Translations under genes and position numbers: made by a program | Part shown: positions 1 through 64,000 of the stretch, one piece after another | Layout: every line of letters begins with the position of its first letter | Numbering within the stretch: the stretch's first letter is position 1 | Notes under the pieces: generated by a model | Database searches by the model: none | Told to the model about the DNA's origin: nothing | The model's input: the letters and a program-made list of their open reading frames with translations, nothing else | Source: Yersinia massiliensis CCUG 53443 | GTDB taxonomy: Bacteria > Pseudomonadota > Gammaproteobacteria > Enterobacterales > Enterobacteriaceae | Direction: 5' to 3' | Assembly (NCBI RefSeq): GCF_000312485.1 | Contig: NZ_HE997651.1 | Location: forward strand, 1 to 64,000 | DNA length: 64,000 bases

Positions 1-35
1 AAACACGAGTTATCAGAGTGACATCTAGTAACTAA

Positions 36-58
36 CAAAATCGCCAGAGGCGGTTTTG
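36..58 (+). repeat. Stem-loop in rrn distal spacer
   Basis: Two 10-base arms, with one G-U pair, surround a 3-base loop. A second small hairpin follows at 61-75. The stretch lies just upstream of tRNA-Asp and is probably the spacer between the 5S rRNA gene, which would be outside the window, and the distal tRNAs. No 5S sequence was recognised in the window itself. Confidence 0.4.
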
Positions 59-122
59 CACAGCGAGGAACGCTGGCCCTGTAAAGGGTAAGTATCAGGA
101 AGATACACGTAACAGAATCGGT

Positions 123-199
123 GGAGCGGTAGTTCAGTTGGTTAGAATACCTGCCTGTCACGCAGGGGGTCGCGGGTTCGAGCCCCGTCCGTTCCGCCA
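123..199 (+). tRNA. tRNA-Asp (GTC)
   Basis: This is a 77-nt cloverleaf with encoded CCA, acceptor GGAGCGG, anticodon GTC and T-loop GGTTCGAGCC. It lies directly before tRNA-Trp, the arrangement seen distal to 5S in E. coli rrnC, so it is probably released by processing of an rRNA transcript starting upstream of the window. Confidence 0.97.
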
Positions 200-207
200 C
201 CCTATTT

Positions 208-283
208 AGGGGCGTAGTTCAATTGGTAGAGCACCGGTCTCCAAAACCGGGTGTTGGGAGTTCGAGTCTCTCCGCCCCTGCCA
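208..283 (+). tRNA. tRNA-Trp (CCA)
   Basis: This is a 76-nt cloverleaf with acceptor AGGGGCG, anticodon CCA, T-loop GTTCGAGTC and encoded CCA end. It lies 8 nt after tRNA-Asp in the same probable rrn transcript. A strong terminator follows within 12 nt. Confidence 0.97.
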
Positions 284-294
284 GATAAATAAAT

Positions 295-323
295 AACCCT
301 TCGTGAAAGCGAAGGGTTTTTTT
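295..323 (+). terminator. Rho-independent terminator of rrn/tRNA transcript
   Basis: A perfect 9-bp stem (AACCCTTCG / CGAAGGGTT) with a 6-base loop is followed by a run of seven Ts. It ends the tRNA-Asp/tRNA-Trp transcript. Confidence 0.9.
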
Positions 324-553
324 ATGTCTAAAAAATCTGTGCCATATCGGTTTTTATTTCTGCGCCGTATCGGTTTGTGCTGTTGGCTACATTCTGAGTG
401 TGTTTTATCCATCCCCTCCTTGCTGTAATGATTTCTACTCTTCTATTTTGGGCTTATCTCCGCATTGGCTCGATGACTTGAACGAGTTTCTCATGCTTGA
501 ACAGGCATCCTTATTTACCGTATTTCATTTTAAAAATTCAAAAAAATCCAAAA

Positions 554-565
554 GGTAACGTTCCC
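554..565. promoter_or_regulatory. Candidate LacI/GalR-family operator
   Basis: The 12-mer GGTAACGTTCCC is a near-perfect palindrome centred on CG, the usual form of LacI/GalR-family operators. It lies about 270 bases before the start codon of a sugar-binding protein gene. The motif is short, so a chance match is possible. Confidence 0.3.
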
Positions 566-614
566 AATGCATACCTATTTAGCTGAATTTATGTACAAAA
601 TGATTGTTATTCTG

Positions 615-636
615 TGGTGTGACACTGCTCATTATT
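615..636. promoter_or_regulatory. Possible CRP site upstream of ytfQ
   Basis: A perfect left half TGTGA is followed by a 6-base spacer and a partial right half TCATT. Catabolite control is common for sugar ABC operons, but the right half is weak and the distance of about 200 bases to the gene is long. Confidence 0.28.
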
Positions 637-836
637 ACTTTTACAAAATGTACTAAAACTAATTAACATTTCAGCTATCAGGAAGCTCACCTTAAAAAAC
701 ATAATGTGTTTTTCGACCGACATTATCTGCAAATTGGCCGAAGTTCAGGGTTGTTAATGACCTGAATGATTATCTTAACTGTTCTTTGGAATAGTAGTGA
801 GTCAACGGCCCGACGATGGCAAGTGAGGAGATAAAT

Positions 837-1793
837 ATGTACAGGCGTTTACTGTTAGCAGCAGCTGTAACAGCGGCAATGTGTAGTGCAGTTCAGGCGG
901 CTCCGTTAGTCGTGGGCTTCTCTCAAATTGGTTCAGAATCCGGTTGGCGCTCGGCGGAAACTAAGGTTTCTAAGCAAGAGGCGGAAAAACGCGGGATAAC
1001 ATTAAAGATCGCGGATGCTCAACAAAAACAAGAAAACCAAATAAAAGCAGTGAGATCGTTTATCGCTCAAGGCGTTGATGCCATTTTTATCGCACCTGTG
1101 GTGGCAACAGGCTGGACACCAGTTTTACAGGAAGCAAAAGAAGCTAAAATCCCCGTATTCTTGCTCGACCGTATGATCGAAGTGAATGACCCTTCTTTAT
1201 ATACCGCAGCGGTTGCTTCGGACAGCGTTTATGAAGGCAAAGTCGCAGGCGAGTGGCTTCTGAAAGACGTAGCAGGTAAACCTTGTAACGTCGTTGAACT
1301 GCAAGGCACGGTTGGTTCTAGCGTGGCGATTAACCGTAAGAAGGGTTTTGCTGATGGAATAGCCTCAGCTCCTAACGTGAAGATTATCCGCTCTCAATCA
1401 GGTGACTTCACCCGTAGTAAAGGCAAAGAAGTCATGGAGAGCTTCATTAAGGCTGAGCAAAACGGCAAAAATATTTGTGCCGTGTATGCACATAACGATG
1501 ATATGGCGATTGGTGCCATTCAAGCCATTAAAGAGGCCGGCCTGAAACCCGGTACAGAAATCAAAATCGTCTCTATCGACGGTGTTCCTGACATCTTCAA
1601 GGCAATGAGTAGCGGTGAAGCAAACGCGACAGTTGAGTTAACACCAAATATGGCAGGTCCTGCTTTCGATGCATTAATTGCGCTGAAGAAAGATGGTACT
1701 CAACCACCTAAATTTATCCAAACAGAGTCCCGCCTGTTGCAGCCAGATACGGCCAAGCAGGAATATGAGTCTAAGAAAAGCCTAGGTTATTGA
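837..1793 (+). CDS. ytfQ: Galactofuranose ABC transporter substrate-binding protein YtfQ
   Basis: This is a 318-residue periplasmic sugar-binding protein of the ribose/galactofuranose type (Peripla_BP_4 fold). E. coli YtfQ has the same length and binds galactofuranose. Residues 1-22 form a signal peptide with a VQA-type cleavage site, and the mature protein begins near APLVVGFSQIG. Later segments typical of the family include IAPVVATGW, HNDDMAIGAIQAI and VSIDGVPDIFKAM. The start at 837 is chosen over the in-frame ATG at 816 because it has GAGGAG 6 bases upstream and begins the signal peptide directly. It is first in the operon with ytfR, ytfT and yjfF, and an intercistronic hairpin follows it. 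Confidence 0.93.
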   Translation: MYRRLLLAAAVTAAMCSAVQAAPLVVGFSQIGSESGWRSAETKVSKQEAEKRGITLKIADAQQKQENQIKAVRSFIAQGVDAIFIAPVVATGWTPVLQEAKEAKIPVFLLDRMIEVNDPSLYTAAVASDSVYEGKVAGEWLLKDVAGKPCNVVELQGTVGSSVAINRKKGFADGIASAPNVKIIRSQSGDFTRSKGKEVMESFIKAEQNGKNICAVYAHNDDMAIGAIQAIKEAGLKPGTEIKIVSIDGVPDIFKAMSSGEANATVELTPNMAGPAFDALIALKKDGTQPPKFIQTESRLLQPDTAKQEYESKKSLGY

Positions 1794-1800
1794 TTCAAAT

Positions 1801-1823
1801 GGCGGGCTTGCCCCGCCTCTTTT
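1801..1823 (+). terminator. Intercistronic hairpin between ytfQ and ytfR
   Basis: The arms GGCGGG and CCCGCC enclose a 5-base loop and are followed by TCTTTT. The hairpin lies 8 bases after the ytfQ stop. In binding-protein-dependent transporter operons such a structure commonly lets the binding protein be made in excess over the membrane parts, through partial termination or 3'-end protection. Confidence 0.6.
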
Positions 1824-1876
1824 CGTCACCTGTATTTAGGCAATATCTGAGTCGTTTTTGAACGTGGGTACATCTG

Positions 1877-3364
1877 ATGGAAACACTGCTAGAAGTCCGT
1901 GGTTTGTCAGTTGAATTTCCAGGTGTTAAGGCATTGGATTCTGTCGATTTTTCTCTGCGTCGCGGTGAAGTGGTTGCGTTGTTAGGGGAGAACGGGGCCG
2001 GGAAATCAACGTTAATCAAAGCATTAACCGGGGTCTATAAACGTAGCGCCGGTGAAGTTTATTTGGATGGCAAAGCCATTTGTCCTGTTGATACCGCTGA
2101 TGCTCAGAAAATGGGAATTGGTACGGTATACCAAGAGGTCAATTTACTGCCTAACATATCGGTTGCAGCCAATCTTTTTATTGGTCGCGAACCTTTGCGT
2201 TGGGGATTCATTGATCATCGGACGATGAACGAGCAGGCGGCGAAGCTGCTGACAGGCTATGGCTTAACGCTGGACGTACAGCAACCATTAGCTAATTTCT
2301 CTATTGCGATACAGCAAATTGTCGCGATTGCTCGAGCCGTTGACCTATCAGCAAAAGTCCTGATTCTGGATGAGCCAACTGCCAGTCTAGATGCTAAAGA
2401 AGTCAGTATGTTACTGGATATTTTGCGCCAGTTACGCGACCAAGGCATTGGCATGGTATTCGTAACCCATTTCCTTGATCAGGTTTACCGGATTAGTGAT
2501 CGTATTACTGTATTTCGCAACGGCAAACTCGTCGGCACGAAAGCAACGGCAGAACTCCCCCGTATTGAGTTGGTCCAGATGATGCTGGGACATAGCTTCG
2601 ATGAGCAATTACTGAAACGGGGCGAACATAATATTGCCGCCGGTAACCCATTGGTTGAGTTTAAAAACTATGGCCGTCGTGGTGTGGTAGAGAGTTTTGA
2701 TTTATCTGTTTCACCCGGTGAAATCGTTGGGCTAGCAGGGTTATTAGGCTCTGGACGCACTGAGACAGCACAGCTCATTTTTGGTGTCACCACACCTGAC
2801 ACAGGCGAAGCGAAGATACAGGGGAAACCCGTCAAAATCAGAACGCCGCGCAAAGCATCAAAATTCGGATTTGGTTATTGCCCCGAAGATCGCAAGACGG
2901 ACGGTATTGTCGGTGCGGCGACAGTTCGAGAAAATATTATTTTGGCCTTACAGGCTCAACGCGGGTGGTTACGGCCCCTTTCGATGCGTGAGCAAACTCA
3001 AATCGCTGAGGAATTTATCCAGCAACTTGGTATTCGTACCCCAAGTCCCGAGCAACAAATCCAGTATCTCTCCGGTGGAAATCAGCAAAAAGTATTATTA
3101 GCTCGCTGGCTTGCCACAAAACCACGATTCTTAATTTTAGATGAGCCTACACGCGGAATTGATGTGGGAGCACACGCTGAAATTATACGGTTGATAGAGA
3201 AGCTATGTGACGAAGGACTGGCACTGTTAATCATCTCATCTGAATTAGAAGAATTGGCGGGTTATGCCGATCGCGTCATTGTCCTGCGTGACCGTCGACA
3301 TATTGCACAACTCGAACATGGTGAGATTTCCGTCCCTGCGATTATGCAGGCGATTGCGGTGTAA
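1877..3364 (+). CDS. ytfR: Galactofuranose ABC transporter ATP-binding protein YtfR
   Basis: This is a 495-residue double-ABC ATPase of the ribose/monosaccharide class, close to E. coli YtfR (500). The first ABC half has an intact Walker A (GENGAGKST, about residues 37-45) and Walker B (LILDEPTASLD). The second half has a degenerate Walker A (GLLGSGRTE) but a good signature motif (LSGGNQQK) and Walker B (LILDEPTRG), the usual asymmetry of the family. It powers import by YtfT and YjfF on the cytoplasmic side of the inner membrane. It begins 83 bases after ytfQ and ends 13 bases before ytfT. Confidence 0.93.
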   Translation: METLLEVRGLSVEFPGVKALDSVDFSLRRGEVVALLGENGAGKSTLIKALTGVYKRSAGEVYLDGKAICPVDTADAQKMGIGTVYQEVNLLPNISVAANLFIGREPLRWGFIDHRTMNEQAAKLLTGYGLTLDVQQPLANFSIAIQQIVAIARAVDLSAKVLILDEPTASLDAKEVSMLLDILRQLRDQGIGMVFVTHFLDQVYRISDRITVFRNGKLVGTKATAELPRIELVQMMLGHSFDEQLLKRGEHNIAAGNPLVEFKNYGRRGVVESFDLSVSPGEIVGLAGLLGSGRTETAQLIFGVTTPDTGEAKIQGKPVKIRTPRKASKFGFGYCPEDRKTDGIVGAATVRENIILALQAQRGWLRPLSMREQTQIAEEFIQQLGIRTPSPEQQIQYLSGGNQQKVLLARWLATKPRFLILDEPTRGIDVGAHAEIIRLIEKLCDEGLALLIISSELEELAGYADRVIVLRDRRHIAQLEHGEISVPAIMQAIAV

Positions 3365-3377
3365 TAAGGAGTACCTC

Positions 3378-4397
3378 ATGGTGAATAGGAGCCTATCGAT
3401 GCCGCAACGACCGCGTAAAGTTAAATGGGTTTTGCCAAAAGGTGCCACTCAATTTGGTGCTCTGGCGGTCATTTTATTAATCGATAGTTTGGTTGCACCG
3501 CACTTTTTCTCGATTCATATTCAGGATGGACGGCTGTTCGGCAGCATTATTGATATCTTAAACCGAGGCGCGCCAGTCGCGTTACTGGCTCTGGGGATGA
3601 CATTAGTTATCGCGACAGGCGGTATTGATTTATCTGTTGGCGCGGTAATGGCAATCGCAGGCGCGACAGCGGCGACATTGACGAGCGCAGGGCAACCATT
3701 ACCGACCGTGTTAGCTGCTGCAATCGCTGTTGGCGCGTTATGTGGGTTATGGAACGGGTTCTTAGTGGCGGTGTTTCAAATCCAACCGATTGTTGCCACG
3801 TTGATGCTCATGGTGGCAGGGCGAGGCATCGCTCAGCTCATTACAGAAGGGCAGATTGTCACATTTGATAGCGGTGGCTTGGCGGAATTAGGCAGCAGTA
3901 CCTTGATGTATTTGCCAATGTCCGTGGTCATCGCGTTTAGCATGCTGATTATTGTGTGGCTATTGACCCGCAAAACAGCACTGGGGCTATTTATTGAGTC
4001 AGTCGGCATTAACCTTCGCTCAGCGCGCAATGCGGGAGTCAGTACTCGGTTAGTGCTTATTGCGGTGTATGTGATTTGTGGTATCTGCGCTGCGGTCGCG
4101 GGAATCATTGTGACCGCCGATATTCGTGGTGCGGATGCCAATAATGCAGGTTTATGGCTTGAGTTAGACGCGATTCTGGCGGTTGTTATTGGCGGTGCAT
4201 CTTTAATGGGGGGACGTTTTAACCTTCTGCTCTCGGTGATTGGCGCTTTGATTATTCAGGGGATGAACACTGGGATTTTACTCTCAGGTTATCAACCCGA
4301 ATTTAACCTCGTCCTTAAAGCTATCGTGGTATTAGCCGTCTTGGTGGTGCAGTCACCGATGATCTCATTTAGTCATATCTTCCGGAGGCGAAAATAA
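3378..4397 (+). CDS. ytfT: Galactofuranose ABC transporter permease YtfT
   Basis: This is a 339-residue inner-membrane permease of the AraH/RbsC family. It has about eight to ten hydrophobic segments and the hallmark loop [19 protein letters not shown], followed by ILAVVIGGASLMGGRFN near the C-terminus. E. coli YtfT has 341 residues. The open frame extends back into ytfR to 3264. The ATG at 3378 is preferred because AAGGAG lies 7 bases upstream and the protein then matches the family length. It pairs with YjfF as a heterodimeric permease and its stop overlaps the yjfF start by one base (TAATG). Confidence 0.91.
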   Translation: MVNRSLSMPQRPRKVKWVLPKGATQFGALAVILLIDSLVAPHFFSIHIQDGRLFGSIIDILNRGAPVALLALGMTLVIATGGIDLSVGAVMAIAGATAATLTSAGQPLPTVLAAAIAVGALCGLWNGFLVAVFQIQPIVATLMLMVAGRGIAQLITEGQIVTFDSGGLAELGSSTLMYLPMSVVIAFSMLIIVWLLTRKTALGLFIESVGINLRSARNAGVSTRLVLIAVYVICGICAAVAGIIVTADIRGADANNAGLWLELDAILAVVIGGASLMGGRFNLLLSVIGALIIQGMNTGILLSGYQPEFNLVLKAIVVLAVLVVQSPMISFSHIFRRRK

Positions 4398-5389
4398 TGT
4401 TAAAGCGCAATATTCCTTTGCTGATTACTATCGCCGTTTTTATTCTGGGATATGCATTTTGTCTTAGCCAGTTCCCCAGTTTTTCATCCACCCGTGTCTG
4501 GTGCGATTTACTCACTGATAATGCCTTTCTGGGGATTGTCGCGGTAGGGATGACTTTCGTTATTTTATCCGGCGGTATCGATTTATCTGTCGGCTCAGTG
4601 ATTGCGTTCACGGGTGTATTGCTGGCGAAATTGATCGGCACATATGGCATTCATCCCGCGTATGCCTTTGTGATTGTGCTATTTATGGGAGCGATGTTTG
4701 GTGGATTGATGGGTTGGATTATTGATTCCCTAAAGCTCCCTGCGTTTATCATCACCTTAGCTGGGATGTTCTTCGTGCGAGGCATGAGTTTTATCGTATC
4801 CGAAGAGTCTATTCCTATTAACCACCCGATTTACGGCACATTAGCGAATTTTGCTTGGAAGATCCCAGGTGGGGGGCGATTCACCTTACTTGCCTTCATC
4901 ATGTTAATGGTGGTGGCATTTGGCGTTCTGCTGGCTCACCGAACACGTTTTGGCCATAACGTCTATGCGATAGGGGGCAACAGTGTTTCTGCTGCGTTGA
5001 TGGGGGTTCCAGTCAGAAAAACCACCATCAAAATCTATATGTTATCGAGTACTCTCGCGGCCTTATCGGGCATTGTATTCTCGCTCTATACCTCTGCAGG
5101 GTATGCATTGGCAGCCAGTGGCGTCGAACTCGATGCGATTGCGGCTGTTGTTATCGGCGGAACATTACTCACTGGCGGCGTCGGTACTGTCTTTGGGACT
5201 TTGTTTGGCGTGCTGATTCAGGGCTTGATACAGAGCTACATCACTTTTGACGGCACTCTCAGCTCATGGTGGACTAAAATTGTTATCGGCATTTTGTTAT
5301 TTAGCTTTATTGCGATTCAGAAATTGATGAGTGCGTTTTATTTAAACCGCCGAGCACGTCCTCAGTCACCGCCGCTTAATCCTGTGTAG
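4397..5389 (+). CDS. yjfF: Galactofuranose ABC transporter permease YjfF
   Basis: This is a 330-residue permease, paralogous to YtfT and almost the length of E. coli YjfF (331). It carries the same loop, [19 protein letters not shown], and a C-terminal [16 protein letters not shown] segment. Its start overlaps the ytfT stop, implying translational coupling. The last 14 bases overlap the 3' end of hdfR on the opposite strand, so the two genes converge without a separating terminator. Confidence 0.92.
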
Positions 5390-6257
5390 TGCTTTGTGTC
5401 GCGTTATTTATGGGGGTTTTTAATAGCTGCCGAATCAATGGTTGCTGATCACTATTTTGCAACCAAACGGCATACAGTGGCCGCATAATGACGGGGATAT
5501 CAGCGTTCGCAATGAGCTGAGGATATTCTGTTTGCCAATGTTCAGGCAGGAATGCGTAGCCATTAGTCGTTTCTAAGAGTTGCCGAGTAAGATGAGCTGA
5601 GGTAGTTGTTAATACCGGTATCTGCTCACTGTCGAGTATCCGACTCTCTTGCTGATGGAAATCAGCTCCCCATTCAAGTTTTATATAGGGTGCCTCATTT
5701 GCATTTTCATGCTCATTTTTGGCATCAATATCTTGTGGTAAATCAACGGGTATTGCCGAAAAAAGCCGTAATGAAAAATGCCCTAATAATTGGCTCGCTA
5801 ACTCATCCATCTTCGGTGGTTCGGTCGTCATCAACAAATCCAGTTGCCGTTCATGTAACTGTTTTACCAACGATTGCCGTAGGGCAATACGCGCTTCAAG
5901 GTGCAATGAGCCTCGCTGGTTGTATAGCTGTTGCAACCATGGGGTAAGATAAGCCTCCCAGAGTGAAGCGGTAGCACCGATGGATAACTCGGTATGTTGC
6001 GGCGAGTGAGCAACCTCTTTTTTAGCCAATTGCCAAGTACTCATCAGTGTTTCGGCATAGGGAACTAATCGTTCACCTGCCGGAGTCAGACGAATATTAT
6101 TGCGGTGGCGCGTGAATAAATTTGCACCTAATTGATTTTCCAATTGACGAATACGAAAACTCACCGCCGACTGCGTTAAGTACAAAGATTCTGCTGCGCG
6201 ACCAAAGTGGCGAGTTCTACTGACCTCCAAAAAGGTTTTCAGTAATTCAGTATCCAC
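5376..6257 (-). CDS. hdfR: LysR-family transcriptional regulator HdfR
   Basis: This is a 293-residue LysR-type regulator. The N-terminal winged helix-turn-helix reads [18 protein letters not shown] and is almost identical to E. coli HdfR, a repressor of flhDC. The C-terminal effector domain is more divergent and longer than the E. coli protein (279) by a short insert around [10 protein letters not shown]. The start is set at the GTG at 6257, giving [12 protein letters not shown] as in E. coli, because GGAG lies 6 bases upstream. An upstream ATG (6263) and TTG (6269) leave no room for that ribosome site. It is divergent from maoP, as in E. coli. Confidence 0.9.
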
Positions 6258-6376
6258 ACCCATCTCCAATTATTTTTGTCGTTAAGATTTAAATGTTTTG
6301 TTTTACACGATGTCAAGCGTATCTAATACTCCGCGCCATAAACAGCACGACCATAAAAGAGTTAGGAGCGTGTCAG

Positions 6377-6715
6377 ATGGCGGAAAGCTTCATCACGACC
6401 AATCGTTTTTTTGATAATAAACATTATCCTCGCGGGTTCTCGCGTCACGGCGATTTCACCATTAAAGAGGCGCAATTACTAGAGCGCCATGGTTACGCCT
6501 TCAACGAACTCGACTTAGGTAAACGCCAGCCTGCAACGGAAGAAGAACAGCTATTTGTTGCTGTCTGTCGCGGTGAGCGTGAACCCGTCAGTGCAGAGGA
6601 AAAAGTCTGGTCAAAATATGTGACCCGGACTCGTCGTCCTAAACGTTTCCACACGCTATCAGGCGGTAAGCCGCAGATGGATGCGGTGGAGGATTATACT
6701 GATAGCGATGATTAG
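6377..6715 (+). CDS. maoP: Macrodomain Ori organization protein MaoP
   Basis: This is a 112-residue basic protein, same length and nearly same sequence as E. coli MaoP (formerly YifE). MaoP organises the Ori macrodomain together with the site maoS in this neighbourhood. Conserved stretches include [34 protein letters not shown]-like [13 protein letters not shown], and an acidic tail ending EDYTDSDD. The open frame runs further upstream to 6293, but the ATG at 6377 has TAGGAG 8 bases before it and matches the family start. The short gap to hdfR (6258-6376) holds both promoters. I could not identify maoS by eye. Confidence 0.93.
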
Positions 6716-6716
6716 C

Positions 6717-6755
6717 TGCATTCACTTACCCGAATCACTGACTTGGGTATGAGTA
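6717..6755. repeat. ERIC fragment
   Basis: Bases 6722-6745 are identical over 24 positions to 60682-60705 in the cyaA-cyaY gap. Both match the central part of the enterobacterial ERIC element in the orientation running toward its distal end. Only this fragment is present here, between maoP and yifB. Confidence 0.6.
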
Positions 6756-6764
6756 TAGCGACTG

Positions 6765-6796
6765 AAAAATAGGGGGCTTTTGCTCCCTTTTTTCAT
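6765..6796. terminator. Bidirectional terminator between maoP and yifB
   Basis: The arms AGGGGG and CTCCCT, with one G-U pair, are flanked by AAAAAT on the left and TTTTTT on the right. The structure can therefore end maoP on the plus strand and yifB on the minus strand. Confidence 0.75.
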
Positions 6797-6809
6797 TTTT
6801 AGTCATCCG

Positions 6810-8333
6810 CTACATCAAACTCTTATGCAACTGCAACAATAGCCGGTCCATACAACGATAGCTTAGTGCTTCAGAAAGATGATGCTTTTGAATGCTATCT
6901 TCCTGAGCAAGGTCAGCAATCGTTCGGGCCACCTTCAAGATAGAGTGCCAAGCACGCACCGATAATCCCAATTTCAGCAAAACTTGTTCAAGAAAAATGG
7001 CGTTTTCAGGCGTTAAATAACAATATTCGGCAACTTCTTGGCTATTCAACTCGGTATTAATCTTTCCGGCCCTATCAAGCTGCTTTTGCCTTGCCTGCAA
7101 TACCCGCATCCTAACTGTTTCGCTCGTTTCCCCTTGATTCTTTTGTGCGCCAAGCATCCCTGCGGGAAGTAATGGGACTTCTATCGATAAATCAAACCGG
7201 TCCAGAAACGGACCAGACAGCTTTGCCAGATAGCGCAGAACTTGCTGGGGTGATGTCCGGTTATGCACCCCCTGATAGTGACCACTGGGGCTGGGGTTCA
7301 TTGCGGCGATCAGTTGTACTTTTGCTGGGAAGCAAACTTTGGCTGCCGCACGGGAAATGATAATTTCACCTGACTCCAAAGGCTCACGGAGTGAGTCTAA
7401 TACACGGCGCTCAAACTCCGGCAATTCATCCAGAAACAAAACCCCATTATGGGCCAGCGATATCTCACCGGGGCGAGGGATAGAACCTCCACCGATGAGC
7501 GCGGCCATCGAGGCACTATGATGAGGGGCTCGAAAAGCACGGCAACGCCATTGTGCCGGCAGTTCGTTGGTGTGCCGCAAGCCATTGATAGCGGCAGCTT
7601 CCAGTGCTTCTTGATCCGTCAGGGGCGGCAGAAGCCCCGTTAACCGATTTGCCAGCATGGTTTTACCTGTTCCCGGAGGCCCGAGCAGTAATAAGTTATG
7701 GCCTCCGGCTGCGGCAATTTCCAACGCACGTTTAGCCTGTGATTGGCCGATGATATCTTGCAAGTCCAGCTTGTTATCCCAAGAGGGGGATGATGCTAAA
7801 TATTGCCCCTGAGCAAGCGTGTTCTCACCTTGTAAAAAACCGCATACAGCCAATAAATGATCAGCAACCCAACTGTTACTTTGTGGGATCAAACCCACTT
7901 CATGGCTGTTGGCTGTCGGAAGAATTAATTGCCGCTGATCATCACGACTGGCGAGTGCTGCCGGAATTGCGCCGCTAACGCGCCTTAGCGCACCTGAAAG
8001 GGCAAGTTCACCCAAGAACTCATAGTGCGTTAGTTTATCCGCAGGAATCTGTTCTGATGCGGCCAGTATCGCTAATGCGATAGGGAGATCATAACGACCC
8101 CCTTCTTTCGGTAAATCTGCCGGTGCCAGACTGACGGTGATTCGTTTGGCGGGAAAGGTGAAGCCGCTATTGATCAATGCGCTCCGAACCCTATCACGCG
8201 CCTCTTTTACCGTTGTTTCGGGTAGGCCGACCAAGACGAGGCCGGGCAACCCATTGCTGATATGGACTTCTACCGTCACATTGGGTGCTTGAATCCCCAA
8301 TGTGGCCCGAGTGTGGATAGTTGCTAGTGACAT
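6810..8333 (-). CDS. yifB: YifB/ComM family AAA+ ATPase
   Basis: This is a 507-residue Mg-chelatase-like AAA+ protein. The N-terminal ChlI-like domain (about residues 1-180) has the HISNGLPGLVLVGLPETTVKEARDR-type opening. The AAA+ core follows, with Walker A GPPGTGKT at 218-225 and Walker B LFLDELPEF, and a C-terminal Mg_chelatase_C domain. ComM of Haemophilus and Vibrio is a hexameric branch-migration helicase used in natural transformation; the E. coli homologue is YifB (506). The frame stays open up to 8477, but the double ATG at 8336/8333 follows AAAGGA and matches the family start MSL. The 8333 start has the better spacing. Confidence 0.93.
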   Translation of the reverse strand: MSLATIHTRATLGIQAPNVTVEVHISNGLPGLVLVGLPETTVKEARDRVRSALINSGFTFPAKRITVSLAPADLPKEGGRYDLPIALAILAASEQIPADKLTHYEFLGELALSGALRRVSGAIPAALASRDDQRQLILPTANSHEVGLIPQSNSWVADHLLAVCGFLQGENTLAQGQYLASSPSWDNKLDLQDIIGQSQAKRALEIAAAGGHNLLLLGPPGTGKTMLANRLTGLLPPLTDQEALEAAAINGLRHTNELPAQWRCRAFRAPHHSASMAALIGGGSIPRPGEISLAHNGVLFLDELPEFERRVLDSLREPLESGEIIISRAAAKVCFPAKVQLIAAMNPSPSGHYQGVHNRTSPQQVLRYLAKLSGPFLDRFDLSIEVPLLPAGMLGAQKNQGETSETVRMRVLQARQKQLDRAGKINTELNSQEVAEYCYLTPENAIFLEQVLLKLGLSVRAWHSILKVARTIADLAQEDSIQKHHLSEALSYRCMDRLLLQLHKSLM

Positions 8334-8651
8334 CATGCATTCCTTTGCTGTCGATACCGCAGCCGAGATAGTGTCCCAGTATTTTTTTCTGTGTGCGGAA
8401 AAAACTTGGGATTGCGAAACCTCCCGAGAAGTTTCGTTGCAACGGGGAGTGCAGAATTTAAAATTGCGGCCAATCACGCAAAAAAAGACCAGTCTACTGA
8501 TGTGGCTTTTACTGATTGATAAATAAAATATTTGTGGCGTTTTATGTGTGTGCTCACAGAATAATAATTTAAATAAATATTGTCAGGTGACCAATAACTG
8601 TGATAACTCTGTAGGTATTCGTTCGACACAAGACAGATGAACAACCTCATT
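8334..8651. other. yifB-ilvL divergent intergenic region
   Basis: This gap of about 320 bases holds the yifB 5' leader, which can fold into small hairpins around 8416-8448, and the ilv promoter. An AT-rich tract at 8560-8580, just upstream of the proposed ilv promoter, could act as an UP element. Confidence 0.5.
8580..8607 (+). promoter_or_regulatory. Probable ilvLXGMEDA promoter
   Basis: A TTGTCA -35 hexamer and a GATAAC -10 hexamer are separated by 16 bases. The predicted start near 8614 gives a leader of about 40 nt before ilvL, similar to E. coli. The assignment is by pattern only. Confidence 0.45.
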
Positions 8652-8750
8652 ATGAAAGCAATCGTCCAAGTGATTAACCTAGTCCTAATTAGCGTGGTGG
8701 TGATTATTATCCCACCGTGCGGGGCTGCACTTGGACGAAGAAAGGCATAA
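8652..8750 (+). CDS. ilvL: ilv operon leader peptide IlvL
   Basis: This 32-residue leader has exactly the E. coli length and the same C-terminal half, VVVIIIPPCGAALG. Residues 4-20 contain 14 Ile, Val or Leu codons, including VVVIII in a row. Ribosome stalling there when charged Ile-, Val- or Leu-tRNA is scarce prevents the downstream attenuator from forming. An in-frame ATG 15 bases upstream (8637) would give a 37-residue version. The 8652 start is preferred because it reproduces the known length, although no strong ribosome site precedes either. Confidence 0.9.
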   Translation: MKAIVQVINLVLISVVVIIIPPCGAALGRRKA

Positions 8751-8773
8751 AAATCAAGCCTTAATCTCAAGAG

Positions 8774-8807
8774 AACCCCCGCACCGAAAGGTCCGGGGGT
8801 TTTTTTA
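8774..8807 (+). terminator. ilv operon attenuator
   Basis: A GC-rich hairpin (AACCCCCGCACC, loop GAAA, GGTCCGGGGGTT) is followed by seven Ts, 24 bases after the ilvL stop. It is nearly identical to the E. coli ilvGMEDA attenuator. The GGTGCGGGG-complementary segment inside ilvL (around CCCACCGTGCGGGG) supplies the competing antiterminator pairing. Confidence 0.95.
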
Positions 8808-8837
8808 TTGTTACGTTAAAGACGCGAGGAACATAAA

Positions 8838-8888
8838 ATGCACAACAGAATAAAATCCTGTGCCTCCCGCAAAAGGTCGGGGAAATAA
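8838..8888 (+). CDS. ilvX: Small protein IlvX
   Basis: This 16-codon gene between the attenuator and ilvG has GAGGA 7 bases upstream and ends 2 bases before the ilvG start. The peptide [16 protein letters not shown] has the same length as E. coli IlvX and shares M1, N3, K6, C8, S10, R11, R13 and G15. Conservation of length, position and about half the residues across genera supports a real small protein. The tight junction also suggests coupling of ilvG translation. Its function is not known. Confidence 0.8.
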
Positions 8889-8890
8889 CT

Positions 8891-10537
8891 ATGAATGGTG
8901 CTCAGTGGGTGGTTCAAGCGTTGCGTGCGCAGGGTGTTGACAAGGTATTCGGCTACCCAGGTGGTGCGATCATGCCTGTGTACGACGCTTTGTATGATGG
9001 TGGTGTCGAGCATTTGCTCTGCCGCCATGAGCAGGGTGCTGCAATTGCCGCGATAGGTTATGCACGTGCAACCGGTAAAGTCGGTGTGTGCATTGCCACT
9101 TCAGGCCCTGGAGCCACGAATCTGATCACCGGTTTGGCGGATGCCTTGCTGGACTCTGTTCCCGTTATTGCGATCACCGGTCAGGTGGGTTCTGCCCTGA
9201 TTGGCACTGATGCTTTTCAGGAGATCGACGTACTCGGCTTGTCACTGGCCTGCACCAAACACAGTTTCCTCGTTGAATCTCTGGAGGCGCTGCCGGGTAT
9301 CATGGCTGAAGCATTTGCCATCGCGACCAGCGGCCGTCCGGGACCCGTTTTAATTGATATTCCTAAAGATATTCAGTTAGCTGTGGGTGAGTTGACCCCG
9401 CATCTGATGCCGGTTGAAGAATACCTCGTTGATTCTGCCGCTGAGTTACAGCAAGCATGGGATATGCTGGCGACGGCTAAAAAACCCATGCTGTACGTCG
9501 GTGGTGGTGTGGGCATGGCACAGGCCGTACCTGCATTGCGCGATTTTATTGAGACGACGGATATCCCTACGGTTGCCACCCTGAAAGGTTTGGGCGCACC
9601 TGATGCTGAGCACCCTTGCTATCTTGGGATGTTGGGGATGCACGGCACCAAAGCGGCGAACTTTGCCGTACAAGATTGTGATTTGTTGATTGCGGTTGGC
9701 GCGCGTTTTGATGACCGCGTAACCGGCAAACTGAATACCTTCGCCTCAAAAGCAAAAGTTATTCATATGGATATTGACCCAACTGAATTAGGCAAACTGC
9801 GTCAGGCACACGTGGCATTACAGGGCGATTTGAAAGTGTTACTGCCCGCGCTACAACAACCACTGAATATTCAACCGTGGCGCGATGAAGTTATAGCGTT
9901 AAAAAAGCAGCATAGCTGGCGTTACGATCACCCTGGGCAAGCGATTTATGCCCCGTTGTTACTGAAGCAAATTTCTGAGCGCAAAGCCCCGCAAACCGTG
10001 GTGACAACGGATGTCGGTCAGCACCAGATGTGGACAGCGCAACATATGAGCTTTACCCGCCCTGAGAATTTCATCACCTCCAGTGGCTTGGGTACGATGG
10101 GCTTTGGTGTACCTGCAGCGGTGGGCGCACAAATGGCCCGTCCCGATGATATGGTTATCTGTGTCTCCGGCGATGGCTCGTTTATGATGAATGTTCAGGA
10201 ATTGGGCACGATAAAACGAAAACAATTGCCGCTGAAAATCGTGTTGTTAGATAACCAGCGATTAGGGATGGTTCGACAGTGGCAGCAGCTGTTTTTTGAT
10301 GGACGTTATAGCGAAACCAATCTTTCTGATAACCCCGATTTCATCACTCTGGCCAGTGCTTTTAACATCCCCGGCCAACGTATCACCCGAAAAGACCAAG
10401 TCGACGCCGCCCTGGATGCGCTGTTTAACAGCGAAGGCCCTTATCTGCTCCAGGTTTCCATCGACGAACTCGAAAACGTTTGGCCGTTAGTGCCGCCAGG
10501 CGCAGGTAATGAAACCATGCTGGAGAAAATCTCATGA
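8891..10537 (+). CDS. ilvG: Acetolactate synthase II large subunit IlvG
   Basis: This 548-residue thiamin-diphosphate enzyme condenses pyruvate with pyruvate or 2-ketobutyrate, the first common step of valine and isoleucine synthesis. It has the E. coli IlvG length. The catalytic Glu47 lies in RHEQG, and the ThDP/Mg motif [14 protein letters not shown] is followed by [18 protein letters not shown], the usual AHAS region. The frame is uninterrupted, unlike the frameshifted ilvG of E. coli K-12. The stop overlaps the ilvM start (ATGA). Confidence 0.97.
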
Positions 10538-10791
10538 TACAACATCAACTCTCTATCCAAGCCCGCTTCCGCCCTGAAATGTTAGAGCGCGTATTGCGGG
10601 TTGTGCGGCACCGCGGGTTCCAAGTTTGTGCTATGAATATGTCGCCAACGATTAATGATGAGAATATTAATATTGAATTGACCGTTGCCAGCCAACGGCC
10701 TGTCGATTTACTGTCTTCTCAGCTGAGTAAGCTTATGGATGTCGCCTGCGTCGAAATCCTACAACCTAATTCATTACAGATACGCGCCTAA
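10534..10791 (+). CDS. ilvM: Acetolactate synthase II small subunit IlvM
   Basis: This is an 85-residue ACT-domain regulatory subunit (E. coli 87) that activates IlvG. The ACT pattern is visible as [20 protein letters not shown]...[10 protein letters not shown]. It overlaps ilvG by four bases, which favours balanced synthesis, and ends 22 bases before ilvE. Confidence 0.95.
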
Positions 10792-10813
10792 TGCGCGACA
10801 AGGAAAGAAAAGA

Positions 10814-11755
10814 ATGACGAAGAAAGCTGATTACATTTGGTTTAACGGTGAGATGGTTCCGTGGGCAGAGGCGAAAGTTCACGTGATGTCTCACGCGTTA
10901 CACTATGGCACGTCAGTCTTCGAAGGTGTTCGTTGCTACGATTCCCATAAAGGGCCGGTTGTTTTCCGTCACCGCGAACACATGCAACGCTTGCATGATT
11001 CAGCCAAAATTTACCGCATGCCGGTCTCTCAGACGGTTGATGAGCTGATGGAAGCTTGCCGCGAGACACTGCGTAAAAATAATCTGACCAGCGCCTATAT
11101 CCGCCCATTAGTGTTTATCGGTGATGTAGGCATGGGCGTCAATCCGCCAGACGGCTATAAGACCGATGTCATTATCGCGGCATTCCCGTGGGGAGCTTAT
11201 CTGGGGCCAGAAGCGCTAGAGCAAGGCATTGACGCTATGGTCTCCTCATGGAACCGTGTCGCACCTAACACGATCCCAACCGCCGCGAAAGCTGGTGGTA
11301 ACTACCTTTCTTCCTTGCTGGTGGGCAGTGAAGCACGTCGTCATGGCTATCAGGAAGGGATTGCGCTAGATATCCACGGTTTCCTATCTGAAGGTGCCGG
11401 CGAGAACCTGTTTGAAGTTAAAGATGGCATCTTGTTTACGCCGCCGTTTACCTCTTCTGCATTGCCGGGGATTACCCGCGACGCCATCATCAAACTGGCG
11501 AAAGATATGGGGCTGGAAGTGCGTGAGCAAGTGTTATCACGTGAATCTCTCTACTTGGCGGATGAAGTCTTCATGTCCGGTACTGCGGCTGAAATTACAC
11601 CCGTGCGCAGCGTAGATGGTATTCAGGTGGGTATTGGTAAACGCGGCCCTATTACCGGCAAGATTCAACAGGCGTTCTTTGGCTTGTTCACTGGTGAGAC
11701 TGAAGACAAATGGGGTTGGTTGGATCAAGTCTACCCCGACTCATCAGCGAAGTAA
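10814..11755 (+). CDS. ilvE: Branched-chain amino acid aminotransferase IlvE
   Basis: This 313-residue fold-type IV PLP aminotransferase carries out the last step for Ile, Val and Leu. The PLP lysine is K159 in IPTAAKAGGNY, and the family signature SEGAGENLFEVKDG follows. E. coli IlvE has 309 residues. The open frame reaches 10739 inside ilvM, but the ATG at 10814 follows AAGGAAAG and starts at the conserved MTKKADYIWFNGEMV. Confidence 0.96.
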   Translation: MTKKADYIWFNGEMVPWAEAKVHVMSHALHYGTSVFEGVRCYDSHKGPVVFRHREHMQRLHDSAKIYRMPVSQTVDELMEACRETLRKNNLTSAYIRPLVFIGDVGMGVNPPDGYKTDVIIAAFPWGAYLGPEALEQGIDAMVSSWNRVAPNTIPTAAKAGGNYLSSLLVGSEARRHGYQEGIALDIHGFLSEGAGENLFEVKDGILFTPPFTSSALPGITRDAIIKLAKDMGLEVREQVLSRESLYLADEVFMSGTAAEITPVRSVDGIQVGIGKRGPITGKIQQAFFGLFTGETEDKWGWLDQVYPDSSAK

Positions 11756-11768
11756 TTGCTAGCAGACA

Positions 11769-11796
11769 TCGCAGGTGGTTCGTTCGCCACTTGCGA
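11769..11796 (+). repeat. Hairpin in ilvE-ilvD spacer
   Basis: Ten-base arms (TCGCAGGTGG / CCACTTGCGA, one G-U pair) enclose an 8-base loop. It is not followed by Ts and so is not a typical terminator. It lies within the 158-base ilvE-ilvD gap and may affect mRNA processing or stability. Confidence 0.5.
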
Positions 11797-11913
11797 CACA
11801 GGTTATTAGCAACATGACAGGCTATTTGCATCACAATCAATTAGTTGAAACACAACCCATTATTTGCAACACCGAATTGATGTGCAAAATAAAAAAAGCG
11901 GAGTAAAGAGACA

Positions 11914-13764
11914 ATGCCAAAGTACCGTTCCCATACCACCACCCATGGCCGCAATATGGCTGGCGCCCGCGCACTGTGGCGCGCTACCGGTATGACCGAT
12001 GATGACTTCGGCAAACCGATTATTGCAGTGGTTAACTCATTTACCCAGTTTGTACCGGGCCACGTTCATTTGCGCGACTTAGGCAAACTGGTTGCAGAGC
12101 AAATTGAAGCTTCTGGTGGCGTGGCGAAAGAGTTCAACACCATAGCGGTGGATGATGGGATCGCAATGGGTCACGGCGGCATGCTCTACTCCCTGCCTTC
12201 GCGCGAATTGATCGCCGATTCCGTTGAGTACATGGTGAACGCCCACTGTGCGGATGCCATGGTGTGTATCTCTAACTGCGACAAAATCACCCCAGGGATG
12301 CTGATGGCATCTCTGCGACTGAATATCCCCGTGATCTTTGTGTCCGGCGGCCCAATGGAAGCCGGCAAAACCAAGCTGTCAGACAAAATCATTAAGTTGG
12401 ATCTGGTGGATGCCATGATTCAGGGGGCGAACCCTAATGTCAGTGATGCCGACAGCGAGCAAATCGAGCGCTCAGCCTGCCCAACCTGCGGCTCCTGCTC
12501 AGGGATGTTTACCGCGAACTCCATGAACTGCCTGAATGAAGCGCTGGGCTTAGCCTTACCGGGTAACGGTTCACTACTGGCAACCCATGCTGACCGTAAG
12601 CAACTGTTTCTAGATGCCGGTCAGCATATTGTTGCGCTGACCAAACGTTATTACGAGCAGGATGATGTCAGTGCCTTGCCGCGCAGCATCGCCAATAAAG
12701 CGGCATTCGAGAACGCCATGACGCTGGATATCGCGATGGGCGGCTCAACCAATACCGTGTTGCACTTACTGGCTGCGGCGCAGGAAGGTGACGTTGATTT
12801 CGACATTAGCGATATTGACCGCTTATCCCGTCAAGTCCCGCATTTGTGTAAAGTCGCGCCGAGTACGCAGAAATACCATATGGAAGACGTACACCGTGCG
12901 GGTGGGGTGATGGGGATTTTAGGCGAGCTTGATCGTGCTAACCTGCTGAATCGAGAAGTGAAAAACGTTTTAGGGCTGACGTTGACCCAAACGTTGGACA
13001 CCTATGATGTGATGCTGACCAAAGACGAAGGCGTGAAGCAGATGTACGCCGCAGGTCCTGCGGGTATCCGCACCACGAAAGCGTTCTCGCAAGATTGCCG
13101 TTTCCCATCACTAGACACTGATCGTGAAGACGGCTGTATTCGTACCCGCGAACATGCCTATAGCCAAGATGGTGGCTTAGCCGTGTTGTACGGCAATATC
13201 GCCGAAAACGGCAGTATCGTTAAAACCGCTGGCGTCGATAAAGAGAGTTTGATCTTCCGCGGCCCCGCTAAAGTGTACGAGAGCCAAGATGCGGCGGTAG
13301 AGGCGATTCTTGGTGGAAAAGTGGTGGCCGGTGATGTGGTCGTTATCCGCTACGAAGGGCCAAAAGGTGGGCCAGGGATGCAGGAAATGCTCTATCCAAC
13401 CACTTATCTGAAATCCATGGGATTAGGCAAAAGCTGCGCATTACTGACAGATGGCCGCTTCTCTGGTGGCACATCAGGGTTGTCTATCGGTCACGTGTCA
13501 CCAGAAGCAGCCAGTGGCGGCTTGATTGGTTTGGTGCAGGATGGTGACTTTATCAACATTGATATTCCTAGCCGTGGCATCGTATTGGATGTGAGTGAGT
13601 CTGAGCTGGCTGCTCGTCGTGAAACTGAAGAGGCCCGTGGCGCTGCTGCATGGTCACCGAAAGCCCGCGAACGTCAGGTTTCTTATGCACTGCGCGCTTA
13701 TGCCTTATTGGCGACCAGCGCGGACAAAGGTGCTGTGCGCGACAAAAGTAAGCTGGGAGGCTAA
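11914..13764 (+). CDS. ilvD: Dihydroxy-acid dehydratase IlvD
   Basis: This 616-residue iron-sulfur dehydratase converts dihydroxy-acids to the 2-keto acids of the Ile and Val pathways. Length equals E. coli IlvD. Cluster-ligand regions [11 protein letters not shown] (about residues 118-128) and [18 protein letters not shown] are intact, and [20 protein letters not shown], the C-terminal family signature, is present. It is separated from ilvE by 158 bases and from ilvA by 5. Confidence 0.97.
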
Positions 13765-13769
13765 TCCCC

Positions 13770-15314
13770 ATGGCGGTATCACAACCCTTATCCGCTGCCC
13801 CCTGTGGGGCAGAATATCTGCGTGCGATACTTCGTGCGCCGGTGTATGAGGTGGCGCAAGTCACCCCACTGCAAGCGATGGAAAAAATCTCGTCTCGCTT
13901 GGGTAATACCATTTTGGTGAAGCGGGAAGATAGGCAGCCGGTGCACAGCTTTAAGCTACGCGGAGCTTACGCGATGCTGGCGAGCCTGACTGAAGAGCAG
14001 AAAACGTGTGGCGTGATTACCGCTTCTGCGGGTAACCATGCACAAGGGGTGGCGCTCTCAGCCAGCAAGCTAGGCATCAAAGCGTTGATTGTGATGCCAG
14101 TGGCGACTGCCGACATCAAAGTGGATGCGGTGCGTAATTTTGGTGGTGAAGTGCTGTTGTTCGGTGCCAATTTTGATGAAGCCAAAGGCAAAGCTATCGC
14201 ACTATCCCAACAGCAGGGTTATACCTTTATTCCCCCTTTTGATCATCCAGCCGTGATTGCAGGACAGGGAACACTGGCCATGGAGTTGCTCCAGCAAGAT
14301 GCACATCTCGATCGGGTGTTTGTTCCGGTCGGCGGCGGTGGGCTGGTGGCAGGGGTCGCCGTGCTGATCAAACAGTTGATGCCGCAGATTAAAGTCATCG
14401 GAGTCGAAGCGGAAGATTCGGCCTGTTTACGCGCAGCGTTAGATGCAGGTAAACCGGTCGATCTGGCCCGTGTTGGGCTGTTTGCTGAAGGTGTGGCGGT
14501 GAAGCGTATCGGTGATGAACCTTTCCGTCTGTGTCAGGAATATCTGGACGAAGTGATCACGGTCGACAGTGATGCTATCTGTGCAGCGGTCAAAGATTTA
14601 TTTGAAGATGTGCGTGCTATCGCTGAACCCTCAGGTGCCTTGGCACTGGCGGGCCTGAAAAAATATGTGCAGCAGCACAATATTAAAGGCGAGCGCTTAG
14701 CCCATGTGCTTTCGGGCGCTAACGTTAACTTCCACGGTTTACGTTATGTGTCTGAGCGTTGTGAACTGGGCGAACAGCGCGAAGCACTGCTGGCTGTCAC
14801 TATTCCTGAGCAAAAAGGCAGCTTCCTACGTTTCTGCGAATTGCTAGGTGGTCGTTCAGTGACGGAGTTTAACTACCGTTATGCTGACGCGGATAATGCC
14901 TGTATTTTTGTTGGGGTGCGTTTGACGCGCGGTTATGCGGAGCGGGCAGAGATCCTCGCCGAGTTGCAGGAGAAAGGTTATCAGGTAGTGGATTTGTCTG
15001 ATGACGAAATGGCGAAACTCCATGTGCGTTATATGGTGGGGGGCCGTCCGTCAAAACCATTGCGTGAGCGTCTGTACAGTTTTGAATTCCCCGAGTCACC
15101 GGGCGCATTGCTGAAATTCCTGCATACCTTGGGCACGCATTGGAATATCTCGCTCTTCCATTATCGTAGCCATGGCACTGATTTTGGCCGTGTATTGGCA
15201 GGGTTTGAGTTGTCTTCATCTGAACCGCAATTTGAGCAACATCTTGCCGCGTTAGGCTATGACTGCCATGACGAAACAAATAACCCCGCATTTAAGTTTT
15301 TCTTAGCGGGTTAG
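13770..15314 (+). CDS. ilvA: Threonine deaminase IlvA
   Basis: This 514-residue PLP enzyme converts threonine to 2-ketobutyrate, the committing step of isoleucine synthesis. Length equals E. coli IlvA. The PLP lysine is K62 in HSFKLRGAYAM, and the phosphate loop VGGGGLVAG is present. Two C-terminal ACT-like domains (from about residue 335) provide isoleucine inhibition and valine activation. It begins 5 bases after ilvD with GGGAGG as ribosome site. Two stem-loops follow. Confidence 0.97.
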   Translation: MAVSQPLSAAPCGAEYLRAILRAPVYEVAQVTPLQAMEKISSRLGNTILVKREDRQPVHSFKLRGAYAMLASLTEEQKTCGVITASAGNHAQGVALSASKLGIKALIVMPVATADIKVDAVRNFGGEVLLFGANFDEAKGKAIALSQQQGYTFIPPFDHPAVIAGQGTLAMELLQQDAHLDRVFVPVGGGGLVAGVAVLIKQLMPQIKVIGVEAEDSACLRAALDAGKPVDLARVGLFAEGVAVKRIGDEPFRLCQEYLDEVITVDSDAICAAVKDLFEDVRAIAEPSGALALAGLKKYVQQHNIKGERLAHVLSGANVNFHGLRYVSERCELGEQREALLAVTIPEQKGSFLRFCELLGGRSVTEFNYRYADADNACIFVGVRLTRGYAERAEILAELQEKGYQVVDLSDDEMAKLHVRYMVGGRPSKPLRERLYSFEFPESPGALLKFLHTLGTHWNISLFHYRSHGTDFGRVLAGFELSSSEPQFEQHLAALGYDCHDETNNPAFKFFLAG

Positions 15315-15330
15315 CAGTTATATTGCAACG

Positions 15331-15360
15331 GGCCCTCATATCTAATGATCGATAGAGGGC
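15331..15360 (+). terminator. Weak stem-loop after ilvA
   Basis: The arms GCCCTC and GAGGGC enclose an 18-base loop directly after ilvA. No T-run follows at once, but the strong terminator at 15379 lies just beyond. Confidence 0.45.
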
Positions 15361-15378
15361 TTAAGTCATTTTTTCTAG

Positions 15379-15400
15379 CGGCTCATTGAGCCGTTTTTTT
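15379..15400 (+). terminator. ilvA terminator
   Basis: A perfect 7-bp stem (CGGCTCA / TGAGCCG, one-base loop as drawn) is followed by seven Ts. The 21 bases 15379-15399 recur exactly at 17534-17554, inside the 3' end of ilvY, so two copies bracket the AT-rich gene between them. Confidence 0.88.
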
Positions 15401-15704
15401 ATGCGTCTCATTCAAGTCATATAAATTTGTGAATCATTTAGATCATATTAATGACAGATAGAATATAAATTGAATATTCTCAGGTTAACTGTCATTAGTT
15501 TTTCTTGTTCGACATGTAATTTCGTTTACTTTCTTATTAATTATCATGTTGTCAGTTGGCTAGAGATAAAATCGTTAGCGTCTAAGTGTACACGACAATT
15601 TTTTGCCTGATACAAATAATTATCACTTTTACTTATTGTGACCTTAGATAAATAGAATCATAAAAATAAATTATTTTAATCTCATAAACAATATAGGTAT
15701 CTCT
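15401..15704. other. AT-rich region upstream of the unknown repeat gene
   Basis: These about 300 bases are strongly AT-rich, unlike the ilv genes before them, and contain no open frame I would call. They should hold the promoter of the gene at 15705. The AT content would suit H-NS binding. Confidence 0.45.
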
Positions 15705-17471
15705 ATGAACGATAAAAATTCTTACGACCATCATACTGTTAGACGCGACGGTATTAATTTGGAAAACCAGCCGATTAAAGAATACAAAGATAAACGTGGG
15801 AATGTGTTACGAGATAAATTTGATATTCACGGAAAATTGATTTGGCGTGAAAAACTGGCTTATAACAAGAACGATAAAACAACCTCAAAAGTTATTACAC
15901 AATTTACCCGTAATGATAAAGGCTCGATAATTAATCGTCATGATGAGATTTATAGTGCGTCTGGCGAGTTAATTGAATGCAAAGAGCTCGTTAGATCGGG
16001 GAGTGGTGAGTCTGCTATAACGAGAAGATCAGAGTGTCAATATAGTGATGGAAATGTAGTCCTTAAAACTGAAAAAACACTTGATTCTAGTGGTAGTATT
16101 TTGAATGAAACTAAGCAGTATTTTTATTTTCATCCAGATGGGAGTCTTACATACAGTCATTTGTCTTTATATAAGGATGGGATCTTAGATGGAGTAATTA
16201 GGGAAGAAAGCAAGGGGTGGGATGGTGATGAAGTAACTTATAGCGAGATTAGTCACCATAATGGCAAGGAAGAATTGATTTCCATTTGCAAAAGAGAATA
16301 TTCTAATAAGGGCGGAAGAGATGGGGATGTTAGTTATAAAGACAGAAGATATAATAATAGTGATGAGTTAGTTGAGATTGTAGAACTATCAAAATCATTT
16401 AATAAAGATGGGCTGTCATATAGTGTTAATGAGATGTTTTATTCTTCCGAACAAGATTTATATAATGAAAAAGAATCTAAGGTAATTGACAGCGAATTTG
16501 ACGCTTCAGGTAATTTAATTTTCAGCGATACAACTATTGATAATAAGAAAGTAACGATACATCAAGAATTTGATTCTTTCGGTGAGTTAAAGTCAAAAGA
16601 GGAAAAGACCCAACTCACTCGTGATGGGCTGACTTATCAGGAGAATATATATACTTACGATGCTAATGGCGTTGAAATAGATGTGGTTGAGATAACTCAC
16701 ACCTATGATTATTCTAGTCGTAAGTTACAGTCGTCATATGAGTTCCACCGGACTAATGACTCTAAAGGTCAGATGACGAGTTCAATTGAAATACGTAAAG
16801 AATATGACTCTAGTGGTAACTTAATATCTAGCATTGAAGATAAGAGTGACCCTGCTGGGGAGTTAGTTAGCGACTCTACAAAAGAGTCAATCTCTAGTTC
16901 TGAAAATAAAGTGACTGAACATACGACAGCAACGCAAAAATATAATGACCAAACAACCGGAAAGTTTACAAAAAAAGAAACATCTGATGTTGATGGGAAT
17001 TTTACTGAAAGAAATAAAGACATATATGACGAAAATGGAATACGAATTAAGAGTGTGACGATAAGTGAAAAAATCAATTCTGCTAGTAACAGAACTTACC
17101 TAGCTGAAGAGATTCAAGAGTTTGGCTATGATGGAAAATTAATCGTCAAAGTCGTTGATAATTATGAGTTCAAATTCGGTTCGGATGGAAAACTTCTCTC
17201 CCAAACGCAATTAACGCAAGAATTTAATTCAGATGGTGTTCTGACTTTCTGTTCTGGAGGCGAATATAAAGCTGATGGACATAAGACTAAAGACTTTAGT
17301 GGCACTAGTGGGCACGATGGGGAACATCGTCATCTAGAGCACCAGTATGAGACGTTAGACCATTTGATGAGTGCGATGAATAGCTTTGACCTCAATGAGG
17401 GCGTGCCTACATCGGTAGAGACTCATTTTATGTCCGCTATGAAGCCGAATACACTGGTGGCACCGGTATAA
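15705..17471 (+). CDS. Unrecognised repeat-rich hydrophilic protein
   Basis: I do not recognise this 588-residue protein. It is hydrophilic, rich in Lys, Asp, Glu, Ser and Asn, with no signal peptide or membrane segment and only three or four Cys. Residues 38-515 hold about fifteen degenerate copies of a short unit, F/Y-D/N/S-x-x-G-x-L/I (for example 38-46, 82-90, 264-272, 317-325, 366-374, 440-448, 490-498), spaced 10 to 50 residues apart. This resembles YD-repeat or MORN-like beta-hairpin arrays. A His-rich stretch (536-553) precedes a tail with two SAM-containing segments (554-560 and 576-580), ending NTLVAPV. The tail recalls C-termini of type I-secreted proteins, but this is only a guess. 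The DNA is visibly AT-rich with codon use unlike the neighbours, which suggests transfer. The ribosome site is weak. Confidence 0.75.
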   Translation: MNDKNSYDHHTVRRDGINLENQPIKEYKDKRGNVLRDKFDIHGKLIWREKLAYNKNDKTTSKVITQFTRNDKGSIINRHDEIYSASGELIECKELVRSGSGESAITRRSECQYSDGNVVLKTEKTLDSSGSILNETKQYFYFHPDGSLTYSHLSLYKDGILDGVIREESKGWDGDEVTYSEISHHNGKEELISICKREYSNKGGRDGDVSYKDRRYNNSDELVEIVELSKSFNKDGLSYSVNEMFYSSEQDLYNEKESKVIDSEFDASGNLIFSDTTIDNKKVTIHQEFDSFGELKSKEEKTQLTRDGLTYQENIYTYDANGVEIDVVEITHTYDYSSRKLQSSYEFHRTNDSKGQMTSSIEIRKEYDSSGNLISSIEDKSDPAGELVSDSTKESISSSENKVTEHTTATQKYNDQTTGKFTKKETSDVDGNFTERNKDIYDENGIRIKSVTISEKINSASNRTYLAEEIQEFGYDGKLIVKVVDNYEFKFGSDGKLLSQTQLTQEFNSDGVLTFCSGGEYKADGHKTKDFSGTSGHDGEHRHLEHQYETLDHLMSAMNSFDLNEGVPTSVETHFMSAMKPNTLVAPV

Positions 17472-17503
17472 GCAATCTTCAGTTCTACCGCGGCTGAGTT
17501 CAA

Positions 17504-18385
17504 TTACAGCAGCCCCCAAAACGCTTCTATCAACGGCTCATTGAGCCGTTTTTTCGTTACGCAAACACCCAACTCAAATGGCTCCACCAGTGAGACATCA
17601 TCCAGCAGCGAAATACGATTACGCACTGGTTCGGGGCTATTATCCACCACGACTGATGGGATTAATGCCACGCCGCAGCCCAATGCGACCATCGACACAA
17701 TCGCCTCATGACCAGAGACGGTTGCATAAATTAATGGGCTAGTGATGCGCTGGCGACGAAACCATAAATCGATACGTTTTCGTGAGGGACCATGCTCCGG
17801 CAATATAAACGGGATGTTAGCCCAATCAGGCTGATCGATGGATACCTGAGATCGCACCGCGCAAGGCAGGGCAGGTGCAATCAGCACTAACGGAATTTCG
17901 CCAATCTGGGTAAAGGCCACACTGCTGGGGAGAACTTCAGGGCGGCCTGCAATCCCAAGATCAGCCTCATTAGATTGCACCTTATCGACAGCATCGGCAG
18001 CATCGCCAGTTGTGAGCTTGATTTCAACCAGTGGGTGGCGAGCCCGAAAGCGATCGAGAATGGGCGGTAAGTGGCTGTAAGCTGCAGTGACCGAGCAAAA
18101 AAGCCGTAGCTCGCCACTCAATGATGGCCCATGTTGGCCCAAAGCATGGCGCAATTGCTGGTACTGGAGCAATGTCTGTTGTGCAAAAGCCTTTAATTGG
18201 GCACCTGCATCGGTCAGTTGCACGGTGCGATTGTCGCGCAAAAAAAGCGGCTGGCCGATGGTCTCTTCCAAGCGCTGGATCTGGCGCGAAAGGGTAGAGG
18301 GACTGACGTGCATGGCTTTAGCTGTGCGGCCAAAGTGGCGGCTTTCAGCTAAATGCAGGAACAATTTTAGGTCACGTAAATCCAT
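17504..18385 (-). CDS. ilvY: LysR-family activator of ilvC, IlvY
   Basis: This 293-residue LysR regulator (E. coli 297) activates ilvC when acetolactate or acetohydroxybutyrate is present. The helix-turn-helix HFGRTAKAMHVSPSTLSR and the conserved FCSVTAAYSHLPPILDRFRA match E. coli IlvY. The ATG at 18385 is chosen over a GTG one codon earlier because it reproduces MDLRDLK. It is divergent from ilvC around the operator at 18441. Its last codons (KRLNEPL) double, on the other strand, as a rho-independent terminator. Confidence 0.95.
   Translation of the reverse strand: MDLRDLKLFLHLAESRHFGRTAKAMHVSPSTLSRQIQRLEETIGQPLFLRDNRTVQLTDAGAQLKAFAQQTLLQYQQLRHALGQHGPSLSGELRLFCSVTAAYSHLPPILDRFRARHPLVEIKLTTGDAADAVDKVQSNEADLGIAGRPEVLPSSVAFTQIGEIPLVLIAPALPCAVRSQVSIDQPDWANIPFILPEHGPSRKRIDLWFRRQRITSPLIYATVSGHEAIVSMVALGCGVALIPSVVVDNSPEPVRNRISLLDDVSLVEPFELGVCVTKKRLNEPLIEAFWGLL
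17534..17554 (+). terminator. Plus-strand terminator embedded in ilvY coding end
   Basis: The stem CGGCTCA / TGAGCCG plus six Ts lies inside the ilvY reading frame, read on the opposite strand. It starts 63 bases after the stop of the unknown gene at 15705-17471 and would end that transcript. The 21 bases are identical to 15379-15399 after ilvA. Confidence 0.7.
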
Positions 18386-18440
18386 CACAGGCAGCCTCTT
18401 GGTTGAGAAGCACCATTGTATTGCATCAGGATTAAGCTGT

Positions 18441-18457
18441 ATTGCAGAATCTGCAAT
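18441..18457. promoter_or_regulatory. IlvY operator O1-like
   Basis: A perfect 8+1+8 inverted repeat (ATTGCAGA, A, TCTGCAAT) lies in the ilvY-ilvC divergent gap. Its form and place fit the E. coli IlvY operator overlapping the ilvY promoter. Confidence 0.75.
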
Positions 18458-18460
18458 ATG

Positions 18461-18490
18461 ACATTGTTAATATATCAATTTCAGCAATGT
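18461..18490. promoter_or_regulatory. IlvY operator O2-like
   Basis: The arms ACATTG and CAATGT are 18 bases apart with further partial dyad between them. The site is close to a TATAGT -10-like hexamer at 18502-18507 that probably serves ilvC. In E. coli a second IlvY site overlaps the ilvC -35 region. Confidence 0.45.
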
Positions 18491-18560
18491 GTTTCCTGTC
18501 ATATAGTGAATGCAAGGTTATCCCCTACACCCATAAAACAGAATTGAACGGAGTAATACC

Positions 18561-20039
18561 ATGGCTAACTATTTCAACACCTTGAACCTGCGTCAGCAGT
18601 TGGCGCAATTAGGTAAGTGTCGCTTTATGGCACGTGACGAATTCGCCGATGAAGCAAGCTACCTTAAAGGTAAAAAAGTGGTGATCGTGGGCTGTGGCGC
18701 ACAAGGCCTGAACCAAGGCTTGAACATGCGTGACTCCGGTCTGGACGTGGCTTACACCCTGCGCAAAGAAGCCATTGCTGAGAAGCGTGCTTCATGGCGT
18801 AAAGCGACGGAAAACGGCTTCAAAGTAGGTACCTACGAAGAGCTGATCCCACAGGCAGATTTGGTGGTTAACTTGACGCCAGACAAACAGCATTCAGCGG
18901 TTGTTCAAGCTGTTCAACCACTGATGAAAGATGGCGCAGCACTGGGTTACTCCCATGGTTTCAACATCGTTGAAGTGGGCGAGCAAGTGCGTAAAGACAT
19001 CACCGTCGTGATGGTTGCGCCAAAATGCCCAGGCACCGAAGTGCGCGAAGAATACAAACGTGGTTTTGGTGTTCCGACATTGATCGCGGTTCACCCAGAA
19101 AACGACCCTAAAGGCGAAGGCATGGCCATTGCTAAAGCTTGGGCTGCGGCAACGGGTGGTCACCGTGCCGGTGTACTGGAATCTTCATTTGTTGCTGAAG
19201 TGAAATCTGACTTGATGGGTGAGCAAACTATCCTGTGCGGTATGCTGCAAGCCGGTTCACTGCTGTGCTTCGACAAATTGGTTTCTGAAGGTACTGACGC
19301 GGCATACGCTGAAAAACTGATTCAATTCGGCTGGGAAACTATCACCGAAGCCTTGAAGCAAGGCGGTATCACACTGATGATGGATCGCTTATCCAATCCA
19401 GCAAAACTGCGTGCTTATGCGTTGTCTGAGCAGTTGAAAGAGATCATGGCGCCTCTGTTCCAAAAGCACATGGATGACATCATCTCAGGTGAATTCTCCA
19501 GCGGCATGATGGCTGACTGGGCGAACGATGATGCAAAATTACTGGGCTGGCGTGAAGAGACAGGCAGAACTGCCTTTGAGAATGCGCCACAGTTTGAAGG
19601 CAAAATTTCTGAGCAAGAATATTTCGACCACGGCGTGTTGATGATTGCGATGGTAAAAGCCGGTGTTGAATTGGCATTCGAAACCATGGTTGATTCTGGC
19701 ATTATCGAAGAATCTGCTTATTACGAATCCCTGCATGAATTACCGCTGATTGCGAATACCATTGCACGTAAGCGTCTGTATGAAATGAATGTGGTTATTT
19801 CAGATACCGCCGAATACGGTAATTACCTGTTCGCCAACGCAGCCGTGCCGTTACTGAAAGGTAAATTTATGGATTCCCTGCAAGCGGGCGATTTGGGTAA
19901 AAGCATCGCCGGTTCTGCGGTCGATAATGCCCAATTGCGTGATGTTAACGAGGCTATTCGCCAACATCCAATCGAATCTGTCGGTCATAAACTGCGTGGG
20001 TATATGACGGATATGAAACGTATTGCAGTTGCGGGCTAA
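18561..20039 (+). CDS. ilvC: Ketol-acid reductoisomerase IlvC
   Basis: This 492-residue class II KARI (E. coli 491) uses NADPH to convert acetolactate and acetohydroxybutyrate to dihydroxy-acids. The Rossmann motif [21 protein letters not shown] and the acidic metal site in [14 protein letters not shown] are clear. CGGAG lies 7 bases before the ATG. It is a single-gene unit under IlvY, ended by the terminator at 20097. Confidence 0.97.
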
Positions 20040-20096
20040 AATATTCTTGTTCGTAAGTTAGCTGTCTAGCTTCACGACAATAATTGAGTCAACGTA

Positions 20097-20130
20097 AAAC
20101 GCCGCCATTGATTAATGGCGGCGTTTTTTT
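20097..20130. terminator. ilvC terminator (possibly bidirectional)
   Basis: A 12-bp stem (AACGCCGCCATT / AATGGCGGCGTT) with a 4-base loop is followed by seven Ts on the plus strand. The minus strand has four Ts after the stem, so it may also end the fimbrial operon arriving from the right. Confidence 0.9.
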
Positions 20131-20166
20131 ATCTATCCGACAAAAACAAACCAGAACTGCGTACTG

Positions 20167-20934
20167 TTATTTTAAATGACTACTCAGGGGCTTACTGTTG
20201 CCTGAATCATCGATTAAGACAAAATCTAAAGCCGTACTGCTGCTCGTGGGTAAGTGATTGAGTGGGAAGTCGAGTGTAGAAAAAGGGGCGACCATATCAG
20301 GCAATGCTTCCGACGAACCTAATTTTATTGAGGCCAGAGACGCATAATAAGGTGTGGGGTTATTCACTTTAATCAGTGCAGTGTCACCGTTGCGCACTAA
20401 AGAAAAAGTTAATGCTTTGCCTAAGGTATCTTCCGGTGCGGGTATATCCTTTGGTCGATAAAAGATTTTGTACTGCATACGTAAGGCGAGGGTAACGAAA
20501 GATTCATCCTCAACTTTAGTGGTGGTCTTCGGCGGAATTTCGTAAACGTTAAGCCAAAATGCAGACTCTCTATCGACAGGTAATTTACTGGCCCCTGATA
20601 GAATTAACCGCAAACTGCGCTGTGCTTGCGGTTGTAACCGAAATAACGGTGGCAGCACTAATACTGGGGAAATCGCTTTCTCCGGTGTGGCCAGCAAATC
20701 ACCATCATCTACCCAGACCTGCACTGCGACTGGGTAGCTGTTGCTGTTGACCAGTTGCAGCGATTCTTCGGTGCTGCCTCCGCTAAAGATGACCCGTGTT
20801 CTTTCGGCTATCACGCTGGCCATCGCTGGCACACTGCTGGCCATCATCAGCAAAAGGAGCGAACAGTTGATTCCACGATTAACGCGTTGGATAAGCACGT
20901 TATTGGACTCGAATAACCACTTGCGCATGTGCAT
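20167..20934 (-). CDS. Fimbrial periplasmic chaperone (second)
   Basis: This 255-residue PapD-like chaperone should stabilise pilus subunits by donor-strand complementation. A long signal region (about residues 1-40, ending VPAMA) precedes SVIAERTRVIFSGGSTEESL. Family landmarks are the conserved Arg of ERTRVIF, LPPLFRLQPQAQRSLRL and the MQYKIFYRP strand. The ATG at 20934 has GGGAG 6 bases upstream; a second ATG lies at 20928. It overlaps the adhesin gene by 35 bases and is last in the operon. A dedicated second chaperone, distinct from the one at 24983, may serve the tip protein. Confidence 0.88.
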   Translation of the reverse strand: MHMRKWLFESNNVLIQRVNRGINCSLLLLMMASSVPAMASVIAERTRVIFSGGSTEESLQLVNSNSYPVAVQVWVDDGDLLATPEKAISPVLVLPPLFRLQPQAQRSLRLILSGASKLPVDRESAFWLNVYEIPPKTTTKVEDESFVTLALRMQYKIFYRPKDIPAPEDTLGKALTFSLVRNGDTALIKVNNPTPYYASLASIKLGSSEALPDMVAPFSTLDFPLNHLPTSSSTALDFVLIDDSGNSKPLSSHLK

Positions 20935-22267
20935 TCACCGCTCCCGCTGTCACCGTTTGCCCGCTGATCTTGCTTAACTCAGCCCGAAAGTTCTCCGTGT
21001 AGCTATTCCCCCCCGACACCGTGCCAGTTATCTGTTGTGCACCTTGGAAAATGCCATACCAGCCACCATTATTACCTGTTTGAGTCACATTCTTTGATAA
21101 CAGATACATCGGACTATTATTACGGTAAATACGGATGCCAACTCCGCTTGCCATTCCCGCAGCACCGTAATTTTCAGAAACTAAATGGCTGATACCACCA
21201 CTGCCATTCATTAATCCTAACGTTTGTGCTTTTGCAACACTGGCCGCGGGCACCAAAAAACCCATTGCCACTGTACCCGCGGTGACACCTGAATTAATGC
21301 CTGTTTGACACTGAAAATCCACATTAAAATCCGCAGAGCTGGTATTACCATTGTTTAACTCGGCGACAGAAATCCTGGGTAAAATAACTGTCGGCGTAAA
21401 GTTAGTGACCGCACATATTGTTGTGCGGCGAAAAGTCATATAATTGTATAGCCCGATGGAAGCAGGCCAAGTCCCATACCAACCAGGCCAATTTGATACT
21501 GAGTCGGTGCCTTCAACTGGGCCACTTATCCCTGGGCCTTTAAAAGCAATATAGGCATTTGGCTGGGTATAGGCATAGGCATATGAAGCCACATTATAAG
21601 CCCCTGCGCGGGTATAGTTTATGCGAAAAAGCTCAGTATAAAGATTACTGAAATTCTTCGCTTTGACTAAGATACGGCCAGTACTGTCCGTATCAAGTCC
21701 CGTTAAACGGCGTCCTTTCCACAAGCGAGAGTAATATTCACCGGTTGAAAGATTTGTCAGTCGAATCACGACATTGGCGACAACGGTGGCAAAACCATAG
21801 GGAACATTACCCGCGATGGCACCATCTTCATTTTTGCCACCATAGTCATTATCTCCGTTAGTGGCATACATTTCGAATAGTTGGTCGACATCTGCCGCCG
21901 CACAACGAAAGAGTACGCGTTCAGGGTCATAACCCGTATTTAAGGCGAAAGTGGTGAAATCAGAAGTTGCAGCCGCTAATAGCGTACCATCTGGTTGAAA
22001 ATTGGCATTGGTACTGAGATCGATGACACTCGGTAAGCCAAGTGAGCCATTATTATTGTCCAGTGAACCTGCCCATGCTCCCGCCGTGCCATCGCCAGCG
22101 CTAAGCTGGTTTTGCGCTGTAATTTTGGTGCAGGCTGACCATACAGGTGTGCTGCATAGCCCTAGCAGTGCCATCATTCCCGCTATCATGCAGGCGCGAC
22201 GATAACGCGTTGCGACCGCTGATGGCGGAACTTCGCAAGATAGTAATGGTACTTTTTGTCTAAACAT
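20900..22267 (-). CDS. Fimbrial tip adhesin-like protein
   Basis: This 455-residue protein has an N-terminal signal peptide ending near PVWSA (about residue 44) and is more than twice pilin length. That suggests a receptor-binding domain (about 45-285) joined to a pilin domain (about 290-455). The pilin part holds VILPRISVAELNN, DFQCQTGI and a C-terminal beta strand ending HAQVVIRVQ. The N-terminal half is not recognisable to me, so the ligand is unknown. It lies 16 bases after the usher and overlaps the second chaperone. Confidence 0.82.
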   Translation of the reverse strand: MFRQKVPLLSCEVPPSAVATRYRRACMIAGMMALLGLCSTPVWSACTKITAQNQLSAGDGTAGAWAGSLDNNNGSLGLPSVIDLSTNANFQPDGTLLAAATSDFTTFALNTGYDPERVLFRCAAADVDQLFEMYATNGDNDYGGKNEDGAIAGNVPYGFATVVANVVIRLTNLSTGEYYSRLWKGRRLTGLDTDSTGRILVKAKNFSNLYTELFRINYTRAGAYNVASYAYAYTQPNAYIAFKGPGISGPVEGTDSVSNWPGWYGTWPASIGLYNYMTFRRTTICAVTNFTPTVILPRISVAELNNGNTSSADFNVDFQCQTGINSGVTAGTVAMGFLVPAASVAKAQTLGLMNGSGGISHLVSENYGAAGMASGVGIRIYRNNSPMYLLSKNVTQTGNNGGWYGIFQGAQQITGTVSGGNSYTENFRAELSKISGQTVTAGAVNAHAQVVIRVQ

Positions 22268-22283
22268 TATTTCTCTCGCATCG

Positions 22284-24959
22284 TTAACGGCGGCAACTGC
22301 CGATTAAATGGATAATATCTTGCTCGGCTTCTTTTGAATCAAACGCATAAGGTAATTCGCATTGTTCATTGCTGTTATCGCCCCAGCGAACATAGAGTGA
22401 TCCTTTTTTATCCTTCACCCTTGCGTAGATCTGATTGCCTTGACCCACCATACCAACAAGCTCGTCTTTTCCGCTGTAGACATCTGCACCGAGTGGTAAC
22501 CCCTCACCTTCAGCCGCTTGGGTTTGGATCAATACAGCGTAGCCGGTTAAGGTTTCAAATTTCACTTTAACTGCTGCGCCAGAATAAGGAACCACGCGCC
22601 CCTGATTCTCTTTCAGTTCCGTATTACGATTAATCCCTTTCGTATCTAAACCAATCGTATTGTAATTGTAGGGTGTGAGTGATGGCACCAGCGCAAAACC
22701 GTTACTATCAATCCTCGCCCCTTGCGAATTACGCACGGTCGCACCTTGGGCACCATCGGCTTCAATTAAGCCAAAAGTCTCACCCAAATAAGGCCCCAAT
22801 GTCAGGCCTTGGCTATGAATAACCGCCGCACCACGTGCACCCGCCCCATATTGGGTATAATTACTGCCACGAGAATAGCTACCATTGACTGTCGCATTAG
22901 GGAACTGCTGCTGCACATTCGCCCCCCAAGTATTCGAACTGCCACTTATATTGCTGTCGTCGTAACCCGCATTGACGGAATAGTTAAAGCTATTTCGTTC
23001 ACCGGCAGTACCTGATAGTGACGTCTGATAGTTATTACCACTTTTTGGATTACGGTTGGCAGACAGGGATAAATACTGATTCCTGTTACCTATATTCAAT
23101 GGAATCGACACTGTCAACGACGCGATATTTTCGGTATTGCCATAACGCGTTGATGTCGTTGTGGCATCAGTCTCATCGGTATCCCAGTTATAGAGCGTTG
23201 AAGTATAAATCGTACGTTGGCGACTAATGGCCACGTTATAACTGATGTCGCGATAACTGTTTGAGTAATTAAGCTGTAACTGCGTGTCCCGCTGAGTATC
23301 GTTATAATAATCGCTGGTTGATGCTGATGCCGACAGTTGCCCATAGCCGCCCAGTGACTGATTTATGGTCGTCGTAAACTGGCTGCGTTGCTTATAAGTG
23401 GATGAATCCCAGTTTCCGCCATTCTTTTCTACTGAGCGCACACCGAAAACATCATTTAAGTCGCGATAGCCTTTTGTTGAATAACGATATCCAGCCAATG
23501 AGAAGGAAGTCCCCGTTTCATTAAATGTTTGGCTATAGGTAGCCTGCATTCGCCAGCCATCCTGAGTTTGATCATTTTCAACTTTAGCGTGGGAATAAGT
23601 GGTATTGAGACCAAATGCACCAACGGGGGTCCCTAATACCCCCCCAACAAGTAGTGCCGTATAATCTTGTGCTAAACGAATCCCACTGTTGGCCGTTAAT
23701 TGATTCGTTAGACCGCGTTCGTAGGTGAAGTCCGAGAAATAGCTATCGATATCGGTGAAATCACGTGATTCCCCAACAACGGCATTATAACGGCTCACAC
23801 CTGGGCGCATTGAATCGGGTACGGCACTAAACGGCACGGTAAATGTGGAGCGAGTGCCATTTGCCTCTATTACCTCAACATTGAGGTCACCTTGGCTAGC
23901 AGTGCTATATAAGTCGTTAATAACAAATGGGCCGGGTGCGACGTTGGTTTCATATATTTCCTGCCCATTCTGGCGAATAACCACTCGCGCATTACTCGTG
24001 GCAACACCACGGACTTCTGGCGCAAAGCCACGCATGGACTCTGGCCACATACGTTGGTCAGTCGCCATTTTAGCGCCACGAAATGACATGGTGCCGAATA
24101 ATGTACTATCGGTAAATGTTTCGCCCAGCGTTAATTGACTATCGAGTTGTGAAATAGGGCGTTGCACATAAGTCCGGATATTATTCCATTGTGTATCGCT
24201 GTTCGTTGAATTACTGGCATAGCGCACGTTTGATTGTTGACGAATTTGCCACAGCCCTAAGTTCAAGCCACCTTTAAGACCCAGAAACCCGTAATCAGAA
24301 GTATTATTTTGTGTGCCCTGTGTTTCGCTGCGATAAAAGTTAGTGCTGTAGTTAACAAATGCGAGGTTCTCCCCTTCGTCCCATTCCGAGCGCTCAATAT
24401 AGCCTCGAGGCTGCTTTTTTAATAAAGCTTGTGGAATAGAGAGTTCTAAGCGCAGCTTGGCTTGATCAAAGTGGAATGAGGCCCCTTTTACCCGTTGAGA
24501 CAGCGGGATACATTCGCCTGTTGAGGTTTCTGCCGTGGAATTTGAAGGTGCTGGCTCCGGATTGGTCGCATCAGCCACATGAGGTTCTTTCTCCATGGCA
24601 CTGTCACTACCGATAACTTTAATACCTGCAGCCGTTAAGAACTCATCGCTCAGACAGGGGTGAACCTCTGATGAATCAGTATCCTTAACAAACTTAATTG
24701 TCGTACGTTTATACTGTTTATTATTGATCAAGACATCGACAGCATCGTAATTACCCGCTGTTGTGGCATTCTCTTTGTTAAGTTGACTCAGCCCCGCGGC
24801 AAAATTTGTGCCTAAAAAGAGAGACTCGTCAAACTCTAGATTCTGTGATGCTTCCTGAGCTAAAACAGTATCAACATGCAAGATTAAGCTGATACATAAC
24901 GTTAATGCTTTCTTACGACCAGAAAATTTCGTCTTGAATATGCTGCGTGCAAAACCCAT
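22284..24959 (-). CDS. Outer-membrane fimbrial usher
   Basis: This 891-residue PapC/FimD-family usher forms the outer-membrane pore and assembly platform. It has a signal peptide ending TVLAQ, an N-terminal domain beginning LEFDESLFLGTNFAAGLSQ, the usher segment SQLTLGETFTDSTLFGTMSFRGA-type region and a plug/barrel region. The C-terminal domain includes a two-Cys pattern (EQCELPY and IGSCRR). The frame is complete, with length usual for the family. It starts 23 bases after the first chaperone. Confidence 0.95.
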   Translation of the reverse strand: MGFARSIFKTKFSGRKKALTLCISLILHVDTVLAQEASQNLEFDESLFLGTNFAAGLSQLNKENATTAGNYDAVDVLINNKQYKRTTIKFVKDTDSSEVHPCLSDEFLTAAGIKVIGSDSAMEKEPHVADATNPEPAPSNSTAETSTGECIPLSQRVKGASFHFDQAKLRLELSIPQALLKKQPRGYIERSEWDEGENLAFVNYSTNFYRSETQGTQNNTSDYGFLGLKGGLNLGLWQIRQQSNVRYASNSTNSDTQWNNIRTYVQRPISQLDSQLTLGETFTDSTLFGTMSFRGAKMATDQRMWPESMRGFAPEVRGVATSNARVVIRQNGQEIYETNVAPGPFVINDLYSTASQGDLNVEVIEANGTRSTFTVPFSAVPDSMRPGVSRYNAVVGESRDFTDIDSYFSDFTYERGLTNQLTANSGIRLAQDYTALLVGGVLGTPVGAFGLNTTYSHAKVENDQTQDGWRMQATYSQTFNETGTSFSLAGYRYSTKGYRDLNDVFGVRSVEKNGGNWDSSTYKQRSQFTTTINQSLGGYGQLSASASTSDYYNDTQRDTQLQLNYSNSYRDISYNVAISRQRTIYTSTLYNWDTDETDATTTSTRYGNTENIASLTVSIPLNIGNRNQYLSLSANRNPKSGNNYQTSLSGTAGERNSFNYSVNAGYDDSNISGSSNTWGANVQQQFPNATVNGSYSRGSNYTQYGAGARGAAVIHSQGLTLGPYLGETFGLIEADGAQGATVRNSQGARIDSNGFALVPSLTPYNYNTIGLDTKGINRNTELKENQGRVVPYSGAAVKVKFETLTGYAVLIQTQAAEGEGLPLGADVYSGKDELVGMVGQGNQIYARVKDKKGSLYVRWGDNSNEQCELPYAFDSKEAEQDIIHLIGSCRR

Positions 24960-24982
24960 AAATATTCCCTTACCGGAAAGGA

Positions 24983-25717
24983 CTATTGAGTCCGATAACT
25001 GCCGGTATCTTGCCCGCCGAAATCATTAACGACACGAAAGTTAATAACAGGATTTGAAGGTGCTGAGGAATTTGGAATAATCCATTCAGCTTGAGACATT
25101 GGCGCTATCATCTCTGACTTCATCTTAAGTTTTTTACCGCCACCAACCACTTCACCGCTGGCAATAGTGGCAAAGAAGCCTGTAGGATTTTTTCCAGTCA
25201 CAACCACATTGTTGCCTTGTTGGCGAACACTGAATGTTAATGCACTTGGGACTTGGTCTGACCGGCCTACAATACTGTCAGGACGATAAAATAGCTTGAT
25301 GCGGTTACGTAGCAGAACTAACATTTTATTGTTTTTCTCTGCTTTATTGACGGGTGGGACCTGTAAGAAGTTAAGATAAAATATAGATTCTTTATCTGTT
25401 GGTAGCCCACTACCGGTATATTTCAGGCGTAATGTTTGGCCAGCATTTGCTTCAATGCGAAAGAACGGTGGGGTGACAATAAACGGAGCCTTACCCGTTT
25501 CTGGTGTGGATTGAGCGTCTCCACTGTCTAACCAAACTTGAACAGCATTGGCAAAGTTATCATTATTGGTTAATTGTACGCTGTGCTCTTTTGCTCCTGC
25601 CGGATATATAATACGGCTGCCACCCATAACGACACTGGCATTGGCAAAGGAGATACCCATAAATATTAATAAAGTGGCAAACAGAAAACGGTAGCTGTAG
25701 CTATGTGTATTAAACAT
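24983..25717 (-). CDS. Fimbrial periplasmic chaperone (first)
   Basis: This 244-residue PapD-like chaperone has a signal peptide ending ISFANA. The mature N-terminus VVMGGSRIIYPAGAKEHSVQL contains the conserved Arg that anchors subunit C-termini, and NRIKLFYRPDSI is the matching IKLFYRP motif. The frame is open to 25810, but the ATG at 25717 follows GAGGA and places the signal peptide correctly. A strong hairpin separates it from the upstream pilin gene. Confidence 0.93.
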   Translation of the reverse strand: MFNTHSYSYRFLFATLLIFMGISFANASVVMGGSRIIYPAGAKEHSVQLTNNDNFANAVQVWLDSGDAQSTPETGKAPFIVTPPFFRIEANAGQTLRLKYTGSGLPTDKESIFYLNFLQVPPVNKAEKNNKMLVLLRNRIKLFYRPDSIVGRSDQVPSALTFSVRQQGNNVVVTGKNPTGFFATIASGEVVGGGKKLKMKSEMIAPMSQAEWIIPNSSAPSNPVINFRVVNDFGGQDTGSYRTQ

Positions 25718-25745
25718 GATGGGTATATCCTCTGTGGGAATTAAT

Positions 25746-25763
25746 CGGGTGGTCTCCCACCCG
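25746..25763 (-). repeat. Hairpin between major pilin and chaperone genes
   Basis: A perfect 7-bp GC-rich stem (CGGGTGG / CCACCCG, 4-base loop) lies 13 bases after the pilin stop, read on the minus strand. It is followed by ATTAATT, not a long T-run. Its place fits a partial terminator or mRNA-stabilising hairpin that keeps pilin in excess over assembly proteins. Confidence 0.7.
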
Positions 25764-25775
25764 ACAGTACTCATA

Positions 25776-26306
25776 TTACAGGTAAGAAACTGCGTATTGT
25801 ACAGAGCCAATCACTGTTCCTGGTGTTGCTTGTCCTGTTGCATAATACTGGACTGCAAAATCATGTTCTGCAGATGTTTGACCTGCTTTCAATACAATAC
25901 CATCTTGCGCCAAACCGCTATTCAAATCTATACCTGTTGTTGTTGTTGCATCTTTTAATAATTGAAGCTCAACATTCGTTGCTGTACCGCTATTTTTTAG
26001 GTTACCGGTCGCTGAAACTTGGTTACCAATGAAAACAGTTTTGATATCAATATCACTTGCGTCAGCAGTACAACCAGAAACACCTAAGGTAAAGGTTGTT
26101 TTACCTGCTTTCTTACCAGAAACATCAAGGTCAGCGCTTGATACAGTCGGCAGTAAAACCATTGGGTTTGCTTCAACACCGTTTACAGTAACTGAACAAG
26201 TCTGTGCAGTAACTTCACCCTGGAAAGTAATTGTATTATTACTTGCTGCCATAGCAAAAGTTGTAGATGCAGAGAATAATGCCAAAGCCAAAGTAATCTT
26301 ATTCAT
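25776..26306 (-). CDS. Major fimbrial subunit (FimA-like pilin)
   Basis: This 176-residue pilin has a signal peptide (1-20, TTFAMAA) and the usual fimbrial fold. ITFQGEVTAQTCSVTVNG opens the domain, Cys37 pairs with the Cys in LGVSGCTADA, and the C-terminal strand GSVQYAVSYL ends with the penultimate aromatic pattern used for donor-strand exchange. It is first in the minus-strand operon pilin-chaperone-usher-adhesin-chaperone. Confidence 0.93.
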   Translation of the reverse strand: MNKITLALALFSASTTFAMAASNNTITFQGEVTAQTCSVTVNGVEANPMVLLPTVSSADLDVSGKKAGKTTFTLGVSGCTADASDIDIKTVFIGNQVSATGNLKNSGTATNVELQLLKDATTTTGIDLNSGLAQDGIVLKAGQTSAEHDFAVQYYATGQATPGTVIGSVQYAVSYL

Positions 26307-26918
26307 TTAAAACTCCAAAGCGTTAATTTAAAGAGGGTAATCCTCATATATATATGAAGATTTAACTTTATTGATTAAAAATAAAATGGACTATGACTGT
26401 AATAGCGATTCTTATTCTATTATGTTCGTCAGTTTCCACAGGGTTTATATTTAAAGTAATTCAGTGCTTATTATTTTTGGCACATCCCTTACTCGATGTG
26501 AGACATAATATATAAGGTAACCCTTATTGCACATAGGATAAGCGAACCAGTTTTTGTGGGAAAATTCCTACCGCACTACTTTTAGGACCTTAGATTGCAT
26601 AATGCTATGTATTTAAAGGTTTTTAATGGGAATGGAATTTAAAATTAATAAGATCTTTCTTGTTGTTTTTCTCTGTAATGGCTTTTATTTGCTATTTTTC
26701 GAGTTTTTACAACCCTAGTTTTACATTAAAATGTGCTCGTTTTAGGCTTTATTTATGGTACCTATTTATAGTTAAGTAAAGATTGCATAGAGAAATGACA
26801 GGTAAGATTTTTAAGTATAAGAACTTTATGAAACGAATTATGTTGATGATGTAGGTAGGGAAATGTCTGATGGTAAAGATATTATTTGCGCCTCTTATTC
26901 CGGAGACGCAAACTAAGC
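26307..26918. other. AT-rich regulatory region upstream of the fimbrial operon
   Basis: About 610 bases without a supportable gene lie between the pilin start and the 3' end of ppiC. The stretch is very AT-rich, as is usual before fimbrial operons, and must hold the pilin promoter. No invertible switch repeats or clear GATC phase-variation boxes were found by eye. Confidence 0.5.
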
Positions 26919-27200
26919 TTAATTCCGATATAGCACTTTAATGATGTGATAACCGAACTGAGTTTTTACTGGACCATAAGGTTGCAGTAGTTCGCAGCTA
27001 AAGACGGCTTTATCGAACGCTGGGACCATATCGCCTTTGTTGAACTCACCCAGATCACCGCCGTTGCGCTTTGACGGACAGTTGGAGAACTTCTTCGCCA
27101 ACGTTTGGAAATCCGCGCCGTTATTTAATTGCGCCAGAATATCGTTTGCCTGCTTTTCATCATCTACCAGAATGTGCAGCGCAGAAGCTTTGTTTGCCAT
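26919..27200 (-). CDS. ppiC: Peptidyl-prolyl isomerase C (parvulin)
   Basis: This 93-residue parvulin is the length of E. coli PpiC and accelerates cis-trans isomerisation of X-Pro bonds in the cytoplasm. The single rotamase domain includes [23 protein letters not shown] and [14 protein letters not shown] frame extension to 27215 is rejected because the ATG at 27200 gives the family start [11 protein letters not shown]. It is divergent from rep. Confidence 0.95.
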
Positions 27201-27400
27201 AATTACAATCACCACAATGTTATTTGAACGAAGGTTATCTTCTATGGGCTCTAGAAGCGCGCCAGTGTAGCGTATTTTATTCAGGATGGGGCGACTAGGA
27301 GGGCTGTTTTACAAATCAAAAAACGCAGGTGATTTTTTTTCGACTGCGGCTTTCTGCTACAATCCTGTTCCCCCGATAACCCACAGAGCGACCCTGTACC

Positions 27401-29425
27401 ATGCGATTAAATCCCAGCCAACAACAAGCCGTCGAATTCGTCACCGGACCCTGTCTGGTGTTGGCCGGTGCGGGATCGGGTAAAACCCGGGTGATCACCA
27501 ATAAGATTGCTCATCTAATACGCCAGTGTGGTTATCAGCCAAAACATATCGCAGCGGTGACTTTTACCAATAAAGCCGCGCGTGAGATGAAAGAACGTGT
27601 AGCCCAAACTTTGGGGCGTAAAGAATCCCGTGGTTTGATGATTGCGACCTTCCATACGTTAGGATTGGAGATCATCAAAAAAGAGTATACGGCGCTGGGG
27701 ATGAAATCTAACTTCTCGTTGTTCGATGCGCAGGACCAAATGGGGCTATTGAAGGATTTGACCCACAAGTGGCTGGAAGATGATAAAGCACTCCTGCAAC
27801 AACTGATCTCAGCGATCTCCAATTGGAAGAATGATCTGCTTGATCCCGCCGGTGCTGCCGCATTAGCGCGATCCGAGCGTGATAAATTGTTCGTTCATTG
27901 TTATGGCTTATACGACGCTCATCTGAAAGCCTGTAATGTATTGGACTTCGATGACCTTATCTCTCTGCCGACGCTACTGCTGCAAAATAATTTGGAAGTG
28001 CGGGAGCGTTGGCAAAATCGCCTGCGTTACCTATTAGTAGATGAATACCAAGATACCAACACTAGCCAATACCATATGGTGAAACTGCTGGTGGGAAGCA
28101 GAGCACGTTTTACTGTGGTGGGTGATGATGATCAATCAATCTATTCATGGCGAGGTGCACGGCCACAGAATCTGGTGTTGTTGAACGAAGATTTCCCTCA
28201 GTTACAGGTGATTAAGCTGGAGCAAAATTACCGTTCTTCAGGACGAATTCTAAAAGCGGCGAACATCCTGATTGCCAATAACCCACACGTTTTTGAGAAG
28301 AAACTCTTTTCTGAGCTGGAGTATGGCGATGAGTTAAAAGTCATTACTGCCAATAATGAAGACCATGAAGCCGAGAGAGTCGTCGGTGAGCTAATCGCTC
28401 ATCACTTTGTTAAAAAGACGCAGTACAGTGACTATGCCATCTTGTATCGAGGTAACCATCAGTCGCGTCTATTTGAAAAGTTATTGATGCAAAACCGTAT
28501 CCCTTATCGTATCTCGGGTGGAGATTCGTTTTTCTCACGCCCAGAGATTAAGGATTTACTGGCTTATTTGCGGGTCTTGACCAATCAAGATGATGACAGT
28601 GCATTTATGCGTATTGTTAATACGCCAAAGCGTGAGATAGGGTCGGCGACTATCCAAAAATTGGGTGAATGGGCTAATTTGCGTAATAAAAGCCTATTTC
28701 GTGCCAGTTTTGATTTGGGTTTGGGTGAGCATCTAAAAGGCCGTGGTTTGGAGTCATTGCAGCGATTCACGCACTGGATGGATGCCATTATTCGGTTGGT
28801 CGAACGCGAGCCAGTGGCGGCAGTACGGGATTTGATCCACGGTGTCGATTATGAGAGCTGGCTGTACGAAACATCCCCGAGTCCGAAAGCCGCTGAAATG
28901 CGGATGAAGAACGTAAACCTATTATTTAGCTGGATGACCGAGATGTTAGAAGGGTCGGAGCTAAATGAGCCGATGTCGCTGACGCAGGTCGTAACACGCT
29001 TTACACTGCGCGACATGATGGAGCGGGGGGAAAGTGATGGCGAACTGGATCAAGTCCAATTAATGACACTGCATGCCTCGAAAGGGCTGGAATTCCCTTA
29101 TGTGTTCTTAGTTGGGATGGAAGAAGGTTTACTGCCGCACCAAAGCAGTATTGATGAAGATAATGTCGATGAAGAACGGCGGCTGGCATATGTGGGTATC
29201 ACCCGTGCCCAGCGCGAGCTGTTCTTTACCTTGTGCAAAGAGCGGCGTCAGTATGGTGAGTTGATACGGCCTGAGCCTAGCCGCTTCCTGATGGAGTTAC
29301 CGCAGGATGATTTGCAATGGGAAAATGAGCGTAAAGTCGTTAGCCCACAAGAGCGGATGCAAAAAGGCCAGAGTCATCTGGCCAATATTCGTGCTCAGTT
29401 AGCAAATGCGAAGAAACAGCCTTGA
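27401..29425 (+). CDS. rep: ATP-dependent DNA helicase Rep
   Basis: This 674-residue SF1A helicase (E. coli 673) unwinds DNA 3' to 5' and clears proteins ahead of the replisome. Motif I is AGAGSGKTR (22-30), motif [10 protein letters not shown], motif [16 protein letters not shown], motif [15 protein letters not shown] and motif [12 protein letters not shown]. It converges with the polygalacturonase gene, from which it is separated by 43 bases holding a hairpin. Confidence 0.97.
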
Positions 29426-29436
29426 GTATGTGCTGA

Positions 29437-29457
29437 ATGGGCAGATGACCTGCCCAT
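29437..29457. terminator. Hairpin between convergent rep and polygalacturonase genes
   Basis: A perfect 8-bp stem (ATGGGCAG / CTGCCCAT) with a 5-base loop fills most of the 43-base gap. T-runs are short on both sides, so termination efficiency is uncertain. Confidence 0.5.
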
Positions 29458-29468
29458 GCGTTTACGGA

Positions 29469-31295
29469 TTAAGGCGCAACTTGCTTACCATCAACAGTGA
29501 CGTTTTTCACATCGCTAAAATGCCATGGTGTCTCACCACGCAATTCAGTAAAGACCACATTGTTAAACTCACTGTCACGTAAATCACTGATTGCTGTTGG
29601 CGTCACCTGCTTTAATTGCACATTATTGACATGCACTAAGCGGTGCCAAGCCTGATTCGCTGAATCGCCTTTGATTTCAATTGAGGCATTTTTGCCGGTG
29701 GTATTATCCACCGTCACATTATTTAAGGTGAAATCATAGAATTGAGCTGGAACTTTCGCCGGTGGGTAATCAATGTTGGCGTTGCTATCAGCATAATCCA
29801 GTGTCATGACCATCACTTGTTTTGCTAGATCGCGCATTGCATTGTTACGGAATGTAACATTGCGTGCGCCACCACCAATAGTGCTGGTGCTCTTGGCGCG
29901 CAAGCCGATGTCGGTCAGGTACATCACATTATTTTCAGCCAGAATATCTTCAATCCAAGCACCGGTATGGCTACCGGTGACAATGGCGCCGTGTCCCATG
30001 CGGAAATAGTTATTGAATAGCCATGCGCCTTTCATCGGCTCTTGTTCCAGTGCTTTCTCACCGGTGCCCGCAGCAAAATTGATGCAGTCATCGCCGGTAT
30101 CAAAAAAGTTGTTAAACACCATCACATTTTGGCTATTGCCGAACTCAATACCATCTCCATTGTTAGCATCATAAGTTTGATGGACTAAACCATTAGCCAC
30201 CACATTATGGTTTTCCAGATTCATGATGCCGTGGAACGCGGGGTTACGGACAGTGAAACCGGCCAAGTAAACGTTCTCGACTCCGCGTAATGTCATCAGG
30301 CTGGAGCGGCGTTGACCATAAGCATTTTTCAAATCCATACCTTCGGAAACGGCTTTCTCGACCTGATTTTTCGCCAGAATACCGTCTTCATGTACTTTGC
30401 TGTTTTTACTCGCCACATATTGCGGCAATGGACGACCTAGCTCATCCGTAATTTCAGCGGTTTTGGCTCTTTGCCAACCATTACCGTCAATGGTGCCTGA
30501 ACCTGTAATTCGGATATTACGGAATGTGCCAGGCTTGCTGCTATTAGGATTGATGGCATTGATCAGTGAGGCGGGGCGCTCAATCGTTGAGTAAGGATAG
30601 AGGCGGTAGCCAGCCGGATAGTCATCCGGGTTATCTGAACCCAGTAACGTGGAGCCAGCCTGCAGATTAAGGGTCATATCACTCTTTAGCCAAAGTGCGC
30701 CGCTTTTGTAGGTACCTGCAGGGATATCGACTCGACAACCCGGTTTGCAGCTATCAATGGCTTGCTGGATCGCTTTGGTGTTCAACGACTTACCATCATC
30801 AATGGCACCAAAGTCACGGATGTTGACAATCTGTGGCTTCGCACTGGTTTTGGCATTAACAGGCTGGCTAGCTGCAGATAATGTGCCGTCAGCATACTGT
30901 GCTTTGACCGTAAATTGATAGCGAGTATCTGGCTTCAGGCCGTCCACAGTGAAATTCTGGAGCACAATTTTATGTTGAAAATTCTCTTTATCATTCGCGT
31001 AGAAGTTATCCATATAGGGCTTCGCGGGTGAGAATTTATCATTGTTATCACTGGCCTTACCCAACAATTTTCCAGCAGAGTAAATCTGGTAATCAACAAT
31101 TTTTCGGGTATCTTCCGGCGCTTTCCAAACTAAAACAATGCTGCTCTCGTCATAGGCGAGAGTGGGGACCTGTAGCTGCTGAGGGGCATCGTGGCTCGTT
31201 GATTTAGCGGCCATTGCCAAGGGAGATCCGACCATCAGACTGGAGATAATCACCAACATACCTGCTGTATGTGGGCGTTGAAGCTGTGCTCGCAT
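29469..31295 (-). CDS. pehX: Secreted exo-polygalacturonase (GH28, PehX-like)
   Basis: This 608-residue enzyme has a signal peptide (1-29), a fibronectin type III domain (about 41-150) and a GH28 right-handed beta-helix. Catalytic-site motifs are complete: NGDGIEF (379-385), DTGDDCINF (399-407), GHGAIVTGS (434-442) and LRAKS (465-469). Dickeya PehX (about 600 residues), an exo-poly-alpha-D-galacturonosidase releasing digalacturonate from pectate, has the same architecture. It sits between rep and gppA, which are neighbours in E. coli, so it is an accessory insertion. A KdgR-like box lies 79-97 bases upstream of its start. The exact product released cannot be told from sequence. Confidence 0.9.
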   Translation of the reverse strand: MRAQLQRPHTAGMLVIISSLMVGSPLAMAAKSTSHDAPQQLQVPTLAYDESSIVLVWKAPEDTRKIVDYQIYSAGKLLGKASDNNDKFSPAKPYMDNFYANDKENFQHKIVLQNFTVDGLKPDTRYQFTVKAQYADGTLSAASQPVNAKTSAKPQIVNIRDFGAIDDGKSLNTKAIQQAIDSCKPGCRVDIPAGTYKSGALWLKSDMTLNLQAGSTLLGSDNPDDYPAGYRLYPYSTIERPASLINAINPNSSKPGTFRNIRITGSGTIDGNGWQRAKTAEITDELGRPLPQYVASKNSKVHEDGILAKNQVEKAVSEGMDLKNAYGQRRSSLMTLRGVENVYLAGFTVRNPAFHGIMNLENHNVVANGLVHQTYDANNGDGIEFGNSQNVMVFNNFFDTGDDCINFAAGTGEKALEQEPMKGAWLFNNYFRMGHGAIVTGSHTGAWIEDILAENNVMYLTDIGLRAKSTSTIGGGARNVTFRNNAMRDLAKQVMVMTLDYADSNANIDYPPAKVPAQFYDFTLNNVTVDNTTGKNASIEIKGDSANQAWHRLVHVNNVQLKQVTPTAISDLRDSEFNNVVFTELRGETPWHFSDVKNVTVDGKQVAP

Positions 31296-31373
31296 TATTG
31301 TTCCTCATAAAAGACTGAAAATTTGGACACAGCGTCCTTTGCCAGATGGCGGTATAGAAACCCATTATTCAAT

Positions 31374-31392
31374 ATAGAAACGCTGTTTTATA
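31374..31392. promoter_or_regulatory. KdgR-like operator upstream of polygalacturonase
   Basis: ATAGAAACGCTGTTTTATA matches the core RAAAYRNYRTTTY of the enterobacterial KdgR box at every position and is a near-palindrome. KdgR represses pectinolysis genes until 2-keto-3-deoxygluconate accumulates. A site here would repress pehX. Confidence 0.65.
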
Positions 31393-31497
31393 AAAATACA
31401 CACATTGTTTCTGTTTTAAGCTGGGGACGATCACATTCTGAGGGTTTCAGTTTTTTTGTCTGAGGTAACATGAGGTTGATCATGAAGAGGAAGATGA

Positions 31498-31520
31498 TTG
31501 GGTGACCAAAAGTCACCCAA
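31498..31520 (-). repeat. Hairpin downstream of gppA
   Basis: Nine-base perfect arms (TTGGGTGAC / GTCACCCAA) enclose a 5-base loop, 12 bases after the gppA stop. No T-run follows on the minus strand, so it may stabilise the rhlB-gppA mRNA end or end transcription only weakly. Confidence 0.5.
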
Positions 31521-31532
31521 CAGAAGAAATTG

Positions 31533-33026
31533 TTAGCTGAGTTCTTCTAATATTAATGGCCACTGGGCATAACTTTGCCAATGACTTTCTTGCTCTAATG
31601 CTTCTGCGCGGTAAGGATGTTGTTGCAGCCAGCCTTGAGGCAACAGCACATAAAGTGCTTCGCCATTCGCCCGTAATCTGACAGCTGGAAGCGTGTCATC
31701 CCGACGGCGGCTGGAGAAGATGATGGCCAGACGTAATAAACGGCACAAATGTTGCGCCATATCGACTGGCAATGCGTTCTGCTGAGTTAACAGCGTCAGA
31801 TCAAGAGCGTCACTCTGATTTTGCAGCAGTGCCGAGAAGAGCCGCTTTTGTGCAGGGGTGAAACCGGGTAGGTCAAGATTGCGAATCAGGTAAGCAGCAT
31901 GTTGGGGAGCATGCTTAAAATCAACACTTAGGCCAATTTCATGGATCAAACAGGTATTTTGCAATAACTCGCGACATCGACCATCGAGATGCCACTCTTT
32001 TTCGACCTGTAGCAAGAAATTATCCGCTAATTTACTGACACGCTTAGCTTGCTCAGTATCGAGTAAATAGCGGCGCTGTAAATTTCGCACAGTGCGACTG
32101 CGAATATCTTGTTCAACCGGCAGATGAAGCATGCCATAAACAAGCCCTTCGCGCAGTGCCCCGCCAGCGAGTGTCATGCTTTCAATCGCTAGCTCTTGGA
32201 ATATCGCTATCAAGATGGACAGGCCACTGGGGAAAACTAACGCTCGTTCCAATGTTAAACCGGGGATTTCCAACTCTTCCAATTTGCCGCACTGAATCGC
32301 TCTTTGCTTGAGTTGCTGCAATTTGGGCAAGGTAATCAGCTCATCCATCCCTTGGGCGACCATGATCTCTTGCAGGGCCTGTACCGTGCCTGAAGCACCG
32401 ACACAGATTTGCCAGCCGTGCTCACGAAAACGTGCGGCAACGGGTTTGATCATCTCGCGAGCAGCGAGCTCAGCACGTTCGAAATTGTCTTTTGCCAGAT
32501 TGCGATCACTAAAATAGCGCTCTAACCAAGTTACACAACCCATTGATAAACTAACTAATATGTTGGCTTGGGCACCATTGCCAGTGACCAACTCCGTACT
32601 ACCACCACCAATGTCAACCACCAGACGTTTCTCTGGCCCACCGGTAGTATGTGCAACACCGTGATAAATGAGCCGAGCTTCTTCTTCGCCGCTGATCACC
32701 TGAATGGGGCAGCCGAGGATCTCGGTTGCCGTTTGCAGAAATTCTTCAGCATTGGACGCTAGACGCAGGGTGGCTGTTGCGACCACGCGAATCTGATCCC
32801 GAGGGATATCCTGTAAACGCTCAGAAAAAAGCTTCAAGCATTGCCAACCGCGTTCCATCGCATCTTGCGATAGGTGATTTTGGCTATCCAAGCCAGCCGC
32901 CAGACGGACCTTTCGCTTAATTCGGGCCAGCGTCTGGATACTTCCTGCCACCTCACGTACTACCAACATATGAAAACTGTTGGAGCCAAGATCGATGGCA
33001 GCATAAAGTGAGGTGGAACTCAGCAT
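31533..33026 (-). CDS. gppA: Guanosine-pentaphosphatase/exopolyphosphatase GppA
   Basis: This 497-residue Ppx/GppA phosphatase (E. coli 494) converts pppGpp to ppGpp in the stringent response. The actin-like ATPase fold begins [17 protein letters not shown], with the phosphate motif [12 protein letters not shown] and the conserved [11 protein letters not shown]-terminal HD-like helical domain includes [24 protein letters not shown]. It starts 8 bases after rhlB and is probably co-transcribed with it. Confidence 0.96.
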
Positions 33027-33034
33027 CGTTTTTA

Positions 33035-34321
33035 TCAGCTCGGTCGCTTACGGTTATTCCGTGGTGCACCACTACGGCGTGGGGCAGAGTTACGGCGTGG
33101 GCCATTCCCAGTACGGGGACGAGCCAAACGTTTCGGCGCCGGTAAATCCGTTAATAGCGCATCGCTATTATATTTGCTGACCGGAATGCTATGACCTGTG
33201 TAGGTCTCGATAGCCGGTAAGTTTAACGCATATTCTTCACAGGCCAGACTGATGGAATGACCACTTTCGCCTGCTCGGCCAGTACGGCCAATGCGGTGAA
33301 CATAGTCTTCGCAATCGTCAGGCAGATCGTAGTTGAAGACATGGGTAACCAGCGGGATATGCAGGCCACGTGCCGCAACGTCGGTGGCAACCAGAATATC
33401 GATATCACCTTTGGTGAAGTCTTCCAGAATCCGCAGGCGTTTTTTCTGCGCAACATCACCTGTCAGTAAACCGACACGATGACCGTCAGCAGCCAAATGG
33501 CCCCAGATCTCTTCACAGCGATGCTTGGTATTAGCAAAAATAATGCAGCGGTCAGGCCATTCTTCTTCAATCAACGTCTGAAGTAGACGCATTTTTTCTT
33601 CATTTGAAGGGTAGAACAGCTCTTCTTTGATGCGGTGGCCGGTTTTTTGTAACGGTTCCACTTCAACATATTCCGCATTATTCATCTGTTCGAAGGCCAG
33701 TTCGCGTACACGGTACGAAAGTGTGGCAGAGAACAGCATGTTCAAACGTTTTTCAGCGGATGGCATACGGCGGAACAGCCAGCGGATATCTTTGATAAAG
33801 CCCAAATCGTACATACGATCTGCTTCATCCAAGACCACGACCTGAATCGCACCGAGGTTAATATAATTTTGTTTTGCGTAATCGATTAAACGGCCAGTTG
33901 TCCCGATCAGGATATCAACGCCACTTTCCAGCACTTTAAGCTGTTTATCGTAGCCGTCGCCCCCATACGCTAAGCCTAATTTCAGCCCTGTCGCTTGGGA
34001 AAGTGACTCTGCATCGGAGTGAATTTGCACTGCCAATTCACGCGTGGGTGCCATAATCAACGCACGAGGTTGATTCGTCTGGCGACCCTCTTCTGCCGGG
34101 TTAGAAAGCAAATAATGGAAAGTAGACGCTAAGAAAGCCAGCGTCTTGCCGGTTCCTGTTTGCGCCTGACCCGCGACATCACGCCCAGAAAGGGTGAGTG
34201 GCAATGCTAACGCCTGAATCGGCGTGCAATACTCAAACCCTTTTCTTTCAAGAGCTTGAGTAACTAGCGGGTGCAGGGCGAAGTCGGAAAACTTCTGTTC
34301 GGTCAAGTGTGTTTTGCTCAT
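33035..34321 (-). CDS. rhlB: ATP-dependent RNA helicase RhlB
   Basis: This 428-residue DEAD-box helicase (E. coli 421) is a component of the RNA degradosome. Motif I is AQTGTGKT (53-60), motif II DEAD (165-168), motif III SAT, and motif [13 protein letters not shown] basic Arg/Pro/Asn-rich tail (about 395-428) follows and is probably the RNA-binding extension. It is divergent from trxA with a gap of 118 bases. Confidence 0.97.
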
Positions 34322-34439
34322 AGTGTGGTAGAATATCAGCTAACTATTGCTTTACGAAAGCGTATCCGGTGAAATAAAGTCATCCTATTGTTGGTTAATG
34401 CTACACCAACGAGGTAGACACAATCCTTTGGAGTAGAAC

Positions 34440-34766
34440 ATGAGCGATAAAATTATTCACCTGAGTGATGAAAGTTTCGACACTGACGTACTGAAAGCTG
34501 ACGGTCCGGTTCTGGTCGATTTTTGGGCTGAATGGTGTGGTCCGTGCAAGATGATTGCTCCGATTCTGGATGAAATTGCTGAAGAGTATGAAGGTCGATT
34601 GACCATCACTAAGCTGAATATTGATGACAATGTGGCGACGGCACCTAAATTCGGTATCCGTGGCATTCCTACGCTGTTGTTATTCAAAGACGGTCAAGTT
34701 GCGGCCACGAAGGTGGGAGCCTTATCTAAAGGCCAGTTGAAAGCATTCTTGGATGCCAATCTGTAA
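34440..34766 (+). CDS. trxA: Thioredoxin 1
   Basis: This 108-residue thioredoxin has the active site WCGPCK (C33, C36), the conserved cis-Pro in RGIPTLLLF and the C-terminal [17 protein letters not shown]. It reduces disulfides in many cytoplasmic enzymes. TTTGGAG lies 6-8 bases before the ATG. It precedes rho, as in E. coli. Confidence 0.98.
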
Positions 34767-34792
34767 GCGGCTTTAAACAGCCTAAACCCAAA

Positions 34793-34915
34793 TATTTCAA
34801 GATGCGTCGCCAGTGGCAAGCAAGAGAATTCCGATAAGCTAACAGCCTATCAGTTAGCCGGAATGCAGTGAGCAGTCAATGCGGCAGTACCTTGAAAGAG
34901 GGTAGGTATAGCTGG
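34793..34915. repeat. Palindromic repeat element after trxA
   Basis: Near its ends the segment has TTTCAAG and CTTGAAA. In the middle, ATTCCG and GCTAAC pair with GTTAGC and CGGAAT, so the whole can fold into one long hairpin. This is the pattern of Yersinia ERIC- or YPAL-type miniature elements, but it is too diverged for me to assign a family. Confidence 0.55.
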
Positions 34916-35047
34916 GTGTGTAGCGGCAGTTGTGATTTCTCACACTGACCGCTAGACGCCTGCAAAGAAGCGTGTTAAGTTTACTTCACTGCGTATAAAA
35001 CTTTCCTGTGTATTCAATCCGGGTTTGTAGCATCTAGCTTAATTCTT

Positions 35048-35101
35048 TAGTACCTATTAAATCTGTAGTACCTATTAGATCTGTAGTATCTATTAAGTTT
35101 G
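35048..35101 (+). repeat. 3 x 18-bp tandem repeat in the rho leader region
   Basis: Three consecutive 18-mers (35048-35065, 35066-35083, 35084-35101) follow the pattern TAGTACCTATTAAATCTG. Copy 2 differs from copy 1 at one base and copy 3 at a few. Confidence 0.85.
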
Positions 35102-35371
35102 AATCTAAGATTTACTCTATGTCGAAATAATGTGTGTTGAGAATAATGATGAACTCAATCAGTTTTTTGACAATCTAACGGTTTTACAAAATCAGTCGAA
35201 GGCACTTTCAATCTTTTTACCGTTGAGTCGCGCAAATCTCGCGTAAGTGATTACTTGCGTAGTTTGTCTAAGGCCGGTGATTGAATGTCCCATTAAACAG
35301 GCACGGATGACGCTGCCATACCATTCACGACCATAGTTCGAGACATACCCCGAGTTTAAGAACCCACCATT

Positions 35372-36631
35372 ATGAATCTTACCGAATTAAAGAACACGCC
35401 GGTTTCTGATCTGATAACACTTGGCGAAAATATGGGGCTGGAAAACCTAGCCCGGATGCGTAAACAAGATATTATTTTCTCTATTCTTAAGCAGCATGCG
35501 AAAAGTGGAGAAGATATCTTCGGTGACGGTGTGTTGGAGATATTGCAGGATGGATTTGGTTTCCTCCGCTCTGCAGACAGCTCCTACCTCGCCGGTCCCG
35601 ACGACATCTATGTATCCCCAAGCCAAATTCGCCGTTTCAACCTCCGCACTGGTGATACCGTTGCCGGTAAGATTCGTCCGCCTAAAGAAGGTGAGCGTTA
35701 TTTTGCATTGTTGAAAGTTAACGAAGTTAACTATGACAAACCGGAAAACGCCCGTAACAAAATCCTGTTCGAAAACTTAACCCCACTGCATGCTAACTCT
35801 CGTTTACGTATGGAACGTGGTAATGGTTCGACAGAAGATTTAACTGCTCGCGTACTGGATTTGGCATCGCCAATCGGTCGTGGGCAACGTGGTCTGATTG
35901 TGGCTCCGCCTAAAGCGGGTAAAACTATGCTGTTGCAGAATATTGCAACCAGCATCGCTTATAACCACCCTGATTGCGTATTGATGGTCTTGCTGATTGA
36001 CGAACGTCCGGAAGAAGTCACCGAGATGCAACGTCTGGTTAAAGGTGAAGTGATCGCTTCTACCTTTGATGAGCCAGCATCCCGTCACGTTCAAGTCGCT
36101 GAAATGGTCATTGAAAAAGCAAAACGTCTGGTTGAGCATAAAAAAGACGTTATCATCCTGCTGGACTCCATTACCCGTTTAGCGCGTGCCTATAACACCG
36201 TTGTTCCTGCTTCAGGCAAGGTGCTGACTGGTGGTGTGGATGCGAACGCCTTACACCGTCCTAAGCGTTTCTTCGGTGCTGCACGTAATGTTGAAGAGGG
36301 CGGGAGCCTGACCATCATTGCCACCGCGTTGGTTGATACCGGTTCTAAAATGGATGAAGTCATCTATGAAGAATTTAAAGGTACAGGCAACATGGAACTG
36401 CACTTGTCCCGCAAAATTGCGGAAAAACGTGTCTTCCCAGCGATTGATTTCAACCGCTCAGGTACGCGTAAAGAAGAGTTGCTGACCACCACTGAAGAGC
36501 TGCAAAAAATGTGGATCTTGCGCCGTATTCTTCATCCAATGGGTGAAATCGATGCGATGGAGTTCCTTATCAGCAAGCTGGCAACCGCGAAAACCAACGA
36601 TCAGTTCTTCGATAATATGAGACGCTCATAA
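35372..36631 (+). CDS. rho: Transcription termination factor Rho
   Basis: This 419-residue protein has the E. coli length. The N-terminal domain is followed by a cold-shock-like primary RNA site with RNP1 DGFGFLR (60-66). The ATPase domain has Walker A APPKAGKT (178-185), Walker [14 protein letters not shown], and the Q- and R-loop region [21 protein letters not shown]. It acts as a hexameric RNA translocase. A long leader precedes it and a terminator follows at 36649. Confidence 0.98.
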
Positions 36632-36648
36632 TTTTATCGTATTAACTA

Positions 36649-36677
36649 AAAACGTCACGCTCGTCGTGGCGTTTTTT
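36649..36677 (+). terminator. rho terminator
   Basis: The arms AAACGTCACG and CGTGGCGTTT enclose a 5-base loop, and the stem runs into TTTTTT. It lies 17 bases after the rho stop. Confidence 0.88.
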
Positions 36678-36912
36678 GCTTTTGGAATATACGATAGCCG
36701 AGTTTGCAATTCATTTAGTGAATGACCAGATCAAACTAACGATTATTTTGGTACTTATTCTTAGCGCCAACGAAAAAATACCAAAAAATAGAGTTGGGAA
36801 TAACAAGCAAGGCTGTCATCATATTCAGAAATAACTGAAAGCGTGGCGAAGGCATGGTTTGCGCCAACCTACATGCTAAGCTGATGTAACTTTTTGCAGA
36901 GAGCGGTTAAAC

Positions 36913-38010
36913 GTGAATTTACTCACTATGAGTACTGAGATATTTGTTATATTCCTGTTTTCATTGGCATTTTTATTTGTTGCTCGCAAAGTTGCCAAGA
37001 GAATTGGATTAGTCGATAAACCTAACTATCGCAAACGCCATCAGGGCTTGATCCCATTAGTTGGCGGTATATCCGTGTTCGCGGGTATTTGTTTTACCTT
37101 TCTGATCACCAATCAGCAGATTCCCCATTTCCGTTTATATCTAGGTTGTGCCGGTTTATTAGTCTTCGTCGGTGCGCTAGATGATCGTTTCGATATCAGT
37201 GTAAAAATCAGAGCCTTTGTACAAGCCATGGTCGGTATTGCCATGATGGCGATCGGTGGGCTTTATTTACGTAGCTTAGGGCATACTTTTGGCCCGTGGG
37301 AAATGGTGCTAGGCCCGTTCGGCTATGTTGTGACGTTATTCGCGGTTTGGGCGGCGATCAATGCATTCAATATGGTGGATGGCATAGATGGTCTGCTCGG
37401 CGGCCTATCTTGCGTCTCGTTTGGTGCCATGGGGATTTTGCTGTATCAAAGTGGGCAGATGGCACTGGCGTTATGGTGTTTCGCTATGATTGCCGCAATC
37501 TTGCCGTATATCTTGCTTAACCTCGGGTTGCTCGGGCGTCGCTATAAAGTCTTTATGGGGGATGCCGGCAGCACGTTGATTGGTTTCACTGCCATTTGGA
37601 TGCTGCTGCAAACCACGCAAGGGAATTCACATCCGATTAATCCAGTGACTGCATTATGGATTATCGCCATTCCATTAATGGATATGATCGCCATTATGTA
37701 TCGGCGTCTACGTAAAGGGATGAGTCCTTTCTCTCCTGATCGTCAGCATATCCACCATTTAATTATGCGTGCTGGTTTTACCTCACGGCAGGCTTTTGTG
37801 TTAATTACCCTCGCTGCAGCGATATTAGCGGCGATCGGCGTTATCGGCGAACGGCTCACATTCATCCCTGAATGGGTTATGTTGGCATTATTCTTGCTTG
37901 CATTTCTATTGTACGATTACTGCATCAAACGGGCATGGCGAGTGGCACGTTTTATCAAGCGTATGAAGCGCCGGATGCGTCGTGCATCGCAAAATAAGCA
38001 TGAATCTTAA
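36913..38010 (+). CDS. wecA: UDP-GlcNAc:undecaprenyl-phosphate GlcNAc-1-phosphate transferase WecA
   Basis: This 365-residue polytopic membrane enzyme (E. coli 367) makes lipid I of ECA and primes many O antigens. The conserved DDRFD, NMVDGIDGLLGGLS and the HIHH motif in SPDRQHIHHLIMRAG are intact. A cationic C-terminal tail follows the last membrane segment. It uses a GTG start as the frame and the MNLLT sequence of E. coli require. A 281-base gap with no gene separates it from rho. Confidence 0.97.
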   Translation: MNLLTMSTEIFVIFLFSLAFLFVARKVAKRIGLVDKPNYRKRHQGLIPLVGGISVFAGICFTFLITNQQIPHFRLYLGCAGLLVFVGALDDRFDISVKIRAFVQAMVGIAMMAIGGLYLRSLGHTFGPWEMVLGPFGYVVTLFAVWAAINAFNMVDGIDGLLGGLSCVSFGAMGILLYQSGQMALALWCFAMIAAILPYILLNLGLLGRRYKVFMGDAGSTLIGFTAIWMLLQTTQGNSHPINPVTALWIIAIPLMDMIAIMYRRLRKGMSPFSPDRQHIHHLIMRAGFTSRQAFVLITLAAAILAAIGVIGERLTFIPEWVMLALFLLAFLLYDYCIKRAWRVARFIKRMKRRMRRASQNKHES

Positions 38011-38030
38011 TCAGAGGCTTTTAGGCAGTG

Positions 38031-39107
38031 ATGAAATCAGAATCTATGTCGACGAATAAAACAGGATCTCCCCATAACGAGCCTACTGTGGATAACGAAT
38101 TAGATATTCGTAGCCTGTGCCGTACGCTTTGGCGTGGCAAAGTATGGATCATCGGGATGGCAATTCTTTTCGCCGCAATCGCGCTGGGTATCTCCTATCT
38201 GGTGAAACAGCAGTGGAGTGCGACGGCCATTACCGACAGACCGACAGTGAATAACTTGGGCGGTTTTTATTCTCAGCAACAGTTTTTGCGTAATCTGGAC
38301 ACTCGCATTAATAGCGGTGTTGCCAGTGAACAACCTGGTATTTCTGATGAAGCCTACAGCGAGTTTATTACTCAATTAGCGGCATATGACACCCGCCGTG
38401 ACTTCTGGCTGCAAAGTGATTACTACAAACAACGCTTAGAAGGTGATGCCAAAGCAGACGCGGCATTGCTTGATGAACTCGTGAATAACATTGTATTCAC
38501 GCCGCGTGATGACAAAAAAATACTCAACGACAGTATTAAGTTGACGGCAGAAACCGCCACTGATTCTAATAAGCTGCTGCGTAGTTACATTGATTTTGCC
38601 AACCAACGTGCGGCCAGCCATTTGAATGATGAGATTGTGGGGGCGTGGGCTGCACGTACACAATCAATGAAAGCGCAGGTCAAACGGCAGGAAGCAGTGG
38701 CACAAGCGGTGTTTAATCGTGAAGTCACCGCAGTTCAGCAAGCATTGAAAGTGGCGGGTCAGCAAGGGATTAACCGTAATCAAACGGACACCCCTGCTGA
38801 GCAACTCCCTGATTCCAAAATGTTTATGTTAGGCAAGCCTATGCTTGAGGCTCGCTTAGAAACATTGCTGGCTACTGGCCCAAGTTTTGATATTGATTAC
38901 GATCAGAACCGCGCCATGCTGGCAACATTGAACGTCGGTCCGACACTGGATAAAACATTCCAAACTTATCGCTACTTACGTACACCTGAAGATCCGGTGA
39001 CACGTGATAGCCCGCGTCGTGTTTTCCTGCTGATTATGTGGGGTGCGATTGGGGCACTGGTTGGGGCCGGAGTTGTATTGGTTCGTCGTACCAGTACACA
39101 ACCGTAA
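38031..39107 (+). CDS. wzzE: ECA chain-length modulator WzzE
   Basis: This 358-residue polysaccharide co-polymerase (E. coli 348) sets ECA chain length. It has a cytoplasmic N-terminus, a first membrane helix at about 40-62, a large periplasmic helical domain, and a second helix near the C-terminus after the Pro-rich RTPEDPVTRDSPRR. The ATG at 38031 is preferred to the adjoining GTG at 38028; a later ATG (38046) is also possible because the N-terminus is poorly conserved. Confidence 0.92.
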   Translation: MKSESMSTNKTGSPHNEPTVDNELDIRSLCRTLWRGKVWIIGMAILFAAIALGISYLVKQQWSATAITDRPTVNNLGGFYSQQQFLRNLDTRINSGVASEQPGISDEAYSEFITQLAAYDTRRDFWLQSDYYKQRLEGDAKADAALLDELVNNIVFTPRDDKKILNDSIKLTAETATDSNKLLRSYIDFANQRAASHLNDEIVGAWAARTQSMKAQVKRQEAVAQAVFNREVTAVQQALKVAGQQGINRNQTDTPAEQLPDSKMFMLGKPMLEARLETLLATGPSFDIDYDQNRAMLATLNVGPTLDKTFQTYRYLRTPEDPVTRDSPRRVFLLIMWGAIGALVGAGVVLVRRTSTQP

Positions 39108-39147
39108 TCTGTGGTGTGTGATGGAATCTATACCTGAATAAATTAGC

Positions 39148-39180
39148 GTCGCAGCCAGACAAAAAAAGTCATGCTGCGGC
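39148..39180 (+). repeat. Hairpin in wzzE-wecB spacer
   Basis: The arms GTCGCAGC and GCTGCGGC, with one G-U pair, lie on either side of an A-rich loop inside the 165-base gap. A smaller stem, GGGCGCA / TGCGTCC, follows near 39209-39225. The function is unclear; these may be mRNA-processing hairpins. Confidence 0.4.
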
Positions 39181-39272
39181 GTTCAGTAAAAGCGTATAAA
39201 TCGTTACTGGGCGCATTGTGCGTCCAACTTGCAGGCGTTGTCTGCGGCTAACTGACCTTAAAGAGATTCACT

Positions 39273-40403
39273 GTGAAAGTGTTGACTGTTTTTGGCACCC
39301 GGCCTGAAGCCATTAAAATGGCTCCTCTGGTGCACGCCTTGGCTCAGGATGAAGCCTTTGAATCGCGAGTCTGCGTGACGGCTCAGCATCGTGAGATGCT
39401 GGACCAAGTTTTACGTTTATTCGAAATTCAACCGGATTATGATTTGAATATCATGAAGCCGGGACAGGGATTGACGGAAATAACCTGCCGAATTCTGGAG
39501 GGGTTAAAGCCGGTTCTGGCTGAGTTTAAGCCAGATGTGATCTTAGTTCATGGTGATACCACCACGACGTTGTCGACCAGTCTCGCTGCTTTTTATCACC
39601 GCATACCGGTCGGCCATGTCGAAGCGGGTCTGCGTACTGGGAATCTCTACTCCCCGTGGCCGGAAGAAGCTAACCGTCAACTGACCGGTCACCTTGCCAT
39701 GTATCATTTTGCGCCGACAGAGAATTCGCGCCAGAATCTGTTACGCGAGATGGTACCGGATAGCCGTATTTTCGTCACAGGTAATACGGTGATTGATGCG
39801 CTATTTTGGGTTCGCGATCGGGTGATGAATAACCCTGAACTTCGCGCTAGCTTGGCTCAGCGTTACCCGTTCCTCGACACCAGCAAAAAAATGATCTTGG
39901 TCACTGGGCATCGCCGCGAAAGTTTTGGTGGTGGTTTTGAGCGGATTTGCAGCGCATTAGCGGAAATTGCCCGTCGGCATCCTGATGTGCAAGTAGTCTA
40001 TCCGGTGCATCTCAACCCGAACGTCAGTGAGCCAGTCAATCGTATCTTGAAAGGTATCGATAATATCATTCTGATTGACCCACAAGATTACCTCCCATTT
40101 GTTTATCTGATGAACCACGCCTACCTGATCTTGACCGATTCTGGTGGTATTCAGGAAGAAGCGCCTTCATTGGGTAAACCCGTCTTGGTTATGCGTGATA
40201 CCACTGAACGTCCTGAAGCTGTCGATTCAGGCACCGTTTTGTTGGTTGGCACTAATATTAATAAGATAGTTGATGCAGTGACCCGCTTGCTAACTGATGA
40301 GTCTGCTTATCATCAAATGACCCGGGCACATAATCCTTACGGTGACGGGCATGCCTGTCAACGCATCCTTGAAGCTTTAAAGAATCATCAGGTGACGCTA
40401 TGA
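39273..40403 (+). CDS. wecB: UDP-N-acetylglucosamine 2-epimerase WecB
   Basis: This 376-residue enzyme, the same length as E. coli WecB, interconverts UDP-GlcNAc and UDP-ManNAc. Hallmarks are [14 protein letters not shown], the catalytic region [24 protein letters not shown], and [22 protein letters not shown]. It starts at GTG 39273, matching [12 protein letters not shown]. It overlaps wecC by four bases. Confidence 0.97.
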
Positions 40404-41662
40404 GTTTTGAAACAATTTCTGTTATCGGTCTTGGGTATATTGGCCTGCCAACAGCGGCTGCTTTTGCCTCGCGCAAGAAGAAAGTCATTGGTGTCGATGT
40501 CAACGCCCATGCAGTTGAAACCATTAATCGTGGCGCGATTCATATCGTCGAACCCGATCTAGACAAAGTGGTGAAAATTGCCGTTGAAGGGGGCTACCTT
40601 CAGGCTGTCACTAAGCCGTTGGCCGCAGATGCGTTTCTCATTGCTGTACCGACACCTTTCAAGGGCGATCATGATCCGGATATGGTTTTCGTTGAATCTG
40701 CCGCTAAATCTATCGCACCCGTACTGAAAAAGGGTGACTTGGTCATTCTAGAATCCACATCGCCAGTGGGTGCGACAGAACAAATGGCACAATGGCTGGC
40801 TGAATCTCGCCCAGATTTGAGCTTCCCGCAGAACGCGGGTGAAGATGCGGATATTAACGTTGCCTACTGCCCTGAGCGCGTGTTGCCGGGTCAGGTGATG
40901 GTTGAGCTGATTCAAAATGACCGTGTTATTGGTGGCATGACCGCAAAATGCTCTGCCCGTGCCAGTGAACTGTACAAAATCTTCTTAGAAGGCGAGTGCG
41001 TCGTGACTAACGCGCGTACTGCTGAGATGTGCAAGCTGACTGAAAATAGCTTCCGCGACGTTAACATTGCTTTTGCCAATGAGCTGTCACTGATTTGTGA
41101 TGCACAGGGTATCAATGTATGGGAACTGATTCGTCTGGCGAATCGCCACCCGCGTGTGAATATCTTGCAGCCTGGCCCAGGCGTTGGTGGTCACTGTATC
41201 GCGGTAGACCCTTGGTTCATCGTTTCTCAGAACCCAGAATTAGCGCGTCTGATTCACACCGCACGTCTGGTGAATGACGGCAAACCGCTGTGGGTTGTTG
41301 ACCGCGTGAAAGCTGCTGTTGCTGATTGTTTAGCCGCGACAGACAAACGCGCCTCAGAAGTTAAAATTGCCTGCTTTGGCTTGGCATTTAAGCCAAATAT
41401 CGACGATTTGCGTGAAAGCCCAGCCGTTGAAATCGCCCATTTGATCGCGGAATGGCACACCGGTGAAACGTTGGTGGTTGAACCCAATGTTGAGCAATTG
41501 CCGAAGTCACTGGCAGGCCATGTGACGCTGAAAGACACGGCGACCGCGTTGCAGCAGGCAGATGTGCTGGTGATGTTGGTTGATCATAACCAGTTCAAGG
41601 CCATCAAACCTGAAGATGTGAAGCAACCGTGGATTGTCGATACCAAAGGAGTATGGCGTTGA
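40400..41662 (+). CDS. wecC: UDP-N-acetyl-D-mannosamine dehydrogenase WecC
   Basis: This 420-residue UDP-sugar dehydrogenase oxidises UDP-ManNAc to UDP-ManNAcA. The N-terminal NAD motif is [18 protein letters not shown]. The catalytic Cys lies in [15 protein letters not shown], and the [13 protein letters not shown] loop is present. The C-terminal domain includes [16 protein letters not shown]. It ends at the rffG start. Confidence 0.97.
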
Positions 41663-42726
41663 GACGTATTCTAGTCACAGGCGGGGCCGGTTTTATCGGC
41701 TCTGCGGTGGTAAGACATATTATCGATGGCACTCCAGATAGCGTCGTGGTGGTCGATAAACTCACCTACGCCGGTAATCTGGAGTCTCTGACCGTGGTCG
41801 CCAAAAGCGAGCGCTATGCGTTTGAGCAGGTCGATATTTGTGACCGTGCTGAATTGGACCGTGTGTTTGCGCAATATCAGCCGGATGTTGTCATGCATCT
41901 GGCGGCTGAAAGCCATGTTGACCGCTCTATTGATGGGCCGGCGGCCTTTATCGAAACTAACGTAGTGGGGACTTACACTATGTTAGAGGCGGCTCGCCAT
42001 TACTGGCAGCAACTGAGTGCTGAAGCCAAACTGGCCTTTCGCTTCCACCATATCTCCACAGATGAGGTCTATGGTGACCTGCATGGCACAGACGATCTCT
42101 TCACTGAAACCACGCCGTATGCACCTAGCAGCCCTTATTCGGCGTCTAAGGCATCCAGCGACCATCTGGTGCGCGCTTGGTTGCGTACTTATGGCTTGCC
42201 GACGTTGGTCACCAACTGCTCGAATAACTACGGCCCGTACCATTTCCCTGAAAAACTGATCCCGTTGGTGATTCTCAATGCGCTGGCAGGCAAACCGTTG
42301 CCGGTGTATGGCAATGGCGCGCAAGTCCGTGATTGGCTGTATGTTGAAGACCATGCACGCGCTTTATATCAAGTTGTGACCGAAGGCGTGGTGGGTGAAA
42401 CCTACAATATCGGTGGTCATAACGAGCGCAAAAATATCGAAGTGGTCGAAACCATCTGCGTATTGTTAGACGAATTAGTGCCAGAAAAACCGGCTGGCAT
42501 TGCTCATTACCGCGACTTAATTACCTACGTCAAAGACCGGCCTGGCCATGATATGCGCTATGCCATCGATGCCAGTAAAATTGAGCGGGAACTGGGTTGG
42601 CGACCACAGGAAACATTCGAAAGTGGTATCCGCAAAACCGTGTTGTGGTATTTGAATAACGAATCTTGGTGGCGACGTGTTCAGGATGGTTCCTACGCCG
42701 GTGAGCGTTTGGGCTTGAGCGACTAA
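41659..42726 (+). CDS. rffG: dTDP-glucose 4,6-dehydratase RffG
   Basis: This 355-residue SDR enzyme makes dTDP-4-keto-6-deoxyglucose on the way to dTDP-Fuc4NAc. TGGAGFIGS is the NAD motif and YSASKAS holds the catalytic Tyr-Lys. The start is set at the TTG at 41659, which overlaps the wecC stop (TTGA), has GGAG 7 bases upstream and gives exactly the E. coli length with MRRILVTGG. An ATG two codons earlier (41653) lies only one base after GGAG and is less likely. Confidence 0.94.
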
Positions 42727-42830
42727 GACTCGTCATCTTTCAAGTTGCAGGTGCGTTAGCTGCGCTCGAATACCCGAATCGCTTACGACTGATGTAAGTT
42801 CATCGGTGCCGCTTTCCTGCATCTGAATTC
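42727..42830. repeat. ERIC element between rffG and rffH
   Basis: The segment matches the ERIC consensus in the orientation GTCAT-CTTCAAGTTGCA-GTGCGTT-GCTGC-CTCG, then the central dyad (ACCCGAATC / GTAAG-TCATCGG). It sits inside the ECA operon transcript, and related copies are at 6717 and 60650. ERICs folded in mRNA can alter processing or stability. Confidence 0.8.
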
Positions 42831-42933
42831 TATTCATCATTGGGATGACATCATGCCGCAGTCTGCATGATGTTTTGCCTATGTATAACGTCTGCCTGAT
42901 GGTTTCAGGCGATTGTCTCTTTCAGGAGATCGT

Positions 42934-43815
42934 ATGAAAGGTATCATTCTGGCTGGTGGCTCTGGCACTCGATTGCATCCCATCACCCGTGGTGTCTCTA
43001 AACAGCTACTTCCCGTTTACGATAAGCCAATGATTTACTACCCGCTGTCAGTGCTGATGCTGGCAGGGATCCGCGATATCCTGATTATTTCGACGCCGGA
43101 AGATTTACCGTCGTTTCAGCGCTTGCTGGGGAATGGCGATGAATTCGGTATCAATCTGAGTTATGCCGCTCAACCGAGTCCAGATGGCTTGGCACAAGCC
43201 TTTATCATCGGTGAAGAATTTATCGGCAATGAGCCATGCTGTTTGGTGCTAGGCGATAATATTTACTTTGGCCAAGGTTTTAGCCCAAAACTGAAAACGG
43301 TTGCTGCCCGTCAGCGCGGTGCGACGGTGTTCGGTTATCAGGTTATGGACCCAGAACGTTTTGGTGTGGTGGAGTTTGACGATAACTTCCGCGCCTTGTC
43401 TATCGAAGAGAAACCAAGCCAGCCGAAATCCAACTGGGCGGTAACTGGGCTTTATTTCTATGACAATCAAGTGGTTGATTTTGCCAAGCAGGTTAAACCT
43501 TCCTCCCGCGGCGAGCTAGAAATTACCAGCATCAACCAGATGTATCTGGAGCGCGGAGAGCTGACGGTTGAACTGTTAGGTCGTGGTTTCGCTTGGTTGG
43601 ATACCGGCACCCATGACAGCTTGATTGAAGCCAGTACCTTTGTGCAAACCGTTGAAAAACGGCAAGGTTTCAAAATCGCCTGTCTGGAAGAAATTTCATG
43701 GCGCAATGGTTGGTTAGATGATGAGGGAGTAAGACGCGCAGCAACCGCGCTGTCTAAAACCGGTTACGGCAAATATTTGTTGGATCTGTTACATGCCCGT
43801 CCACGCCAGTATTGA
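42934..43815 (+). CDS. rffH: Glucose-1-phosphate thymidylyltransferase RffH
   Basis: This 293-residue enzyme, the E. coli length, makes dTDP-glucose from dTTP and glucose-1-phosphate. [26 protein letters not shown] is the nucleotidyltransferase signature, and VLGDNIYFG follows. The ATG at 42934 has AGGAG 7 bases upstream; the frame opens earlier at 42913. It overlaps wecD by 23 bases. Confidence 0.96.
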
Positions 43816-44521
43816 GCCACTGGCCTGGGAAAGTGAATTTTTCCAGCGCCACAGTGCAAAACTGATTTTCTCCGACTCAGCCCCGCAACTTAATCCGGCT
43901 GAGTTGGATGCTTTTACCCTCACTCAAGCCAAAGTGCCAACGCATCGTGTTGACCTGATTGATGCTCTTGGTCAGCTAGACTTCAAATTAGTGGAAGGTG
44001 AAGTCGATCTTTCCTTAGCTATCGCCGCAAAAGCAGTGATTGGCACGAAAAATGCTACATCTGAGGCAGAAGCTGAGCTGAGCGTCGCAACAGTCGACGA
44101 TATCCCGCTTTTGCGCCGTGTTGCCACGGATGCCTTTGCGTTAAGTCGTTTTCGTGCGCCTTGGTATGACCCACAAGACAGTGGGCGTTTTTATGCCTTG
44201 TGGGCTGAAAAGGCGGTATTGGGCACCTTTGATCACCAATGCTTATTGGTGATGGATACGCAGGGGCAACCAGCGGGCTTTGTGACGTTGCGGGATTTGC
44301 AAGATGGTAGCGCACGTATTGGCTTGCTAGCGGTATTCCCTGATGCACAGGGTAAAGGTATCGGTACATCATTAATGTCGGCGGCAAAGCAGTGGTGCCA
44401 GAGTCGTGGGTTACAGCGGTTACGCGTCGCCACGCAGATGAGCAATATTGCTGCTTTACGTCTTTATATTCGCAGTGGTGCTTCGATTGAGAGCACCGCG
44501 TATTGGTTATGCAGGGGATGA
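43793..44521 (+). CDS. wecD: dTDP-fucosamine acetyltransferase WecD
   Basis: This 242-residue GNAT enzyme (E. coli 224) acetylates dTDP-4-amino-4,6-dideoxygalactose to dTDP-Fuc4NAc. The C-terminal GNAT fold shows the acetyl-CoA loop [12 protein letters not shown], and [20 protein letters not shown] and ESTAYWL match E. coli. The gene starts inside rffH and ends one base before wecE. Confidence 0.94.
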
Positions 44522-44522
44522 A

Positions 44523-45653
44523 ATGATTCCATTTAACGCTCCACCGGTAGTAGGCACCGAACTTGGTTACATGCAGGCCGCAATGGCAAGTGGGAAATTA
44601 TGCGGTGATGGTGGGTTTACCCGTCGCTGTCAGCAGTGGATGGAGCAGCATTTCGGCTGCCCGAAAGTCTTACTGACCCCCTCTTGTACGGCTTCGCTGG
44701 AAATGGCAGCGTTATTGCTGGATATCAAACCCGGCGATGAAATCATCATGCCAAGCTTCACTTTCGTGTCGACCGCCAATGCCTTCGTGCTGCGCGGTGC
44801 GAAAATGGTGTTCGTCGATATCCGTCCCGATACGATGAATATTGATGAAACCAAGATTGAAGCCGCGATTACCGATAAAACCAAGGTTATCGTGCCAGTT
44901 CATTATGCGGGTGTGGCCTGCGAGATGGACACCATTATGGCGCTGGCGAAAAAGCACAATTTGTTTGTGGTCGAAGATGCCGCTCAAGGTGTGATGTCCA
45001 CTTATAAAGGCAAAGCGCTGGGGACTATTGGTCATATTGGCTGTTTCAGTTTCCATGAAACCAAGAACTACACCGCGGGCGGTGAAGGTGGTGCAACGCT
45101 TATCAATGATCCGTCACTGATTGATCGTGCTGAAATCATTCGTGAAAAAGGCACTAACCGTAGCCAGTTCTTCCGTGGGCAGGTGGATAAATATACGTGG
45201 CGTGATATTGGCTCTAGCTATTTGATGTCTGACTTGCAGGCCGCTTACCTGTGGGGGCAGTTGGAAGCCGCGGAACAAATCAACGCACGCCGTCTGGCGC
45301 TATGGCACACCTACTACAATGCCTTCAAGCCATTAGCAGACGCTGGGCGCATTGATTTGCCGGTCATTCCCGCTGATTTAGCACAAAATGCGCACATGTT
45401 TTATATCAAACTGCGTGACATCGACGATCGCTCTCAATTTATTAGCTTCCTAAAAGAAGCGGAGATCATGTCGGTATTCCACTACATTCCATTGCATGCT
45501 TGTCCGGCCGGTGAAGAATTTGGCCGTATGGCGGGTGAAGACCGCTTTACGACCAAAGAAAGTGAGCGTCTGGTTCGCTTGCCAATCTTCTATAACCTGA
45601 CTGATATCAATCAGAAAACGGTCATTAACACTGTGCTGAGTTACTTCGCCTGA
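44523..45653 (+). CDS. wecE: dTDP-4-amino-4,6-dideoxygalactose transaminase WecE
   Basis: This 376-residue PLP aminotransferase, the same length as E. coli WecE, adds the amino group to dTDP-4-keto-6-deoxyglucose. The DegT/DnrJ fold holds VVEDAAQGVMSTYKG and the PLP lysine in FSFHETKNYTAGGEGG. The frame extends back to 44448 inside wecD, but the ATG at 44523 follows AGGGGATG and gives the family start MIPFNAPPVVG. Confidence 0.96.
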   Translation: MIPFNAPPVVGTELGYMQAAMASGKLCGDGGFTRRCQQWMEQHFGCPKVLLTPSCTASLEMAALLLDIKPGDEIIMPSFTFVSTANAFVLRGAKMVFVDIRPDTMNIDETKIEAAITDKTKVIVPVHYAGVACEMDTIMALAKKHNLFVVEDAAQGVMSTYKGKALGTIGHIGCFSFHETKNYTAGGEGGATLINDPSLIDRAEIIREKGTNRSQFFRGQVDKYTWRDIGSSYLMSDLQAAYLWGQLEAAEQINARRLALWHTYYNAFKPLADAGRIDLPVIPADLAQNAHMFYIKLRDIDDRSQFISFLKEAEIMSVFHYIPLHACPAGEEFGRMAGEDRFTTKESERLVRLPIFYNLTDINQKTVINTVLSYFA

Positions 45654-45654
45654 T

Positions 45655-46911
45655 ATGTCTCTGGCAAAAGCATCGATTTGGACTGCTGGCTCTACGCTGA
45701 TTAAAATCGGCGTAGGGCTGTTAGTGGTTAAACTGTTGGCGGTGACCTTTGGCCCCAGTGGTGTTGGGCAGGCGGGGAATTTTCGCCAGCTAATTACGGT
45801 ATTAGGCGTGCTCTCTGGCGCGGGTATCTTTAACGGTATTACGAAATATGTTGCTGAATATCATCAGCAACCTGAACGTTTGCGTGCGGTTCTGGGCACC
45901 TCATCGGCTATTGTGCTGGGGTTCTCGACGCTGCTGGCGCTGATTTTCCTATTGGCGGCAAAACCCGTCAGTATTGCTTTGTTTGGTCATAGCGATTACC
46001 AGAATGTGGTGCGAGTGGTCGCGCTTATCCAAATGGGTATCGCTTACGCCAACCTGTTTTTAGCGATCCTCAAAGGCTATCGCGATGCGAAGGGCAATGC
46101 GTTGGCGGTGATCGCGGGTAGCTTGATTGGTGTGGTGGCTTATTATATTTGCTTCCGCATTGGGGGGTATCCCGGTGCATTAGTGGGCTTGGCGCTGGTC
46201 CCCGCCTTGGTGGTCATTCCTGCGTTAACCCTACTGGTTCGCCGCAAGACCATTCCGCTGAGCTATCTTAAACTGAGCTGGGATAAAGCCTTAGCCAGTC
46301 ATTTAGGCAAATTTACCGTCATGGCGCTGATCACCTCAGTGACCTTGCCGGTCGCCTACGTGATGATGCGTAACTTGCTGGCTGACCAATATGGTTGGGA
46401 TGCGGTAGGGATCTGGCAGGGGGTGAGCAGTATTTCGGATGCTTATCTACAATTTATAACGGCATCATTTACCGTCTATTTGCTGCCAACGCTGTCGCGA
46501 CTCAAAGCTAAAGCGGAGATTTCTCGTGAAATTCTGCGCTCACTGAAATTTGTGTTACCGGCGGTGGCCACCGCCAGCTTGATGGTTTGGCTGTTACGTG
46601 ACTTTGCTATTTGGCTGCTGTTCTCGCATCAATTCACGGCCATGCGTGACCTCTTTGCTTGGCAGTTGGTTGGCGATGTATTGAAAGTAGGGTCGTATGT
46701 GTTTGGCTATCTGGTCATTGCCAAAGCCTCACTGCGCTTTTACATTTTGACGGAAGTGAGCCAGTTCTTACTGTTGACCGGGTTTGCCCATTGGTTAATT
46801 CCAATGAATGGCTCTTTAGGCGCGGCACAAGCCTATATGGCGACTTATATTGTCTATTTTGCGCTCTGTAGCTGCGTATTCATTATGTACCGTAGACATT
46901 CATCACCGTAA
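45655..46911 (+). CDS. wzxE: ECA lipid III flippase WzxE
   Basis: This 418-residue, roughly 12-helix MOP-superfamily protein (E. coli 416) flips the undecaprenyl-linked ECA trisaccharide across the inner membrane. Conserved segments are SLAKASIWTAGSTLIKIGVG at the N-terminus and FGPSGVGQAGNFRQ. It starts one base after the wecE stop. Confidence 0.96.
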   Translation: MSLAKASIWTAGSTLIKIGVGLLVVKLLAVTFGPSGVGQAGNFRQLITVLGVLSGAGIFNGITKYVAEYHQQPERLRAVLGTSSAIVLGFSTLLALIFLLAAKPVSIALFGHSDYQNVVRVVALIQMGIAYANLFLAILKGYRDAKGNALAVIAGSLIGVVAYYICFRIGGYPGALVGLALVPALVVIPALTLLVRRKTIPLSYLKLSWDKALASHLGKFTVMALITSVTLPVAYVMMRNLLADQYGWDAVGIWQGVSSISDAYLQFITASFTVYLLPTLSRLKAKAEISREILRSLKFVLPAVATASLMVWLLRDFAIWLLFSHQFTAMRDLFAWQLVGDVLKVGSYVFGYLVIAKASLRFYILTEVSQFLLLTGFAHWLIPMNGSLGAAQAYMATYIVYFALCSCVFIMYRRHSSP

Positions 46912-46927
46912 ACACTCTTTACAGTAG

Positions 46928-49392
<2,465 letters not shown>

Positions 49393-49400
49393 GGACTGTA

Positions 49401-50162
49401 ATGGAACTGAATACTGCTATTCCAACCCAAGAAACGAACATTCCTAAATACAATGTTCGTGGTTTCGAGATTTGGGGTTTTCGTGACATGAATCAGACGC
49501 TGGATCACCTGCTGAGCAGTGGTCCGGTCAAAACGGGTACGCTGGTGGCCATGAATGCAGAGAAGCTGCTGAAGGCCGAAGACGATACCGCGTTGCGCGA
49601 ATTGATTAACCAAGCTGAATACCTGTATGCCGATGGTATCAGTATGGTACGCGCGATTCGTCGTAAATACCCACAGGCTCAGCTTTCACGTGTTGCAGGG
49701 GCGGATTTATGGGAAGCCTTAATGCAACGTGCGGGCCAGCAAGGCACGCCAGTCTTTTTGGTCGGTGGTAAGCCTGAGATCTTGGCCGAAACAGAAGCCA
49801 AGCTACGTGCGCAATGGAATGTGAACTTGGTCGGTAGCCAAGATGGCTATTTCACGCCGGAACAGCGTGAGGCGCTATTTGCCCGTATCGCTGCCAGCGG
49901 TGCAGCGATTGTGACCGTTGCCATGGGGTCGCCTAAGCAGGAAATGTTTATGCATGACTGCCGTAAGTATTATCCTGATGCGCTGTATATGGGCGTTGGC
50001 GGGACTTACGATGTCTTTACTGGTCATGTTAAGCGTGCACCAAAGATCTGGCAGAATCTGGGGCTGGAGTGGCTTTATCGCCTACTGGCACAACCAAGCC
50101 GTATTCGCCGCCAATTCAAACTGCTCAAATTTGTGGGTTATTATTACAGCGGTCGCTTGTAA
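49401..50162 (+). CDS. wecG: UDP-ManNAcA transferase WecG
   Basis: This 253-residue WecG/TagA/CpsF-family (GT26) enzyme (E. coli 246) adds ManNAcA to lipid I. The family core is [36 protein letters not shown] and [22 protein letters not shown]-type C-terminal part. It is the last ECA gene and is followed by a strong hairpin. Confidence 0.97.
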
Positions 50163-50514
50163 ACATGAGCGCAGAGTAGGGCCAGAGATGGCCCTACTAC
50201 CATAACCACTTCACCTATCTTTTCCCTTTATCCCGCCTTCATTCTTAATTCCATTATGGAATCAATTTTATTTTATTTATTCTATAAAGTTTTAACTTCT
50301 TGTTTGCTTATCTGACGCAGATACGGAACGATACGGGCCGGCTAGGGTTTTGTAGACACAATCATTTTTATTATGGTCTGTTTCCCTATCATTTAATTCG
50401 TCGTTATTAATAATCAGGCTGAATGTTTTCGTTTGGCCTCGTATTTTTTTGCTTAAAAAAACAATAACCGGGTATCCGGAGCAGACACACACCAGTAGGT
50501 TCACAGAGGGATTT
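50163..50514. other. wecG-yifK intergenic region
   Basis: This 352-base gap holds the end-of-operon hairpin (50175-50198) and an AT-rich stretch that probably carries the yifK promoter. No other gene or repeat was seen. Confidence 0.5.
50175..50198 (+). terminator. Hairpin at end of ECA operon
   Basis: Perfect 9-base arms (AGTAGGGCC / GGCCCTACT) with a 6-base loop start 13 bases after the wecG stop. No T-run follows at once, so it may act with Rho or protect the mRNA end. Confidence 0.6.
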
Positions 50515-51906
50515 ATGGCAGACAACGAAGAGAAAAAAGGATTACACCGTGGGCTGGAAGCTCGGCATATCGAGCTGATAGCCCTCGGCGGCACCATAGG
50601 CGTCGGGCTCTTTATGGGGTCAGCCAGTACATTGAAATGGGCGGGGCCGTCGGTGTTGCTGGCCTATATTATCGCCGGATTATTTGTGTTCTTTATTATG
50701 CGAGCGATGGGCGAGATGCTACACCTAGAGCCTGTGGCTGGCTCATTCGCCGTCTATGCACATAAATATCTCAGCCCCTATTTTGGTTATCTGACCGCTT
50801 GGGGTTATTGGTTTATGTGGATAGCGGTGGGGATATCTGAAATTACCGCTATTGGCGTCTATGTGCAGTTTTGGTTCCCTGAAATCCCCCAATGGATGCC
50901 TGCTATCGCGGGGGTTGCCATCGTGGCGCTGGCGAATCTGGCCGCGGTCAGATTATATGGTGAGCTAGAGTTTTGGTTTGCGATGATCAAAGTCACCACC
51001 ATCATTGTGATGATACTGGTGGGGCTGGGGGTTATCTTCTTCGGTTTTGGTAATCACGGCCAACCGATTGGTTTTGACAACTTGACGGCTCACGGCGGTT
51101 TCTTTGCCGGTGGTTGGAAAGGGTTTATGTTCGCGTTATGTATTGTGGTGGCATCCTATCAAGGTGTTGAATTGGTCGGCATTACGGCCGGTGAAGCCAG
51201 AAACCCACAGGTGACGTTAAAGCGAGCCATCAATAATATCTTGTGGCGCATTTTGATTTTCTATGTGGGCGCAATATTTGTCATCGTCACTATCTTCCCT
51301 TGGAATGGTATTGGCACTGAAGGTAGCCCCTTCGTTCTGACTTTCGCCAAAATAGGGATCACCGCAGCCGCAGGTATCATCAACTTCGTGGTGCTGACAG
51401 CCGCGCTATCGGGTTGTAACAGTGGCATGTACAGTGGTGGGCGGATGTTGTACGCCTTGGCGAAAAACCGCCAGTTACCGGCTTTCCTGACGAAACTTTC
51501 TGCCAGTGGTGTGCCCGTTTATTGCATCGCAGTTACGATTCTGTGCCTATTGGTGGGATCTAGCCTCAATTACATTATTCCCAACCCGCAGCAGGTGTTT
51601 GTGTACGTCTATAGCGCCAGTGTGTTACCAGGGATGGTGCCGTGGTTTGTGGTGCTGGTCAGCCAACTCCGTTTTCGACAGGTACACAAAGAGGCATTAA
51701 AGCAGCATCCGTTTAAATCCATCCTCTTCCCTTATATTAACTACCTCACGATCGCCTTTTTGATCTGTGTGTTAGCTGGGATGGGGATTAATCCTGATAC
51801 CCGTTTATCGCTGTTAGTTGGGGTGATTTTCCTTGGGTTAGTCTCGGCCTGCTATTTTGGGCTGAAAATGAATAAACCGAGCGTTGTTGAAACCGAACGT
51901 TTATAA
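50515..51906 (+). CDS. yifK: Amino acid permease YifK (APC family)
   Basis: This 463-residue, 12-helix APC-family transporter (E. coli 461) matches YifK, described in E. coli/Salmonella as a threonine/serine permease under Lrp control. The family signature [23 protein letters not shown] opens helix 1, and [17 protein letters not shown] and the [11 protein letters not shown] loop follow. AGAGGG precedes the ATG by 6 bases; the frame extends back to 50449 without a better site. Confidence 0.94.
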
Positions 51907-52053
51907 AACCCACAAACGGGTGAGGTAACGGCTAACAATGGCTGACTTTTGTGGCAGAGTGAGCAAAGCGTAAGCAAACGCGCCATTTCTTCTAAAAAAG
52001 CACTAGACAGCCAAGTATTAAAACCGTAGTATCCTCACCCGCAACGGCGCTAA

Positions 52054-52130
<77 letters not shown>

Positions 52131-52227
52131 TTAATTTTGTGTGCAAGAGCTGCGGTGGTAAGATTGCCGCGTACGATGAAGTACGAAGTCAGTTTTATGA
52201 TGTAAGAAGTCTGTAGTAAGAAGTTAT

Positions 52228-52304
52228 GGTGGCTATAGCTCAGTTGGTAGAGCCCTGGATTGTGATTCCAGTTGTCGTGGGTTCGAGCCCCATTAGCCAC
52301 CCCA
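52228..52304 (+). tRNA. hisR: tRNA-His (GTG)
   Basis: This is a 77-nt tRNA with the extra 5' G (G-1) that pairs with C73. The acceptor is GTGGCTA, the anticodon GTG and the 3' end CCCA. It is second in the four-tRNA cluster. Confidence 0.96.
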
Positions 52305-52319
52305 AATTTTGTGGAACAT

Positions 52320-52406
52320 GCGATGGTGGCGGAATTGGTAGACGCGCTAGCTTCAGGTGTTAGTGTCCTTACGGACGTGAGGGTTCAAGTCCCTCCCTTC
52401 GCACCA
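52320..52406 (+). tRNA. leuT: tRNA-Leu (CAG)
   Basis: This is an 87-nt class II tRNA with a long variable arm (TGTCCTTACGGACG), anticodon CAG and encoded CCA. The acceptor stem is GCGATGG with CCTTCGC, leaving a U5-U68 mismatch. As I recall, E. coli leuT also lacks a Watson-Crick pair at this position. Confidence 0.95.
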
Positions 52407-52479
52407 CACAACATGTAGATTTTATTAATATTTACATGGACATAGGTCGAAAGACCATGTAGAGTAACAAGCAAGAAAT

Positions 52480-52556
52480 CGGCGAGTAGCGCAGCTTGGT
52501 AGCGCAACTGGTTTGGGACCAGTGGGTCGGAGGTTCGAATCCTCTCTCGCCGACCA
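52480..52556 (+). tRNA. proM: tRNA-Pro (TGG)
   Basis: This is a 77-nt tRNA with acceptor CGGCGAG, anticodon TGG, T-loop GGTTCGAATCC and encoded CCA. It is last in the cluster and is followed by a terminator. Confidence 0.96.
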
Positions 52557-52566
52557 ATTTCAGAAG

Positions 52567-52592
52567 AAACCCCGCAATGCGGGGTTTTTTTT
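52567..52592 (+). terminator. Terminator of the tRNA cluster
   Basis: A perfect 9-bp stem (AAACCCCGC / GCGGGGTTT) with a 3-base loop is followed by eight Ts, 10 bases after tRNA-Pro. Confidence 0.93.
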
Positions 52593-52717
52593 CGTCTGCA
52601 CTTTATCGATACCAAATCTATTTGCCTAGGCATATCGGCTCACCTGCCTTTTGCCGCCAGCTATCATGACCTTTAAACCCACACTCTGTCTTACTAGCCA
52701 CTCCCGACACAGCATTG

Positions 52718-52761
52718 TCGTTTCTCTTACGCCATAAACTCGTTTTTCTTACACCATAAAC
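52718..52761 (+). repeat. 2 x 22-bp tandem repeat
   Basis: The unit 52718-52739 is repeated at 52740-52761 with two mismatches. No function is evident. Confidence 0.8.
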
Positions 52762-52835
52762 ATTTGTTGCTGCCCTTTGATCAAATTAGGCCATTAGCCT
52801 GACAAGATCGGCAATTTCTCCTCTCCAGTTGTTGG

Positions 52836-52853
52836 TGTTGGTTTTTCACGACA
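52836..52853. promoter_or_regulatory. GlrR-like activator site 1
   Basis: TGTT-N10-GACA matches the GlrR (YfhA) consensus TGTC-N10-GACA at 7 of 8 positions. It is the farthest of three such sites upstream of the glmZ promoter. Confidence 0.5.
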
Positions 52854-52867
52854 AACGACTCATACAT

Positions 52868-52885
52868 TGTCTCTAAATGGTGACG
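52868..52885. promoter_or_regulatory. GlrR-like activator site 2
   Basis: TGTC-N10-GACG matches TGTC-N10-GACA at 7 of 8 positions. It is 32 bases from site 1, about three helical turns. Confidence 0.5.
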
Positions 52886-52887
52886 CA

Positions 52888-52900
52888 CAACCATTTGATA
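52888..52900 (-). promoter_or_regulatory. IHF consensus site 1 (glmZ)
   Basis: On the minus strand TATCAAATGGTTG fits WATCAANNNNTTR at every position. It lies between GlrR-like sites 2 and 3, next to an A-rich tract, as IHF sites often do. Confidence 0.55.
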
Positions 52901-52930
52901 AATAAAAATAAAAATGATGATGACTGATAG

Positions 52931-52948
52931 CGTCGTTTTGTAGCGACA
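52931..52948. promoter_or_regulatory. GlrR-like activator site 3
   Basis: CGTC-N10-GACA matches TGTC-N10-GACA at 7 of 8 positions. It is 63 bases from site 2, about six helical turns, and roughly 170-190 bases before the GlmZ start. Confidence 0.5.
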
Positions 52949-53028
52949 GATCACTAGATGTGTAACGTAGCGGGCGGCGGTAGGACGAGAGACAGCATAG
53001 AAATGAGATGTAAAAATAAAACCATTAA

Positions 53029-53041
53029 TAATCAGTTGATT
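53029..53041 (-). promoter_or_regulatory. IHF consensus site 2 (glmZ)
   Basis: On the minus strand AATCAACTGATTA fits WATCAANNNNTTR at every position. It lies between the GlrR-like sites and the sigma-54 promoter, where DNA bending would bring the activator to the polymerase. Confidence 0.6.
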
Positions 53042-53090
53042 AAATGGTTTCTCAGTTTTTTTTGAATAAAATAGCTGCCGATTACGCGAT

Positions 53091-53107
53091 TTGGCACGGT
53101 AACTGCA
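53091..53107 (+). promoter_or_regulatory. Sigma-54 promoter of glmZ
   Basis: TTGGCACGGTAACTGCA fits the sigma-54 -24/-12 pattern YTGGCACG-N4-TTGCW with one change. Its -12 element is about 12 bases before the GlmZ 5' end at 53119. Confidence 0.85.
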
Positions 53108-53118
53108 ATATCTAACCT

Positions 53119-53338
53119 GTAGATGCTCATCTCACTTATTATGACAGCTTGGTTTTGATAACCAGTTCGGCTTCATAAACCCAGAGATGATGCAGAGCCG
53201 ATTTTAGGGTGCCTATTGTCCACGTAAACGATGTTGAATATCTTCATCACATACCGGGCATAACGTTGAGTGAGGCGCCGACATTGTTGTCTGTAGACCT
53301 GAAAATTTAGACGCTTGCCTTGATGGCAGGCGTTTTTT
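53119..53338 (+). ncRNA. glmZ: Small RNA GlmZ
   Basis: The 5' end GTAGATGCTCAT and the inner segments GCAGAGCCG, GTCCAC, AACGTTGAGTGA and AGACCTG match E. coli GlmZ in order. As in E. coli, the gene lies next to hemY and points toward its 3' end. GlmZ, with Hfq, base-pairs with the glmS leader to raise synthesis of glucosamine-6-phosphate synthase, and is cut by RNase E with RapZ unless GlmY is abundant. The 3' end is taken at the T-run after a terminator stem (CGCTTGCC / GGCAGGCG, 53312-53332), making it slightly longer than the E. coli RNA (about 207 nt). Confidence 0.92.
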
Positions 53339-53340
53339 TT
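53311..53340 (+). terminator. GlmZ terminator
   Basis: The stem ACGCTTGCC / GGCAGGCGT with one G-U pair is followed by eight Ts. It ends GlmZ. Confidence 0.88.
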
Positions 53341-53407
53341 GACCAAAAATGAGCGAATAAAAAAGCGCCCGTAGGCACTTTCAGGTTTTTGACAACGTGG
53401 CAGGGCG

Positions 53408-53509
53408 GGAGAGGACAGGCAGATCGTAAAGACGCCGTGAATCCATCCTTGGAGGCTCGAGCCGCGCCATCCTTGGCGCGGACGCTTTACTCCTCCGCCT
53501 GTCCTCTCC
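53408..53509. repeat. Long GC-rich palindromic element between glmZ and hemY
   Basis: Perfect 13-base outer arms (53408-53420 and 53497-53509) enclose GTAAAG / CTTTAC inner arms and a CGCGCC / GGCGCG inner hairpin. The segment also holds CCATCCTTGG twice. It is probably a dispersed intergenic palindrome and might help end the convergent hemY transcript. I cannot name the family. Confidence 0.65.
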
Positions 53510-53585
53510 GTTTCAGATCGAGTGAAGGGGGGAGCCGGCAGTGTGAAAGCTTCCATTGGGCCGCCCATCAATGTAACCAACTCAA

Positions 53586-54785
53586 TCAGAGCGAATCACC
53601 ATTCTGTCGTAGGGTCGAGAGTAACCCCTCACGACGGGCCTGCGCTGCTTCCTCTGGACGATGGAGTTTATCCAACGCATCGGCTAGCCATGCATAATCA
53701 TACCCGTCCGTGCGCTGTGCAAGCGCAGCGGCAAAGGCTTCACGGGCTTTTTCCCATTCTCCGTGTTTCAGCATAAGCTGACCTAAGGTGCTATTAAGCA
53801 AGGGTGTCGCACCGTGCTGCTTAATTTGCTGACGCAATGACTTTTCTACTGGCTCAGGGTTACCCGATTTTAGGCGTGGGATCAGCAACACTAAACGCTC
53901 ATCATACTGGCGCTTCAGGCCATCCAGAATGATTTGTTGTGCGACCTCATGATCATCACATTCAATCAGATGCTCAGCCAAGGCCACTTGCAGAGGGATC
54001 TCGTTGCGAACTTTGCGGCTTTGCTCTTTCCACCAGCGTTTCAGGCCATCACTACCTTCTTCCGCCATGCATTGATTCATCATGCCAATATAAGCTTGCT
54101 GCTCAAGTGCGGCGATTTCTTCAGGTGTATGCAATTGGACCTTACTGATTGACGGTAAAATTTCCAGTAATGAGCTGTAAGCCCCCGAACGCAGATAAGC
54201 TTGTTCTGCTAAACGCAGAACTTCAGGATGCCGAGGTGCTTGATCCAGCAGACGGTCAACGCCATGACGTGCTGCGTGAATATGCCCTTGTGCCAATTGA
54301 ATGCGCACACGGGTGATATCCACCGGCAATTGGTCGGTATCGGCCACTTCTGCCGCCCGCTCCAGATATTGATTAGTGCGGAACTCATCACCACGCTGTT
54401 GAGCCGCTTCTGCCGCCAACAGATAGTTCACCATCGGCTGCTCAGCATGATCGGCGTTGCGCGTGAGCAACTTCTCGACCTGTTTGAAATCACCTTCGGC
54501 CAGTTTGATCAGCGCGGCCTTCGTTTGCTTACGGGCGCGGGTACGTTTGCGGCCCATAAACCAGCCACGGGTACGGGCACCGGTGCGGAAGATCCGGCGC
54601 AATATCCATTCAACGATCAAGAAGGCGACCAAAACCAGCACCAGCATGATAACCAGACCGGTCACACTGGTTTCAACGTTATAGTTGTCGGTTTGGATCA
54701 GCACATAGCCCTGATGACCCGCCAGCATGGGGCCAAGAACAATCCCTGCGGTCAGAATGAGGAATAACAGTAAAACTCGTAACAT
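53586..54785 (-). CDS. hemY: HemY protein
   Basis: This 399-residue inner-membrane protein (E. coli 398) has two N-terminal membrane helices (about 4-24 and 41-63), a basic stretch RTRGWFMGRKRTRARKQT, and then TPR-like helical repeats facing the periplasm side of the chain. It is the last gene of hemCDXY. A role in late heme synthesis has long been proposed but the biochemical function is not settled. It starts 2 bases after hemX stops. Confidence 0.94.
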   Translation of the reverse strand: MLRVLLLFLILTAGIVLGPMLAGHQGYVLIQTDNYNVETSVTGLVIMLVLVLVAFLIVEWILRRIFRTGARTRGWFMGRKRTRARKQTKAALIKLAEGDFKQVEKLLTRNADHAEQPMVNYLLAAEAAQQRGDEFRTNQYLERAAEVADTDQLPVDITRVRIQLAQGHIHAARHGVDRLLDQAPRHPEVLRLAEQAYLRSGAYSSLLEILPSISKVQLHTPEEIAALEQQAYIGMMNQCMAEEGSDGLKRWWKEQSRKVRNEIPLQVALAEHLIECDDHEVAQQIILDGLKRQYDERLVLLIPRLKSGNPEPVEKSLRQQIKQHGATPLLNSTLGQLMLKHGEWEKAREAFAAALAQRTDGYDYAWLADALDKLHRPEEAAQARREGLLSTLRQNGDSL

Positions 54786-54787
54786 AC

Positions 54788-55912
54788 TTATTCCCCCTGA
54801 GTGGTCGCTGGCGCTTGTGCTAGCAAGTTACGAACGCGAGTTTGCATCAATTTTTCCAGCATTGGCTGGCTCTTCAATTGATCAGGAACATCCATTGAAA
54901 TTGACTGCTGACTCAAACTGTCTAATTCATCCAAGAACGCCTTAGTACTTGGGTCATTCACATCAAAATAGGCGCGTACCCAAGTAGAAATTGTCTCAAG
55001 TGACTGTTTGTAGACTTCATCTTGATGGCGAGGAACGGCTTGAGCTGCCACTAACAGGCGTGAACGGATATTCTCCCGCAGATAAACGTCTTGATTCGGT
55101 GCGAGCAGTGGTTCTGCGCTGCTATCACGACGGCGAATAGTGATGAAGTCAGACATAAAGCTGTGCCAGCTTTTGGTCAAATTCTGACGCCATTCAGACA
55201 AGGAACTGGACAGTTCATCGCTATCGGCATCCATTGGTGAATCATCAATATTGTTATCGGCTAAACGCAGGTTATCCACCTGATTTGAAAGCTGATTTAA
55301 TTTAAGAATGATACCGTCAAAATCCACCTGACTGACGGCGGAAAGGGTGCTGATATCCTCCGTCAATGCACGGCGTACATCAATGAGGCTAGGATCATTC
55401 ATATCAGCGAGGCTGGCATCGGCACTTTTCAGTAATGTGGCTGCGGTGGTGACATCTTGATCACTCCACAGCTTACGACCCGCCATCTTCACCAGAAAAT
55501 CAGCTTGTGCCAGCAACCACGTTTTGGCATCACTTCCAGAAATGGTGGCGACTTTTTCCTGCAACTCATTAAGTTGGCGAATCAGTGAGGTTTGTTGGCG
55601 GTCAGCCGCTTCTAACGCTTTACCTTGTTGTTGTAACAATGACTCAAGCTGTTGTTTTTCCTGTAACTGACTCTGTTTCAGTTCAGCCAGTTGTTCTTGT
55701 AGCGCCAGTGTTGCCGCATCCTGTAATTGGGCCTGTTGGTGTCCGTAATAATAAAGCCCTGCCCCCAGCGCGATGGCCAATGCGATTGCAATCGCTCCCA
55801 GAATTGGACCGGTACGTTTTTCGCGGCGCTCTTCGGGTGCTGGCTGTTGGTGCCTCTCAACCGCAGTGGTTGTCTCTTCCACTGGTGCGGATGGGGTATT
55901 TTGTTCCGTCAT
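54788..55912 (-). CDS. hemX: HemX protein
   Basis: This 374-residue protein (E. coli 393) has a cytoplasmic acidic/polar N-terminus, one membrane helix (about 36-56), and a long coiled-coil rich in Gln and Leu (about 60-125), followed by a helical domain. The name reflects homology to uroporphyrinogen methyltransferase operon products, but catalytic motifs are not seen. It lies between hemD (22-base gap) and hemY. Confidence 0.93.
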
Positions 55913-55934
55913 ATTGGGCGTCCCATAGTCAGGT

Positions 55935-56690
55935 TTAGGTATGTTTTAGGTCTTGTAGCGCGCGGATCAGCGCGTCATTATCAGCATTCTCAGCCACCTT
56001 GACATCACGCCAACCCATTTGGGCAGCCAAGGTAGCCAAACGATCACTCACCACCACTAAGCGGCAGCGTAGTAACCAGGAAGAACGATAGTAATCAGGA
56101 ACTAAAGTATAGATCTGTTGTAACATTTCGCCGCTGGTCACCACCAGAATATTGACGCCAGCGCGTTGCCAGTGAGCACTTTGTTCACTGCCATCATAAA
56201 ATATCGGACTGCGTTGATAACATTCGCAGAAGGTGACCGCTGCACCTCGCTGCGCTAGGCTTTCACCCAATAACTCTCGTCCACCATTCCCGCGTAACAA
56301 CAGCGCTTTTTTGCCCGACAGTTTTTGCAGATCAGGCAATGATAGCAGCATCTCACTCGTTTCACCCATCGGTGGAAATGTGACATGCAAACGGCTGGCG
56401 GTATGCAGAGCCAACGCCGTGCCACGACCAATAGCATAATAAGATAACTGTGTCGGCCATGACAGGTTATTTCTTTTTAACAGCGGGTTAGCATAGCGGA
56501 CGGCATTTTGCGATAACGCAAACACCAAGTCACCCGCTTGCATCTCTTGCAACAAGGCAGGCAATTTAGGCAGGTCATGACCGGGTGAAAAATCGATCAA
56601 CGGAGCATGATAGGCAACCCGGCCCAGTGCACGCAGGCGACTGACTAACTGCTCCCCAGCCGGAGAGGGGCGGGTCACCAGAATAGTCAT
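55935..56690 (-). CDS. hemD: Uroporphyrinogen-III synthase HemD
   Basis: This 251-residue enzyme (E. coli 246) closes hydroxymethylbilane with inversion of ring D. It is recognised from [23 protein letters not shown], the [11 protein letters not shown] region, the hinge [14 protein letters not shown], and [11 protein letters not shown]. Its start overlaps hemC by four bases (ATGA). Confidence 0.95.
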
Positions 56691-57628
56691 AGTGGTGGGT
56701 TATCCTGATAAACATCAGCCAATATTTCGCGTGCCCCGCGTGAAAGCAGCTCATCAGCCAGCTCAATCCCCATTTGCTCTGCCAGCTCTGCTGGGCCTCG
56801 GCGTTCACCACGAATAATCTCGCTGCCATCAGGTGCGCCAACTAAGGCACGGAGCCACAATTCGTTGCCCTCCAATTCAGCGTAACTGCCAATAGGGACC
56901 TGGCAACCGCCTTCAAGGCGCGTATTCATGGCGCGTTCGGCGAGCACGCGTAATTCGGTGGCGCGGTGATTCAGAGGAGCCAATAGCTGGCGGGTAGCAT
57001 TATCATCCAAACGGCATTCAATCCCCACGGCACCTTGACCAACTGCCGGTAATGACTCTTCGGCAGGCATAGCATAGCGAATACGTGTTTCCAGCCCGAG
57101 GCGGTTAAGGCCAGCGACAGCAAGAATAATGGCGTGATAATCGCCGTTATCCAACTTGGCTAGGCGAGTACCGACATTACCCCGCAGGTCGCGGATAATG
57201 AGGTCAGGGCGGCGTTCGCGCAATTGGCACTGACGACGCAAGCTAGACGTGCCAACAATGCTGCCAGCAGGGAGTTCATCCAGATGGGCGTAATTCGATG
57301 AAACAAAAGCATCGCGTGGGTCATCACGCTCGCAAATAGTGACCAAACCTAAGCCTTCAGGGAACGCGATCGGCACATCTTTCATCGAGTGAACCGCGAT
57401 ATCAGCTCGCCCTTCCAGTAAGGCAAGCTCTAACTCTTTGACAAACAAACCTTTGCCACCAACTTTCGCCAAAGGTGTATCCAGAATAATATCCCCGCGA
57501 GTCACCATCGGAACCAGCTCAACACGCAGACCGGGGTGATTCGCTTGCAATAAATCTTGAACATAATGTGCTTGCCATAAGGCGAGCGGGCTTTGTCGCG
57601 TGGCAATTCGAATAATATTGTCTAACAT
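56687..57628 (-). CDS. hemC: Porphobilinogen deaminase HemC
   Basis: This 313-residue enzyme, the E. coli length, polymerises four porphobilinogens to hydroxymethylbilane. Cys242 in EGGCQVP carries the dipyrromethane cofactor, and Asp84 lies in HSMKDVP. It heads hemCDXY and is divergent from cyaA. Confidence 0.97.
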
Positions 57629-58089
57629 TGCTTGTTACCGTTTTTATATTTTGTGACCCATCCTACCATTGACCGATGAAGAGTGTCAGTGTGGTAGCCA
57701 CATGAAGAGGCGGCTAAGAGTACAAGAAAGCAACTATTGTAACAAATGCGTAGCGGGATAAGGATGTGCTACCTATCTTTCGCGCATTGCTGCGTTGTCA
57801 GCGGCTTTTGCTGAAGCTCATTCGCTTTTTGCCTGGTTGCAATGTGAATGATTTTAGTCAGAAAGAGACGTTATAATTGTAGGGATAGCTTTACTTTCTT
57901 TACGGTCAATCAGCAAGGTGTTAGATTGATCACGTTTCCAGCAATAATTCGTTAAATATTCTTCAAACAAACATGTTTTTTGATCATTTCAACAAAAAGT
58001 ACATTTTTTTGAGTGAATGACAAATAAACAACAAACGAATCTGGAACACGGGTTTCTTTCTAAGCACCGGAACAATCAGGCGAGACGTC
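57629..58089. other. hemC-cyaA divergent regulatory region
   Basis: These 461 bases separate the two divergent genes. They contain the cyaA promoters with a CRP site at 57916-57937 and a long AT-rich cyaA leader. A small frame at 58017-58220 is out of frame with cyaA and has no support. Confidence 0.55.
57916..57937. promoter_or_regulatory. CRP site of cyaA
   Basis: TGTTA-GATTGA-TCACG lies in a segment nearly identical to the E. coli cyaA P2 region, where CRP-cAMP binds over the promoter and represses cyaA. Here the site is about 155-175 bases before the start codon. Confidence 0.75.
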
Positions 58090-60639
58090 TTGTACCTCTA
58101 CATCGAGACACTGAAACAGCGACTGGATGCGATCAACCAATTACGAGTCGATCGCGCCTTGGCGGCCATGGGGCCAGCCTTCCAAAAGGTTTACAGTCTG
58201 CTACCGACCCTACTACATAGTCATCACCCACTGATGCCGGGGTACCTTGATGGTAACGTTCCCCATGGCATCTGCATGTTCACGCCTAATGAAACGCAAC
58301 AGGATTATCTGTCTGAGGTTGAAGCCAAGTGGGGCGCGCCTCTGGAGCAGAGTGTCGGCGGTGAATTACCGATTACGGGTGTCTATTCGATGGGGAGTAC
58401 ATCCTCCATCGGGCAGTGTCATACCTCGGATTTGGATGTGTGGGTGTGTCATCAGGCTTGGCTCGATTCTGACGAGCGCCATCGCCTACAGCAAAAATGT
58501 AGCCTGCTGGAAAAATGGGCTGCATCAATGGGTGTTGAAGTTAGCTTCTTCTTAATCGATGAAAACCGTTTCCGCCATAATGCCAGTGGCAGTTTGGGCG
58601 GTGAAGATTGCGGCTCGACCCAACATATTTTATTGCTGGATGAATTTTACCGCAGTGCGGTTCGTCTGGCAGGGAAACGTATTCTGTGGAATATGGTCCC
58701 CGTCGAAGAAGAAAATAATTACGATGACTACGTACTGTCACTCTATGCGCAGGGCGTATTAACACCGAATGAATGGTTAGATCTGGGCGGTTTAAGCACC
58801 CTGTCGGCTGAAGAGTATTTCGGTGCCAGCTTATGGCAGCTCTATAAAAGTATCGATTCACCGTATAAAGCGGTGCTGAAAACCTTGCTGCTTGAAGCCT
58901 ATTCTTGGGAATACCCTAATTCCCAATTATTGGCGATGGAAATCAAACAACGTCTCCATGCCGGTGAAATCGTCGCCTTCGGCCTTGATGCTTATTGCAT
59001 GATGCTTGATCGCGTCACTCGCTACCTGACTCAAATTAATGACACCACACGGCTGAACTTAGTCCGTCGCTGCTTCTATCTGAAGGTCTGCGAAAAATTG
59101 TCGCGCACCCCTACAAGTATCGGTTGGCGGCGTGAAATTCTCGGTCAACTAGTCAGTGAGTGGGGCTGGAGCGATGAGAGTCTGGCGGTGCTGGATAATC
59201 GCGCTAACTGGAAGATTGAGCGGGTACGTGAAGCGCATAACGAGTTGTTGGATGCGATGATGCAGAGTTATCGTAACTTGATTCGCTTTGCACGCCGCAA
59301 CAACCTGAGTGTCAGTGCAAGCCCGCAAGATATCGGGGTTCTGACCCGTAAACTCTATGCCGCCTTTGAAGCCTTACCGGGTAAAGTGACGCTGGTTAAC
59401 CCGCAGATATCGCCCGATCTTTCGGAAGAACACCTGACCTTTATTCATGTTCCGGCGGGGCGCGCGAATCGTCCAGGTTGGTATTTGTACAATCAAGCGC
59501 CTTCCATGGATGCCATCGTCAGTCATCAGCCGCTAGAATATAACCGCTACCTGAACAAATTGGTGTCGTGGGCCTACTTTAACGGCTTATTGACCAGTAA
59601 GACGCGGTTGCACATGAAAAGCGCCGATTTGTGTAACACCGTGAAACTGCAAGAATTGGTGACAGATATCTCTCACCATTTCCCGCTGCGTTTACCTGCA
59701 CCAACGCCGAAAGCACTGTATAGCCCGTGCGAGATTCGCCACTTAGCGATTATCGTTAATCTGGAACATGATCCGACTGCAGCTTTCCGCAATCAGGTGG
59801 TGCATTTTGATTTCCGTAAGCTGGATGTGTTCAGCTTTGGCGAGCAGCAGCAATGCTTGGTCGGCAGTATCGATTTGCTCTACCGCAACTCATGGAATGA
59901 AGTGCGTACCTTGCATTTCAGTGGTGAACAAGCGGTATTGGAAGCGCTGAAAACCATCTTGGGTAAAATGCATCAGGATGCCGCGCCGCCAGAATCGGTG
60001 GATGTATTCTGCTATAGCCAGCATTTACGTGGTTTGATTCGCACTCGAATCCAACAACTCGTGTCTGAATGTGTGGAGCTGCGCTTATCCAGCACCCGTC
60101 AGGAACCAGGCCGTTTCAAAGCGGTACGTGTTTCCGGCCAAACATGGGGGCTGTTCTTCGAGCGCTTGAGCGTTTCGGTTCAGAAGCTAGAGAATGCGGT
60201 GGAATTTTATGGCGCTATCTCTAATAACAAACTGCATGGGTTATCGATTCAGGTCGAAACCGATCAAATTCATTTGCCGCCGGTAGTGGACGGTTTTGCC
60301 AGCGAAGGGATCATTCAATTCTTCTTCGAAGGTACCGCAGATGAAAAAGGCTTTAACATTTACATTTTGGATGAGTCAAACCGTGTTGAGGTTTATCACC
60401 ATTGTGAGGGGAGTAAAGAGGAGTTAGTGCGCGATGTCAGCCGGTTCTATTCGTCGTCTCACGATCGTTTTACTTACGGCTCCAGCTTTATCAACTTTAA
60501 CCTGCCGCAGTTCTATCAAATTGTGCAGCTAGATGGTCGCACACAGGTTATTCCTTTCCGCAGCAATACGTTATCTCACCTGTATATTGCTGATAAAGAA
60601 GTTAATTTGCCGGTTCAGCAGCAGTTTCAGTTGCATTAA
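58090..60639 (+). CDS. cyaA: Adenylate cyclase CyaA (class I)
   Basis: This 849-residue class I adenylate cyclase (E. coli 848) makes cAMP. The N-terminal catalytic half has the nucleotidyltransferase pattern [20 protein letters not shown]. The C-terminal half is the regulatory region responding to the glucose PTS. It starts with TTG in [18 protein letters not shown], after AGGCGAGA, the same unusual start as E. coli, which limits translation. An ERIC copy follows the gene. Confidence 0.97.
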
Positions 60640-60649
60640 CGCCCCCCTT

Positions 60650-60735
60650 CGCCCTTGAAGCCGCAGGGGTGTTAACTGCGCTCACTTACCCGAATCACTG
60701 ACTTGAGTCAGCTCATCGGGATGCGTTTACTGGCT
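60650..60735. repeat. ERIC element after cyaA
   Basis: The segment follows the ERIC consensus (TTGAAG-GCAGG-GTGTTAACTGCGCTC, then ACCCGAATC, then CATCGGGAT). It shares 24 identical bases with the fragment at 6722-6745 and aligns with 42727-42830. It fills the gap between the convergent cyaA and cyaY genes. Confidence 0.75.
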
Positions 60736-60756
60736 GCGCTTATATTCGCTGCGTGT

Positions 60757-61080
60757 TTACTCGCCGAAACTCACCTCTTCGCCCGCTTGTGTGGTGGCGG
60801 CTTCGGATAACTGGGCGAAAAACTCTGCGCCACTGCGTGAGCAATACCAGTGACCATCACGGTAATCAAAATGATAGCCACCCGCTTTGGTCGCCAGCCA
60901 CACCTGATGCAAAGGCTCTTGGCGATTAATGACAATCTTACTGCCATTCTCAAACGTCAGGGTCATCACCCCGCCATTGGTTTCATAATCGATATCGCTA
61001 TCACCGCTAAAAGCATCCAGTGTTTCTTCAATGCAAAGCATCAATTGATCGGCTAACTGATGAAACTCGGTATCGTTCAT
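60757..61080 (-). CDS. cyaY: Iron-sulfur cluster protein CyaY (frataxin)
   Basis: This 107-residue frataxin homologue (E. coli 106) binds iron through N-terminal acidic residues and slows IscS-driven cluster assembly. The frataxin sheet includes [23 protein letters not shown] and [12 protein letters not shown]. The ATG at 61080 has AGGA 7 bases upstream; an upstream TTG (61086) is rejected. It converges with cyaA and is divergent from lptM. Confidence 0.95.
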
Positions 61081-61182
61081 ATTCAATTCCTATTGCTTTT
61101 CATGATCCACCTGCGATTATAGAGACCTTGGGCGCATGAATCACAGGCATTAATGCGCTAAAACAATTTACAGGCGTTAAAA

Positions 61183-61383
61183 ATGAAAAAAGAACTATGT
61201 TGGCCGCTGGTGGCGATGATGGTACTCACGCTATCCGGTTGTGGCCTGAAAGGTCCGTTATACTTTCCACCGTCAGACAAACCAAAAACAGAAACGACGA
61301 AACCTGATAGTGGCCAGATAGAACGCAATCAGCAAGATTTATCAGGGGCTAAACAGAGCCAGACGATTGCCGGGCCTCAGTGA
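61183..61383 (+). CDS. lptM: LPS translocon maturation lipoprotein LptM (YifL)
   Basis: This 66-residue lipoprotein (E. coli 67) has the lipobox LSGC, with lipidated Cys20, followed by the conserved GLKGPLYFPP. LptM promotes correct disulfide formation in LptD of the LPS translocon. The tail is polar and variable. It precedes dapF, as in E. coli. Confidence 0.93.
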   Translation: MKKELCWPLVAMMVLTLSGCGLKGPLYFPPSDKPKTETTKPDSGQIERNQQDLSGAKQSQTIAGPQ

Positions 61384-61473
61384 TTAACCTCATCGCCGCC
61401 AGATAATGTCAGTACCGAGCTTTGCCAGTACCGAATGTAGCCAGAAATAAAATGAAAGACAGCGGAGTATGAG

Positions 61474-62298
61474 ATGCAGTTCTCCAAAATGCACGGTCTT
61501 GGCAACGACTTTATGGTTGTCGATGCAGTTACCCAAAATGTTTACTTTTCGCCGGAGTTAATCCGTCGATTAGCAGACCGGCACACTGGCGTGGGCTTTG
61601 ACCAGATGTTGGTGGTGGAACCGCCTTACGATCCTGAACTGGACTTTCACTATCGTATTTTTAATGCCGATGGCAGTGAAGTTGCGCAGTGTGGCAATGG
61701 TGCGCGCTGTTTTGCTCGTTTTGTCCGGCTAAAAGGCTTAACTAATAAACGTGATATCCGTGTCAGTACCCAAACTGGCCGTATGGTATTGAGTGTCACG
61801 GAAGATGAATTGGTGTGCGTGAATATGGGCGAACCCAATTTTGACCCGCAAGCCGTTCCTTTTCGCGCCACTAAAGCGGAGAAAACCTATATTTTCCGTG
61901 CGGCGGAACAAACGGTATTATGCGGTGTGGTGTCGATGGGCAATCCCCACTGTGTGCTACAGGTTGAGGATGTTTCGGTCGCCAATGTTGCGTTGCTGGG
62001 GCCAGTATTAGAAAGCCATGAGCGTTTCCCTGAACGGGCTAATATTGGTTTTATGCAAGTGGTTAGCCGCGAAAGTATCCGTCTACGGGTGTATGAACGC
62101 GGTGCGGGTGAGACCCAAGCGTGTGGTAGCGGGGCTTGCGCCGCCGTCGCGGTTGGTATCCAGCAATCACTGCTGGACGAAGACGTCACGGTAGAACTGC
62201 CGGGCGGCAGTTTACATATCAGTTGGAAAGGGCCAGGCTATCCGCTGTATATGACGGGGCCAGCCACCCATGTATATGATGGATTTATCCATCTATAA
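61474..62298 (+). CDS. dapF: Diaminopimelate epimerase DapF
   Basis: This 274-residue enzyme, the E. coli length, converts LL- to meso-diaminopimelate for lysine and peptidoglycan. The two catalytic cysteines are C73 in AQCGNGARC and C217 in QACGSGACA. It begins 90 bases after lptM with GGAG upstream. Confidence 0.97.
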
Positions 62299-62335
62299 CT
62301 ATTGATAACAGGTAATGAAGTATGACGGGTGTGAC

Positions 62336-63040
62336 ATGAAAAGTTATGAGGAGCAGGCGTTAGCGGGCATCGAGTTAGATGACGATGCTGTCATGCAGTA
62401 CTTATTGCAAAATCCCGACTTCTTTATCCGCAATGCCCGTCTGGTCGAACAGATGCATATCCCTCATCCGGTTCGAGGCAGTGTCTCGCTGGTAGAGTGG
62501 CAACTGGGGCGGCAGCGTAATCAGATTGGCCAGTTGGAAGAAGAAATCACCTTGCTGATGGAACAAGCGGGCTTGAACGAAGTGCTGTTCAACCGTTTGC
62601 TGCAACTTCAAAGCCATCTGGCCGCCGCCACTAGCTTGCAAGATATGCTCAATCGCTTGCAACGTTGGGCCAGAGAGTTCGGGCTAAGCGGTGCCAATAT
62701 TCGGTTGTTTAACGACCGCTGGCACATCGGCGCACCCTCTGATTTCGCTCATTTAGGGCTGTCCCGCCATGCTTTCGAACCGCTGCGTATTCAACGGCTA
62801 GGCAGTGATAATCATTATCTCGGCAGCTTAAATGGGCCTGAACTGCTGCTGTTATTGCCTCAGGCAAAACAGGTCGGTTCTGTGGCACTGTCATTGCTGG
62901 GTAAAGAAGGTGATTTGGGCGTGGTTATCTTTAGCAGCCGCGATACACAGCATTATCAGCAAGGCATGGGTACCGTGATGCTGAGTCAGTTGTCCACGTT
63001 ATTGCCAAGCCTGCTGGAGCGTTGGATAGAACCAGTATGA
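62336..63040 (+). CDS. yigA: DUF484 family protein YigA
   Basis: This 234-residue protein (E. coli 235) has a GAF-like fold with the family segments [11 protein letters not shown] and [15 protein letters not shown]. The function is unknown. The ATG at 62336 aligns with the E. coli start MK; an upstream in-frame ATG at 62315 would add 7 residues and has AGG very close, so the start is uncertain. It overlaps xerC by four bases (ATGA). Confidence 0.88.
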
Positions 63041-63948
63041 CCGAATTCAGCGCCTCACTTGCCCCGCAGGTAGAGGCTTTCCTGCGCTATCTTAAAGTGG
63101 AGCGTCAGCTTAGCCCCCTCACTATTACTAGCTATCAACGCCAATTACAGGCGCTCATGGAAATGGGCGAACAAATGGGATTGGCGCATTGGCAAGCGCT
63201 GGATGCTGCGCAAGTGCGCTCATTGGTTTCCCGCAGTAAACGTGCCGGTTTGCACGCCTCCAGTCTGGCTTTGAGGCTCTCGGCGTTGCGCAGCTTCCTT
63301 GATTGGTTGGTTAGCCAAGGTGTGTTAATCGCTAATCCAGCCAAAGGGGTCAGTACGCCACGCGCTGGCCGCCATCTGCCAAAGAATATTGATGTCGATG
63401 AAGTGGATAAACTGCTGGATATCGATCTTAATGATCCATTGGCAGTACGCGACCGTGCGATGCTGGAAGTGATGTACGGCGCGGGGCTGCGTCTCTCTGA
63501 ACTGGTTGGCATGAACTGCAAACACGTGGATTTGGCCAGCGGTGAAGTTTGGGTCATGGGCAAAGGCAGCAAAGAACGCAAAGTGCCGATCGGTAAAACG
63601 GCGGTGACATGGTTGAATCACTGGCTGGCGCTGCGTGAATTGTTCGAACCGCAAGACGATGCCATCTTTTTGGCCAACACAGGCAAGCGAATTTCAGCGC
63701 GTAATGTGCAAAAACGCTTTGCAGAGTGGGGCGTGAAGCAGGGCGTCAGTAGCCATATTCACCCGCATAAATTGCGCCACTCATTCGCTACCCACATGCT
63801 GGAATCCAGCGGCGATCTGCGTGCAGTGCAAGAGTTACTCGGTCATGCCAATCTGACCACCACACAAATTTATACTCATCTCGACTTTCAACATCTGGCG
63901 ACAGTGTATGATGCTGCTCATCCACGGGCCAAACGAGGCAAATCCTGA
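63037..63948 (+). CDS. xerC: Tyrosine recombinase XerC
   Basis: This 303-residue recombinase (E. coli 298) acts with XerD at dif to resolve chromosome dimers. The catalytic set is complete: R152 in GAGLRLSE, K176, H244 and R247 in [10 protein letters not shown]270 in LLGHANL and Y279 in TQIYTH. The ATG at 63037 overlaps the yigA stop. It ends over the yigB start (TGATG). Confidence 0.97.
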
Positions 63949-64000
63949 TGCACTTTTATCGTCCACTTGAGCGTATTTCCGCCATTACCTTCGATTTGGA
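63948..64000 (+). CDS. yigB: HAD-family hydrolase YigB, partial (5' end)
   Basis: Only the first 17 codons are in the window ([17 protein letters not shown]), matching E. coli YigB up to the start of HAD motif I (FDxD). YigB dephosphorylates FMN in E. coli. It overlaps the xerC stop by one base, in the order yigA-xerC-yigB known from E. coli. Confidence 0.9.
   Translation, partial: MHFYRPLERISAITFDL

What the first reader, a model, noticed from the sequence alone, without database searches (positions are those of the whole stretch)
15705..17471. Unrecognised AT-rich gene for a repeat-array protein between ilvA and ilvY
The 588-residue product has about fifteen copies of an F/Y-D-x-x-G-x-L/I unit (residues 38-515), no signal peptide, and a His-rich segment before a short tail. 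Its base composition and codon use differ visibly from the flanking ilv genes. ilvA and ilvY are neighbours in E. coli, so this is an inserted accessory gene. The unit recalls YD or MORN-type beta-hairpin repeats, which in other proteins form shells, toxins or surface structures. No partner gene lies beside it, so it may act alone or with secretion machinery elsewhere.
Basis: partly seen in the sequence, partly recalled or inferred. Interest (0 to 1): 0.75.

Follow-up and report, generated by a model that had tools for sequence, protein, structure and literature searches.

The report
Yersinia-only beta-ribbon gene beside ilvY
Between two ordinary amino-acid genes, many Yersinia species carry a fast-changing, undescribed gene whose protein is predicted to be a long ribbon of beta-strands with a shared tail, possibly an export label; what it does is not known.

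Summary
The gene is real: window 15705-17471, 588 aa, 36% GC against 49-54% in the ilv genes, with no convincing match in Pfam, NCBIfam, PHROGs or PADLOC. It is not a stray insertion. Genes with the same tail sit at this ilvA-ilvY junction in 15 of 25 Yersinia genomes (11 as one intact frame); no convincing match was found elsewhere in the genus or in sampled genomes outside it. Presence follows the species tree, so the gene looks like an old resident with several losses. Its protein changes about a hundred times faster than IlvA (thirty times faster than IlvY), yet is constrained. AlphaFold models of this protein and of a 211-aa relative share one plan: low-confidence start, a run of beta-strands (35 and 8) with short turns, a short helix, a loose end. 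In three relatives a second tail-bearing gene precedes it, with ilvY 3'-end copies between, so the array probably grew by tandem duplication; the window keeps a 21-bp trace. Best guess: a secreted or surface beta ribbon exported through its C-terminal helix by type I secretion. Family and locus pattern are well supported; fold is predicted; export and role are inference, and the one direct test of the tail was weak.

The parts
15705..17471 (+). Gene for the 588-aa repeat protein
   Evidence: constrained against the 69% identical relative, dN 0.181, dS 0.400
15774..17306 (+). Predicted run of 35 beta-strands with short turns, residues 24-534 (one short helix at 249-254); read as a meander
   Evidence: AlphaFold model: ten-residue pLDDT means 84-95 for 271-390 and 80-93 for 421-530; below 80 before residue 271
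17313..17363 (+). His-rich stretch, residues 537-553
   Evidence: sequence
17337..17381 (+). Predicted C-terminal helix, residues 545-559
   Evidence: local pLDDT only 35-37; a helix is predicted at the matching place, residues 164-173, in the 211-aa relative, local pLDDT 46-50
17358..17468 (+). Shared tail, residues 552-588; Leu554 and Phe561 invariant in the 15 tails aligned
   Evidence: convincing matches only at this junction
15475..15704 (+). Upstream region with blocks recognisably shared with relatives
   Evidence: alignment of 16 upstream regions, read by eye; promoter scan not above chance, 11 against 9.9
15377..15400 (.). Terminator-like hairpin after ilvA holding the first copy of a 21-bp direct repeat (15379-15399); possible remnant of an ilvY 3'-end copy
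   Evidence: terminator scan itself not above chance, 2 against 2.2
17532..17555 (.). Second copy of the 21-bp repeat (17534-17554), inside the ilvY 3' coding end

Best explanation
The gene belongs to an undescribed family of beta-ribbon proteins, so far seen only in Yersinia, that lives at one chromosomal slot between ilvA and ilvY. Each intact member seen has a short start, a body of repeated strand-turn-strand units whose number varies strongly, and a shared tail with a short helix (fold modelled for two members only). The gene most simply entered the slot once, early in the genus, and was inherited vertically; in one lineage it was duplicated in tandem together with the end of ilvY, and it was lost several times (inferred from the tree and the ilvY 3'-end copies). 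The protein has no Sec-type signal. The C-terminal helix is most likely an uncleaved export signal read by a type I secretion system, which would place a flexible beta ribbon on the surface or in the medium; there the body would face something that drives fast change (a competitor, host molecule, phage or predator). Shown: gene, locus, distribution, evolutionary rate. Predicted: fold. Inferred: export route and role.
For: Tail profile: 19 matches in 15 of 25 Yersinia genomes, 18 of them at this junction and one weak match with an internal stop elsewhere. In 394 sampled Enterobacterales genomes, 3 of them Yersinia, only those 3 and one hit with two stops. In named ilvY loci: 8 of 12 Yersinia, 0 of 68 others. 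Presence needs 4 changes on the ilvA+ilvY tree, shuffled mean 8.0, 0 of 500 as low. Own against G024: dN 0.181, dS 0.400, last 60 codons dN 0.058; ilvA dN 0.0017, ilvY 0.006. Models of two members share the plan. No hydrophobic signal. C-termini of four RTX-repeat proteins (recognised by eye) in three other genomes carry a similar L-x-x-A-M-x-x-F segment near the end. The only one of the four with an exporter directly downstream has one closest to a two-ABC plus adaptor cluster of the window's genome: ABC 46-47% identity, 589/550 bits against 204 and 240 for the Has and Lap-like transporters; adaptor 281 bits against 124 and 146. [quoted passage not shown]
Against: Profile comparison of the tail with the four RTX C-termini is weak: probability 5.2%, 15 columns, 2 of 200 column-shuffled controls as good. 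Those four were found with a motif chosen for its likeness, so part of the likeness is circular; three of the four had no exporter in the 9-10 kb downstream. Type I adaptors occur in 25 of 25 genomes, also in the ten without the gene, so co-occurrence tests nothing. No exporter lies at the locus. The helix has low model confidence, and its helical moment is unremarkable (windows starting at 545-549 rank 37-208 of 575). In pairs of relatives the tail is often hardly better conserved than the body (0.42 against 0.39, 0.48 against 0.44) and in the small-gene pairs less so (0.46 against 0.60, 0.46 against 0.55, 0.29 against 0.52).
Confidence: 0.4

Rival explanations
1. The protein is exported by a type III (flagellar or virulence-type) system through its flexible N-terminal segment; the C-terminal helix serves folding or chaperone binding.
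For: The first 21 and 38 residues have pLDDT under 50 in the two models, taken as disorder; in some members the start is Ser/Ile-rich and well kept (head 0.95 identical against body 0.73 in G021-G008). Likeness to type III signals is recalled, not tested.
Against: The own protein's start (MNDKNSYDHH...) is not of that kind; the head varies in other pairs (0.30 in G012-G010). The tail is the segment by which all 15 genomes were linked.
Confidence: 0.15
2. A polymorphic-toxin-like or bacteriocin-like competition gene that varies because of arms races, with the beta run as a Rhs/YD-like shell.
For: Foldseek's best PDB matches are Rhs/YD proteins and teneurin (E 2.4e-13); fast evolution; the small companion gene has a hydrophobic C-terminus (by eye).
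Against: The C-terminus is shared, not a swapped toxin domain; the next gene is ilvY on the other strand, so no immunity gene follows; no Rhs, toxin or defence profile; TM-scores about 0.1, so only local hairpin geometry matches.
Confidence: 0.15
3. A cytoplasmic or weakly selected protein: a resident gene that drifts, with a body under little constraint and no dedicated export.
For: Often lost or broken: 8 of 25 junctions are 16-132 bp, and in 4 of the 15 tail-bearing genomes the gene is split, short or a remnant.
Against: dN is below dS over the body in 8 of 8 pairs and for the whole gene against G024, though many pairs are near saturation; the upstream region and tail persist; the frame is intact in 11 genomes.
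Confidence: 0.25

Closest known systems
Rhs/YD-repeat proteins (e.g. PDB 8qjb, TcC, teneurin)
   Same: Repeated strand-turn-strand units with aromatic-D-x-x-G turns; best local Foldseek matches in PDB
   Different: No RHS_repeat or Rhs-core profile match at cut-off, no C-terminal toxin found; TM about 0.1
MORN / MORN_2 repeat proteins
   Same: Hairpin repeats; BFVD's best hit is a MORN protein, E 6.3e-13; weak MORN_2 hits in the Y. aleksiciae relative (E 0.0039) and in G024 (E 0.29)
   Different: Below Pfam's cut-off (17.7 and 11.9 against 29.6 bits); no MORN match for the own protein at E<=1
OspA single-layer beta-sheet
   Different: About 8-14% identity, no lipoprotein signal; outer-membrane barrels score similar Z, so the match is not specific
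C-terminal ends of RTX-repeat type I substrates
   Same: L-x-x-A-M-x-x-F segment that starts 35 residues before the C-terminus in the four seen; in the own protein Leu554 also starts 35 residues before the end, in other members the distance varies
   Different: No RTX repeats recognised here; profile likeness weak

Membership tests
YD/RHS repeat family (PF05593, Rhs core) | Profile match at the curated cut-off | tested here: not met
   Own protein: 0 Pfam families at E<=1; best relative RHS_repeat E 0.055, 14.4 of 22 bits
YD/RHS repeat family (PF05593, Rhs core) | Closed beta shell around a C-terminal toxin | tested here: inconclusive
   Model pTM 0.50, global shape unreliable; no toxin profile in Pfam or NCBIfam
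MORN / MORN_2 | Profile match at the curated cut-off | tested here: not met
Type I secretion substrate | No N-terminal Sec signal | tested here: met
   No hydrophobic stretch, best 19-residue mean 0.41; no signal-peptide program was run
Type I secretion substrate | C-terminal, uncleaved signal (helix near the end) | tested here: inconclusive
   Helix predicted in both models at low confidence; weak profile likeness to RTX C-termini
Type I secretion substrate | ABC transporter and adaptor in the genome | tested here: met
   TIGR01843 over cut-off in 25 of 25 genomes; two-ABC plus adaptor cluster in G000. Not specific to this protein
Type I secretion substrate | Demonstrated export | not testable with these tools
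   needs an experiment
Polymorphic toxin (CDI/Rhs type) | Variable C-terminal toxin domain with adjacent immunity gene | tested here: not met
   C-terminus is the shared part; next gene is ilvY on the other strand; no PADLOC match at E<=0.1

The most novel reading that the evidence does not exclude
A genus-specific, length-variable beta-ribbon family that occupies one fixed slot, grows by tandem duplication with the end of the neighbouring gene, and is sent out by a type I exporter without a known cargo, as a surface or released variable ribbon.
Probability: 0.25. Interest if true: 0.68.

Novelty: new variant of a known kind. Interest (0 to 1): 0.5.

Why it matters
It points to an undescribed gene family in a well-studied genus, at a place usually read as plain biosynthesis genes. 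If export is confirmed, the genus would have a variable surface or released protein with a known address and an exporter to test. It also suggests how an array can grow by duplicating a gene together with the 3' end of its neighbour while that neighbour stays intact.

Tried and rejected
Recent horizontal insertion: rejected, since presence follows the species tree and the relatives measured share the composition. Phage or plasmid cargo: no match in phages or plasmids or viral contigs. A first scan of genome contigs with the protein found no relative; records near the window's own genome may be left out there. Body profile outside the genus: only the window's genome among 369 gammaproteobacterial genomes; the window's genome and the tail part of one Yersinia relative (G016) among 394 Enterobacterales. 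The same search missed G019, which does carry a tail-bearing gene, so this profile does not reach all members, and absence outside the genus is only as good as that. These are even samples, not all genomes, and at most 16 candidates per genome were scored. RNA element: no Rfam match in 13500-18700 at gathering score. Serratia also fills this junction (726-2434 bp in 18 loci), with unrelated genes by eye. NCBIfam scan of the 15 tails gave only six single weak hits, best E 0.087. Solved-structure sequence search gave two 'Fiber' chains at E 0.036-0.037. Literature: 'Yersinia'+'ilvA'+'ilvY' 0 papers; three looser searches (listings read only) and a motif search with 0 papers showed nothing on this locus. 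Most subscription papers are not in that library.

VIA-align listed OspA, LptD and other barrels with similar Z, so it does not single out a relative. The second structure job went to a 211-aa relative, so the small companion gene's fold is untested. Of the 15 places found I read six.

Full report
Observation. The open frame 15705-17471 encodes 588 aa. GC is 36.2% and GC3 30.7%, against 52.5/52.2% in ilvA and 52.9/53.2% in ilvY. The F/Y-D-x-x-G-x-L/I unit is above chance: strict form 4 copies (shuffle mean 0.04, maximum 1 in 2000 shuffles), relaxed form 8 (mean 0.45, maximum 4), broad form 13 without control. There is no match in Pfam at E<=1 or PADLOC at E<=0.1, one chance-level PHROGs hit at E 0.082, and two NCBIfam hits far below cut-off, E 0.022 and 0.11.

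Distribution. ilvY was found in 25 of 25 genomes of the genus. The window's own species was not determined. A full-length search with the protein reached only 5 of 25 genomes. A profile of 15 C-terminal tails gave 19 matches in 15 of 25. Eighteen lie at the ilvA-ilvY junction (coordinates compared); one weak match with a stop, E 0.045, lies elsewhere. By reading the junctions, 11 of the 15 have one intact frame ending in the tail, 2 (G005, G016) are split, 1 (G022) is a 76-aa short form and 1 (G017) a remnant. Eight genomes have a junction of 16-132 bp. Two (G006, G011) hold other genes. Outside the genus the tail was not found in 394 sampled Enterobacterales genomes (3 of them Yersinia) except for one hit with two stops, E 0.0086, nor in 68 named non-Yersinia ilvY loci, 63 of which show ilvA beside ilvY. 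The body profile found nothing outside the genus in 369 and 394 sampled genomes, but it also missed one true member, G019.

History. On a tree of ilvA+ilvY (24 genomes; G002 left out because its contig ends before ilvA), tail presence needs 4 changes, against a shuffled mean of 8.0 and 0 of 500 shuffles as low. The window's genome and the four others reached by the full-length search form one clade with 100/100 support; some deeper forks are open. This speaks for an early gain with later losses, and against recent transfer. In G015, G005 and G020 a second, smaller tail-bearing gene lies between ilvA and the main gene. Between the two are copies of the ilvY 3' end: 50 bp at 92% in G015, 79 bp at 68% in G005, pieces of 23 and 21 bp at 90-91% in G020; in G015 further unrelated genes lie there too. 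The window and G024 keep a 21-bp exact copy after ilvA (15379-15399 in the window; second copy 17534-17554 inside ilvY). The eight short junctions have one copy (6) or none (2) by the pattern used. The simplest reading is tandem duplication of a unit made of the gene and the ilvY end, then loss of the first gene in the window's lineage (inference). A 21-bp hairpin alone could also be a convergent terminator; the longer copy in G015 argues against that.

Selection. Own against G024: 69% aa identity, dN 0.181, dS 0.400; last 60 codons dN 0.058, dS 0.379. For the same pair ilvA has dN 0.0017 and dS 0.184, ilvY 0.006 and 0.199. So the protein changes about a hundred times faster than IlvA and thirty times faster than IlvY, at about twice their synonymous rate, and is still constrained. 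In 8 pairs body dN is below body dS every time, but many values are near saturation; one 20-codon head (G007-G021) has dN above dS and another (G000-G015) has no usable dS. Tail and body are often about equally conserved, and in the small-gene pairs the tail is less conserved. About 200 nt upstream of the start share blocks across types, by eye.

Export. No hydrophobic signal is present. A motif search in 394 genomes gave 15 places in 14 genomes; I read six, and four of these, in three genomes, are C-termini of proteins with RTX-like repeats, recognised by eye. Their ends look like the tail, but the profile comparison is weak: 5.2% probability, 2 of 200 shuffles as good. I looked downstream of all four: one has an ABC transporter and adaptor, closest to a two-ABC plus adaptor cluster of the window's genome. 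Around that cluster I noticed no obvious cargo gene in the 20-kb list of open frames (by eye, not searched). Type I adaptors are in 25 of 25 genomes, so presence does not discriminate. Type I export is therefore my leading guess at about 0.4, not a result.

Verdict. A real, undescribed protein family at a fixed variable slot, so far seen only in Yersinia. The fold type is of a known kind; the combination of slot, duplication with the ilvY end, ribbon of variable length and shared tail was not found described in the searches made.

Noticed in passing
L053:11791-14214 (Y. proxima) and G011 junction (Y. ruckeri, L031): The same ilvA-ilvY slot holds an M60/enhancin-like peptidase gene (Pfam PF13402, E 5e-54, for Y. 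proxima; the Y. ruckeri one judged by sequence likeness only).
   Followed up: partly
L009 11059-14000 (G015): The junction of G015 also holds two near-identical genes and a small gene pair that look like Rpn-type nuclease/transposase and a MazEF/PemK-like toxin-antitoxin pair (labels recalled, not searched).
   Followed up: no
L162 7700-13354 (G000:C1, about 1096700-1102354): A type I exporter cluster with two ABC transporters around one adaptor; no obvious cargo gene seen in the 20-kb list of open frames.
   Followed up: partly
window 20167-24959; compare L009 4394-6533, L010 14087-16945, L011 13000-16238: The other side of ilvC is variable too: a chaperone-usher fimbrial cluster in the window, but a large bacteriocin-like gene with an HNH-type end in G015, G005 and G020 (names by recognition).
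   Followed up: no
Serratia loci L062-L082, ilvA-ilvY junction: A similar 233-237 aa gene (DUF2461-like, recalled) shows among the top three frames of 16 of 18 Serratia junctions read, some with further genes of another kind.
   Followed up: partly
L028 (G006) junction: Two tandem similar frames of 160-161 aa and a 303-aa frame on the strand opposite to ilvA, with no tail match.
   Followed up: no
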